From NCBI RefSeq assembly GCF_030704535.1, contig NC_081817.1, forward strand, positions 2,495,001 through 2,559,000: a stretch of 64,000 nucleotides of DNA. The letters are read 5' to 3'. Shown here piece after piece: positions 1-64,000 of the stretch (the first letter of the stretch is position 1; every line of letters begins with the position of its first letter). This stretch comes from Vitis vinifera (lineage: Eukaryota; Streptophyta; Magnoliopsida; Vitales; Vitaceae). Position numbers and translations under genes: made by a program. Under the pieces are notes generated by a model. It ran no database searches and was not told the origin of the DNA. It was given only the letters and a program-made list of their open reading frames with translations.

Positions 1-507
1 GAAAAAGAAGAAATAGTTGACCATATTCTCTTTCATTGTTCAAAATCAAACTTTTTGTGGCAATTGATTTATGCTCTTTTTGGTGGTGCAATTGGTGATG
101 CACTCTTTAGTTAGGGGTGCTATTGTGAGCTGGTGCGGGTCTTTTGCAAGAAAGAAGAGGAAAAAAAAAAGGCTTGGAAGGCTGTTTGGTTGTGTTTGTT
201 TTGGACTATTTGGTGGGAGAGAACTAAGAGAGCTTTTGAAAATTGTGAAAATGTGGACCAGGCAATTAAATATTCCTTCTTATATCTCTTTTGGGATTGG
301 GTTGGAGTGTCTATTAGGAATTGTTCCTTGTCAATGTTGGATTTTGTAGAGTGGTTAGGCTCTAAGTAAGGCATGATAGCTGTTTTTTGTGCCTTTATGC
401 CATTTTTATTTGCCTTTTGACTTCTTTGCATACATTGTGTATACATTCTTGTTTTTTCTTTTGTTGATAATACAATCATTACTTATGTATCAAAAAAAAA
501 AAAAAAA
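1..507 (+). mobile_element. 3' end of an L1-type LINE (non-LTR retrotransposon)
   Basis: The + strand encodes a tail typical of plant L1 ORF2 proteins, with a block like LCLFWTIWWERTKRAF followed by FVEWLGSK (about 133-369). A T-rich 3' UTR and a 16-base poly-A tract (492-507) follow. Only the 3' end is in the window. The poly-A abuts a second LINE in the opposite orientation, so this copy inserted into it. Because the ABC transporter's first exon is missing upstream, both LINEs probably lie inside its first intron (inference). Confidence 0.8.
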
Positions 508-1700
508 GGTTTCCCACTTCATAAAAGCCATCTTTTTGCCTTATTCCCCCATAGAAAGTCTCTTAGAATTTTTTTCAAATTGATTTTTCACTTCCTTAGG
601 AATGACAAATAGAAACATTTAATAAATTGGCAGTTTGCTAAGGCTACTCTCAATAAGGTAAGCTATTCATCTTTGGGCAGATGATGCTTCTTCCAAGAGG
701 CCATTCTCCTATCAAATCTCTTCACCACATTCCAAACAACTTAAGAACAAAGTCCCACCTCTCATTATCAACTACCTCCCCACTGGAATGAGTTCACTCC
801 TCTGCAAATTAACTTTCATACTAAAGATCCTTTCAGAGTAAAGTTAAATAAACAAGTTGACCCACACTTGCTTCACAAATATGAGTATCATCTGCAAGAA
901 GTGGTGATGGACTTGTATATCCACTCTCCCTCTACCCCCAACTTTGAAGCCTTTGATTAACCCTTTTTGAGCTGTCTTGGATGCTAGGTAACTAAAGCTT
1001 CCATGACAAGCAAAAAATAGATAACCAAGAGGGAGGATTCCCTTGTCTTAACCCCTGGAACTTTGGAAAAATCTGTTGGGGTCCCATTAACCAAAATGGG
1101 GAAGTTAATGATAGAAATGCAGAATCTCATCCACATCGTCTGTTACTGTCTTGTACTCATCTCGTCTTATCCAAAATTGATAGCAAGAAGTCGTAATTGA
1201 CATGGTTGTAGGCCTTCTCAATATATAGCATACAAGCCACTCCATCTCTTAGGCTCTTTTTTCTAGATTCAATAGAGTCATTTGGAATTATAATTGCATC
1301 TAGAATCAGAATTTCATTTAGAATCTATCTACCCTCTACAAAAGCATTTTGAGCCTTTGAAATTACCTTCCTAATGACCTCCTCAATTTATTCATCAATA
1401 ATTTAGCTAGAAGTTTGTAAAGACCTCCCATTAAACTAATTAATCTGAAGTTCTTTATATCTTTAGCCTTTGCTTTCTTAGGCAATTAGATAGTAGAGGT
1501 GACATTTAGACTTCTCATAAGTAGGCCCCGCTCATGAAACTCCTGCAGAAACCCCATGGCCTCCCTTCTTACTATGACCCAATTGCACTGCCAAAAGGCT
1601 TTCAAGAAACCATCTGGACCTTAGCCTTGTCCCACCATGTCCACCCCCCTCCATATAGATGGGGCCACCAATGCTACCTCCTCTCCTAATATGAGGATCT
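508..1700 (-). mobile_element. Decayed L1-type LINE ORF2 fragment (reverse transcriptase)
   Basis: Read on the - strand, this segment gives recognisable but interrupted reverse-transcriptase blocks in the right order: GPDGF-like (about 1610), LPKK and RPISLMGGLYKLLAK-like (about 1420-1500), SKAQNAFVEGR (about 1340), a Y-IEKAYNHVNY block (about 1200), an RQG-P block (about 1050), LLADDT (about 880) and ILRDFLWG (about 550). There are many stops and frame changes, so it is an old dead copy. The + strand LINE at 1-507 interrupts it. I see no terminal duplications inside the window. Confidence 0.75.
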
Positions 1701-1987
1701 ATAAATGAAGTCTGTTTCCTGCCCCCCTCTTCCCTGGGGGAAAAAGAAAGTGGGAAAACCAGTTTCATTTTACATAAAACAGAGAAAAATGCGGAGTCCT
1801 TAGAGAAGCTTTTGTTGCTTGAAAACAACTTAATAGGAAAGTGTTGAAGGTGGTGCATTCTCTGTGATTTATTTGGAGTTATGTTGTATTGCATTCATTC
1901 CACTTATAGAATTGGTTTTGATTTGTGAACTGGTTGTGAATCCAAGTTTATCATCAATAACTGTGTTTTTTGTTTTCCTTTTTGCAG

Positions 1988-4900
1988 CTTGCTTCTACTA
2001 TGGTTTTTATTGCAGTGGGGGTTTTTGTTGCTGGTTGGATTGGTAAATTATAATTTTTATCAAAATCAGTTGGTGCTGTAGTTCTTTTACTCTCATAAAT
2101 GAGACTTCTGTTAATTTTAACTCAATTCTATGTAACAGAGGTCTCATGTTGGATTCTTACCGGAGAACGGCAGACAGCTGTCATCAGATCAAGATATGTT
2201 CAAGTACTGCTCAATCAGGACATGAGTTTTTTTGATACATATGGTAACAATGGAGACATTGTGAGCCAAGTGCTGAGTGATGTGCTGCTCATTCAGTCTG
2301 CTCTTAGTGAAAAAGTATGTTATGTTCTAAATGTTGCTTCACAGTTAAGATAGTTAACTGCTATGCTTATAGGTTTTCTGCAGGCATATCTATAGCTTAA
2401 CCTATTAATTGGCCTTTGATGTGACAGGTTGGGAATTATATTCATAACATGGCTACTTTTTTTAGCGGCCTCATTATTGGATTTATCAACTGTTGGGAGA
2501 TTGCCCTCATTACATTGGCCACTGGACCATTTATTGTTGCTGCTGGCGGAATATCAAATATTTTTCTGCATAGGCTTGCTGAGAATATTCAAGATGCCTA
2601 TGCTGAAGCAGCAAGTATTGCTGAACAGGTCTTTTCCCCCTCCTCTCCTCTCCCTCCCTCTCTTCCTCTCCCCTTGACTTCTTCCTTGTGCAGTTCCTCT
2701 GGTTGCAAGCTTTTGAACTTTAAATTTTATGGGCTTTTGCTTGCATTAACATTGCTGGCATTTTAGTTAAGTTTTATCACATGCTTACAAAATCTGCAGA
2801 ATCATTCTTCCTGCAAAGCAAGAAATTCTAAGTGCCAAATATTTTATTTTTTGCTTATATATATATATATGTATTCATGTGTGTGTGTTTGTATTTGTAT
2901 GCATGCATATGTGTACTTGTATGAATGTATGTATATGTATGAATATGTGTATCTTAATATATATATATATATATATATATATGCATGCATGTAAGTATGT
3001 GTGTATGCATTTGATTTTTTTTTTTTGTGTGTGTGAGAGAGAGAGAGAGAAAGAGAGAGAGAGGGGTCTTATTATGAGTGTTTTTGTGGCTGTTCCTTTT
3101 GCTTTAGTTAGATCCAAAATTCAGGGACTTGGGTCTTTATCATTCAGTGCAATATGTGTATAAATATGTTGTGACATTTGGCTTAATCTTTGTGGGTGTT
3201 TTTATTTTTTGGGTACCATTGCAGCCTTACTTGAGGCGTTGGTTGTATTCCTTCTCAACTATTTAGCATGAAGATGCAGGACGTGGACCCAACATGATAA
3301 AGACATGCTGATAGAGATCTCACCATCATTTTTGCTCATAGGCGGGCAAAACGACTTTGAGACCATGACTCAGAGCTGAATAGATACACCAACTTCTATA
3401 TAACTCCTAACTTTTTTTTTCTTAAATATATTTCAAGAGATACTACTTCAGTGAACTTCTGAAATTGCTAGGATACCAGTATGAGAAGCTGCCGACCAAC
3501 CCTTGAAATTATATAAGACTGAATCCATAGGGTCAGTCTCTCAAGTTTTGAGATTTCTTAACTAAAATAATAAAATCACCTGCTCAACTTGCATCTTAAT
3601 CTAGTCCATCATAAATTGTTCGTATCACACTTTTTCCACCAGGTGGTGGTAACGTTTCTAATTTTCATTTGTAGGTCTTAATCTAGATCCATGCTTCATT
3701 TTTGAACCAGACCACTGGTGACCATCTCCGTATTCTTTTGCTTACAAGCACTCACTCCCAAATCACCATTGTGGACTGGATGATGTTGTTGATCCTTTGC
3801 CATTTGCCAGACTCCTCTCTCTATCCTGAAATAGTTCCTCACTTTTCCCTGTCTCTTGGTTCTCTTCTTTCTTAAAACCCTGTCAATGACATTAACGACC
3901 CTGGTCAAGATGTACATTCTATTTACTGTTGATGGACATACTTCTTGGTAAACACAATATAACCTATTTTCTTTTCTGATCGAGGGTATTGTACATAGTA
4001 GCTTCAAATCTTTCTTGTTTCCTTTAGTTCCTTTTTTCCTTGTGTACATTCAAAATTTCCACATGGATGGTTGCTAAGAACCCTGGATTTCTTTGTTCCC
4101 AAACCCTAGATTGTATAGGTACATGTGAATCTACCCTAAGCTTTTCTAAAAACTATTCTAGTGGAAACAATGACAATAAAAACCATTTAGAATAATAAAC
4201 TAGAGAAAATAATAATCATACCTAGATCTGGAGGTTCTAGATCAATTCCTTGTAGTGAAGAACGTGCCTGAATAGTCTGAAAGTCTTGCACACCTAAGAT
4301 CTTCCGTCTGTTGCCTCAAACCACGATCTTGGCACTCCAAAGTGTGGGCTTTGGAAGGGTGAATAGCTTGGCTCTCTCTCTCAATTTCTCTGAAGGTGGA
4401 AGATGGCTGTCAAAAAAAGCCCTTGAAACCCTAACCCTTAAGGGAGTATTTATAGGGTTTCCCTACTGGGCTTAAGCGATTTGAACCCACCAAGGCTTTT
4501 TGAATCTCCTTCTGAGGTGGTATTTCTATCACTTGACTTTAAGCAGGTTCAGAAGCAGCCCTATGCGTTTGACAAAATTGAAACATCCCAAGGAAAGAGA
4601 TGGGTTGTTTTGAACGTGACTATTTCCATGACGCAACTCTAACATGCTTCCATCATAATCAAGAAAGATTTCTCAAAGATGTCTTGGGACCCTTAAAAAA
4701 ATAAAGAAAAGCTCCTTGATGTTTTTCTGACTTGAAGTCTACCTCAAATAAAATTTTTTAATACCTTCATCAATCTACAGTGCATGCTATTGTTTGTCCT
4801 CATTTCCTGCCCCTTCGCCACAATTCCTGTTGGCACCACTCCAGTAAATGATGTGCACTTGGCCTTAACATGGATCTAAAAGCTTAATGTCACAAGATGC

Positions 4901-7900
4901 TTCAAATGACCCTCCCCATGGGCTTATATAGGAGGAGGGAAGTTTCTGGAGACTCTTGGAGCCATCTACACTAAGCCATTGGTGGGAAGAGTGTGAAAGG
5001 TTCTAGAAATGCCTAGTGATGTCCACACATCTCTACACTATGGTGGAAGGCATGAGAGGAGTCCAAGGCTTTCTAGAGACTTCTAGGAATCTCTTGTATA
5101 TTCTTGTACATAGGGTTGTACATAGAATAGGGTGGGATGTTCTAGAATATTCTTGATTTGTAAGGAACCCTCCAAGGTTCCAGAGAGTTCCATTGGTGCC
5201 TATAAATAGGTGAGGGCCTCATTTGGCCAAGGCACCACCCAAATCACTTCCTAACCAAGCGAGTCCTCAAAGCACTTGTAAAAGCTTCCTTGAGTAATAA
5301 GAACTTTTATTCTTTAAGAGTTGCCTACTACGCCTTCTACAACTTCTGAGTCGCGAGTGTCTTAGCCTAGCAAGCTAAGCATTGGGAGTAAGGCTGACTT
5401 AGCAAGATCAAACGTCTTGACTTGTCTAAGTGCCGCACGAGCTTAGGAGACGACTAAGTCCCTGACATTAAGCTGTTATAATTTATGCCAACAATGTATA
5501 TCATGCTTCATGCTTCAACATCCCTCATGTGCAAGCCCACACCTGCCATGGGAGGCACAAATTGCATTAGCAGCAAACAAATCACATACCTTGTTGAGTA
5601 ATCAATTTTCCTAAAAGCTTAAGTTGTTAGGATTTGGGCCCACAATGTATGTCATGCTCCAACAGTTCTTTTATGTGAGAAAGCTTAAGTTCTTTCCATC
5701 TACCACATTGTTGTGTGTCTTTGTATTGTAGTCCTGCCTTTAAATCTTGATTCTGTCATAAATTTCCCCATATTTCAAACACCAGCTTTCTAGCTAGTCA
5801 TTTTGAATGGAACGTCTGTAATAGCTCTATGTTCCACATGCATCTAGTTTTGGTTGAATGGTTATTTTTGAATTCAGTACAATAAATTGTGGTTGTGTTT
5901 CGAATGAGTCAAGCTGGGTCAAGTATGTTGTTTAACATCATCTTGGTTAATGAGTATTATCAACTGACCATTCTCAAGTGCAGGGGTGTATTTTATGTGT
6001 GCGCTTAACATCCATCTACTTTGTTTACTAACTTAAGTTTCTAATTACTAAATTTCTTTGGGAAAGAAATCATATACTGATGGTGATGCTGCTGCAAAGT
6101 GGTCAAGCTGAGATGGAAGTGAACGTTTTTCACAAGATTTTTTTAGTGACCTTTGAAAGCAAACCTTCTCTTCCTTGTTTGAACTGTGTGTTATGAACAT
6201 TGAGCATCTCTTGGTTGAAAATGTTAACATATTGCTTCTCTGTGCTTGCTTTTATGAAATGATAGGTGGAACTTTTAAAAATTTGACCGTTCGAGAAAAA
6301 AAAAAACTTTTAAAGAATAGGAATCTGATCCAATGCCGGTAAACTTATGTATGTAGCAATTTCATTAATTTTGCAGGCAGTCTCTTATATTAGGACCCTA
6401 TACGCATTCACAAATGAAACATTGGCCAAGTATTCCTATGCAACTTCACTACAAGCGACACTGAGATATGGCATATTGATAAGTCTTGTGCAAGGACTTG
6501 GGCTTGGATTTACATATGGGCTTGCAATATGTTCTTGTGCCTTACAGCTTTGGGTTGGAAGGTTCTTGGTTATACATGGAAGAGCTCATGGTGGTGAAAT
6601 TATAACTGCACTATTCTCTGTAATTTTAAGTGGCCTGTAAGCATCTTGTGCTCACTTCTTTGTCTTACCCCTCATTTTTTTTGGTATTTATCATTTATTG
6701 TTTCTTGTTTGTCTTACAGTGGGCTTAATCAGGCAGCAACAAACTTCTATTCATTTGACCAAGGGCGAATTGCTGCGTATAGGCTTTTTGAGATGATAAG
6801 CCGTTCAACCTCTGTGGTTAATCATGATGGGAATACTCTACCTTCTGTACAAGGGAACATTGAGTTTCGGAATGTATATTTTAGTTACCTATCTCGTCCA
6901 GAAATTCCTATCTTGAGTGGGTTTTACCTAAGTGTACCTGCTAAAAAAGCAGTGGCACTTGTTGGCAGGAATGGCTCTGGAAAAAGCAGCATTATTCCGC
7001 TAATGGAGCGGTTTTATGATCCCACATTAGGTATTGTAACTCATCATTTTTCCTTTGCAGTGTGGGGACATGTTACTTTTTCAAGGTTTCACTGTAACCC
7101 ATAGTTCCTTTTCTGTTTGAAGATTTCAATGGTTTTTCCATTTTATGGTGTAGGAGAAGTCCTTTTGGATGGAGAGAATATTAAAAACCTGAAGCTGGAA
7201 TGGCTAAGAAGCCAAATAGGACTTGTCACCCAGGAACCTGCTTTACTAAGTTTGAGTATTAGAGATAATATTGCTTATGGGCGACCTAGTGCTACTTCAG
7301 ATCAGATTGAAGAAGCTGCTAAAATAGCTCATGCACATACATTTATCAGCTCACTTGAGAAAGGATATGAAACACAGGTGAAACTAGAAAAATATAAAAT
7401 ATCAACTCAAACTAATATTACATTATGGCCTTTGTCTTGATCTAATCTTTCACTATTTTGCCTTTGTGTGATTCTTACCCATTTCAGGTGGGAAGGGCTG
7501 GTCTAGCATTGACTGAAGAACAGAAAATAAAACTTTCTGTTGCTAGAGCAGTGCTTTCAAATCCATCTATTCTTCTGCTTGATGAGGTTACTGGAGGACT
7601 AGATTTTGAAGCTGAAAGAGCTGTACAGGAGGCTTTAGATCTCCTTATGTTGGGACGATCAACAATAATAATAGCTAGGCGGCTTAGTCTCATAAGGAAT
7701 GCAGATTACATAGCTGTGATGGAGGAGGGTCAACTTGTTGAAATGGGTACACATGATGAATTATTAACTTTGGATGGCCTATATGCTGAGCTTCTCAAGT
7801 GTGAAGAAGCTGCAAAACTTCCAAGGAGGTAGAATACAAAGCATGCTTATGTTTTTATCAAAATATCAAAATATCTCGCATTGTTACCTGCATCATTAAG

Positions 7901-10900
7901 GTTCAGCATTATTTGTGTGTAGTGTTAATATGATAATTCCTGATCTACTGTTTTTTGTTTACTAGACCGAAATGTTTACTTGTCACAAAGTTGCATATTT
8001 ATGTGGTATATATCTTTATCTAGGATGCCAGTGAGGAATTACAAGGAGACAGCAACTTTCCAAATTGAAAAAGATTCATCAGCAAGTCATTGTTTCCAAG
8101 AACCATCTTCCCCCAAAATGGTCAAATCACCTTCTCTTCAGAGAGTTCCTGGCATCCATGGATTTAGACCCTCAGATCTTGCTTTCAACTCACAAGAATC
8201 ACCAAAAACTCGAAGCCCTCCACCTGAGCAAATGATGGAAAATGGTGTGCCTTTGGACTCTACGGATAAGGAGCCTTCAATAAAGAGGCAGGACAGTTTT
8301 GAAATGAGACTACCGGAGTTACCCAAGATTGATGTCCAGGTGGCACATCAACAAACATCGAATGCTTCAGACCCTGAATCCCCTGTTTCACCACTTTTGA
8401 CATCTGATCCAAAAAATGAACGTTCCCATTCACAAACTTTTAGTCGGCCCCATAGTCAATTTGACGATGTGCCAATGAGAACAAAGGATGCAAAGGATGT
8501 GCGACATCGAGAATCACCTTCATTTTGGAGGCTTGTAGACCTTAGCTTGGCAGAATGGCTTTATGCTGTCTTAGGAAGTATTGGTGCTGCTATCTTTGGT
8601 TCTTTTAATCCACTTCTTGCTTATGTTATTGCACTGATAGTAACAGCATATTATAGAGGTGGTGAAGGTGGTGAACATTCTCATGATGATCGTCGTCACT
8701 TGAGGCAGGAAGTAGATAAATGGTGCTTGATCATTGCTTGCATGGGTGTTGTGACAGTGGTTGCCAATTTTTTGCAGCATTTCTACTTCGGTATCATGGG
8801 AGAGAAAATGACAGAAAGAGTTAGGAGAATGATGTTCTCAGGTAAGTCACTCCTTTAATGTATGGTTTTGTATATATTTTTCTTGAGCTCAAAGAATTAG
8901 GAATATTGGTCAATTTGTACTCTTTTATTGTGAATATATAAGCTGTCTTTACCTTATATACTATTACTATTGCAGCAATGCTGCGTAATGAAGTTGGATG
9001 GTTTGATGAAGAGGATAACAGTGCTGATACCTTGTCCATGCGGTTGGCAAATGATGCTACGTTTGTGCGAGCTGCATTTAGCAACCGACTTTCTATATTT
9101 ATACAGGACAGTGCAGCTGTTATTGTGGCTGTCCTTATAGGGATGTTGCTGGGATGGAGATTGGCTCTTGTTGCTTTGGCAACCCTACCTATTCTTACTG
9201 TTTCTGCTTTCGCCCAGGTGTGCACAATCTCTACAATCTTTTCAATTTAAAATCATTTATGAACTTAGAATTGGCCTTATTAATTTCATTTTCATCTTGT
9301 AATCAACCAATGAATTTGCCATGAGTTGTCCCTTGCATCAGCCTTGGGGCGGGGGGGGGCGCCCTTTTCTAGGGAACATTTGAGGTTGTTGCTCGGTGAT
9401 ATCTTTTTGGTCATCGTCTATAATAATGCCCTTTCTCCTACTCCAACTAAAATTACATTTCTTAATATCTGTTGATTATACATATTCATAATTCTAGCCC
9501 TGTATTTACTCTTATTATTTACTCATCGATCAAATTTTGATATCAGTAGGCAACATAAGTGATGAGATCTCTTTTTTATATGTTCATATGGATCATAATT
9601 TCCATAAACTAGCTAGTTGATCAATGACAACTGAGGATGTTAATCTAATATTATGGGAAATCATGTGTCTCACCTAGTTGTTATCATGTTCTAAAAGAGT
9701 GGCATCTCAGTGATGGGGGAAAGCCTTTTAAAGTTTATTCAAGGAAGAAAGGGAAAACCTAAGTAAACTTTAAGTAGGATTAATATTAATTAGAATTGAA
9801 TAGGGATTGGTATTTGTTGGAGTCTAATTAGGATTAGCTAGTTGAGTTATAATATAATTAGAATTTGAGTCATGATAGGTTATTAGAATCCTAGTAGAAT
9901 AGGTTATTAGAGTCCTAGTAGACTTTGGATTTCTTAGAGAAGCCTATAAATAGGCTAATCAATGTAAATCAAAGGGATGAATTTTGATGAATAATATTAT
10001 ACTTTCTTTCATTGCAAGGTTGCAACCCTCAATGGTGAGACTCCATTGATTTTCTTCTAGGTGAGACTCCTAGAAGGCCTTAGTGAGACTCTAAGGTTTT
10101 CCATCTTTTCTTCATTGTTTCTTCTTTCTCTCTATTTCTTATCTTATAATTTTCTCTACCATAAAGTTTATTCCTTGTTCCTCTCCTTACACCCTAAAAA
10201 TAAAACCCTAGCCCACCTACTGTTGAGTGTAGGCAACCATCCTAGGGTTGTCCTACATCACTCAGCTTAAAAAATCCTTCAATTCCATTCGCTCCACATG
10301 GAGGGGAAATTGTCTTTCTTTGAGTGTGTGTTAGTTTAGTGTTGGCCTGAGTTGGTGCATCAGGGTTTTTGCTCTTGTTTGTTTTTCAAGTGTTTCCTGT
10401 GTATACTTCCTGTTTGGTGCATTAGAGTTTTTGCTCTTGTTTGTTTTTCAAGGGTTGACCCCTTAATGGCTCTTTTCTTTTAACAATATTACTTACCTAT
10501 AAAAAAAATTAACTCCCTTGAATAATGGATAAAGTTGTTTTGTATAAATTCCCACTCAAGTAGTTCCTAAAAAATTGGGTGTCACCGCAATCAAGAATGA
10601 CGAAGATGAACTGATCGCAAAATTTTCCTTTCTCAGGTTTCTTTGTGCCTCTTTGTTCAGTTCTATTTAGGAGGATCTTTTGTCCTTCATACAATCTTTT
10701 CTTTCTTGCTGTCAGTGGTGTTTGCTCCAAAAAATTTCAGTGATGTTCACATTATCTCATTCTTACTCCAAGTCTCCAAGTCTGTGAAGGCTGTACTAAG
10801 TCTCCTTTTTTGTTCTTTCTTTTAGTTTTTTAAGGAATGAGATATTTTCTGGTGGATATCTCTTTGCGCTGTCAAACATGCCTTGATACTCATGGTTTTT

Positions 10901-12476
10901 GCTTAATCACAATAGCCCAAAGGGTAATCATGATCCTGAAGTTTGTTGGTATGATAGAGTAATCATGATTGTGTTATTATTTATTGTATTAATGTCAGTC
11001 TGTTAGTGTTGTATGTTGCTTTGTGATAGGAGAAGTGCACATAACAGTTGGACCATGCTTGGCTATTTTCTCATGCCATTGTTAATTAGATTTCTTAAAT
11101 CTTCCAGTTTAACATTAGCTAAATGTTTACAGGGATTGAGCCATTTTCAAATTCAAAATTTTATTATTTGATACTGAAGCACCATAATGCATCTAATCCT
11201 GTTGCTCCCATATTCTAAGTAGCTGCTGATTTAAATGTTGCAGAAATTGTGGCTTGCTGGATTCTCAAGGGGCATACAGGAGATGCACAGGAAAGCATCT
11301 TTGGTTCTCGAGGATGCAGTTAGGAATATTTACACTGTTGTAGCTTTCTGTGCTGGCAACAAGGTAATGGAGCTTTACAGACGGCAACTGAGGAAAATAT
11401 TCAAGCAGAGCTTTTTTCATGGAATGGCTATCGGTTTTGCTTTTGGCTTTTCACAGTTTCTTCTTTTTGCCTGCAATGCTCTTCTCCTCTGGTACACAGC
11501 AGTCTCTGTTAAAAACCAGTATATGGATATGCCTACAGCTCTCAAGGAGTACATGGTATTCTCTTTTGCGACCTTTGCCCTTGTGGAGCCTTTTGGCTTG
11601 GCTCCTTACATACTTAAACGACGAAAATCTCTTACTTCAGTATTTGAAATCATAGACCGAGTGCCTAATATTGACCCTGATGACAACTCAGCAATGAAAC
11701 CCCCCAATGTATTTGGTACTATTGAGTTGAAAAATGTTGACTTTTGTTATCCAACACGGCCAGAAGTGCTAGTGTTGAGCAATTTCAGTCTTAAGGTCAG
11801 TGGAGGACAAACTGTAGCTGTAGTGGGAGTTTCAGGGTCAGGAAAAAGCACTATAATATCTTTAATAGAGAGATTTTACGATCCGGTTGCTGGTCAGGTT
11901 TCTCTAGATGGACGAGATTTGAAATCGTATAACTTGCGGTGGTTGAGGAACCACCTGGGTCTTGTTCAACAGGAACCTATCATTTTCTCAACAACCATTA
12001 GGGAAAATATCATATATGCAAGGCACAATGCAAGTGAAGCTGAGATGAAAGAGGCAGCAAGGATAGCAAATGCTCACCACTTCATCAGCAGCTTGCCTCA
12101 TGGTTATGACACACATGTGGGGATGAGGGGTGTAGATCTAACCCCAGGACAAAAACAGAGAATTGCAATTGCTCGGGTGGTGTTGAAGAATGCACCTATC
12201 TTGCTGTTGGATGAAGCAAGCTCTTCCATTGAGTCTGAGTCAAGCCGAGTGGTGCAGGAGGCTCTTGATACATTGATCATGGGGAACAAAACAACTATTC
12301 TGATAGCCCACAGAGCTGCAATGATGAGGCATGTTGACAACATTGTAGTTCTTAATGGAGGGCGGATCATGGAGGAAGGGTCCCACGATTCTTTGGTGGC
12401 AAAGAATGGTTTGTATGTTCGTTTGATGCAACCCCACTTTGGGAAGGGTTTGCGTCAGCATCATCGACTTGTTTAG
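1988..12476 (+). CDS. ABCB20: ABC transporter B family, ABCB20/ABCB6 type (5' end missing)
   Basis: Full-size ABCB (P-glycoprotein-type) exporter; the Arabidopsis ABCB6/ABCB20 pair is linked to auxin transport at the plasma membrane (family knowledge). Exons: 1988-2042, 2139-2314, 2428-2628, 6377-6636, 6720-7030, 7154-7377, 7488-7828, 8024-8841, 8976-9217 and 11244-12476 (TAG stop). All have GT-AG borders and the phases agree, giving 1,286 codons. The Arabidopsis protein is about 1,400 residues, so a first exon of roughly 120 codons should lie upstream. Order: membrane domain 1, NBD1 (Walker A GRNGSGKSS, Walker B SILLLDE), a long Ser/Pro-rich linker in the 8024 exon, membrane domain 2, NBD2 (Walker A GVSGSGKST, signature LTPGQ, Walker B ILLLDE, H-loop IAHR). 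NBD1 is atypical: its signature reads LTEEQ and the H-loop His is Arg (IARR). Intron 3 (3.7 kb) and intron 9 (2.0 kb) carry mobile elements. No break is seen in the exons. Confidence 0.95.
2857..3062. repeat. Compound microsatellite in ABC transporter intron
   Basis: Runs of TA (2857-2870 and about 2958-2981) alternate with GT/GTAT-rich stretches. They end in a T run, a GT run and an AG run (about 3033-3062). The open frames here (2875-3163, both strands) are products of the simple repeat, not genes. Confidence 0.9.
4060..4770. other. Repeat-like intronic segment, family not identified
   Basis: Within ABC intron 3 this stretch differs from the AT-rich flanks. On the - strand it has a TATA-like sequence (near 4450) followed by a CT/GA-rich leader and an AAACCCTAA-type motif, resembling the promoter and leader of an LTR-type element. 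I could not find paired ends or a target duplication, so its nature is uncertain. Confidence 0.3.
4888..5467 (+). mobile_element. Solo LTR (LTR retrotransposon relic), 580 bp
   Basis: It starts TGTCA and ends TGACA (perfect 5-bp inverted termini) and is flanked on both sides by TTAA (4884-4887 and 5468-5471). Inside are a TATAAATAGG promoter motif (about 5201) and an AATAAGA-type poly-A signal (about 5298), as in an LTR read on the + strand. No internal coding region remains. The insertion split an older repeat: AAAAGCTTAA before it and TTAAGCTG after it correspond to the uninterrupted AAAAGCTTAAGTTG at about 5615. A shorter relative lies at 16649-16937. Confidence 0.8.
9711..10260 (+). mobile_element. 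Solo LTR in ABC transporter intron 9, 550 bp
   Basis: Termini are TGATG and CATCA. A perfect 5-bp target duplication, CTCAG, flanks it at 9706-9710 and 10261-10265. A CCTATAAATAGG promoter motif lies near 9943, in the + orientation. No internal domain remains, so it is the relic of recombination between two LTRs. Intact target repeats suggest a fairly recent insertion. Its family is unrelated to the 4888-5467 LTR. Confidence 0.85.
10330..10508 (+). mobile_element. LINE 3' UTR remnant
   Basis: The T/G-rich sequence with TTTCCTGTGTATACTTCCTG, ending in TTACCTATAAAAAAAA, matches the 3' UTR style of the L1 copies at 1-507 and 40020-40366. A segment of about 36 bp (10353-10390) is repeated at 10416-10452 with two differences, so the tail holds an internal duplication. 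No coding part is left. Confidence 0.55.
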
Positions 12477-13932
12477 ATGGGTGTTTGCGATGGAGTGTAA
12501 TTTAGGCTTTGGTTTATCAATATCAGTCTCATTTTTTTCCCTGAACTGCTGGAGAAGTTGGCAACATTCCAGAATTTTTCTAGAGAATCGGTTGGTGGAG
12601 TATTCCAGCAATGGCAAGAATGAATGAAAATGGTGAGGCTTGTAACAATGTTTATAGAGCTGGCTGGGGAGCTGGCTGGTGGCAGTTACATTGTTCAAAA
12701 GTAGGATTGAGAAGCAGAGTTTTGAAGTTTGGTTAGCATTGGAAACATGGTATCAGGCTAGATACATATTCTTTTGGAGGGAAGCATCTCCAGTTCTGAT
12801 TGTGTTCGCCTCCATGGTATATTGATTTGTTAATTAATCAGAAAGTGGGATTTGAGATAATTGTAGCTTTTCTTTCAGGTGTTTTTTGTTTCCTTCTTTG
12901 TGTTTTGTTTTGTTGTGCTGTTGGTGGGTCTCTCTCCTTCACAGGTTTGGGTGGTGAATTTGTTTCTTGCTGTAAATCTCTTTTCTTTTTACCCTCATTT
13001 GTGAGAATAGTAGGAAGTTACGAACAAGAAAACTAGTCAAGGCAATTTGTTTTAACCTTACTGTGTAAATAAATAGATGGATAATTTCTGAGCCTTTCAT
13101 TTTTGCCTGCATAAGAGCACATCAATGTATTTTTCATACCTCTCTACTAATTGCAGTTTGGATGATAAATTTATTTCCTCTCTTAGATGTTTCTTCCACT
13201 GGTCATACCATTGCTAAAGGAGGACAGGTGAAGGTGTTTGTATTGGCCTTTTTCTGTCAATATGCTCATGTGATGTTTATCAATTGCTCCTTTTTTCAGA
13301 ATATACTTCTGAAAATATGTTTCTAGAAGCTCTTGTTACCTGGTTCTTTGGCAAAAGATTGGCTTTGATAACCTAGTTGCCCTTTCTCTGTGTACTCCTA
13401 GCATGCTATAACAGTTTCATGTACCGGAAACTTGAAACTGCTTCCCTGGTTAGTTTGTTGCTGACACTGGTAAACAATTTTGAATCTCAGAAATGCTTTT
13501 GGAACATGTTATTTCTATCCAGAGATCTGTTTTCAGTATCTTTCATTCTGGAATTTTCAGGGTCTGGACAAGGTAGGAAAAAAGTGGGATACTAGCAGCT
13601 TGAGAGGTCTGAGAATGGAATCTGATTCACAGCTCTTCCTGTTTCATGAATGCCCTGTTTGTGCCATATTTCTGCATTTCATAGCTCAATACAAAGCAAA
13701 TGACCTTGTGTTCTTTGGGTATTTGCACTTTCTGTCTGTTTGGTAAACAAATCAACAGTTTCTTTTTAATCCAAAACAGGACAAAAACTAATAATTATTT
13801 TTCAAGCTTCACATCATTTTTGATTTGTTGCCTGATGATATATACAACAAATGAACCAACTCTTCATTATCAGGAAAAAGAAATCACCTCTAACAGCAGC
13901 CCTCAGCCCTTAGGTTGTTTACAACAAATATT
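12477..13932. other. 3' UTR of the ABC gene and convergent spacer
   Basis: The T-rich sequence after the ABC stop probably includes its 3' UTR; an AAATAAATAGATG-type poly-A signal occurs near 13066. The rest leads to the stop of the convergent PsbP-like gene at 13933. I see no other gene. The open frames here (for example 12240-12698 minus and 13377-14029 plus) lack family resemblance or are antisense to exons. Confidence 0.6.
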
Positions 13933-16243
13933 TTACATGTCCAGCACCTTGAAAGAGTCTGCTACCACTTTGAGCTTGTTCCTCACTCTTTTCCATCTTC
14001 TTTCATTTGCTCCAACATTCAGTGTGTAAAATCTCCCTGTTCAATAATGCAAGTTAGTCGTTTAAACTAATCAGGGCATGAAAAAAAACTGCAGCTCCCT
14101 CATCACTTTCTTCTGCATCTATCTATGTGGTATTTTCAATGGAAGTCTTTCCAAGTTGCAGATAGAGAATTATATTGTTTGGTTGCATATTACAAGTTGG
14201 CACTGATACGCTAAAACTCATGAAAGTGATACTTTGAGATGGTACGAGATCATTAAGTTACCATTTCCAATCGCTAGGATTACGAATGATGCCCGAGAAA
14301 AGTTTGCAGATGTAAGTTCATACTCGACAGTGTAATAGTTTTTCCCATCAACCACCTTCTGCATATAGAAGATAAGCCATAAGACAGACTGTTGATCTTT
14401 GTTGGACTTGTGGGGTTGGAAAATAGGAGTATTTTTTACAGAGGATGTAATGAAGATACAAAACCTCCTGCATGTCAAGTATTGTAGCTATTTGATTGGG
14501 TGCAGCATAGACATTCTTCACCAAATTGGGAACAACCTGCAAAGGAAGAAATAACTGGTCAATGAGCATTGAGAGAATCCAGAAAAACATAAAGAGTAGA
14601 TGAAAATTTGTGGTCCTTTACCTCTTCCATTGGACCTAAATCATGGATGTCCCTTTTATCAGTTGGTATAAAACTCACTCTAACATTCTGCAGTTGCAGA
14701 TATCGGTCTTTAAACGCAGAATCATGCCCCCTGAACTCGAATTCCTAATCAAAATGTGAAAGAAATTCTTCCAAGTGAATAAATTCTCTTTGCAGCCAAC
14801 AGTCATGCATTTTCTTGATAAGGTAATTCTATATCTTACCCTCCAATCCAAGGGGTAATAATAGGAATACCCATCTGAAAGGTCAACAAAAGCTTTATAG
14901 TTTGCTGGTATTTCTGCACAGTGAAGAAAATGAGAAACCGAAAAAATGTGTAACATAAATTACAAGCTTAGTAAGATATAATTTCTATAGAGTTTTTAAT
15001 GGTCATATCATACAAATATTTAAAGATTATACATCATACAGAAAGCAACTACCAACCATGATACCTTCAGCATGAAGGGAACTTGCAGGGAATAAATTTG
15101 CAGCTAGTAGCCCCACTCCTAGCAGCAGTGATCTTCTCTCGAGATGGCCTGAAATTCACCATGTGAGATCAGGAAAGATATTAATACATTGTTGGATTAG
15201 AAGAAACTAGTTTCTTGCTTAAATCCAAAGCTTGACCAACATCTAGACACCATTTACACAACCCCATTTCAGAATTCACCAAAGGCAAACCTTTGGCTCA
15301 ATATTTCTTTCAAGAAACCATTACTCTGAGGACTCCATAGGGTGAAAGAATTAGTAGTGAGTTAAAAATCTACATCCAGATAAAAATAGAGACTTGTAAA
15401 GCCAGGCTCTGTTTGGTGCAGGTTTTTTCAACTGCTCAAAGGCTACTGTAAAGAGCTCTATAATGTAGTTGGTTTTGTGTTAAAGCATTTTCAAGTAGAA
15501 GAAGTATGAAATCTTATAGAACCCTTTTCAAAGACCTTACAAGAAGAGATATTTTCACATCCAAATCTCAATTTTTCATTTTTATTTTTTAATTCAATGA
15601 GGCTTTCAAAAATGCACTTCACCAGAAGAACAGTACTTGTACATCAGAGAGAAATCTAAAGCTGAATATAACAGAAACCCTAACCTAATTCCCGGAATTG
15701 AGCTCTTAGAAGACATACTTTGAATTCCCAAAAGTGGGTTAGAAAAAAACAATCTGGGTGTCCTTCAAACACAAGTTTCTGTACAAAAGTACTATTCAAT
15801 ATGAGGATTACAATAAAAAAATCCACGTCCACTTCCTATAACAGACACTAAAGCACTCAACCTACAATCAAAACTGAAGAGAACTCAATCTGGGTATCAT
15901 TCAAAAACAAAATTCTCCACAAAACATAGCTGCCAAGACTAGACAGGAAAGCAAATGCAGATAGAAACTTCAAATGGGTATCTTACTTTCTTCATCGAAG
16001 GCTGTCTCTCTTGAGCATGCACTGATGCTATTACATGAAGTAAATGCAGCAAATCGAGGCACATCAATGGAATGAGGCAAATCCAACTGGAAAAAATCAT
16101 GAAGAATCGAATACATAAATGCCATAATCGAGAGAAGCATATAACCTAAATGCATTGATTGAATGGAGGAAAGTGATAGGAGTAATGACCTTGTTGGATA
16201 TGGTTGTTGAAACCCAACCCAAAGAGAGTGACGAAAGTGCCAT
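13933..16243 (-). CDS. PNSL1: PsbP-like thylakoid lumen protein (PNSL1/PPL2 type)
   Basis: Complete 8-exon gene: 16243-16190, 16086-15987, 15148-15065, 14913-14840, 14744-14622, 14536-14465, 14358-14262 and 14036-13933 (TAA stop). Phases agree and give 235 aa, close to the Arabidopsis protein as I recall it. A Ser-rich chloroplast transit peptide (residues 1-50) precedes a second signal with a twin arginine and hydrophobic core (ERRSLLLGVGLLAANLF) ending near SLHA, which fits Tat import into the thylakoid lumen. The PsbP domain follows, with blocks FKDRYLQLQNVRV, YAAPNQIATILD, DGKNYYTVEYEL and VGANERRWKRVRNKLKVVADSF. PNSL1 is a lumenal subunit of the chloroplast NDH complex (family knowledge). 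The FKDR and AAPNQ blocks match PPL2/PNSL1 better than PPL1 in my recall. It ends tail to tail with the ABC gene, as its relatives do in Arabidopsis. Confidence 0.88.
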
Positions 16244-16648
16244 TTTTTCTTGTGGGAAACAACTCTAGCTTCCTCTTCTTCCTGTTCTTCAGTTCTCAGT
16301 TTTCGATCTTTGTATTGGGTATGGATAATACAGGGGTGTGATGAGTGGGAGAGGTTTGGCACGTGACATGCTTGTGACTTACCGGATAACGGCAATAACT
16401 AAAACAGTCTCAATGGCAAAGTCCTAAATAAACTGGCCCATGATATATTGTAGCCCAGCCCAGAAACACATGGCTAGCCTGGTTGGCTCCCTGTGAAGCC
16501 CATTACTAAAAAGCCTAACTTCCCCCAACCCGCACTTGTCATCTTCTCCCTAGATGGACTCCTCAATAGTTGGGCCCATTTTCAGGCCTAACTAATAGAA
16601 AAATGATAATATAAAAGTGCAATTGGAAAAGGGGTTGAACTGGCTCAG

Positions 16649-16937
16649 TGTTATGGACTTAGTTTTTTTCTAAGTTTGTGCGACACTTAAACAAATCAAA
16701 ACACTTGATCTCGTTAAGTTAGCTTTACTCCTGATGAGCAGCTTACTAAGTTAAGATACTCACGACTTGAAAGCTTTAGAAGACGTAGTAGACAACTCTT
16801 AAAAAATGGAGGCTTTTATTGTTCAAAGGAAGTTTTTAGAACTTTGTAGCTAAGTGTAGATGTCTCCAAGGGTCTTTAGAAGTTTCCCACTTCCTATATA
16901 AGCCCATGGGGAGGGTTATTTAAAAGAGCTTGTGACA
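16649..16937 (-). mobile_element. Diverged, shortened LTR remnant
   Basis: On the - strand it begins TGTCACAAG and shares several blocks with the LTR at 4888-5467: CCCTCCCCATGGGCTTATATAGG at its start and, near its end, the CTACTACGTC and ACTTAG regions in the same order. It is about half the length of that copy and more diverged, so it is an older, incomplete relative. No clear target duplication is seen. Confidence 0.65.
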
Positions 16938-17156
16938 TCATGCCAAAATTCTTATTGAATTAAGATTAGTTTGAGCCAACCTACCAAGTTCCAATATTTG
17001 AACCCACTCATTTTTGTCAACAAAGCCCGTATTTAACAACACCCTAGCTTTTTTGGAGTTTTGACCTAAGATACTTAAAAAAAATTCAGAAACTAAATTG
17101 AGTAGCAAAATGATTCTTAATCTAGAATATTTTCGCCACATAAGCATCCATATCAT

Positions 17157-17610
17157 AAAATCGTAGTTGGTGGTTATGATTCTAAATTTCCTTTTATTTT
17201 TTAGAATGATCAACACAGTCACCTTTTATAACTTTAAATTTAAAATTAAAACTGTAGGTGATGGCTATGATTTTGAAGTCAAGTTCAAAACCGTAGTCAC
17301 CAACTACGGTTTCAAGCCTAAATTTAAATTCGTACTTGATGACTATGATTTTAAATTATATATATATATAGAAAATTATGTTGTTTTATTTGAAATAAGT
17401 TTAAAATTGCAGTTAATAACTACAATTTTAAATCTAAGTTTGAAATTGTAATTGGTGATTATAACTATCAAATTCAAAACCATAATAACTTATTATGATT
17501 TTAAACTTAAATTTAAAGTTATCGTTGGTGATAATGATTTTGATAATTTAAAAAAAAAACATTAAAATCATAGTTACTAGCTATAATTTTATGACAGGGA
17601 TGGATACTCA
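17157..17610. repeat. Cluster of diverged short palindromes
   Basis: About nine related modules of 40-50 bp, each built from a GTAGT/ACTAC core with A/T-rich shoulders. The best preserved (17288-17312) has perfect 10-bp arms AAACCGTAGT and ACTACGGTTT around a 5-bp loop. The others (for example near 17405, 17440, 17490 and 17565) are weaker versions in alternating orientation. They produce spurious open frames at 16938-17451. No coding function is apparent. Confidence 0.65.
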
Positions 17611-19640
17611 TACAGGGAAACACAGTAGATTGAAAATTATTTTGGTCAAAACTCGGTCTTTAACTCTTAAACATTGAAATACCTAAAATGACCCTTATTT
17701 TCAAATGGTCCCAAACCCTAGCCAATCCCCTTTCCTCCTTCATATGTCACCTTCCTTATGCTACTTTTCACAGATCATGGGGCATTGAGCTAGTATGGGT
17801 TCCACGTTAGCATTCAAACCTTAAAAGAAAAATACTTAAATCAAAAGAATCACTATCTCTTATGTGTCATATCCATTGTTCTATTCTCTCTCCAAATTGA
17901 CTTAAATTTATAAGTTGTTTTATTTTAGTTTTAACTATCTAATTTAGGCCATTGACCAATAACAAATAACAAAATCAAATTATTTATTTCATTTTATTCA
18001 ATTTATTTTCTCAGAAAAAGGAAAAAAAATTATATCTTAAACAAAGAGGAATCAATTGAAGATTTTATTTATATTAAGAATCCGTTTTGCAGTAATTTTA
18101 AAAAATATTTATAATCTTTTTTGGGTTCAAAACTTTATATTATAAATGTTTAAAAAATTAAAAATACTATTTAAAATCACTATTGAATATAATTTAATTT
18201 TATAAAGAAGAAGAAGTATATTTTAAGTAGTTAGAATAATGTTTAATTGATTTTGAAAAGGACAAACCTAATCATGTGAGATGATATAGCGTAGGCTGAC
18301 TTTGAAAGCATCCAAAAATTGGTCGGTCCGGCTATGAGAAATGACGGCACCCTTTGTCGGCACAACCATACAGTATTTTAATATAAATATGTATTAAGGA
18401 AAATGACTTGCTCCCACGCCTCTTCTCCATTTTAAAATAATTTTTCTAATTTTTTAATTTTTGTCTCTCCCCAATAGTTGGGCTGAGGTCACCTGCCACC
18501 AAGACATCTAATCTCCTCCTTTTTTTTTTAGTGATTATATAAAAATATGATTTATTATTTTATCACAAAATACGAAAATTAGGTATTCCTTAGTGGATGA
18601 GTTCAAAGGTGGTATTGGATTAAAGAAAGGGTTTGATTAGAGTCGAACTCATTCCATTTTCTTTTTAATTCATCTCGATCCACATCATATTATTTTTATA
18701 AATATATCTCCATTTCATAAAATTTTTATGAATTAGAATAACTCATAAAAATATTTTCTCACAACTTTTTTTAAAAATCTAATATTATAATAATATATAA
18801 ATTTGTACAACATTTTTAAGAAAACAAATCTATATTAATTAAAAATTTGAGATACTCTTTAAGAAAAAATATACATATTTGATTTTAAAATATAATTTTT
18901 TTTATATTATATGAATTAATACATATTATCTTGAAAAAAAAAAGTAAAATAGATTATAATTCAGTGTTTTGATATTTATTCGTAAAAAAAATTATATTAC
19001 ATTTTAATATTTATGGTGAAAGAAGTAAGTAATTATATATATATATATTTAAAATTCTTTTCTTTTTTGAACAATAATTTTAATTTCATAAACAAATTAT
19101 TTTAATTTATAAAATGAGTTATATAAAAAAAAAAATTGATATGAAGAATAAATACATAATATTTCACATGTGCTTAGAGGAGACAAAATTGTCGAATAAA
19201 TAACAAAGAATAAAAATTTTCTTTCTCCCATGATTGTGTTAGAAAATGACAATAAATCTAGGGCAGACATTTTCATTTTTGATTAGTTTTTTTTTTTTGG
19301 ACATCTTTAACATTCTTTTATCTTTGTAATTGAAAAATATTGTATAAATTGAATAAGCCTTGTTATTATTATTATTATTTTCAAATGTATATAAAGCTAA
19401 GATAATATCTCCACGTGGAAAATGAATTAATAGATTTTATACCTAAATCAAGGAGAACAAAATCACCATTTTTACATGGACAATTAAATTCTAATGACTA
19501 GGAACTTTGACTATTTTCTAGCCATAAGTCCGTAAAGGGCAAGATTTTTTTTTTTTTTCTCTATCTTTAAAAGCCTCACCTTCTTTCCTGCTACCACCCA
19601 CACGACCTTACCATGAACCAGACAATTAAATCATAATCAA
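17611..19640. other. AT-rich intergenic stretch, no gene seen
   Basis: Very AT-rich with many homopolymer runs and TA repeats (for example 19035-19050). I find no convincing exon, RNA gene or complete mobile element. It separates the PsbP-like gene from the aquaporin promoter. Confidence 0.5.
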
Positions 19641-19739
19641 CGGTCCCGATCAACCCGAACTCCCACATGGTCCTTGTGATTAGCGGGGACACGCAAAACC
19701 GCATGCGCTCGTAGAGATCCAACTTACCACGCATTTGAA

Positions 19740-20164
19740 TATTCAAAGGTCGGTCCGTCCCCATCAGTCCAAAAACTTGCCGACCTTCTAGCGGCCACGG
19801 GTTTTAAGTGGAAGAGCAATAATGCGGTTTAGGGGACCCGCCACGTCAGAAGGTCGGCGATCCGGTTCCCGAAATCGCCGATTTGGCAGGCCCCTTAGAC
19901 TCCATCACCACCACAAACGTGGCCAATTAACCGACCAATCAGCAATCAGTTCATTAGCTGTAAAGTGACTGTAGTGGCACTCGAGAATATTGTGCCACCG
20001 GTAACTGACTGAACCGGTTCCTCAGCCGTTATATTAGGTATATATAAATTGAAGTGTTACTGAGCCACTAAGCCTCCATACAAAGAGGAGAACCAGTGTA
20101 CAAACTAAGGCCATCCGCAAAGGCCTAGAGCTTGAGGAGGAAGAAGGGCAAGCCTTTAATAAAA
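19740..20164 (+). promoter_or_regulatory. Aquaporin promoter and 5' UTR
   Basis: GC content rises sharply against the AT-rich upstream. A GCCACGTCAG element with a G-box-like ACGT core lies near 19840. A TATATATAAAT box is at about 20039-20049, some 120 bp before the start codon. An 11-bp inverted pair, GCCGACCTTCT (about 19779) and AGAAGGTCGGC (about 19848), brackets a GC-rich stretch. Their regulatory role is inferred from position only. Confidence 0.55.
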
Positions 20165-21589
20165 ATGCCGATTAACAGAATCGCAATCGGGACGCCGGGG
20201 GAGGCCAGCCACCCCGACGCCCTCAAAGCCGCCCTTGCAGAGTTTTTCTCCATGCTCATCTTTGTTTTTGCTGGGGAAGGCTCGGGCATGGCTTTTAGTA
20301 AGATTTCAAATTTTTATTTCATTTTTTCAAACTGTGGTTTAAAACCAGAAATTAATAATGGGTGGTGTTTTTTGGCAGACAAGCTGACGGATAGTGGGTC
20401 GTCAACACCGGCGGGCCTGGTGGCAGCTGCTCTAGCCCATGGCTTCGCTCTGTTCGTGGCCGTTTCGGTGGGTGCGAACATATCTGGCGGACATGTGAAC
20501 CCGGCCGTGACGTTTGGAGCCTTTATTGGCGGACACATAACGTTGTTGAGAGGCATTTTGTATTGGATTGCCCAGCTGCTGGGATCTGTCGTTGCATGCT
20601 TGCTGCTTAAGTTCTCCACCGGTGGATTGGTACGAAAACACACCAATGGAATATTTCAAAATTTGCAGTTTGATAATTTTTATTTATATTTTTTAAAATA
20701 TGGAAATTACCAATTTGCTATACGTTAATGGAGGATGGCATTTAAGTTTAACTTAACATACATTATTGTGTGATAGGTAATGGGTAATGATTTAAAATTG
20801 AAATGGAAGGAGACAGCTCGAGGACGAAGGAATAATATTTTTGCTTTGAGAAAGTGTTTTCCAGAGGAGTCTGTTTTGGTTTTTGTATTTTTAAAGTCAC
20901 TTTTTGGGATAGCGATTCACTTTTTTCTTTGTCTTGTTGCTCTCCATACAAGGCTTTCCTGTCTCTTCTTGGACTTTCCAGTTCCAAAAGTCAACAAAAT
21001 GGAATGATTCCATCGATCCAACATGATCCTCAAGTGGGCCATCCTGGTCAAGGATTACTTTTTAGCCCAGCCCACAGCCCACTAGCTCATGGGCTCTACT
21101 TTTGATTCTGGATCCTTCCCCCACGCTACTATTGACTATTGATTTGAAATGAATCATCTCTTACAAACTCATACTTGGTGCCTAATTGTACTGAAATTTA
21201 TGCTTGATTCGATGCAGGAAACGTCTGCATTCTCCCTATCCTCAGGTGTGTCGGTGTGGAACGCCCTGGTTTTTGAGATTGTGATGACCTTCGGCCTGGT
21301 TTACACAGTGTATGCCACAGCAGTGGATCCAAAGAAGGGGAACTTGGGCATTATTGCACCTATTGCAATTGGTTTCATAGTTGGTGCCAACATATTAGCT
21401 GGTGGTGCATTTGATGGTGCTTCCATGAACCCAGCAGTGTCATTTGGGCCTGCTGTTGTTAGCTGGTCATGGGCCAACCACTGGGTCTACTGGGCCGGGC
21501 CTCTCATCGGTGCCGCCATTGCCGCCATCATCTACGATCTCATCTTCATTGACAGTACACATGAGCAACTGCCCACCACGGATTATTAG
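20165..21589 (+). CDS. TIP1-3: Tonoplast intrinsic protein, TIP1;3-like aquaporin
   Basis: Complete 3-exon gene (20165-20297, 20379-20629, 21218-21589; TAG stop) encoding 251 aa, the usual TIP length. It begins [15 protein letters not shown], as Arabidopsis TIP1;3 does in my recall. Both pore motifs are present: HVNPAVT in exon 2 and SMNPAVS in exon 3. Val follows the second NPA where most aquaporins have Arg, and His lies in helix 2 (LAHGF); both are typical of the TIP1 selectivity filter, which passes water and small solutes such as urea and peroxide (family knowledge). It should sit in the vacuolar membrane with six spans. The open frame extends upstream only to a TTG, so the ATG at 20165 is the start. 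Exon GC is clearly higher than in the introns. Confidence 0.95.
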
Positions 21590-23159
21590 GAGCTTGCTAT
21601 GAATTTCAGGGGAAAAAAAATAAGGGAATGCAATTAGGAAAGTTGATGGGCTTTTCTTTGGGCTGGTGGGGTTGAGATTTCTTGTACTCTTATTAGGTGT
21701 TTGTTGTTGGTGTTTCTTTCTATCTTGTAGGAGTTGTTGAGAGTTTTTCTTGGATGTGTCAGTGGAACTGTCTGGTTTGTTTGCAATCACTTAATTGGGA
21801 AGCTTTTATGAATCATTAATGTCCTTGGAACTTAAATAAAAAAGAGGCCATAAAAGAAGACATGGTGGAATGAAGCCATCATTTTAGGGGTTGTGAGCCC
21901 ATGTCTGAGAGGCTCAAACCCTTCATTGAATCCCAATTTTCTAGCCAGTTCAATGGCAAAGGCAATGTGAAGGACGACATATAAAGTCTTCAGTGGAAGT
22001 AAAAAAACAGTGACTGAAAATGTCTTTATTATCAGCAAAAAAACAGTACTATTGACAAAAACTTAGAAGATGTACCATGGCCTCTGCTCTTTCATGCTTG
22101 GGAATCTTGAGCTATCTGGCTCCCACTAAATATGATAGCTGGAAAATCTTTTACTTTTAACATCACATGATCCACTGAAAATAAGGTCTTAACAAACAGT
22201 CTCTAAAAGTAAGGTCATTGTTAAATCTTTTCCCATGTGACTTAGTGACAAATTCTTCCAAACGTTTGAATCGTCGCTATCTGGGATTTGCAATGGCTTC
22301 TCTCAAAGTAGAAAATATGCTTGGTGAGTAGTAGATTCATACAGAAGGGACTAGCACGATGATACTGTGAAGCTAAGAAGCGGGCATCAATGCTTTATTT
22401 ATCTATGGAGCTATAACTATAGTAATTTATTGAATCCCTAAATTTAGGTCTTTCGAAATATTAAATTCTCTCTTATAAAAATTATTTTAATTATTTTTAA
22501 ATATTAACTTTTCTCTTATCATATTTTTAACCCCCCCTAAAACACTGATTAATTTTTTTATGGAAGTCATCATTACCATTTTATAAAATAAAATATTCAA
22601 AAGTGTGGAGGTTAAGAAGACCATGTCATTGAAAAAAATCATAAGAAAAATATTAATATGGAAATTATAAAAGTAAAAATTTATCTCTTTTGAAGAGAAA
22701 ATATGGATTTCCCCATGGTGACACCGAAGGTCTACCTCCCCCTCACCCACGAACAATGGGGCGTTTGTCTAACCATAGCTTTTGTTGTGCACCATAGTTG
22801 GGATTGGAAACTATACCAATAGTAGCTCAGCATCGGGAATCAATAACTTTTTCAACAACCGATAATCAATCTTTCAATGAACAAAGTCTTTTTTTTTTTT
22901 TTACTCTTTTCATTTCCTTAGACTTTAAACTTATAGATCCTAATATGAATCTAGATTATTAACAAGATCAAAATTTGTAGGAACAAAACAAATAAGTAGA
23001 ACAAATAAATGAGAGTAGGTAAATATAAGAAAATTTGACTTTTGTTATTTCTTTGTATCCAATATTTTTGACCAACAAATGAGTTATAACATTTCATGTT
23101 GGATTGGTGAATGATTGGGCCAACCTAGATTTGAACCAGTGTAGACATATTGCTAATGA
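21590..23159. other. Aquaporin 3' UTR and intergenic sequence
   Basis: The first 250 bp is the probable 3' UTR, with AATAAA-like sequence near 21834. A short - strand frame at 21832-22038 (with LPLKTLYVVLHIAFAIELARKL) has somewhat protein-like composition, but I do not recognise it and it has no exon context. The rest is AT-rich without visible genes. Confidence 0.45.
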
Positions 23160-23710
23160 ATTTACAATCTGTTTCTAGGACCGGAATTATTATCCTTGCC
23201 CGATGGGTCTACATCCATCCCTAAATGTCGTTGGATACTGTTCACTTCCTTGCCATTCTTGTAACGGTCACCTATAATCCGCATGAGTGGATGAGAAAGA
23301 AAGGATTTCTCGGAGCAACCCCCTAGGTTCCAGGCCTAGGAGTAAACTTTCTCATATGAGCATTTGGTACATGTATTCATCCGTGGAAGATTGAAAGGGT
23401 CACCACTATTGAGGACCTCCCCCCTAATCTTAGACACTAACCCTATCCTCTCTTTATCCCTAGTGACTTAAAAGATCTTCTTATTCTATACTTTATACTG
23501 ATAGCCCTTCCACTTTGGATCTAGGCCAAAAGGCTGAGCTTGTTCGCTTACTATTATATCCTCTATTCACAGGGACTAAAAGGAGGGAATTGGAATTCAA
23601 ATCTATAGCTCATGGGATTACAGGGTATACTGGATTAGCTGGTGGACTGAGAGCCTTTGTCGAATATCCCCTTTCTTACTCCTCTACTTATCCCATCCCA
23701 ACTCTATAAC
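23160..23710. other. Possible organelle-derived (mitochondrial) insertion
   Basis: Base composition is more even than in the flanks, with GGACCGGAATT, CCTAGGTTCCAGGCCTAGG and long unbiased stretches in the style of plant mitochondrial intergenic DNA. No mitochondrial gene is recognisable, so this rests on composition alone. Confidence 0.3.
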
Positions 23711-24034
23711 CTGACTTGTTAGCTGGTTTGCTTCCTAACCTTATTATGCTAAATACTAGGAAAAAAAAAAGAAATAAGTAATAAAAATAATAGTCAAAAT
23801 ATGTTCACAAAAGAACCAGTGATGTCACCTCCCAAGTGCTTTGAGCCCATCCACTCTTCTCCTGCCATCAACTTTCTTTCTTCTCTTCTTCTTAATCTCA
23901 CTAAAACCCTCTTCCCACCAAACTTCAATATGAATACAAATGATTATGAAACTGCAAGAGCTTATCACTTTGATCACAATAGTTACATACAAAAAAAACC
24001 CCCTTTGATTCTGTGAAGTTAAAGAAGTTTGCAT

Positions 24035-25839
24035 TCACAAATCCATATGGGGATGTTTAAAACATAGCTCATCACTGTACCCTTCTTCTACCTCCACAAA
24101 CTGATAACAATACTTCTTTTCCTGGAATGGGGGTGGCACGTTTTTACAGTTTCTGTTACTCAACTGGACCTTCACCAGTCTGCACAAACGATTCTCATGT
24201 GATTTTGCTATGATTAGTGGCTCCATGGTCGCTACTTCAAGTAAATGCTCGGCCAATGAAATGATCTTCTCCTCCTCATTCATTACTCCTTCCATTTTAA
24301 TGACTTTAAGATGATCCAATCTTTTATATTCAGCGACTTCATGACTTGAGTGTTTATGACTTATGCTTGGGATGAAGTTGCTTCTAGGATCAATCTGCAT
24401 ATGGGAACAAGAAACCGTGTTTTAGAGTCAACAGAGGGGTGTATCAAAGACGAAACTATGCCTTCATCAGGCTTGTCCGTCATTTAGTTATAACTTCAAC
24501 CAAAGCTTGAAGTCCAAAGGAACTCACATTTATGAAGAGTTTCTCCAAGGAAGGACATAGTTTCAGGAAGGTAAGCAGAGCATCAATGTTGTGTTTATCC
24601 ATGGAGCTATCAATCCACCATAATTCTCTTAATTCACCGAGTTGAAAGGGCCAATGTGCTCTGGATGGGCAGGGTCTTGACGCTTCTGGCAGAAAGTGAT
24701 TCAAGAACTTGATTTGTATATGCTGAATAAAAAACCAAACCAATCAAAACCAGTATGGGTTTGGGCTTTTTTGAAACAAGGCAGAAGCATAGAAGTTCAA
24801 AATCCATGAAACATACCTCAAAAGTCCATCTACATAGTGTAAGAATTCTAACATTTGTGATGTCTGGTAGAATTTCTGAAGCTTTCAAGTCCTTGTACTT
24901 TAAGGGGTCATAGCTGGGGCCTCCTCTAAAATCAAGCATGGCATCTTTCAGGCAGGAAGAAGATTCATATTTAAACCTGGGAAGTAGCCCACCATACCGA
25001 AATTTCTGAAGGCCAGGAGCCTTAATATAGAGAGACATCAGTTGGAGACAGTTGAAAACTGTCAAGTGGTGGAAGTTATGACCAGTGTGAATAAGCAAAG
25101 TTTGTAATCCAGGGCATTCTTTGATTGTCAAGCTTTCAAGAAAGAGACACTTTGAAACCATGGAGGAAACTGCTTCACTGGTAAGACAGGTCACCGATAT
25201 TAAATGGAGAGTCTTGACAAAGATGTAAGGAGGAAATGAATGTTTGGAAAGAGAAGAAAAGCCTGGCCAGTGAGAATGATTGTCGGTCTCGAAATGCCAA
25301 CCGAACTCCCCTGAAAATTCATCCATTCCCTCAGAGAAATCCAGATGAAGTATCTCATTTGCAACAATGGTAGCTAGGAGGATACTGCCCTGGCCAAAAT
25401 GAAATTGAAGCCTCCTTGAATTCCTCAACATTTTGAGGTTAGAGTGATATAGCAACCTCCATATTGATAGATGGGGTTCATCAATATGATCAGCAAAGGC
25501 AACTGTTGCACTACCAATATCTTCTACACTTCCATATTGCACAACCAGTCTCAGTGCAGTGTTCCAGAGGCCTCTCCATCTGGTTGAAAGGAAACTGGTC
25601 TGTACTGCAGATTCAAAAGGGAGAAATGAAATGATGTAGCAGAGTACTTCGTCGGGTAACTTGCTAATTAAATCATTGGTGTTTTCTTCAATCACATCCC
25701 TGTTCCATGCACAGATAATCTTTGAGAAATTCAGAATCACCAGAATTTATCACGACAAAATAAAAAGAATAGAGTAGATTTATTACTTAGCATTTTCAGT
25801 GTCTGAGTCAAAAATCTTCTGATGTTGCTTCTTCACCAT
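24035..25839 (-). CDS. F-box/LRR protein, cluster member A
   Basis: Complete 4-exon gene: 25839-25787, 25699-24817, 24722-24528 and 24394-24035 (TGA stop), 496 aa. Exon 1 encodes a short basic leader (MVKKQHQKIFDSDTENA). Exon 2 starts with an F-box ([18 protein letters not shown], then [12 protein letters not shown]), followed by irregular leucine-rich repeats ([54 protein letters not shown]). Exon 3 carries LRELWWIDSSMDK and FLKLCPSLEKLFIN. Exon 4 has an FBD-like tail (RLDHLKVIKMEGVMNEEEK, PLIIAKSHENRL). F-box proteins join SCF ubiquitin ligases through SKP1; the target here is unknown. I recall the family as like Arabidopsis At2g39490. Its block duplicate H is broken, so A is the working copy of that pair. 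Confidence 0.85.
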
Positions 25840-26128
25840 GTTGGATTCAGCTATGAAACTTCATGGCTTCCAAGGTTGTGATTTCAACTATTTAGCAGAT
25901 AAGCTGTTCATGAATTGGAGGCTAGTGAAAAAGGGGAAAAAAACAAATTCTGAGACGGCAAAGGAGCTTTCCCATAGTTAATTTAATGCGGCTCGGAAAA
26001 GAGAGCTAGAAATATCATTTGATAGTAGATGAAAACCAAGTCTTCATTTTGTCTTTGGAAGCATGAGAGCTACCAAAGATTTATTTATTTATTTGTTTTC
26101 TACTAATAATTTCTCCTTGTGATTGGTT

Positions 26129-26884
26129 TGATACGATCCACACAATGAAATTGAGAAACTTGTGAATCAATAATGACTCCAAGATCGTCTAGAAACAAAA
26201 TTGTATGAAACCGTGACCGGTTGCTTATATGGAAACAAGAAACTTGGTATAATGAAGATGTCACGATCAATTATGGAAGGATTGATTGATAAGTCGAAGA
26301 AGAACGCCATGAAAAATCTTTCCTATAAGTTCAAAGAGTTCTAAAAGAACCAAAAAGAATTTTCTCTCACAAAATTATGAATGAAATTTGTATTATTTTT
26401 CAATAAGTTGATGGTTATTTAAATATAAAGAGGTCCACGAATTTGGAGTTAGAAAATCCCTAAATATTCTAGAATCACAGATAGCTAAAAAAGGAAACTA
26501 AAATATCCTGATTCTAAAAATTGAATCCATTATTTCCTAAAATCATGCCTACCTCAAAGTAAAAAAAGAAACAAGAGAATTTGTAATTTATTACTTCCTC
26601 ATAAAATTCGAAAATTAAAATATAATAATAGATAAGAAAGGTAATTTAGTAATTTTAGAAGATTGCTTTAATTGCACCAACCAATTTCCTTGATGAGTCA
26701 AAAATTGGGTCATCACCAATTTAGAAAACTCCATTCAATCCACGCAATTTGTAACATGTTCTCTTTGGCGAATTCTTCTAGATTATGGAACTTATAGAGC
26801 ATCTTCCAAGGATTCACCTCAACCTAAATATTGTGAATCAATCCATTGAGAGTTTCCTTAAACTTTTTAGTCGTGCCCACATCA
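26129..26884. mobile_element. Solo LTR between F-box genes A and B, 756 bp
   Basis: It starts TGATAC and ends ACATCA. A perfect 5-bp target duplication, TGGTT, lies at 26124-26128 and 26885-26889. The paralogous block at 56091-56115 reads straight through the site (GATTGGTTGCTGAG) and so preserves the empty target. No internal region is left. It inserted after the A-B/H-I block duplication. The - strand is the more likely sense, but I am not sure. Confidence 0.85.
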
Positions 26885-26994
26885 TGGTTGCTGAGAGAAT
26901 AGGGGAAAGTGAAGGAATATGTGTATCTTAAAAAGATTACATTCAACCAAGATAAAATTCACATAATGATTCTGCAAAGCGAAGAAATTGGTAT

Positions 26995-28586
26995 TTACAA
27001 ATCCATATGAACATGCCTAGAGCATATCTCACCACTGTATCCTTCTTCCACTTTCACAAACTTGTAAAGAAATTTATTTTCCTGCAGACCGACTTTTACC
27101 AATTTGGATAAATGGTTGTCATGTGATTTTGCTATGACTAATGGCTCCGTAGTCACTACCTCAAGTAAATTCTCTGCCAATGAAATCTTGTCCTCCTCCT
27201 TCATCGCTCCTTCCAATTTAATGAACTTAAGGTGATTTAATCTTGTATGCTGAGGAACTTCACTTAAGCGTTTGCTTGTGCTCCGGCCGCTGTAGCCTGT
27301 AGGATCAATCTGCAAATTGTATAGGCAGGATAGATATAAAGCATTGTGATGAGAAGCAGAATCTAGGGTGCACAACTAGAAAGTTAGAAGTAGAAAATCT
27401 AGTCTGAAAGAACTCACACTTATGAAAAGATTTTCCAGAGAAGGACACATCTTGAGGAAGGAGAGCAGAACAATAATGTTATATTTATCCATGGAATTAT
27501 CAATCCACCATAACTCTTCTAAATAATCTAAACATGAAGAAAATCTAGTGTGCAGATTGATCTCTTGGTAACCAAACATTTTGATTGGCATATGCTGCAT
27601 AAAAGACCAAACCAGTCAATACCAGAAGCATACAAGCTGAAAAACCATAAGAGATGAGGAAGTACAAAAAAACATACCTCCTCAAAAGTCCATCTACGTA
27701 GAGTAAGAATTTGAACTTTTTTTATGGCTGACACAAGTTCCAAGTAACCCGAGGGATCAGAGGCTAGGCCTCCTTCAAAGTCGAGCATGGCATCTTTCAG
27801 GCATAAAGAAGATGCACAAGTAAACTTCGGAAAGAGCCCACGAAATCGAAATTTATCAAGGTTAGAAGCATTAATGCGGAGAAACTTCAGATGGAGACAA
27901 TTAAAAATCATCAAGTGCGAAAAGCGATCAGAGGCATCAATGTGTAAGGAATGTAATCCAGGGCACCCTTTGATTATCAAGTTTTCAAGAGACTGGAATT
28001 TTGAAATTGTAGAGGAAACTGCCTCACTAGTAAGATTAGTCACTGATATTAAATGGAGAGTCCTGATCATGTTAGAAGGAGAGACTGATGTTAATGGAGG
28101 ATGTGTGAAAACAGAAGTAGACCACCGGTAAGTCTTCAAGTGCCCACCAATCTCACTTGGAGATTCATCCCTTTCTGTGTGGAAATCCAGATGAAGTGCC
28201 TCATTAGGCACAATGGTGGCTATGAGGAAACTACCCTGGCCAAAGTTAAATCGAAGCCCCCTACAGTTCTTTAGCGGTACCAGTTCAGATTCGAATTCAT
28301 ACCTCCTTGTTGATAGACCAAGTTGATGTGCGTCATCAAGGAGGTAACAAATTTCCCCACAAATTTCTTCCACAGACCCATCTTTCTGTGTGGTTTGGAG
28401 TGCTTTTTTCCAAAGGCCTCTCCATCTGGTTGAGAGGAGACTGGCTCTCACTGCACATCCGAAAGGGAGTGAGGAAATGATGTGGCCCAGAATATCATCA
28501 GGTAAGGCACTAATTAAATCATCCGACGTTTTTTCTTCAATTGCATCCCTGTTCCAGAAGAGGGATTCAGAATGATCAGAATTCAT
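26995..28586 (-). CDS. F-box/LRR protein, cluster member B
   Basis: Exons 28586-27678, 27594-27418 and 27309-26995 (TAA stop) give 466 aa from the ATG at 28586 ([14 protein letters not shown]). F-box: [18 protein letters not shown], then [17 protein letters not shown] and tail blocks match gene A's ([60 protein letters not shown]). The start is unusual. The family's normal exon-1 start reads ATA at 28713-28715, and the exon-1 donor has an extra G that would put exon 2 out of frame. However, what is an intron in A and D stays open here in frame with the F-box, which supplies the ATG used. The tail is about 15 residues shorter than in its duplicate I. It is probably functional only if transcribed without that intron. 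Confidence 0.7.
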
Positions 28587-29391
28587 CAATGAGAAAGAAA
28601 AATAGCAGAGTAGATTTATTACCCTTTCGAATTTGCAACTGTGGGGATCGAAATTGTTTCTTCCGCCATGCTGCTGTTGTTGTTTCTTCACTTTGTTCTG
28701 GTTCTTCTTCCCTATGTTGGACTCACCTCTTTCAGGGACTATGGATGAGACTGAACGGCTTCTATGGGTGGAAGTTCTGCTAATCTGCTGAGAAACTCAC
28801 CTTGATAATAAAATCTTGGGAAAGTTAGGTTTTGGGTCGGCGTGGAAAATATATGATTTTGATAATCCAATTTTACGTATTTCAAAATTAATAATGTAAT
28901 TAGAAAATATTTGGAGAATCATGCACTTTCAGCTTATATGTATTTTAATGCCAAAAATACCCTTCACCTTGCCAGCTAAGCGTTCCACATCTGAAAATTC
29001 AGAAGAGAAAAAACCCTCCGAAAAACCACAAAGCCAATATCTCTCTCATATACTGCTTTTCCCGTTCTCTCCCATTCTCAATCTCAGAAACCCAAAATGC
29101 TGTAAAACCTAACCTCTTTCATTTCTGTAACATTCTCGTCTCCCATTTTGTTGATAAACATCAACAGCCCAAAACCTAACGTTCCCAAAAAAAAAGTTAT
29201 AATGCTGCGGACGAGAAGAATTTATCAGGTGGATGTGTTGGTAAATGAGAAACGAATCAGAAGGAAGAGACACGAGACTACGGGAGGAAACCGGGAAAGG
29301 TGATATCCTTTTTGTTCCCAAATTACTTGATCCAGAAACCCTAATTTCTGAAACGAAGATCAGATCCGGGGAAAATTGGTGATCGGAATCA
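28587..29391. other. Region between F-box B and the V-ATPase fragment
   Basis: It holds the homologue of the family's first exon (basic, Gln-rich KKQQQQHGGRNN, about 28625-28715), probably transcribed as the leader of gene B, followed by AT-rich sequence and the region upstream of the divergent V-ATPase fragment. No further gene is seen. Confidence 0.5.
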
Positions 29392-29742
29392 ATGGTGGGT
29401 GCATCGAGCTCATGGTCTCGCGCACTGGTTCAGATCTCACCTTACACCTTCTCCGCCATCGGCGTTTCCGTCTTGGGTGCCGCTTGGTACTTTCTCTTCC
29501 CTTCCTCCCTTGTAAAATCCACTAAAAGAAAACAACTACTAAAATTTTTGCATTCTTGTCGAACCAGCGGAGGTTTAGGTTAAATTAATACATTATATTT
29601 GTTTTTTTTTTTTTTTTTTTGTTGGATCGTTGTTTTGATGGTTGCGTTATTGCTGCATTTTTAAGGGAATTTATATAACTGGAAGTAGTTTAATTGGTGT
29701 TGCCATCAAAGCTCTTCGGATTACTTCAAAAAATCTGATCAG
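29392..29742 (+). pseudogene. V-ATPase subunit c'' fragment (first two exons)
   Basis: Exon 1 (about 29392-29483) encodes MVGASSSWSRALVQISPYTF followed by SAIGVSVLGAAW. Exon 2 (29666-29742) encodes GIYITGSSLIGVAIKALR and then ITSKNLI. Together they match the N-terminal third of the vacuolar H+-ATPase c'' proteolipid. The join appears one base short of keeping frame, and none of the later exons (FCEAVAIYGV and onward) is visible downstream. It is therefore a partial copy that kept an intron, not a retrocopy. It is the first of several gene fragments in this region. Confidence 0.75.
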
Positions 29743-30839
29743 GTGAGTACTTCAACTTTCTTTCTTTCTTTCTTTTTTTCTCGCTGGTTTTATGGATCAT
29801 TGATGCGGTATTACATGGACTGGCTTATTAATGAGAGGTAACTGACAACTTCCATGTGTAAAAAAAATTGAATTATGCCACCACTTACTAGATTGTCCAG
29901 GCATAGGTTACATGGTCGTAGGATAAGCTGATACGCCTATTTACCATCAATATCAATGAGTGTCAATTCTGAAATCTTACTGAACATACATTTGGACAAA
30001 TCAATATCAATATTTCGGCCAATATTTCAGTATGGTTCATGTTGATATTCTATAATATTATTGGTATTCCTCATTTACTTTGATGAGCTGAAGATTTTTG
30101 TGCTCATTTCCTATGCAATACTTGCTTGTTTTGAGCTTAATTTGAAGACTCATTCAAGATTGATGCTAAATTCACAAAGTTTCGGCACTATAGAATTGTA
30201 ATAGACTTTGTTTTTATTTTTTTTCATTTGGATTACAGCCTGTTTGTTTCTTTGGATTATTCCAGCTACTTCAATGTGTTGGAATTCATTAATATTGAAA
30301 CCCTAGCGTTTTTTAGCGGCCATTTATTCTTTTATTTTTTTTTGTCTCTTGCATTGTAGATATGTGCCTAGTGGAGTGAAGGCTGGTTCTTATTATAAGT
30401 TTTTATGCATCTTTGAAATTCTTGTTTTTCTCTGTCATCCAAGATGGGTACTTGTTGACTGTTTAAGTACATGATGTATTATCATCTGTGGTATGCATCC
30501 TCTCAGAAGGTATAAGGTCTCTGAAAGGAAAAAATAGAGTAATGAAGAATATGCATAAAGCTTCTGGTCATAGCAGTTAAAACATCTATTGAAATAGGTC
30601 CAGAACTATATTTCAAACTATAATTCCCTTTGTACTTCATCTGAAGTTGATGTTAGACAATACAATGCCTGTAATTGGAGTAATAAGAACTTCTTAATTT
30701 CTTTGGTTGTATAGCCCCTAGTTGTGATCTGAAGGGAATATGATCACAAGTTATTATAATCAGTTTCTGATAAAAATTGAGACGTGGACAAAAAAAGTTA
30801 GAAAAATAAATAATAATAATATTAAAGTGGCTGAATACC

Positions 30840-31020
30840 AAAGCAAGCTTAAAGTGGCCGAATACCAAAAATAGCATGAAGAAGAAATAGAGGAAGAGAA
30901 AATTATTAAGAATAAATTGACAAAGTCTACATAAGCTTAAAGTGCCACAAGCTTAAAGTGGTTGAATACCATGCTGAAAAATTGCATGAAGAAGAGATAG
31001 AGGAAGAGAAACAAGAACAA
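30840..31020 (+). repeat. Duplicated coiled-coil-like coding fragment
   Basis: Two related segments (about 30845-30902 and 30951-31012) share GCTTAAAGTGG and GAATACCA and then a GAAGAAGA/GAGATAGAGGAAGAG run. The second reads KLKVVEYHAEKLHEEEIEEE in one frame, charged and coiled-coil-like, so it may come from an exon. I do not recognise the parent gene, and no long open frame surrounds it. Confidence 0.35.
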
Positions 31021-33691
31021 AGCAAACTCCTTCACAGTTTTATCAAATAAACAATCTAGTCTATTTGATGTAGAGCATGTTAACAAGAAATGAGCAAATT
31101 TATTTGTTGGGAATACTTTTTGTGAATAATTGCAAATCCAGGGCTGTGATAAAAGGAATGATGATGGTGCGAGTTTTGGTCCATATAAACAAAAGAGTAT
31201 GGCTATAGCCTGTGCTAGCTAATAATTTGGCAAAACCCCTGTAAGGGTTCCACACATTTGAGGCGTAAATCAGTGTATGAGCTATTGGATTTCAAATCAG
31301 GGTTTGACTTGAAATCATTGGAAAGTGCTTGAAATTGAGAAGATGGTGTCTTTGGTTGTATTTGATTGGGTTCTAAGCATTAGGATTATGGAAAGTGAAT
31401 TAGGAATGCTGATGATTGAAAGGAGTTGAAGAGGTTGTCGTGCAGCCATAGAATGAGGCATGGCAGAAAGAAAGAGGATGAGGAGGGTTTTGAGAACGCA
31501 CCCAGGGTAGTAAAGGGGTGGTAAGAGGTCCAGAGGAAGAAGAGGTGGAAATGTTGTATACATGCCAAGTTCATTTAAGCTATCAGGGAATCAGCCCCTA
31601 GGGCAATAACGACTTTCTTCACCATTGCAGTTAGTGAAGAAAGGATTGTCAATACTTTGTTCACAGTGTTGTTTAGAAGAAGACGATGTAAAAAACCTTG
31701 TTGCTTTGCAATATTGATAGGAAATGGCTTTTTGATGGTCATTCTCACAAACAGTGTCAAATTGTGAGGGCAAAATAATTCTCTTGACAATGATAGAAAT
31801 TAGTAGGAAAAATATCTTTTATAACTAGAAGAGTTATAGCATAGGAAACACATCCTTTATAACTAGAAGAGTTATAGTATATAAAAACTCTCTCCCAAGT
31901 CTATTTGAAGATTCATCATTTGTCTCCGATGGAATAACCAACTATAAATTACATGGGATATGAGATAATGGGGATATAACTATTAGAGCATAGTTAAAAA
32001 ATAATGGAATCAAATCTAAAGATAGTGAGGATCAGATGCAGTTATATTGTTGTAGTTATCCTCTCAGTACTCAGATATATTGCACTTTTTGTTTTTTGCC
32101 TTGTTGGACTCTTGGTTTCCTTGGACTCACATTTTGCAAAGTTATTTATACAACATTGATTTCAATTTTATAAAAAAAGTCATTAATAAAAAAGCCCCCC
32201 CTTCACTTGCTAATGATGGTCAGATATGAATTACCACCAGACTAGACCTCATATGCAGTGAGTAGTGCGGTTATTTGTTCTCCCTTGTGCCAGCCTTGTT
32301 CCCGCATGTTTACTTAGAAATTGATGAAACCTCTCTAATGCTTATGTGAATGTCTCACATTGCCGATGCTTTGTAATTTCACTGCAGGAGAACAGAAAAT
32401 GAATAAACTTCCAGCTATCAAATTGACTAGGTATGCTGCATATTGATTAATTTTATCCCTGGAAATTGAATTCTAATACTTGTAGCAAGATATTTTGGAA
32501 CATTTGAATATGTGAAGTATTTGGAACCTTTAACTAGGGCCCTCTGATCGCTGATATTGTATCTTGCAACTTCAATTGATTAAAACCTGAGTTCATAAAA
32601 GAGGCTTGGATTTGGCAACTTCGGTTGAGTTGGGTTTTAGACAAATGAACTTCATGTTTAGATTGAGCTTGGATTGATTTTCAATCTGATATGACCCACC
32701 AGAATTACACCTTAAATTTTATGCCATCTTATTAGTAGAGTTGTCATTCATTTCCTTAAATCAGTTCCAACTTTTTCTATCAACTGATAAACGAATTGAT
32801 CAAGAATGCCTATCATAAAATAAAAAATAAATAAAAAACAACGAATTAGATACTAATGGTTCCCTATTCTTACAGTATTTTATACTGGTGTAATTGATCC
32901 ATTAATATGTAGTACAACATAATATATTTAAAATATTGAACATGGGAACCTGTCTCAGGTTTTGAGTAACTGGCAATGTTCATAGTTTTTGGAATCTGCT
33001 CACAAATATACCAGATAATAGGAGGATCTACTGTGTCCCATAGAGTGCTACTAGCCTACCACAGTATTCTTTATCAGTTTTTTATATAAATAAGATATTC
33101 AACTGCCAGGATTAATACATCTCAATGGTTAAAATTTTCACTTAATCACTATACTAAGTTTCTGTTTATGTTGCTTTGCTTTCAATCAAAAAGTGGTGTG
33201 CTAAGTTTGCTTATTATCATATTATCATTTGAGCTCTCTCTTTCCCTGTACCCCGTTTCTCATTTATTGGGATGTGAGAGAACAATTTTGTTGACTTCTG
33301 GTCAAATCTGAGTGATATTAACATTCTGATTCCAGTGTTCTTTAGCTTTCAGCAGCATTCTGCTGGAAATTATAGTTGATATAAAGTTGTTTATTGTCTA
33401 ATTGTTTGACCTGTTCTGTTCTCAAATCGGAGAGGCTTGCTAATCCGGGATTTGCAATTCCACTAGTTTTTTTTTTTTTTTTTTTTTTTTGTGTTTATGA
33501 TCAAACGAGCTAATACATTAATCTAATTCCAATTAATTTACTTGAGTGATACTAGTTGTTTCAACATGCAATACATGATAAGTTTTTGGTAAAAAATCTT
33601 TAGTTTTTGTTGACTTTATTGCATAGGTCTTATTTGGTAGATTTCTTTGTACTTTTAAGATAATAACTATTATTTTTTCTTTTATTTGCAG
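31021..33691. other. Intergenic, no whole gene; unidentified Cys-rich frame
   Basis: Mostly AT-rich sequence. A - strand frame at 31591-31773 reads as a Cys-rich segment (YCKATRFF, KQHCEQSIDN, FFTNCNGEESRYC) that could be another captured exon, but I cannot name a family. A T run occurs at 33468-33490. Nothing else is supported. Confidence 0.35.
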
Positions 33692-34208
33692 TGAACAAAA
33701 AGGTTTCAGCTAACAAATTGAAACAACAGGCGGTCAAGGCTTCCTACGAACATGAAAGGCAAAAATATGTTGAAACTTCTCAATCAATACCTTCTTATTC
33801 TTGCCCAAATGGGGGTATTATTTCTTCTCATTATTTTCCTTGTTAATTTGGTTACAATTGAAGTGCATTGCATTAGCATTGAGTCCATAGTTTTGATACT
33901 TATTCCATTGGTTTTGAACTTTGAAGTTTATTTAGACAGTGTAACTTGTCCAAAAGAAAAACAGTGGAAAGTTCAAAATTCTGAACCATGTTTACTTCAT
34001 CCTGGAGATCCTCCTAGAAGACTAATTTTCACCCAAATGATTAGATGTTGTCAAATATTATTTGACTATGTGGCTTATTTCTACAGGTGCGGCCTTATAA
34101 ACTGTGGATTGAAATGGAAAATATTGAGAAAGGGATTGTAGAAATCATTGCTCAGAATAATATAAAATGGCTTGTTATGGGAGCTGCAGCAGATAAATAT
34201 TATTCAAA
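33692..34208 (+). pseudogene. USP-domain (U-box/USP kinase type) gene fragment
   Basis: Two exon-like pieces: 33692-33814 and 34087-34208, with AG acceptors and GT donors. The first reads KVSANKLKQQAVKASYEHER, changes frame after the following QK, then NMLKLLNQYLLILAQMG. The second reads PYKLWIEMENIEKGIVEIIA and then NNIKWLVMGAAADKYYSK. These are the hallmark blocks of the universal stress protein domain in plant U-box/USP proteins. The frame change and the missing start, end, U-box and kinase parts make it a broken partial copy. Confidence 0.75.
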
Positions 34209-35308
34209 GTATTAACCATCTATTACAAGTTCTTATTGTTGACTGCATTGATTTATTTGATATTGTTGTAGAATTACTCGAGGCTTCCACCTTAGGCATT
34301 TGGGATAAAAGTTTTGTTGAATTTAGTGGAATTTATTGAAGCTTCTACAAGAATTATCCAATATTAGTGCACAAGTATTGTTGCTCTGTAGGAGGCCTCT
34401 TGATGTAGCCTAGTCGGTTATAAATTGCTATGAAGATTAACCCAATTTTAAGTCATAAAAGATCAGCTCCTCGTAGTGCTATACTTTTCTTTTCAGCATT
34501 TTAGGAATTAAATTGGCAGACATATCTTTTCAATATATTTCTCAGGCAGTTGATAAAGTTGGGTTATTTCTTTTGTGTTAGAATCAATGTTGCTCTGGCG
34601 CTTCAAAATATGTGATACATGTAGAGGGTTATGGATTGTGAGCTATCAATGGGAGCATCCATCAAAGAAAAGAGGAACACATTCCTAGTATACAGGAAGT
34701 TCCACAGTATACTTTCTTAATTTGTTCCTCTTTTGAATGATATCTCAAAACAAGCAAAGCACTCACATTGCATATGCTATGTTGTTTTAACAAATCATTT
34801 ACCCAAGCTATGAAAAAAAAAAACAAAAGGAAAATTGGATGCTTTGATAATTTAGCCATGTCTTTATATTTGAGGATTAGATGAATTGATACCTAAACAC
34901 ATTGGAGATTGATCAAACTTATGTATCTAATTGAGAAACTTATTGGTGTGAGCTAGTTATTTAATATTTTATAAGTACGTATTCTTTAAAAGAATTTGAA
35001 GACTGTAGCATGTAACAGCATGATTGAGAATGAAAATTTCAGCAAAAGGAAGAAAATGTTTATTTAAAATTAAGTCTCGTGATTTTAACTCAAGGCATTA
35101 GCTTTGGTATGTGCATGTGCAATTAATTATAATTAAGGTATTGTTTTTAGGCTGATAACATTAAAATGCCCTGATAACCTTAAAATGTGCAGATATCAAA
35201 ATAGGTCAAACTTATACCAATTTAATTGATGCATTTGCTTTCAGTTTCTAAATTTACTGATCCAGTCTCATGAAGATTGCAGGAAAATGGTTGAGGTCAA
35301 GTCATTCA

Positions 35309-35419
35309 GAGAAAAAGGTGGAGCCTGAGGCATCTTTTGAAATTTTGACCAACCCAGCGTGGGTGGTTCCTGCTGAGGAGAAGTTCATTAAATTTCTGGA
35401 AGAAAGCAGATATGTCCCA
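35309..35419 (+). pseudogene. 26S proteasome subunit RPN2 (PSMD1) fragment
   Basis: The frame reads EKKVEPEASFEILTNPAW, then VVPAEEKFIKFLEESRYVP. This is the conserved C-terminal segment of the proteasome regulatory subunit RPN2 (usual EPSFEILTNPARVVPAQ). The similarity begins and ends abruptly, and the expected VLLRDLRP continuation is absent. A single captured exon piece. Confidence 0.75.
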
Positions 35420-36249
35420 GGGGAAAAACTCATAAAGAAAGAAAAAAATGTGCATTTGTGTTGAGCTAGTACAACATGAATAGATTTTGTGACTCTTTTG
35501 TATTAGTGAACTATGTTTTGTTCTTCACTTACCTTACCACCCCCTCCCCCACATTTCTCACATGCAAAATAATGTTCTCAAATCTCTCCCTCATTGTAAC
35601 TGTGTAAATGTGGATCTAATTGAAATCGGTCTTGTTTGTTTCAATCCAGTAGCTTGATTTTTCTTCCTGTCTTTTATGATGGGTTATGATGTTGAATGAT
35701 GCTTATATGATAGAGTGTGAAGCAAATCCTTTTGTGTGCACAATTGGGGATAGATAGTTTTCATTGAAAACAAATCTCTACTCTTGAGTGCTTTAAACTT
35801 TTTCATTTCTTTCACTTTGCTGAGAAATTATTGTTTGGGATTCACTTGGTTGTGTGTGTGTCTATTTGGAGAACTGAACATTGGGTACCTCTCTGCAAAG
35901 ATGCTCTGAAATAATTGGAAGACAACAGCTCTAGATGATCTTTTTGGTTTCCAATCACACACCACCACAAGAACAGAATCTCAGATAAGAAATGATGAAC
36001 TTTTGAGCAATTTTTTATTTTGTTCTGGCCAATAGGAATATCTCTGATGGTATTGATAGGGAAAAAAAATAGACACATTTTCCATAGATATAGTTGTTAG
36101 CTTTACATTTCAAATAAAACAGATTCCAAAGCTTATGATATGTCTAAAATTTGAGTTGCTATTGAATATTAAATGGAACTAGTCATACCATTCATATTTT
36201 GTTTCAAATTAACTATTGCTAAGAAGAATTTCCTGAATACACAATCCAA

Positions 36250-37390
36250 GCAATGGGGAAATATTTCTTTAAATTGTCTCTTATCATTCCATATCTATTC
36301 TCAAGGAAGGTTGTGAGTTGCTGTTTAAAAAGAAAAGCTGCATATTTGGCTTCAACTTGTCTCAAGTCATCCAGTCCACCAAGCACCCGACCATTAAGAA
36401 ATGAGAACCCAGCACTTTGTGGAGATGCACGAAGCCCCTAAAAATGTAAGGCAGCAAATGAGAAAATAGAAACATAAACAAAAAAGGAAGCTATATCAAA
36501 TGTCCTGGTTGGTGCACAAGATAAAACAAATCCCATTTCTTAGTTGATACATCCTCCCAAATAAAAAAGCTGATGTTGATTTCCTATTAATTTTCAATCA
36601 TTCTTCTAGTGAAATATCTTGGTCCCATTAAGCAAATTCAATTCAGTTTACCAGGTCCAACAAGGGGATTGACAGTAGTCACTATTTTCAAACATCCAAG
36701 ATATAGAAACCAAGTAAAACAGAGGTCGGTTATACCTCTATTGCTGCACCTATTGTCTGAATGATACGATCAAATACACTGGTTCTTTCAACCTCAAATG
36801 ACCTTCATTGGAGAAGGGATTTGTAATTCAGGCAAGCAGCAATAGGCCTGCCCCCAGAGAATCCTAGATCTTGTGAAATAAACTTGATTAGCAGGTCTTG
36901 GTTTTCCTGCACCAGAAAAAATAATTAGCATGAAGAAAGAGGAAGACTGAAAGAGGATATCCACCTGCTGCTTTTCAATGAGAGATTTCTGGGGCTTTTC
37001 CTCAGATTGAGGTTCCCGTGGAGAAGAAAGGGCAAGACTTGAATCCTGAGACATTTGAAAGATGGTGGGACACAAAATACAATTGTGGATAATAAAACTT
37101 AAAATTGAAAATCAAGAAAATATTATAGATTATATGTGAGCAAAATTTTGGTGGTGGACTTTCTCCCTTCTGGAGTTCCATTAGTTAACATAGGGGACTA
37201 GCTGATCTACAACAACTCTAAACACCCTAATTGATGGACTATATATGTATAATATATACATTTATGAAGAGGGAAAAAATATCTACACTACCCTTAATCG
37301 CTTCTCCAACTGCAATCTCCATGTAAATTCCTCCACCCGTTTTTGTAGCTTGTCCTTAGCTTCTTTAAGGGCCCGTGTTTCTCTTGCAGC
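36250..37390 (-). pseudogene. Myosin XI fragment (coiled coil to dilute domain)
   Basis: At least four exon-like pieces on the - strand with correct splice borders: 37390-37292 ([18 protein letters not shown], coiled coil after the IQ motifs), about 37053-36965 (ending PQKSLIEKQQ), 36906-36736 (ENQDLLIKFISQDLGFSG, then RSFEVERTSVFDRIIQTIG) and 36437 to about 36255 (GFSFLNGRVLGGLDDLRQVE, then YGMIRDNLKK). They run in the order of a plant class XI myosin tail. One piece has an in-frame TGA where the family has Trp (LLHWRSF), many exons between pieces are missing, and the motor domain is absent. A dead, internally deleted partial gene copy. Confidence 0.8.
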
Positions 37391-38451
37391 CTAAAAAACA
37401 TAGACAAAGAATCAACACTAACCTTCATTCCTCACTCACAACGAGTTTCATAACAAATGTGCTCAAATAATAAATTAATATTAAGAAAAGTAAACTTTCA
37501 GCTATACTCATCCCTATACATACCTTTTCAATTATAAAATTGATATCACTTACCCCAAACAAATTTTATTCCCTATGCATATATTACCTGATAGAAATCC
37601 TTTGATATTTCTATTTTTGTTTTAGGACTTTATTGTTAGTGTGATATATTGTTAGTAAAATTGGTATTTCTATTCAAAATCATATTACGATATTTATGAA
37701 ATAGTATAATTGGTACTATTCAAAAGAAGAAAATGAAAATAAGAATATTTTGCTCTGGTGAAAATGGTTACCTTATTTGAATTATAATTTCATATCGTTT
37801 AGTCAAGAATAAAAGTCATCACTTGCAAAAAGGGAAAATATTTTCTATGGGTAAAAAGACTATCTTATCCTCTGGAAGTACTTTTGAGATATTAAGATTT
37901 AAACCCATCATATGGGGAGGAAAGATAAGCCAAAAAAATTTAAATATTAAATTTAATTTAACTAATTGATAAAATAAAAATATATAACTCATTTAAAGGA
38001 TCTTATTTTAATTTTACCTTAATTTAATATCACACTGAATTATTCATATAAAAGAAATTTGAAGAATAAAAATGCAAATTAAAAGTTTTTAGTTCCTAAA
38101 AACCACTTATTATGTTTTACCTTAAATGAAAAAAAAATCCCATCTACTTAACAAATTAAATGGGTTTTGATCAAAATTAAGTGATAAGTAGTATAAAATT
38201 TATGTCATAAGATAAAATTCATGTTATCAAACATTATTATAAAATGAAATCTATGGATTTTTCAATTTTTAATAAGTAATTGTTTTATTAAATACCCTCT
38301 TAATTAATATTTTATATGACGTTAAAAATATTTGTGGGCAATATGTATTCAAGAAAAGAATGATATGCAACTATTGTTTAAATTATATAATGTAGTGGAA
38401 CGAGCTTCAATGCACAGTCATAATAGGAAAAAATATTAAACAAAATTTAGC
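37391..38451. other. AT-rich spacer, no gene seen
   Basis: Very AT-rich, with no open frame or repeat family that I can support. It separates the myosin fragment from the minisatellite. Confidence 0.5.
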
Positions 38452-41215
38452 ACCTAAGGGCCCTTAAGGTAGTACCTAAGGAACAGTAGCAAAAAACCAT
38501 TAGTGGACCACATGAGGACTCAAGAGAAGCACATAATGGCATGGTTTAAGGGTCACAAAGGAAGACCCGAGGCTTGGGAGAGGTTGAGTTTAAGTTTAGC
38601 TAAGGTAGTACCTCAAGGCCACTAAGGTAGTACCTCAAGGCCATTAAGGTAGTACCTAAGGAACAGTAGCAAAAAACCATTGGTGGACCACTTGAGGACT
38701 CAAGAGAAGCACATAATAGCATGGTCTAAGGGTCACAAAGGAAGACCCGAGGCTTGGGAGAGGTTGAGTTCAAGTTTACCTAAGGTAATACCTAGGGTCC
38801 CTTAAGGTAGTACCTTAAGGCCACTAAGATAGTACCTCAAGGCCATTAAGGTAGTACCTAAGGAACAATAGCAAAAAACCATTGGTGGACCACATAATGA
38901 CTCAAGAGAAGCACATAATGGCATGGTCTAAGGGTCACAAAGGAAGACCTGAGGCTTGGGAGAGGTTGAGTTCAAGTTTAGCTAAGGTAGTACCTAGAGT
39001 CCCTTAAGATAGTACCTCAAGGCCACTAAGGTAGTACTTCAAGGCCATTAAGGTAGTACCTAAGGAACAGTAGCAAAAAACCATTGGTGGACCACATGAG
39101 AACTCAAGAAAAGCACATAATGGCATGGTCTAAGGGTCACAAAAGAAGACCCGAGGCTTGGGAGAGGTTGAGTTCAAGTTTAGCTAAGGTAGTACCTAGG
39201 GTCCCTTAAGGTAGTACCTCAAGGCCACTAAGGTAGTACCTAAGGAACAGTAGCAAAAAACCATTGGTGGACCACATGAGAACTCAAGAGAAGAACATAA
39301 TGGCATGGTCTAAGGGTCATAAAGGAAGACCCGAGGCTTGGGAGAGGTTGAGTTCAAGTTTACCTAAGGTAGTACCTCAAGGCCACTAAGGTAGTACCTC
39401 AAGGCCATTAAGGTAGTACCTAAAGAACAGTAGCAAAAAACCATTGGTGGACCACATAATGACTCAAGAGAAGCACATAATGACATGGTCTAAGGGTCAC
39501 AAAGGAAGACTCGAGGCTTGGGAGAGGTTGAATTCAAGTTTAGCTAAGGTAGTACCTAGGGTCCCTTAAGGTAGTACCTCAAGGTCACTAAGGTAGTACC
39601 TCAAGGCCATTAAGGTAGTACCTAAGGAACAGTAGCAAAAAACCATTAGTGAACCACATAAGGACTCAAGAGAAGCACATAATGGCATGGTCTAAGGGTC
39701 ACAAAGGAAGACCCGAGGCTTGGGAGAGGTTGAGTTCAAGTTTAGCTAAGGTAGTACCTAGGATCCCTTAAGGTAGTACCTCAAGGCCACTAAGGTAGTA
39801 CCTCAAGGCCATTAAGGTAGTACCTAAGGAACAGTAGCAAAAAACCATTGGTGGACCACATGAGGACTCAAGAGAAGCACATAATGGCATGGTCTAAGGG
39901 TCACAAAGGAAGACCCGAGGCTTGGGAATGGTTGAGTTCAAGTTTAGCTAAGGTAGTACCTAGGATCCCTTAAGGTAGTACCTCAAGGCCACTAAGGTAG
40001 TATCTCAATGCCATTAAGGACAAGAATCATAGAAAGGTTTGGCGGGCAGCTCCTCTCTGTTTATTTTGGACAATTTGGAAGGAAAGAAATAGGATAGTCT
40101 TCGATAACGAGGCTTTGTCGACTCAAAGATTGAAAAACTCTTTTGTTTGTAATCTCTTATCTTGGGCTAATTCTTCTATAGTTGTAAGCCCTTTATCTTT
40201 GTTTAACTTTGTGGATTGGTTGGGTTCTTGTTGAGGGCCGGTGAGTGCTTGTGTTTTTGTTGCTTGTTTTAGGTGTCTCCTGTATACTCCCTGTATGCCC
40301 TGGGTTGCCTTTCAAGCTCCCTTTCTCTAATATATCTTTGTGCTTTTGCCTATCAAAAAAAAAAAAATGACATTAAGGTAGTACCTAAGGAACAATAGCA
40401 GAAAACCATTGGTGGATCACTTGAGGACTCAAGAGAAGCACATAATAGCATGGTCTAAGGGTCACAAAGGAAGACCCGAGGCTTGGGAGAGGTTGAGTTC
40501 AAGTTTAGGTAAGGTAGTACCTAGGGTCCCTTAAGGTAGTACCTCAAGGCCACTAAGGTAGTACCTAAGGAACAGTAGCAAAAAACCATTGGTGGACCAC
40601 ATGAGAACTCAAGAGAAGCACATAATGGCATGGTCTAAGGGTCGCAAAGGAAGACCCGAGGCTTAGGAGAGGTTGAGTTCAAGTTTAGCTAAGGTAGTAC
40701 CTAGGATCCCTTAAGGTAGTACCTCAAGGCCACTAAGGTAGTACCTCAAGGCCATTAAGGTAGTACCTAAGGAACAGTAGCAAAAAACCATTGGTGGACC
40801 ACTTGAGGACTCAAGAGAAGCACATAATGGCATGGTCTAAGGGTCACAAAGGAAGACCCAAGGCTTGGGAGAGGTTGAGTTCAAGTTTAGCTAAGGTAGT
40901 ACTTAGGGTCCCTTAAGGTAGTACCTCAAGGCCACTAAGGTAGTACCTAAAGGCCATTAAGGTAGTACCTAAGGAACAGTTGCAAAAAACCATTGGTGGA
41001 CCACTTGAGGACTCAAGAGAAGCACATAATGGCATGGTTTAAGGGTCATAAAGGAAGACCCAAGGCTTGGGAGAGGTTAGTTCAAGTTTAGGTAAGGTAG
41101 TACCTAGGGTCCCTTAAGGTAGTACCTTAAGGTAGTACCTCAAGGCCACTAAGGTAGTACCTCAAGGCCATTAAGGTAGTACCTAAAGGCCATTAAGGTA
41201 GTACCTATGGTATAG
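38452..41215. repeat. Minisatellite of 202/180-bp units rich in AGGTAGTACCT
   Basis: About twelve units. The landmark GAACAGTAGC (or GAACAATAGC) recurs at about 38481, 38661, 38862, 39065, 39245, 39425, 39627, 39829, 40390, 40570, 40772 and 40974. Spacings are 180 or 201-203 bp, apart from one gap of about 561 bp that holds a LINE. Each unit has a unique part (ending in GGCTTGGGAGAGGTTGAG) and a stack of subrepeats of about 22 bp built on AAGGTAGTACCTCAAGGCCA. The 180-bp form lacks one subrepeat. AGGTAGTACCT is a palindrome around its middle base. No coding potential. Confidence 0.95.
40020..40366 (+). mobile_element. 5'-truncated L1 LINE inside the minisatellite
   Basis: It encodes the last part of an L1 ORF2 (LCLFWTIWKERNR, then FVDWLGSC and a stop), then a 3' UTR with TCTCCTGTATACTCCCTG and a poly-A tract at 40355-40367. 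A 12-bp target duplication, ATGCCATTAAGG (40008-40019) and ATGACATTAAGG (about 40367-40378), has one mismatch; its sequence belongs to the minisatellite unit. A typical target-primed insertion, truncated at its 5' end. Confidence 0.9.
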
Positions 41216-41229
41216 TCCCTAAGAAGCGA

Positions 41230-42200
41230 TACTACTTCCCAAAATTAGCTTTTGAAATATTATTATTGTGCCAAAACTTGAGGTGGGTCATTGGATGAAT
41301 GGTTCTATAATTGAGAAGTGCTCACCAAAATCATCAAATCAATTTCAGCCCCATATGTAAAAGTGAGGCTTTATTTATCTACTTTCCAAAAAATTCACGG
41401 AAATGTTCATGTTGTGCCAAAATTTGGAAGTGGGCCTTTTAATGGATGGCCATGTATTAGAGAAATGGTCAACAAAATGATCTAATCTAAGACCTTTTTT
41501 TCCCAAAAATACAGTCAAAAGTTTACATGGATCATTTCATCAGTAGCCATATAGTTAAGAAATGCTCACCAAATCATTAATCAGATTCAAACCCATGTGT
41601 AAAAATGAGACATTCTCCCAAAAACACATTCTCAAATTTACTTGTTATGCCAAAACTTCACCTAGGTCATAGGAAGAATGGGCTAAAAATGCAGAAATGT
41701 TCATCAAAATCCTCAAACCCACACCCAAAAGATAGAATTTTCTCTCAAAATTTGAACTAGGATATTAGATGAATGGTGACCAAAATTATCGACCGAATTT
41801 GTACCAATGTGTAAAAATGAGATATTTTACCAAAACGGATCCGAAAATGTACTTGTAGTGCCAACAAAAATCAAAAGTGGGTCATTTGGATATGAATGGT
41901 CAGCAAAATGCTATAAAAATTTCACATCTCAGTAAACTTCAGAAGGAGTTGAATTCTGAAATAGATCCCATAGCACAGAACCATATGGGACTGCAAGCCC
42001 TGGTTAATCTAATTCCACGTATTACTACTATGTCCTCTACCCTTATGAGCTATTTTTATTCATATTCAGAGTGAGTGTACAAGGTGATCAGTGAGGAGGG
42101 AAAACTCAGTAATATGGGGTGAACAGGCGATGCTTTTCATACATGGTTAGGTCAGATCCAAATCCATATGTAAAATGACAGCCCTTTGCCCAAAAATCAA
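41230..42200. repeat. Degenerate tandem repeats of about 105-150 bp
   Basis: After the minisatellite, a second family recurs about six times (near 41259, 41413, 41520, 41645, 41750 and 41858). Each copy has a GTGCCAAAACTT-like start, GGGTCATTGGATGAATGG, AAATGCTCACCAAAATC and CCCATATGTAAAAATGAG. Copies are much more diverged than in the neighbouring array. No coding content seen. Confidence 0.6.
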
Positions 42201-43042
42201 ACAAACACCTAAGGTAAAACCCACTGAACGGAGAACCACATACCTCATGCCATGTTTCCTCTGATCGGGTTCTTTTCGGTTCAGATTTGAGTGCTGATTA
42301 CATGGCCAATTTTGGAGACCCGTGGCTGCTTACATGGAGACCGTGGTGGCTGCTGACAAGGAGAACAAAAGGGAAATTTTGGAATAACTTTTCCAAACAG
42401 TAATTAGTGCACAAAAAAAATAATATTCTGATCATTAATGGACAAAGCCCGTATTCCAGGTTCTATGGGTTTCATTCCCATATAACCTTCAAATGGGCTT
42501 CCTAAAACACAACTTCCCCCTTAATTTATCAATATATGACGAGAAAGGTCCAGTCCTACAAATTTTCTACCGTACACTGAAAATTCTTTCTCAATAGGCC
42601 CACAAATTTTCTGATTTCCCAGTAGAAATATAGGATATTTTTAAGCACCACAACCTTAGTGATAGCATTTAAGATCTACAATTTTTTTGGTACACTTAAA
42701 ATGATTCTAACATCATTTCAAGTGCTGAAAGAAGCAATGAACTTATTCTATATTATAAATAATTGAATTTATTCCCAACATGTTTCTCCACAAACAAGTT
42801 CTTCCTTTTTACAATTCCAACACATAAATTTAACACAACCAAAACAGCATCCATTTCGACAAAACCCTTATTAGAATGAACCATCAAATCTTAATTTACA
42901 AACCCATCTCAACAATTAGATCCATCCAAGAAAACAGAGAAGTATAATTTTCACATAACATCCAAAGATGAAATAGATATCTACAATTGAATTTAATACG
43001 AGCAAACAAATAAAAAAAAAATTAAAAGAAATAATACAAAAC
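42201..43042. other. Spacer without recognisable gene
   Basis: AT-rich, apart from a short G-rich part near 42310-42370. It should hold the later exons of the SelT-like gene if that were whole, but none is visible. Confidence 0.45.
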
Positions 43043-43367
43043 CTGTAGGAACAAGAGGAACATAAATTAATATTGACGGTGTTGCCGAAGCCAATACCTC
43101 CAATACCACTCTCTTTCTGCAATTCAAAAAAGCAATCGAAAATTAATCAAACACCCATTTACATAAATACGGAGAATAGAAAAACGGGTACCAAGGAGAA
43201 CAGACCTATGTGGGGAAATCTAGAGGAGCCGATTGGGGTTTGGGTTGGGGTTGCTGGTGGTGATGATGCGGCGGTGGCTTTGGAGGCAATGGCGTGAAAA
43301 GATTTATGATGTCTGAGAAGAAGAGAAACAGAGGTAACCCTACCAGAAGAAACTGAGCTTTATCCAT
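43043..43367 (-). pseudogene. SelT-like protein fragment (first two exons)
   Basis: Exon 1 (43367-43206) reads MDKAQFLLVGLPLFLFFSDI, then a Pro/His-rich stretch ending LDFPT. Exon 2 (43116-43043) reads KESGIGGIGFGNTVNINLCS, then SCSYR. This matches the start of the plant SelT-like (thioredoxin-fold, ER) protein as I recall it. The last exon-1 codon is TAG where the family has a Gln codon (CAG), so the frame stops at the splice junction, and no later exon follows. The plausible leader upstream (43368-43490) suggests the promoter end was copied too. A truncated copy, probably dead. Confidence 0.75.
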
Positions 43368-43619
43368 TGGAAAAGAAGGCTGGGTGATCGAGCGAGTGAG
43401 ACTCTGAATTTTTTTGGTTTTGTAGGCCTTCTGATGTGGACGCTGAAGTGGCTGAAGAGAGAGGGCAATTTCGGAATGAAATAACACCTCACAGCAGAGT
43501 GCATGAAATCCCTAATTTTTTTGTCATCAGTGTACGTATTTTTTTTTGTGTAAAGTTGGGTTTCGAAAATGTTATTATTTTGGGGTGGGCAGCCCAAGCA
43601 TAACTTCAGAAGCAAGAAA

Positions 43620-44220
43620 TATGATTTGACATGGTCAATGAATGCAAAAGTCCTTGCAATGACGTCATTGGTGTTGAAAATTGATGCTCAACCAATCTTA
43701 CTAGTGTGAATGGGTTGAAATCTTTTGGTATGGACTGTATACTTTTTGCTAGTTTTATTTTCATCATTCATAAGAACCTACGTACTTATTAGTTCAATAA
43801 TCTACTGTACGTGCACACAAGAAAGTTCCATCTGCAAAAGAGGTGACATTGGTGCTGGAAGCAGGTGGTAATACATTTGCTCTTCTGAGTAATTTCAGTA
43901 TGTAGATTTGCAGCTTAGTTTTCTCCATTTGTAAGTCCAAGTTAAAAGGGGTGTCGAGATTTCCAAGGATACATTTTGACATCCAAAGAAAACCGACATT
44001 TGCCTGATCAGATACATTTTGTCTGTTTCATCCCCAAGGGACATTAAAAGAGTTGGATGGAAGCTTGGAAATGAAGAAAGAAAGTTTGATTTTTTCTATT
44101 GTAAGATTCCAATTTTTCTATTGCTGAAGTTTTCTGTTTGTCAGTTTGGAAGGCAGCTTTCCCTTGTTCACTGCTGGGAACATTTGAGAACATTTGAAAT
44201 AAAGATTGTTTGCTAAGGAG
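43620..44220. repeat. Segment duplicated at 53370-53930
   Basis: It shares long stretches with 53370-53930: GGTATGGACTGTATACTTTT, ACAAGAAAGTTCCAT and the related - strand frames MSKCILGNLDTPFNLDL (43982) and MSKCIFGNLNTPLNLDL (53772). In both places it lies just downstream of an F-box family last exon (C and H), so it is part of the duplicated block. Whether the shared frame is a gene relic is unclear. Confidence 0.65.
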
Positions 44221-44227
44221 TTTGCTT

Positions 44228-45165
44228 TCATATATCTATATGAGCATGTTTAAAACATAGCTCACTACTACATTCTTCTACTTCCACAAACTTATAACAT
44301 TGTCGCCTTTTCTGATCCTTAGGGACCTCTGCCAATCTGCATATCCGACTTTCATGTGATTTTGCTACGATTAATGGTTCCACACTCACCAACTCTATCA
44401 ATGAAACCTTGTCCTCTTCATTCATTGCTCCCTCCAATTTAACAACTTTAAGATGACGCAATCTTTTAAATCCAGCTACTTCACTTGGCATTCACTTCTG
44501 CTTGGTGTGCCATAGCTTCTAGGATCAATCTGAAAATTTCATTGGCAGGACACACAGCATTATGATCAGGATCAGTGATTAAGGTGGTCAATGAGGAAGT
44601 TAGCCAAGAAAAATGTGTTAGAAAGACACTCACAGTTATGAAGAGTTTCTCCAAGGAAGGACATAATTTCAGGAAGGAAAGCTGAGCATCAATGTCGTAT
44701 TTGTCCAGGGAGTTATCAATCCACCATAACTCTTTTAATTCATGGAATAGAAAGGTTGAAGGTCTTGTGGACAGCGTCGGTCCAATCGCTGCCTGCAGCA
44801 AGTAATTCAGAAACAAGATTTTCATGTGGAATAAAAAACCAAAACAATCAAAACTAGGGTGCACTTAGGTTTTGTGTAACCACTGAAACATACATCAAAA
44901 GGACTCCATCCACTCAGTGTAAGAATTCGAACATGTGTTATGGATGATGATACTGAATCCAGATCCATGTACTGAAAGACACAGTAGCTTGGGTCCCCTC
45001 TAAAGTCAAGCATGGCATCTGCTTTTCAGCTTTTGTAGTATCAGAATCATACATATTCCTTCTGTGTTGATTTTTCTTCTTGTTTCCGTTCTTCCTCGTG
45101 CTGGTCTTAGCTCTTTTACTAATGAGATGAAACTGCACGTCTTCCATGGTTGTGACTTCCACCAT
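44228..45165 (-). pseudogene. F-box/LRR pseudogene C (F-box deleted)
   Basis: The exon-1 part (a basic run with KNGNKKKNQHRRN, ending MYDSDTTKAEK) is joined directly to the last part of exon 2 (DAMLDFRGDP, VRILTLSGW), so the F-box and most LRRs are gone. Exon 3 ([29 protein letters not shown]) and exon 4 (RLRHLKVVKLEGAMNEEDK) are recognisable. Exon 4 has a one-base loss near 44484 compared with the homologous part of H, producing an early stop. The same defects occur in C' at 48301-49180, so they predate the tandem duplication. Confidence 0.75.
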
Positions 45166-45377
45166 TTAGTACATATGCTGCTCATGTATTGGAGGGTAGT
45201 GAAAAAGGGAAAAGAAAAACAAATTCTGAGACTGCAAAGGAGCTTTTCACATAGTTGATTTAACATGGCTCAAAATTATGGGAGCAAGAAACATCGTTTG
45301 ACATTTGATAAATATAACCAAAATGTTACACTGAAATTGGTTTCTAACACAAGAATAGTTTGGGACAAAAGATACAT

Positions 45378-47260
45378 TTACATGTCAGCATGAGCATGTT
45401 TGGAACATAGCTTGCCACTCTCCTCTTCATTTACTTCCACAAACATGTAGCGTTTCATCCCTTCCTGCAATAAGGGAGACTCTGTTTTTCCATCCCTATA
45501 TAATTCCAACATCTGATCTCCACATGATTGCCACAGCTGAGACAAAGATACCTCCTCCAATTTCCATATCTGGTTCTCATTTGATTTTGCTATGATCTTC
45601 GTCCTCTTAGTGGCCACATCAAGTAAACGAGCAGCCAGCAACATCATGTCACATGCTTTCATTACGCCCCCCAACTGAACAACTTCAAGAAAATGTAATC
45701 TTTTGCAATCAAAATCTTGAATTGAGTATCTTGCTCTCGGGCTGCTGTAACTTGTGGGGTCAATCTGCAAATTTTATTGGAAGGATTCAAGATGTTGTAA
45801 TGGTTAGAGAAATGATCAGTGCTAACGTCAAATGCTGTAATGGCTGTAATGTTTGAAAGAAACTCACGTTAATGTATAGTTTTTGCAACGAAGGACATTT
45901 TTTCAGGAAGGAGATGAGAGCATCAACGCTGTGTTTGTCTACTGCATTGTCGATCCACTGTAACTCTTCTAATCTATAGAACTCAAAGGTTGGATCTCTT
46001 AGCCAGGTTGGTCTTGGCCGCTGTCTGATCACTGCCTGCAGCAAGTAATACCGGGCAAAAATAAAATAAAAATTGAATATGATGAATATAAAAGACTACA
46101 CCAGTCAGTACCAGAAGCATAGGAATTGGGAATCAGAAGATAAGCGGGAGTACAAAAAACATACCTCAAAAGTCCACCTGCATAGAGTAAGAATTCGAAC
46201 ACTTCTAATGGCTGATATAAGTGAGTCCCAATGCATGTCTGTAAAATAATCATAGCCTGGGCCTCCTCTAAAATCAAGCATGGCATCTTCCATGTCTGGG
46301 AAATATCGATGGCCAAAAGATCCATAAGTAAAGCTCGGAAGGAGCCCACGAAACCGAAATTTGTTAATTTCACTAGGTGTAAAATGAAGGGACTTCAGTT
46401 GGAGACAGTTCCAAATCGTCAAGTGTGAAAAGTAAGAACAGGCATCAACACGTAAAGAATGTAATCCATGGCACTCTTTGATTATCAAGCTTTCAAGAAA
46501 ATGAAATTTTGAGAGTATGGAAGAAACTGCCTCACTAGTAAGATTAGTCACTGCTATTAAATGGAGAGCCCTGATAGAGTTGGAAGGGGAAGCTGTTGAA
46601 ATGTACGGATCATCATGTATGTACCGCCAGGGCCAACTGGGAAAATAATTAGTCTTCAAAAGCAAATCAAAATCAATGGGAGATTTATACTTCTTAGAGT
46701 AGAAATCCAGATGAAGAGTCCCATTAGACAAAATGGTAGCTAGGAGGAAACTAGAATGCCCAAAATTAAAACGAAGCCTCCTAGAATGTTTTATCAGATC
46801 AAGGATAGAGCTGAATTCTTGACCCCTAGTTAACAGACCAAGTTCATGAGCATCGTCAACGAAGTAGCCAATTTCCCGGCTAATTTCATCCACAGTTCCA
46901 TCTTTCTCTGGGGTTTCAAGTCCTGCTTTCCAAAGGCCTCTCCATCTAGTTGAGAGGAAACCGGTTCTCACCGCATCTCTCAAAGGGAGTAAGGAAATGA
47001 TGCGTTGAAGCAGGTGGTCCGGTAACATGCTAATTAAATCATCTGCAGCTCTTTCTTCAATTGCATCCCTGTTCCATAAAAAGATTATCTATCCTCAAGA
47101 TAAATTCAGAATTCATGGATGGTGAAACAAAAATAGCAGATTAGATTTATTACCTTTTTGTATTTGAAGTTTGGGGATCAAAATTGTTTCTTCTTCTGTC
47201 ATGCCCTGGATCATGCTTCTCTTGTTGTTTCTTCGTTTTATTTCGAAGCTTCTTCCCCAT
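45378..47260 (-). CDS. F-box/LRR protein, cluster member D
   Basis: Complete 4-exon gene: 47260-47154, 47068-46165, 46035-45868 and 45764-45378, with consistent phases, 521 aa. Exon 1: MGKKLRNKTKKQQEKH, basic and Arg-rich. Exon 2: F-box ([33 protein letters not shown]) and LRRs ([60 protein letters not shown]). Exon 3: LEELQWIDNAVDKHSVD and FLKKCPSLQKLYIN. Exon 4: RLHFLEVVQLGGVMKACD and a longer acidic tail. Predicted SCF substrate receptor; target unknown. Its near-identical tandem copy E has a frameshift, so D is the open copy of the pair. Confidence 0.85.
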
Positions 47261-47449
47261 GTTGGGTTCACCTCTTTCAGAAGCTACAGCAACTCCTATG
47301 GAGAAACTTCAAGTATTTTAATATATGGATAATATGTTTATGCAGAAGTTTCAACGAGGTTTCCCCTTAATATTAAAATATTAATGGAAATTAGGAAAGC
47401 AAGGCTTATATTTGACGTTATTATTGAAGAACAAGTCCTCATGGTTAGG

Positions 47450-47893
47450 TCATGGGTGTCGAATATTGAGATGCATTCTCCCTGATCCATCCCCAAAGGA
47501 CATAGCAAAAGCTGTGGAAACTTGGAAACGAAGAAAAAGTTCGACATTGGATTGGCTGTTTCTGTTTTGTTGGTAATAAAAAGGATCAATGAGGTTTGAT
47601 GTTTGACATTTTGGTGGGCTACTTTCCCTTGTTATATTATAATTACAATTATATGCTGCAACAGCATTTGCACCAATCACATCCCTGTTCCATAAGTAGA
47701 CCATCCTTGATGAAATTCAGAATGATTAGCTTCTATCAGTGGGAAACAAAAAGAAGAGAGGAGATTGGTACTTTTCAGCCTCTGTAATATCAGAATCAAA
47801 CATGTTTGCTCTGTCATGGTCTGGATTCTACTTCTTGGGTTGTTTTTTCCTCTTCTTTCAGGGCCTTCCCATGTGGAGCTCAACTCTTTCAAT
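47450..47893 (-). pseudogene. F-box family N-terminal relic (copy 1)
   Basis: It contains a decayed exon-1-like basic run (MGRP, then KKRKKQPKK with stops, then MFDSDITEAEK) and the first bases of exon 2 (the family's AACAGGGATGTGATTG start), but no F-box. The same relic recurs at 51574-52019 and about 58126-58560, each time upstream of a complete or near-complete gene. Confidence 0.6.
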
Positions 47894-48300
47894 GGGGTGA
47901 TAACTATGGATTAGAGGATTCATGAAAAGCACTAATTATCTCTATTGGCCAACATCAAAGGGGGAATTTGTTCCTACAATGCTCAAGCAAACTTAATTAG
48001 TGTTTTCTGCTGGTTTTACCTGTGTTGAGCATTGAGCAGATTCACATATAAAGTGGTGGAAACCTATGAACTTGTAAGTTCAATAGTCTTCTCTGAATAG
48101 GATTGGTAAAAGGTTTGAACAACCTCAAACATGAAGTTTAAGTATCGTAATTACCTCTGTAAAGAGCAAATTGTAAAGCATTTGTCGTCTATGGATGAAC
48201 TAATTTCAATACATAGAAGTAGGTTATTGTTGTTTTTTTTCCAAAATTCAATGAGATAATGCATGTATATATGTGTAATTAATCATTTTCTGCTACTAAT

Positions 48301-49180
48301 TCATAGTGGGACTTGTCTTTCCAATGTTGTGTCCTTAGGGACCTCTGCCAATCTGCATATCCGACTTTCATGTGATTTTGCTACGATTAATGGTTCCACA
48401 CTCACTAACTCTATCAATGAAACCTTGTCCTCTTCATTCATTGCTCCCTCCAATTTAACAACTTTAAGATGACGCAATCTTTTAAATCCAGCTACTTCAC
48501 TTGGCATTCACTTCTGCTTGGTGTGCCATAGCTTCTAGGATCAATCTGAAAATTTCATTGGCAGGACACACAGCATTATGATCAGGATCGGTGATTAAGG
48601 TGGTCAATGAGGAAGTTAGCCAAGAAAAATGTGTTAGAAAGACACTCACAGTTATGAAGAGTTTCTCCAAGGAAGGACATAATTTCAGGAAGGAAAGCTG
48701 AGCATAAATGTCGTATTTGTCCAGGGAGTTATCAATCCACCATAACTCTTTTAATTCATGGAATAGAAAGGTTGAAGGTCTTGTGGACAGCGTCGGTCCA
48801 ATCGCTGCCTGCAGCAAGTAATTCAGAAACAAGATTTTCATGTGGAATAAAAAAACCGAAACAATCAAAACTAGGGTGCACTTAAGTTTTGTGTAACCAC
48901 TGAAACATACATCAAAAGGACTCCATCCACTCAGTGTAAGAATTCGAACATGTGTTATGGATGATAATACTGAATCCAGATCCATGTACTGAAAGACACA
49001 GTAGCTTGGGTCCCCTCTAAAGTCAAGCATGGCATCTGCTTTTCAGCTTTTGTAGTATCAGAATCATACATATTCCTTCTGTGTTAATTTTTCTTCTTGT
49101 TTCCGTTCTTCCTCGTGCTGGTCTCAGCTCTTTTACTAATGAGAAGAAACTGCACGTCTTCCATGGTTGTGACTTCCACC
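48301..49180 (-). pseudogene. F-box/LRR pseudogene C' (tandem copy of C)
   Basis: A near copy of C ([28 protein letters not shown]), with the same F-box deletion and the same exon-4 frame loss. In addition its exon 4 is cut by the duplication junction at 48331/48332, so the end of the frame (TTLERQVPL) comes from unrelated flanking DNA. Not expected to make an F-box protein. Confidence 0.75.
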
Positions 49181-49488
49181 ATTTAGTACATATGCTGCTC
49201 ATGTATTGGAGGGTAGTGAAAAAGGGAAAAGAAAAACAAATTCTGAGACTGCAAAGGTAACATGGCTCAAAATTATGGGAGCAAGAAACATCGTTTGACA
49301 TTTGATAAAAACTAGACCTTCATTTGTCGTTGGTGATCAAAATTTAGAGGGGCCCAATGGGATGAACTTTGTTTCTTTATATCCCATCCCAATCATAAGT
49401 TCACGTATTCATTTCTTTATAAATATAACCAAAATGTTGCACTGAAATTGGTTTCTAACACAAGAATAGTTTGGGACAAAAGATACAT

Positions 49489-51370
49489 TTACAAGTCATC
49501 ATGAGCATGTTTGGAACATAGCTTGCCACTCTCCTCTTCATTTACTTCCACAAACATGTAGCGTTTCATCCCTTCCAGAAATAAGGGAGACTCTATTTTG
49601 CCATCCCTATATAATTCCAACATCTGATCTCCACATGATTGCCACAGCTGAGGCAAAGATACCTCCTCCAATTTCCATATCTGGTTCTCATTTGATTTTG
49701 CTATGATCTTCGTCCTCTTAGTGGCCACATCAAGTAAACGATCAGCCAGCAACATCATGTCACATGCTTTCAGTACGCCCCCCAACTGAACAACTTCAAG
49801 AAAATGTAATCTTTTGCAATCAAAATCTTGAATTGAGTATCTTGTTCTCGGGCCGCTGTAACTTGTGGGGTCAATCTGCAAATTTTATTGGAAGGATTCA
49901 AGATGTTGTAATGGTTAGAGAAATGATCAGTGCTAACGTCAAATGCTGTAATGGCTGTAATGTTTGAAAGAAACTCACGTTAATGTATAGTTTTTGCAAC
50001 GAAGGACATTTTTTCAGGAAGGAGATGAGAGCATCAACGCTGTGTTTGTCTACTGCATTGTCGATCCACTGTAACTCTTCTAATCTATAGAACTCAAAGG
50101 TTGGATCTCTTAGCCAGGTTGGTCTTGGCCGCTGTCTGATCACTGCCTGCAGCAAGTAATACCGGGCAAAAATAAAATAAAAATTGAATATGATGAATAT
50201 AAAAGACTACACCAGTCAGTACCAGAAGCATAGGAATTGGGAATCAGAAGATAAGCGGGAGTACAAAAAACATACCTCAAAAGTCCACCTGCATAGAGTA
50301 AGAATTCGAACACTTTTAAGGGCTGATATAAGTGAGTCCCAATGCATGTCGGTAAAATAATCATAGCCTGGGCCTCCTCTAAAATCAAGCATGGCATCTT
50401 CCATGTCTGGGAAATATCGATGGCCAAAAGATCCATAAGTAAAGCTCGGAAGGAGCCCACGAAACCGAAATTTGTTAATTTCAATAGGTGTAAAATGAAG
50501 GGACTTCAGTTGGAGACAGTTCCAAATCGTCAAGTGTGAAAAGAAAGAACGGTCATCAACACGTAAAGAATGTAATCCATGGCACTCTTTGATTATCAAG
50601 CTTTCAAGAAAATGAAATTTTGAGAGTATGGAAGAAACTGCCTCACTAGTAAGATTAGTCACTGCTATTAAATGGAGAGCCCTGATAGAGTTAGAAGGGG
50701 GAGCTGTTAAAAAGTACGGATTATTAAATATGTTCCCCCAGGAACACCTGGGCCAATGTTCAGCCTTCAAAAGCAAATCAAAATCAATGGGAGATTTATA
50801 CTTCTTAGAGTAGAAATCCAGATGAAGAGTCCCATTAGACAAATGGTAGCTAGGAGGAAACTAGAATGCCCAAAATTAAAACGAAGCCTCCTAGAATGTT
50901 TTATCAGATCAAGAATAGAGCTGAATTCTTGACCCCTAGTTAACAGACCAAGTTCATGAGCATAGTCAACTAAGTAGCCAATTTCCCGGCTAATTTCATC
51001 CACAGTTCCATCTTTCTCTGGGGTTTCAAGTCCTGCTTTCCAAAGGCCTCTCCATCTAGTTGAGAGGAAACCGGTTCTCACCGCATCTCTCAAAGGGAGT
51101 AAGGAAATGATGCGTTGAAGCAGGTCATCCGGTAACATGCTAATTAAATCATTTGCAGCTCTTTCTTCAATTGCATCCCTGTTCCATAAAAAGATTATCC
51201 ATCCTCAAGATAAATTCAGAATTCATGGATGGTAAAACAAAAATAGCAGATTAGATTTATTACCTTTTTGTATTTGAAGTTTGGGGATCAAAATTGTTTC
51301 TTCTTCTGTCATGCCCTGGATCATGCTTCTCTTGTTGTTTCTTCGTTTTATTTCGAAGCTTCTTCCCCAT
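49489..51370 (-). pseudogene. F-box/LRR member E (tandem copy of D, frameshifted)
   Basis: The same exon plan as D: exon 1 51370-51264, exon 2 from 51178, last exon ending 49489. Most of the protein matches D, including F-box [18 protein letters not shown] and the exon 3 and 4 blocks. One A is missing from the ACAAAATGG run (about 50841), which shifts exon 2 after FLLATI and ends the frame early. The rest stays open (the frame from 50842 reads on through the LRRs), so the break is young, or it could be a sequencing error. Confidence 0.75.
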
Positions 51371-51573
51371 GTTGGGTTCACCTCTTTCAGGGAGCTATGG
51401 ATGAAACTACAGCAACTCCTATGGAGAAACTTCAAGTATTTTAATATATGGATAACAGGTTTATGCAGAAGTTTCAATGAGGTTTCCCCTTAATATTAAA
51501 ATATTAATGGAAATTAGGGAAGCAAGACTTATGATTTGACGTTACTATTGAAGAACAAGCCCTCATGGTTAGG

Positions 51574-52019
51574 TCATGGGTGTCGAATATTGAGATTCAT
51601 TGTCCCTGATCCATCCCCAAAGGACATAGCAAAAGCTGTGGAAACTTGGAAACGAAGAAAAAGTTCAACATTGGATTGGCTGTTTCTGTTTTGTTGGTAA
51701 TAAAAAGGAACATCAATGAGGTTTGATGTTTGACATTTTGGCGGGCAACTTTCCCTTGTTATATTATAATTACAATTATATGCTGCAACAGCATTTTCAC
51801 CAATCACATCCCTGTTCCATAAGTAGACCATCCTTGATGAAATTCAGAATGATTAGCTTCTATCAGTGGGAAACAAAAAGAAGAGAGAAGATTGGTACTT
51901 TTCAGCCTCTGTAATATCAGAATCAAACATGTTTCCTCTGTCATGGTCTGGATTCTACTTCTTGGGTTGTTTTTTCCTCTTCTTTCAGGGCCTTCCCATG
52001 TGGAGCTCAACTCTTTCAA
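51574..52019 (-). pseudogene. F-box family N-terminal relic (copy 2)
   Basis: Tandem-duplicate counterpart of the relic at 47450-47893, with the same broken basic exon-1 run and exon-2 start. It carries only a few substitutions relative to that copy. Confidence 0.6.
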
Positions 52020-52458
52020 TGGGGTGATAACTATGAATTAGATGATTCATGAAAAGCACTAATTATCTCTATTGGCCAACATCAAAGGGGGACTTTGTTC
52101 CTTCAATGCTCAAGCAAACTTAATTAGTGTTTTCTGCTGGTTTTACCTGTGTTGAGCATTGAGCAGATTCACATATAAAGTGGTGGAAACCTATGAACTT
52201 GTAAGTTCAATTGTCTTCTCTGAACAGGATTGGTAAAGGGTTTGAACAACCTCAAACATGAAGTGCAAGCATCGTAATTACCTCTGTAAAGAGCAAATCG
52301 TAAAGCATTTGTCGTCTATGGATGAACTAATTTCAATACATAGAAGTAGGTTATTGTTGTTTTTTTTCCAAAATTCAATGAGATAATGCATGTATATATG
52401 TGTAATTAATCATTTTCTGCTACTAATTCATAGTGGGACTTGTCTTTCCAATGTTGTG

Positions 52459-52716
52459 GTGCTGCCTTCTGCTAGTGGCTCCTTTACATTTCAGATACAA
52501 TCTCTTTCTGTAAAACTTGGCTGAGTCTTTTGTTGATGTTTTGCCCTCTATGTGGGATCTTTACCAGCTGCTGTGTACCGTTCTTGCTCCATCAATTCTC
52601 TTTTGGTGCTATGATAATTGCTGGCTCTGTGGAAACTACCTTCTCAAGCGGATACTGTGCCAAAAATCTTGTCTTCTGGATTTGTGAACCCCTCCATTTT
52701 AACCATTCTGAGGAAA
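52459..52716 (-). pseudogene. Relic of an F-box last exon (J type)
   Basis: Homologous to 59055-59290, the last exon of gene J and its flank. Shared stretches include GGCTCCTTTACATTTCAGAT, CTCTGTGGAAACTACCTTCTC and GGATTTGTGAACCCCTCCAT. No other exon of a J-like gene is attached, so this is the leftover end of a lost copy. Confidence 0.6.
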
Positions 52717-52985
52717 CGACAGTTTTAGTAAATATTCAAATAAATAAGAATAAAGAAACAGTCACAACAAATTGCATCACGCAATTTATTATATAGTATA
52801 GAAAAATGAACATGAATGAGGTTTGATGTTTGACATTTTGGAGGGCTGCTTTCTCTTGTTCAAGCCTATTGCTTACTGATATTATAATTAAAACAATATG
52901 CTCCAACATCTGACTCATTTCATACTAAACCTTGGTGTGAATCTGGTTTGGTAATGAAGAAGGTAAAAGATAAACTCATTCCAGT

Positions 52986-53288
52986 TTATGGCTGATGTTG
53001 TATGAAATCAAATGGCCTTGGAAATCCATGCTTTCCCATTAAGAAATCCAGATGAAGTTTCTTGCTAGCTGCAATGGTAGCTAGGAAGAGACTTCCATGG
53101 CAAAAATGAAATTGAAGCCCGTAAGTACGCATTAACTGATCTTCCTTGTCAAAATTGTGAAGAAATGCAACAGTAGCACTACCAATATCTTCTACAGTTC
53201 CAAGGAAAACCTCAGTGTGAAATGAGATTTGCCCAATGAGATACATCCTCTGTTTCATCCCCAAAAGAATATGGCAACATGAAAACAA
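52986..53288 (-). pseudogene. F-box/LRR mid-gene relic G
   Basis: The frame carries [34 protein letters not shown] and KKLHLDFLMGKHGFP, the segment just after the F-box in genes A and H. The F-box itself and all downstream exons are missing. It lies just 3' of pseudogene H. Confidence 0.65.
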
Positions 53289-53933
53289 ATAAAGGTGTTC
53301 TGTAACAAGATTCCAAGATTTAGTTCTTGGTAATGAAAGGGAACATTGTAGAGGTGTTGAAAATTGAGGGAAAGTTTGTTTGGTTGGTGATGCTAAACCA
53401 TTCTCACTAGTGTGAATGGTGGATTGAAATCTTTTGGTATGAACTGTATACTTTTTGCTAGTTTTATTTTCATGATTGGTAAGAACCTATGTACTTATGA
53501 GTTCAATAATCTACTGGACATGCACACAAGAAAGTTCCATGTACAAAAGAGGCGACTTTGGTGCTGGAAGCAGGTGCTAATGCATTTGCTCTTCTAAGTA
53601 GAGTAATTTCAGCATGCAAATTTGCAGCTTGGTTTTCTCTATTTTGTAAGTCCAAGTTTAAAGGGGTGTTGAGATTTCCAAAGATGCATTTTGACATCCA
53701 AGGAAAAACGACATTTGCCCGATCAGGTACATTTCTGTTTGTCAGTTTGGAAGGCAGCTTTCCCTTGTTCAAAGCTATTGTTGACTCACTATAATTACAT
53801 TTATATGCTCTAACAGCATATACTCATTTCACACAGACCATTTGTGGGAATCTGGATTAGGAATGAAGTTGGGAAAAGATAAAGCCCATTTGAGAACATT
53901 TGAAACAAAAATCCTTTGCTAAGGAGTTCGATT

Positions 53934-55805
53934 TCACATATCCATATGAGCCTGTTTAAAACATAGCTCACTACTACATTCTTCTTCTATACTTCCACAA
54001 ACTTATAACATTGTCGCCTCTTCTGATCCTTAGGGACCTCTGCCAGTCTGCATATTCAACCCTCATGTGATTTTGCTACGATTAATGGTTCCACACTCAC
54101 TAACTCAAGCATATGCTCTATCAATGAAACCTTGTCCTCTTCACTCATTGCTCCCTCCAATTTAACAAATCTAAGACCATGCAATCTTTTAAGTCCAGTT
54201 ACTTCACTTGGGCATTCACTCCTGCTTGGTGTGCCATAGCTTCCAGGATCAATCTGATCATTTCATTGGCAGGACACACAGCATTAAGATCAGGATCAGC
54301 GATTAGGGTGGTTAATGAGGAAGTTCTGCTATAATCACCAGTGACTAATGAAGATGAGTTTAATAGTCTAAAAGATTAATTAATTTTTTTTTCTTGGAGG
54401 ACATTATTTCCAAACACAAATAATAAAAAAGGAGAAGGGAAACTGATGAAATTAGCCAAGAAAAGTGTGTGAATTGTGATTTCAGATTTTTTTTCTATTG
54501 AAAGGCACTCACAGTTATGAAGAGTTTCTCCAAGGAAGGACATAATTTCAGGAAGGAAAGCAGAGCATCATGTTGTGTTTATCCATGGAGCTATCAATCC
54601 ACCATAATTCTCTTAATTCACTGAGTTGAAAAGGCCAATGTACTCTGGATGGGCGGAGTCTTGTCACTTCTGGCCAGTGATTCAAGAACTTGAATTGTAT
54701 ATGCTCTAAAAAACCAAACCAGTCAAAACCAGTGTGGGTTTGGACTTTTTTGAAACAAGGCAGCAGCATAGAAGTTCAAAATCCATAGAACATACCTCAA
54801 AAGTTCATCTACATAGTGTAAGAATTCTAGCATTTGTGATGTCTGGTAGAATTTCTGAAGCTTTCAAGTCCATGTACTTTAACTCATGGGCCTCCTCTAA
54901 AATCAAGGGTGGCATCTTTCAGACAGGACGAAGATTCATATTTAAGCCTGGGAGCCCACTGTACTGAAATTTCTGAAGGTCAGGAGCCTTAATATGGAGA
55001 GACATCAGTTGGAGACAGTTCAAAACTGTCAAGTGGTGGAAGTTATGACCAGTGTGAATAAGCAAAGTTTGTAATCCAGGGCATTCTTTGATTGTCAAGC
55101 TTTCAAGAAAGAGACGCTTTGAAACCATGGAGGAAACTGCTTCGCTGGTAAGACAGGTCACCGATATTAAATGGAGAGTCTTGAAAAAGATGTAAGGAGG
55201 AAATGAATGTTTGGAAAGAGAAGAAAAGCCTGGCCAGTAAGAATGATTATCGGTCTCGAAATGCCAACCGAACTCCCCTGGAAATTCATCCATTCCCTTA
55301 GAGAAATCCATATGAAGTATCTCATTTGCAACAATGGTAGCTAGGAGGATACTGCCCTGGCCAAAATGAAATTGAAGCCTCCTTGAATTCCTCAACATTA
55401 TGAGGTTAGAGTGAAATAGAACCTCCATATTGATAGATGGGGTTCATCAATATGATCAGGAAAGGCAACTGTTGCACTACCAATATCTTCTACACTTCCA
55501 TACTGCACTACCAGTCTCAGTGCAGTGTTCCAGAGGCCTCTCCATCTGGTTGAAAGGAAACTGGTCTGTACTGCAGATTCAAAAGGGAGTAATGAAATGA
55601 TGTAGCAGAGTACTTCGTCGGGTAACATGCTAATTAAATCATTGGTATTTTCTTCAATCATGTCCCTGTTCCTTACACAGATATCCTTAGAGAAATTCAG
55701 AATCATCAGAATTTATCATGACAAAATAAAAAGAATACAGTAGATTTATTACTTGGCATTTTCAGTGTCTGAGTCAAAAATCTTCTGATGTTGCTTCTTC
55801 CCCAT
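53934..55805 (-). pseudogene. F-box/LRR pseudogene H (block duplicate of A)
   Basis: Exon 1 (from 55805, MGKKQHQ-like) and exon 2 ([33 protein letters not shown]) are very close to A. Compared with A, H has a one-base loss near 55423 (after LSIWRF), a four-base loss near 54953, further loss near 54883, and one base missing in exon 3 near 54570. An AT-rich insertion or expansion separates exons 3 and 4 (about 54330-54480). Exon 4 resembles C more than A and is followed by the C-type flank, so H may be a hybrid of two lineages. At least four breaks make it a pseudogene. Confidence 0.8.
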
Positions 55806-56209
55806 GTTGGATTGAGCTATGAAACTTCATGGCTTCCATGGCTGTGATTTCAACTATTTAGCACACATGCTGTTCATGAATCAGAGGCTAATGAAAAAGT
55901 GGAAAAAAAACAAATTTTGAGACGGCAAAGGAGCTTTCACATAGTTAATTTAATATGGCTAAGAAAAGAGAGCAAGAAATATCATTTGACAGTCCATGAA
56001 AACCAAGTCTTTATTTTGTCTTTGATACTTGAGAATGGAAAACATCTACCAAAGATTTATTTATGTACTTGTTTTCTACTAATTATTTCTCCTTGTGATT
56101 GGTTGCTGAGAGAACAGGGGAAAGTGAAGGAATATGTGTAACTCAAAAAGATTACATTCAACCAAGATAAAAATCCACATGATGATTCTGCAAAGTGAAG
56201 AAAGTGGCA

Positions 56210-58100
56210 TTACAAATCCATGTGAGCATGTCTAGAACATAGCTCACCACTGTATCCTTCTTTCACTTTCACAAACTTGTAACAACATTTCTTTTCCTGC
56301 ATTGAGCACTGCAGTTTTTTTTGGTTGCCCTTACTCGGTAGCCTTGGCATAGGGACTTTTACCAATTTGGATAAATGGTTGTCATGTGATTTTGCTATGA
56401 CTAATGGCTCCATAGTCGCTACCTCAAGTAAATGCTCTGCCAATGAAATCTTGTCCTCCTCCTTCATCACTCCTTCCAATTTAATGAACTTAAGGTGATT
56501 TAATCTTGTATGCGGAGGAACTTCACTTAAGCATTCTCTTTCTCTTGCGCACAGCCCGCAGTTGCTTGTAGGATCAATCTGCAAATTGTATAGGCAGGAT
56601 AGATATAAAGCATTGTGATGAGCAGCAGAATTTAGGGTGCACAACAAGAAAGTTAGAAGTAGAAAATCTAGTCTAAAAGAACTCACACTTAGGAAAAGTT
56701 TTTTCAGGGAAGGACACATTTTGAGGAAGGAGAGCAGAACAATAATGTCATATTTATCCATGGAATTAATAATCCACCATAACTCTTCTAAATTATTGAA
56801 TTGGAAGGAACAAGATCTAGCAAGCAGAAATAGTCTGTTCTCTGCGCGTTTCAAATAATCAACCAACTTGATTTGCATATGCTGCATAGAAGACCAAACC
56901 AGTCAATACCAGAAGCATACAAGCTGAAAAACCATAAGAGCTGAGGAAGTACAAAAAAATATACCTCAAAAGTCCATCTACTTAGAGTAAGAATTTGAAC
57001 ACCTCTTATGGCTGATACAAGTGAGTTCAAACGCATGTACTTAAAGCAATCATAGACTGGGCCTCCTTTAAAGACAAGCATGGCATCTTTCAGGCGTAAA
57101 GAAGATGCATAGCTAGAAGATTCACAACTAATCCTCAGAAGGAGCCCGAATTGAAATTTAACAATTTTAGAAGGCTTAATATGAAGAGACTTCAGATGGG
57201 GACAATAAAAAATCATCAAGTGTGAAAAGCGCTCACAAGCATCAATCTGTAAAGAATCTAATCCATGGCACTCTTAGATTATCAAGCTTTCAAGAAACTG
57301 GAATTTTGAAACTATAGAGGAAACTGCCCCACTAGTTAGACTAGTCACAGATATTAAATGGAGAGTCCTGATCATGTTAGAAGGAGAGACTGATGTCAAT
57401 GAAGGATGTGTGAAAACAGAAGTAGACCACCAGTTGTAAGTCTTCAAATGCCAACCAATCTAACTTGGAGATTCATCCCTTTCTGTGTGGAAATCCAGAT
57501 GAAGTCCCCCATTAGGCACAATGGTGGCTATGAGGAAACTACACTGGCTATAAAGTTAAATCGAAGCCTCCTACAGTTCTTTAGCAGATCCAGTTCAGAT
57601 TCGAATTCATACCTCCTTGTTGATAGACCAAGTTGATGTGCATCATCAAGGAGGTAACAAATTTCCCCACAAATTTCTTCCACAGATCCATCTTTCTGTG
57701 TGGTTTGGAGTGCTTTTTTCCAAAGGCCTCTCCATCTGGTTGAGAGGAAACTGGTTCTCACTGCACATCCGAAAGAGAGTGAGGAAATGATGTGGCCCAG
57801 TATATCATCAGGTAAGGCACTAATTAAATCATCCGAAGTTTTTTCTTCCATTGCATCCCTGTTCCAGAAGAGGGATTCAGAATTATCAGAATTCATCAAC
57901 GAGAAACAAAAATAGCAGAGTAGATTTATTACCCTTTCGAATTTGCAACTTTGGGGATCGAAATTGTTTCTTCCGTCATGCTGCTGTTGTTGTTTCTTCA
58001 CTTTATTCTGGTTCTTCTTCCTTATGTTGGATTCACCTCTTTCAGGGACTACGGATGAAACTAAACGGCTTCTATGGATGGAACTTCTGCTAATCTGCTG
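56210..58100 (-). pseudogene. F-box/LRR pseudogene I (block duplicate of B)
   Basis: F-box [18 protein letters not shown] and [17 protein letters not shown] match B closely. Around 57543 exon 2 reads RRLRFNF then IASVVSS and a stop, through a two-base gain compared with B; another stop occurs near 57275. As in B, the usual ATG of exon 1 is ATA, and the first intron is open in frame, here continuing upstream to an ATG in front of SFGDETGR (58142). Exons 3 and 4 remain open, and the tail has an extra stretch (PMPRLPSKGNQKK) that B lacks. Confidence 0.75.
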
Positions 58101-58125
58101 AGAAACTAAACGGCTTCTCCCTGTT

Positions 58126-58560
58126 TCATCTCCAAAGGACATAGTAAAAGATATGGAAGCTTGGAAACGAAGGAAAAGTTCGCATTGCATTGGCTGTTTC
58201 TGTTTTGTTGGAAATAAAAAGGAACATCACTGAGGTTTGATGTTTGACATTTTGGAGGGCTACTTTCCCTTGTTCTATTATAATTACAATTACATGCTGC
58301 GAGAGCATCTCACTCATTTCATTGTGTTAAGTGCCAATCAAATCATTTGCATTTTCACCAATCACATCCCTGTTCCATAAGTAGATCATCCTTGATGAAA
58401 TTCAGAATGATTAGCTTCTATCAATGAGAAACAAAAAGAAGAGAGGAGGTCGGTACTTTTCAGCGTCAGTCAAACATGTTTCTCCTGTCATGGTCTGGAT
58501 TCTACTTCTTGGGTTGTTTTTTCCTCCTCTCCCATGTGGAGCTCAACTCTTTCAGTGGGG
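58126..58560 (-). pseudogene. F-box family N-terminal relic (copy 3)
   Basis: Older relative of the relics at 47450 and 51574, recognised by the exon-2 start (ACCAATCACATCCCTGTTCC on the + strand) and the broken basic exon-1 region. It lies upstream of pseudogene I and downstream of gene J, which shows that the relic was part of the unit before the tandem duplication. Confidence 0.55.
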
Positions 58561-59065
58561 TGATGAACTATGAATTAGAGGAATCATGAAAAGTGCAAAT
58601 TATAAAACTGAAAGGAGCTTTCACCTTGTTCATTCAATTTGAGAGGAAGTTGTCTGACATTGTCAATAAAAACCAGATTCTGGTTATGTCTCCAACCACA
58701 ATGCTCAAGCAAACTTATTTAGTTCTGAACTGCTGGTTTTACCTGTATTGAGCATTGAGCAGATTCACATATAAAGTGGTGGAAACCTATGAACTTGTAA
58801 GTTTAATTGTCTTCTCTGAATAGGATTGGTAAAGGGTTTGAACAACCTCAAACATGAAGTGCAAGCATGATAATTGCCTCTGCAAAGAGCAAGTCGCAAT
58901 GCATTTGTCGACTATGGATGAACTAATTTCAACACATAGAAGTAGGTTATCATTGTTTTTTCCAAAATTCAATGAGAGAATGCATGTATACATGTATAAT
59001 TAATCATTTTCTGCTACCGCTCCATAGTGGGACTTGTTTTTCCAATGTTGTGGCTCCTTTACATT

Positions 59066-60875
59066 TCAGATACAATCTCTTTCTGTTAAACTTGGTTGAG
59101 TCCTTTGTTGATGCTTTGCCTTACTATGTGGGATCTTTACCAGCTTCTGTGTACAGTTCTTGCTACATCCATTCTCTTTTGGTGCTGTGATAATTATTGG
59201 CTCTGTGGAAACTACCTTCTCAAGCAGATACTCTGCCAACAATCTTTCATCCTCTGGATTTGTGAACCCCTCCATTTTAACCATTCTGAGATTAACCAAT
59301 CTAGTATTGCTGGCTACTCGACTTGAATACTCCATCCAGAATCTGCAGTGCCCCTTGCTTGGATTGCAGTAGCTAGTTGGATCAATCTGCAAATGAACAA
59401 GAAAAAAAAGGTTCCTTATTAGTAGGGAAAATACTATGATTTGGGAGTGAGTTCATGGTGAAGTGATCTAATGGCCCCTGTTTTCCCATGTTTTGAAGGA
59501 AAATTTCATACAGTTCATCGAGAAGTCAATATTACAAGAAATTATATCCAAACATACACTCATTGATCACATAAAAGGATAAGCAAGAATGAGGAATCTG
59601 CAGAAGAAACCTACAGTTATGAACAGCTTCTCCAAGTATGGACAAAGTTTCATGAAGGAAGCCAAGGCCTCAATCTTGTGCTTTTCCATAGAGTTATCAA
59701 TCCACCATAACTCCTTCAAATTATTCAACAGAAAATCTCCACGCCCCAAAATGACTCCTGCAGAAGGTAACCACCTTGGAATAGGTACCTGCAAGACAAT
59801 GAGCAAAACCCATCAACACCCATCAAAACCTGTATTGGGAAATGGAGAAATAGCCGAAAATCATACCTTGAAAAGCCACCCACAAAGAGTAAGAATCTTA
59901 ACATTAGCAACCGCCAATAGAAGAGACAGAAGATTCTCACAGCTGAAGGGATGGTGTGCAGGGCCTTCTCTGAAATCAAGCATGGCATCTTCCAAGTAAG
60001 GAGCATACTTAATCCAAAACCAGGGAAGCCATCCCCGGAACTGAATTGTTTGGAGCTTATACGAAAAAACATAGACATCATTCAGCTGGGGACAGTCCAA
60101 AACAGTCAAGCTCTGAAGCTTTGAACCGGCATCAATACGCAGAGATTGTAACCCTTTGCATTCCACAATGTCCAAGCTTTCAAGATGGCTGAATCTTGAA
60201 ATGAGACTGGAAACTGTTTCCTTAGTGAGGCTGCCCACAGATGTTAAACAGAGGACTTTTATGGACGAAAGAGAAAAGTTGGATTTTTCAATACAGTGAA
60301 GCTTCAAATGCCAATCAAAATTCTTGGGAGTTTCCTGATTTTCATGGAAATCTAGATGGAGCTCCTTGTTATCTTGAATTCTAGCTAGGAGGATACCACT
60401 TTGCCCAAATTGATATTGAAGCCAACGACACTGCCCAAGCAGATCAAGCTCCTCAAAAGCATCAAGAAATGCAGTGATGACTTGTACAATTTCCTCTATT
60501 CTTCCATGGAGTACCAAAGCTTTGCTCCACAAGTTTCTCCATCTGGTTGAAAGCAAACTGGTCTGAGCAGCAGATCTAGTAGGAAGCAATGAAATTATAC
60601 GAAGAAGTATCTCATCCGGTAATCTGCTGATCAAGTCCTCCTCTTCCACAACTGAATTTCTGTTTCTAAAAACATTGAAATATTTACAACAATCCAATAC
60701 CCAGTACTGAAAAAATATTCCAAGAAACTGAACAACTCAATGGTTTCTCTCACCTTGTTAGATTTGGGTTTTCTGAATTGAAACAACTTTTGTTTTCATT
60801 TTGATTCTGCTTCTTCTTTCTGCTCTTGTTCTTGTTCTTGTTCTTCTTCTTCTTCTTCCTAAGTTTCTTCCCCAT
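59066..60875 (-). CDS. F-box/LRR protein, cluster member J
   Basis: Complete 4-exon gene: 60875-60754, 60659-59867, 59788-59615 and 59386-59066, 469 aa, phases consistent. Exon 1 is a strongly basic leader (MGKKLRKKKKKNKNKNK) encoded by a CTT/TTC-type repeat, possibly a nuclear or nucleolar signal (inference). Exon 2: F-box ([33 protein letters not shown]) and LRRs (VLCLTSVGSLTKETVSSL, LESLDIVECKGLQSLRI, DAMLDFREGPAHH). Exon 3: [17 protein letters not shown]. Exon 4: RLVNLRMVKMEGFTNPED. The most diverged member, at the edge of the cluster next to PHIP1, so it may be nearest to the founder. Confidence 0.85.
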
Positions 60876-62037
60876 GGATTCAAGTCAAAGAAAATGTTGG
60901 GACACATTCCATGGCCATAGACAAATATATGACACAGCACACAAGGTGTTGAAATAAAGTAGAGAATGGAAGCTATATTGAAATTTCACGTAGTTGACTT
61001 AGGAACAACAAGCTTATATAACAAGAAAGGAATCATGAAGTACCAATCATGGTCAAGTCTTGGGTGATGAAAATCATGGATGGCGTTGATGGCAAACCCA
61101 GAGTTGAAGATGAATATGGCCGCTTCTGGCCAATAAAAAAATATGAAGGCATTATAGGCATCTTCACAAACTATAACCCCACCCCACCTTTCATTTTTAT
61201 GTTGAAGTCTCAGTTTCATCCCCCACCTTGTTTTATCTCATGGCTTTGGTTTATTTTTATGGAGATACTTTTCAATAATTTTTTTTTTAATAATATAAGC
61301 AATAATTATTACATATGATAGGTGGAAGTACACTAATTTTCAACTAATTTTTCTTTTGGATATTCTCCTACATTTATATTTCATAAGTTTCTCTTATAGT
61401 CTTTTGATTCGGTTGATTGGCAACTGCCAATAATAGAAAAGATACCCTTTAGACTTACATGATCATGTTAACGCTTACATAATGTTACTGTGCCTATATG
61501 TATTTTGTCTAAATGAATGGTTCGTATAGACAATAACATGGCTATCAAAGGTATCTTTCTAAACGAGTGGCTCGTGTTAGTTTTCGATAATGATAATCAT
61601 GGTACCAAAACAGGGATATCTCGTAATGGACACCTCAATAGGTGTGGTTTTTTCAAATTGGGAATGATGGACTGAACCGAATGAATTCAATTCTATATTT
61701 ACAAAAATCGATGTTAAAAAAATTCTTAATAATGGATGGGTTTGGGCCGGTTCAGTTTGGTTGGATCAGTTGTGTTCTTGTACACCCCAGCCGCCATTCC
61801 GGCCCAAGACAGCCCACACTGGTCGTGACGGGCCGCGGGCTGCCCTGGTTTGCACAGCTTGTAGTTCGGAACTTTGGGGTGATGTTGTGTGTTCCAAACG
61901 GTGTCGTTTGAGGAGTCGACCAAAGGCAAAAAAACGCGGAAGGGTTGGGAAGACACAGAAAAGGTGAAAAACGATGTCGTTTCATCAAGGGTTTTAGGTT
62001 GTTTGGCCATTGTTGTTTATCACTGCAAAGAGAAGAG
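60876..62037. other. Divergent promoter region of F-box J and PHIP1
   Basis: The two genes are transcribed away from each other across about 1.16 kb. The J side is AT-rich; the last 300 bp before PHIP1 is more GC-rich (for example GGGCCGCGGGCTGCC near 61830), as in a housekeeping promoter. The open frames here, on both strands, look spurious. Confidence 0.5.
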
Positions 62038-63186
62038 ATGGTTCTGTCGAACAAGAAGCTGAAGCAGAAGCTCAGAGCCGCTTTGGCGGAATCATTAGTA
62101 GTATCAGTCGCCGGAACTACTGACCCGACCACAACCGATTCAACATCAACGAACCCGGACCCCAATCCACAATCTCTCGAAAACCTCCTGGGCTCCGCAA
62201 CCCAGATACCCAGATTGTCCAAGAGAGAAAAACGCAGAAAAACCCTGTCTTTGCAGGGTCCTGAGCTTGCGGGCACAAGCAATCAGAGTGAAGAGAAGGA
62301 AGCCAATACAGAGGCTTTGACTGATGATGGTAATAATACTGAAAACAAGGATAAGAAAAAGAAGAAAAGGAAGAGAGATGGAGAGGTGGACGATGGAGAG
62401 GTGGGATTGGAAGAAAATAAAAATAAGTTGAAGAAGAAGAAGAACAAAAAGAAGAAGAAGAAGAAGAAGAAGCAGAAGAGTGAGGGACAGAACAAGGATG
62501 TTGAGAATGAAGGTGGAGAAAAGGGGGTGGTCAAAGAGACAGCTCAGATCAGTGATAGGTAATTTGAAATTTCATTTGAATAATACTAATGTCCATACAT
62601 TCTGTTTTCAGTTAAGATTTGGTTTCTTGAGCTGTTCTTTAATGACCATGTTAGATTTTCATTGTTTATTGCGTTGATTTCTTTGAATTGGTGTGGAATG
62701 CATTAGGCCCTGTTTCGTTACTGGGAAATTGATTGGTAAAGGGTAGAAACTTTTAACATATGTGTTTTGTTGTCTTGGTGTTTGGCGAATGAAAGAATTG
62801 CCTCCACAAAGCCAAATGGTTATACCATGGTCAGTTGAGTGGAGGCTTTTTGTCTCTCAGATCCTAAATAATGAAAAAGAACTCATCTTCAAAACAACTC
62901 CTTTTGTTATTCTCAGCTCTGTGTATGGATGGACTTTGAATTGCCTTGTAACTGCCATCTTCTATATGGGAATGAACTTGTATTGATTTTTTTGGATGTA
63001 TTATGTTTTTGCAGTCAAGAAAATGGGGATGCTTCTAATAAGGTTTATGTTGGAGGGATTCCATATTATTCAACTGAGGATGATATTCGGAGTTACTTTG
63101 ATAGTTGTGGCACCATAACTGAAGTTGACTGTATGATGTTTCCTGAGAGTGGAAAGTTCAGAGGGATAGCCATTATCAGTTTCAAG
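62038..63186 (+). CDS. PHIP1: PHIP1-like RNA-binding protein (5' part)
   Basis: Exon 1 (62038-62558) starts MVLSNKKLKQKLRAALAESL, close to my recall of Arabidopsis PHIP1 (phragmoplastin-interacting protein 1). It has LSKREKRRK and then a long Lys-rich low-complexity tract (about 62345-62480, AAG/AAA codons). Exon 2 (63015-63186) opens the first RRM, with RNP2-like KVYVGGIPYYSTEDDIRSYF and RNP1-like GKFRGIAIISF. The second RRM and the rest lie beyond the window. PHIP1 binds the Ran2 mRNA and phragmoplastin at the cell plate (family knowledge). The open frame runs upstream to 61945, but the 62038 ATG matches the family start. Confidence 0.85.
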
Positions 63187-64000
63187 GTAGGTATTCAGCT
63201 TGATTGGTTCGCTGTTCAAATCATGTTTGATTGTGTCAATTTTGATCCATTGCATTAGTTTTTAGGCGGAGAATGGCAATTATCTTATGCTATCATTAGT
63301 TTGAGCTTGCTTGCTCAGTTTCTTTAATAAGCTTAGGACTTGTAGCTAACAAACATGGAGAAATGACAACAGGCAAGCATGTTTCTGAAATTAAACTAGG
63401 TGCTGTTTTTGGAAGACCTGAAATCTTAAGTTCTTAACGAAACCAAGTCAGTCATGGTCCAAATCAGGGAAGAGTTCTCAACTTTTCAGTCAAATCATTT
63501 TTCAGTCTAAAACCAGAATATATGAGAATTGGGCTGATTTAGTTCATAATTACATATGATAGCAGAATATGTCAGGAAACTTCTCAGCATATAGCAAGAA
63601 TCCTAAGTAATGTTGCACCTTCCTTCAATGCATTTCGTACTCCTGTAAATTTTTCTCTGTGTGTGTGTATTGAGTGACATTTGATTATTTCTATCATCAA
63701 AATGCCTGTACCTCCTTGCTTCCTTATTGGCATTGCTGATATCTACCTTGCATATCATAATAAAACCATTTTCATTGAGGGGTTCTTCATTTAGAGGTGG
63801 ATTACACTTAAACTAGAAGTAATGTTCAGGACATGAAGACCTAGGGGGACCCCAAAATTACATGCCGAAGCCCCATGAGGAAAACATAACCACCCTGCTG
63901 AAATTGGAATGTAGAAAATGGCTACAAATTTAGCCAGAGTGGAATATACGTTCAGGGAGGGCTAATAAGCAGTTGATGATTTATTGGGATCAATCAACTT
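63187..64000 (+). other. PHIP1 intron running off the window
   Basis: It begins with the GTAGGTA donor after SFK. No further exon is visible before the window ends, so this is intron sequence at least up to 64000. Confidence 0.65.

What the first reader, a model, noticed from the sequence alone, without database searches (positions are those of the whole stretch)
29392..43367. Fragments of five unrelated host genes packed into 14 kb
Pieces of V-ATPase c'', a USP/U-box protein, proteasome RPN2, myosin XI and a SelT-like protein lie between F-box B and F-box C. Most keep exon-intron borders, so they were copied as DNA rather than from mRNA, and none is whole. Three lie on + and two on -. Two further coding-like scraps (30840-31020 and 31591-31773) may add to the list. 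Capture by a Helitron or Pack-type DNA transposon, or repeated filler-DNA repair, would explain this; I could not find element ends.
Basis: partly seen in the sequence, partly recalled or inferred. Interest (0 to 1): 0.75.

Follow-up and report, generated by a model that had tools for sequence, protein, structure and literature searches.

The report
Jumping gene carrying six gene scraps
The packed gene fragments are the cargo of one cut-and-paste DNA transposon (a Pack-MULE) that copied pieces of at least six plant genes, introns included, and then spread within the same genome; this is a known kind of event, but an unusually readable record of how such cargo is stitched together.

Summary
Window 28818-43606 is one transposon of the Mutator-like, Pack-MULE kind. 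Its ends are inverted repeats (63% alike over about 200 bp). Two other loci (C3, C17) carry it colinear from end to end, with insertions and deletions; a third (C7) ends at 42519. Four related two-ended elements have perfect 9-bp target duplications and C3 has 8 of 9; the window copy and C17 have none.

The only V-ATPase c'' gene found is distantly alike.

In 7 of 7 donor comparisons (5 donors) the window is closer to C3 and C17 than to the donor, so the composite was assembled before it moved. Eight of eleven internal joins carry 3-9 bp of microhomology (sum 36 bp; simulated mean 8.3, maximum 24), which favours template switching. The SelT-like piece instead abuts a second transposon end.

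The kind is known; the capture record is the interest. No transposase was found in the window copy, and the partner that moves it is unknown.

The parts
28818..43606 (.). whole composite Pack-MULE (about 14.8 kb); 5' end GGGAAAGTT...; the 3' end lacks the last bases of the family end ...AACTTTCCC
   Evidence: homology with copies at C3 and C17 begins and ends about here
28818..29162 (+). 5' terminal inverted repeat region, shared with many family members
   Evidence: first 200 bp are 63% identical to the reversed 3' end over 196 aligned bases, score 72 against a shuffle maximum of 28
29392..29743 (+). V-ATPase subunit c'' exon 1 (about 29392-29487) and exon 2 (about 29666-29743) with the intron between; about six residues of exon 1 missing
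   Evidence: PDB E 9.6e-23; Pfam ATP-synt_C; relative at C4 is 83% and 77% alike in exons only
29744..32311 (+). rest of module A, holding both 'coding-like scraps'; followed in the C19 relative by the next V-ATPase c'' exon
33444..35303 (+). USP-like (U-box kinase type, name recalled) gene piece with introns; donor-like locus C16:22577957-22579874
35300..35420 (+). 121 bp of one exon of RPN2 (26S proteasome); donor C7:21703748-21703868, 96%
35434..36154 (+). 3' flank of an ELF4-like gene (up to 36084 alike to C11:1103677-1104605), non-coding; sixth donor
36146..37488 (-). myosin XI tail piece, patched from five stretches of a C9 gene (four internal deletions)
37489..38416 (.). two further joined stretches (37489-37595, also at C12, C8 and C4; 37592-38416, also at C10:9103655), nature unknown
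38448..41206 (+). tandem repeat array, units of about 180-202 bp
40020..40370 (+). insert with poly-A tail inside the array, probably a truncated LINE (name recalled)
   Evidence: C3 alignment jumps from 40019 to 40371; the C17 array is shorter here and does not tell
41172..42520 (+). end of a second MULE (D), terminus ...AACTTCCCC, which is the 3' end of the C7:17.39 Mb copy and a terminus at many other loci
42521..43411 (-). SelT-like (name recalled) gene piece with introns; donor C8:8891816-8892713, 96%, where no other part of the element matches in the 3,898 bases fetched
43409..43606 (-). 3' terminal inverted repeat (outer end)

Best explanation
Window 28818-43606 is a non-autonomous Mutator-like element of the Pack-MULE kind that was assembled stepwise from at least six host-gene pieces and at least two MULEs, then transposed as one unit. 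Shown: its ends, its copies, the family's 9-bp duplications, donor-like loci, excess microhomology at joins. Inferred: (1) the inner pieces (V-ATPase, USP-like, RPN2, ELF4 flank, patched myosin) were joined mostly by microhomology-guided template switching during DNA repair or replication; (2) the SelT-like piece was caught by passing beyond a MULE end (42519/42520) into the flanking gene and then switching, at TTT, to another MULE end, which gave a new outer terminus; (3) a transposase from another MULE moved the whole.
For: Colinear copies at C3 and C17 with homology stopping at the ends; a fourth, C7, matches 98% over 32150-38440, has the 5' end and stops at 42519. Target duplications: 9/9 in 4 of 4 two-ended family members examined, 8/9 at C3, 8/9 in an A-run at C7 (weak). 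Window ends are inverted repeats, 124 of 196 identical, score 72 against 300 shuffles with a maximum of 28. The window resembles C3 and C17 more than the donor in 7 of 7 comparisons, 5 donors. Microhomology at 11 joins sums to 36 bp by rule against a simulated mean of 8.3 and maximum of 24 in 20,000. SelT-like donor C8 contiguous with introns. The SelT-like piece has the same left border in six copies and the same right border in five, C14 in part, but is joined to two different MULE ends.
Against: The window and C17 copies have no target duplication (2/9 each) and the window copy lacks its last 3' bases. No transposase with these ends was found, so Mutator membership rests on duplication length and inverted repeats. 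Three of eleven joins have no microhomology by the rule (RPN2|ELF4 judged by eye because of an indel). One 4-bp case is an A-run, and one 9-bp case has a mismatch in the window. Donors are present-day relatives, not the captured molecules. The V-ATPase donor is only distantly alike. C7 was read only at its ends.
Confidence: 0.93

Rival explanations
1. Helitron capture: a rolling-circle transposon picked up the gene pieces.
For: Helitrons also carry several gene pieces with introns (recalled; maize numbers in PMC13317346 section 7).
Against: Long inverted-repeat ends and 9-bp target duplications in family members; Helitrons have neither (recalled). Helitron end motifs were not searched for.
Confidence: 0.02
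2. No mobile unit: independent insertions, or segmental duplication plus filler repair, heaped up between two F-box genes.
For: The window copy has no target duplication; the flanking cluster is rich in tandem duplication.
Against: The same order of pieces occurs on C3 and C17, with similarity ending at 28818 and 43606.
Confidence: 0.03
3. All pieces were caught by the Pack-CACTA route: neighbouring elements inserted close together, lost their inner ends and moved as a hybrid holding the DNA between them.
For: The SelT-like piece does lie between two MULE ends. The route is told in PMC13317346 section 7 (read).
Against: No MULE end was seen between the inner gene pieces, most joins show microhomology, and the myosin piece is patched from five stretches of one gene.
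Confidence: 0.2
4. The composite makes a new chimeric gene that is kept by selection.
For: Several copies exist; rice Pack-MULEs can give chimeric transcripts (PMC13317346 section 7).
Against: V-ATPase exon 2 is mostly deleted at C3 and C17; the USP-like exon is frameshifted in the window relative to C16, by eye; C17 lacks 36606-37360. No expression data here.
Confidence: 0.04

Closest known systems
Pack-MULE (Mutator-like elements carrying gene pieces; rice, Arabidopsis, grapevine)
   Same: Inverted-repeat ends, 9-bp duplications in the family, intron-bearing gene pieces from other chromosomes, several copies, no own transposase found
   Different: At least six donors and two MULE modules in one element; diverged inverted repeats (63%); a donor piece patched from five stretches
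Grapevine MULE transduplications of Benjak et al. 2008 (PMC2528002; abstract and sections 8 and 10 read)
   Same: Likely the same species; MULEs with 9-bp duplications holding exons and introns of a cellulose-synthase gene, and ULP domains
   Different: None of the present donor genes is named in the parts I read; whether this family is one of their Mutavine families could not be tested
Pack-TIRs and the FoSTeST model of PMC8277862 (passages read)
   Same: Microhomology at capture borders and multicopy spread after assembly
   Different: Shown there in animals; the authors say its application to plant Pack-MULEs is worth exploring
Pack-CACTA hybrid-end capture (as told in PMC13317346 section 7)
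   Same: SelT-like piece lies between two transposon ends
   Different: Other superfamily; here only one piece fits that route

Membership tests
Mutator-like element (MULE) | 9-11 bp target site duplication | tested here: met
   met for the family: 9/9 in 4 of 4 two-ended members, 8/9 at C3; not in the window copy or C17
Mutator-like element (MULE) | long terminal inverted repeats | tested here: met
   about 200 bp, 63% in the window, 65% at C3
Mutator-like element (MULE) | mobilised by a MURA-type transposase | tested here: inconclusive
   PF10551 scan scored 150 of 791 candidates; one lies inside a family member (C9:11225978), in a separately nested MULE with other ends
Pack-MULE | host gene pieces between MULE ends, introns kept | tested here: met
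   SelT-like donor with introns, 96%; myosin, USP-like, RPN2, ELF4-flank donor loci
Pack-MULE | non-autonomous (no transposase inside) | tested here: met
   the 10 longest of 107 stop-to-stop frames (82-139 aa) match no Pfam family at E 0.01; none of the 150 scored PF10551 places lies in the window
Helitron | no inverted repeats and no target duplication | tested here: not met
   both are present in the family
Helitron | TC...CTRR ends with a hairpin | not tested
   no search made

The most novel reading that the evidence does not exclude
One plant element records two capture routes: microhomology-guided template switching for the inner pieces, and passage beyond a transposon end for the outer one. 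Modules were also swapped between MULE lineages at their shared end sequence: the same SelT-like piece sits beside two different MULE ends (window, C3, C17 against C11 twice and C14). MULE ends would then be recombination handles as well as transposase sites, which would bear directly on the plant question left open in PMC8277862.
Probability: 0.45. Interest if true: 0.6.

Novelty: new member of a known kind. Interest (0 to 1): 0.4.

Why it matters
How Pack-MULEs pick up gene pieces is still debated. This family keeps donor-like loci, possible intermediates (C7 ending at 42519; C10 with USP-like, RPN2 and ELF4 pieces; C11 and C14 with myosin and SelT-like pieces) and final composites in one genome, so single joins can be read base by base. 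It is also a warning for gene annotation: several protein matches, no whole gene.

Tried and rejected
Helitron, heaped insertions and new-gene readings: see the rivals. Scraps as extra genes: no Pfam match, one frame each. C11:1239119 as USP-like donor: dropped, because it lies beside the tandem-repeat unit and looks like a repeat copy. C4 V-ATPase as direct donor: exons alike (77-83%), introns not, so left open. Autonomous partner: by eye, PF10551 places (150 scored of 791 candidates) within 20 kb of the matches make four pairs, about one expected by a rough reckoning; not informative. Names SelT and USP by Pfam, PDB, Rdx and Usp scans: not confirmed. Empty-site test with the F-box paralogues: clear similarity to the closest paralogues stops at 28797 and resumes at 43682 (a weak 71% match spans 43609-43684), so no target duplication can be rebuilt. 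Microhomology: a first reading by eye gave sum 39 with 9 of 11 joins; a recount by rule (ten joins) gave 36 with 8 of 11, taking the eleventh, RPN2|ELF4, as 0 by eye. The recount changed B|C from 3 to 0, SelT|end from 5 to 3, USP|RPN2 from 4 to 5 and C2|C3 from 3 to 4. Left out of the simulation: the duplicate A|B row with another right donor, the D|SelT join (a transposon end, 0-1 bp), and joins inside 32306-33443 and 37596-42519, not tested. A weak Pfam line for a toxin subunit on the 48-aa C11 piece (E 0.074, below cut-off) was taken as chance and not followed.

Full report
What is there. The window is G000:C13:2495001-2559000 of a 495.6 Mb genome with 21 contigs; size and contig number suggest grapevine, which no call confirms. 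A search with the V-ATPase piece gave 24 matches, so the stretch is repeated. Searches with the two outer parts gave 52 and 44 matches. The end alignment puts the 5' end at 28818; homology with other loci stops at 43606 on the other side. Two of these loci, C3:12.22-12.24 Mb and C17:5.976-5.988 Mb, are colinear with the window from end to end, apart from insertions and deletions: a 6-kb insert at C3, loss of 36606-37360 and a shorter tandem array at C17, an altered outermost 5' end at C17, loss of most of V-ATPase exon 2 in both, and a 350-bp insert at 40020-40370 that C3 lacks. C7:17.39-17.42 Mb has the 5' end, matches 98% over 32150-38440, and stops at 42519; I read it only at its ends.

Ends. 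The family end is GGGAAAGTT.... The two window ends are inverted repeats, 124 of 196 aligned bases identical; alignment score 72 against a mean of 7 and a maximum of 28 in 300 shuffles. Four two-ended relatives on C19, C13, C18 and C7:25.5 Mb all have perfect 9-bp target duplications. The C3 composite has 8 of 9 and the C7 composite 8 of 9 in an A-run. C17 and the window have none (2 of 9 each). The window copy lacks the last bases of its 3' end, so that side has been damaged or has diverged; the clear F-box similarity resumes only at 43682.

Cargo. Module A (28818-32311): V-ATPase c'' exons. In the C19 relative the next exon, matching residues 69-128 of the same chain at 5.4e-28, follows the place where the window's module stops. 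USP-like piece 33444-35303: locus C16 carries the same exons in open frames plus a further one. RPN2: 121 bp inside one exon of a gene at C7:21.70 Mb. ELF4-like 3' flank 35434-36084: the C11:1.10 Mb locus codes for an Elf4 domain, E 3.8e-40, and the captured part starts just after that frame. Myosin XI 36146-37488: five stretches of a C9 gene; window frame 1.6e-22 and donor exons 2e-96 to Myosin-17. SelT-like 42521-43411: a contiguous block of C8:8.89 Mb, introns kept; no other part of the element matches in the 3,898 bases fetched there. The names USP and SelT are recalled; no call confirms them. The 10 longest of 107 stop-to-stop frames match no Pfam family at E 0.01.

One assembly, then movement. 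In 7 of 7 comparisons (USP-like and myosin counted twice, so 5 donors; gaps left out) the window is closer to C3 and C17 (96.6-99.3%) than to the donor (92.0-96.7%). Against C3 one small piece without a close donor (V-ATPase exon block, 93.4%) is lower than the rest. USP-like, RPN2 and ELF4 pieces also sit together at C10:19.05 Mb, 91.4-94.3%, and C11 twice and C14 carry myosin and SelT-like pieces, without the others in the stretches seen. So modules seem to have existed before the composite.

How the pieces were joined. For 11 joins I had a relative of both donors. By a fixed rule the bases shared by both donors at the best break are 3, 5, 0, 9, 4, 3, 5, 0, 4 and 3 for ten joins, and 0 by eye for RPN2|ELF4, where an indel blocks the rule: sum 36, 8 of 11 joins with 3 or more. 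Random joins of the same loci give a mean of 8.3 and a maximum of 24 in 20,000. My first reading by eye had given 39. The 4-bp myosin case is an A-run, and the 9-bp case has one mismatch in the window. Template switching at microhomology fits. The D|SelT join is different: a MULE end, found as a terminus at many loci, directly abuts the SelT-like gene. The same SelT base abuts another MULE end in C11 twice and C14; the far border is shared by window, C3, C17 and both C11 copies, and in part by C14. In the SelT piece 19 sites separate all six copies from the C8 donor, 7 mark the C11/C14 group and 1 the window group. This reads as one capture followed by an exchange near the ends, which are 85-88% alike over 40 bases. 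That last step is inference; the FastTree does not settle it.

Mover. A PF10551 scan scored 150 of 791 candidates; one lies in a family member, C9:11225978, inside a nested MULE whose own ends differ. The partner transposase is therefore unknown.

Literature. Benjak 2008 (PMC2528002; abstract and sections 8 and 10 read) reports grapevine MULEs with 9-bp duplications and captured genes. PMC8277862 (passages) reports microhomology at 67.6% of animal Pack-TIRs and leaves plants open. PMC13317346 (passages and section 7) reviews capture routes. PMC8903248 (one passage) does not hold the words Vitis or grape in its main text. The searches showed no title describing this composite; one search showed 15 of 34 papers, 10 of 11, 8 of 9.

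Verdict. Real, mobile in the past, and of a known kind; of moderate interest as a readable capture record.

Noticed in passing
40020-40370: Insert with poly-A tail and a reverse-transcriptase-like frame (recalled) inside the tandem array, absent at C3; probably a truncated LINE.
   Followed up: partly
38448-41206: Tandem array with 180-202 bp units, each with a similar 50-codon open frame; another array sits in the C19 relative (L078 4511-6321).
   Followed up: partly
L079 from 2804 (C11:12.8 Mb): A related element on C11 also carries a piece that looks like NPC1 (Pfam E 0.0042, below the cut-off), so this family may have caught further genes.
   Followed up: no
C9:11222547-11228781: A MULE with a transposase match in a 458-aa open frame is nested in a family member near the window equivalent of 29612, in a T-run.
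   Followed up: partly
   Followed up: no
32306-32581: A 276-bp block with the same borders recurs on C18, C12 and C5 (two places); its source is unknown.
   Followed up: no
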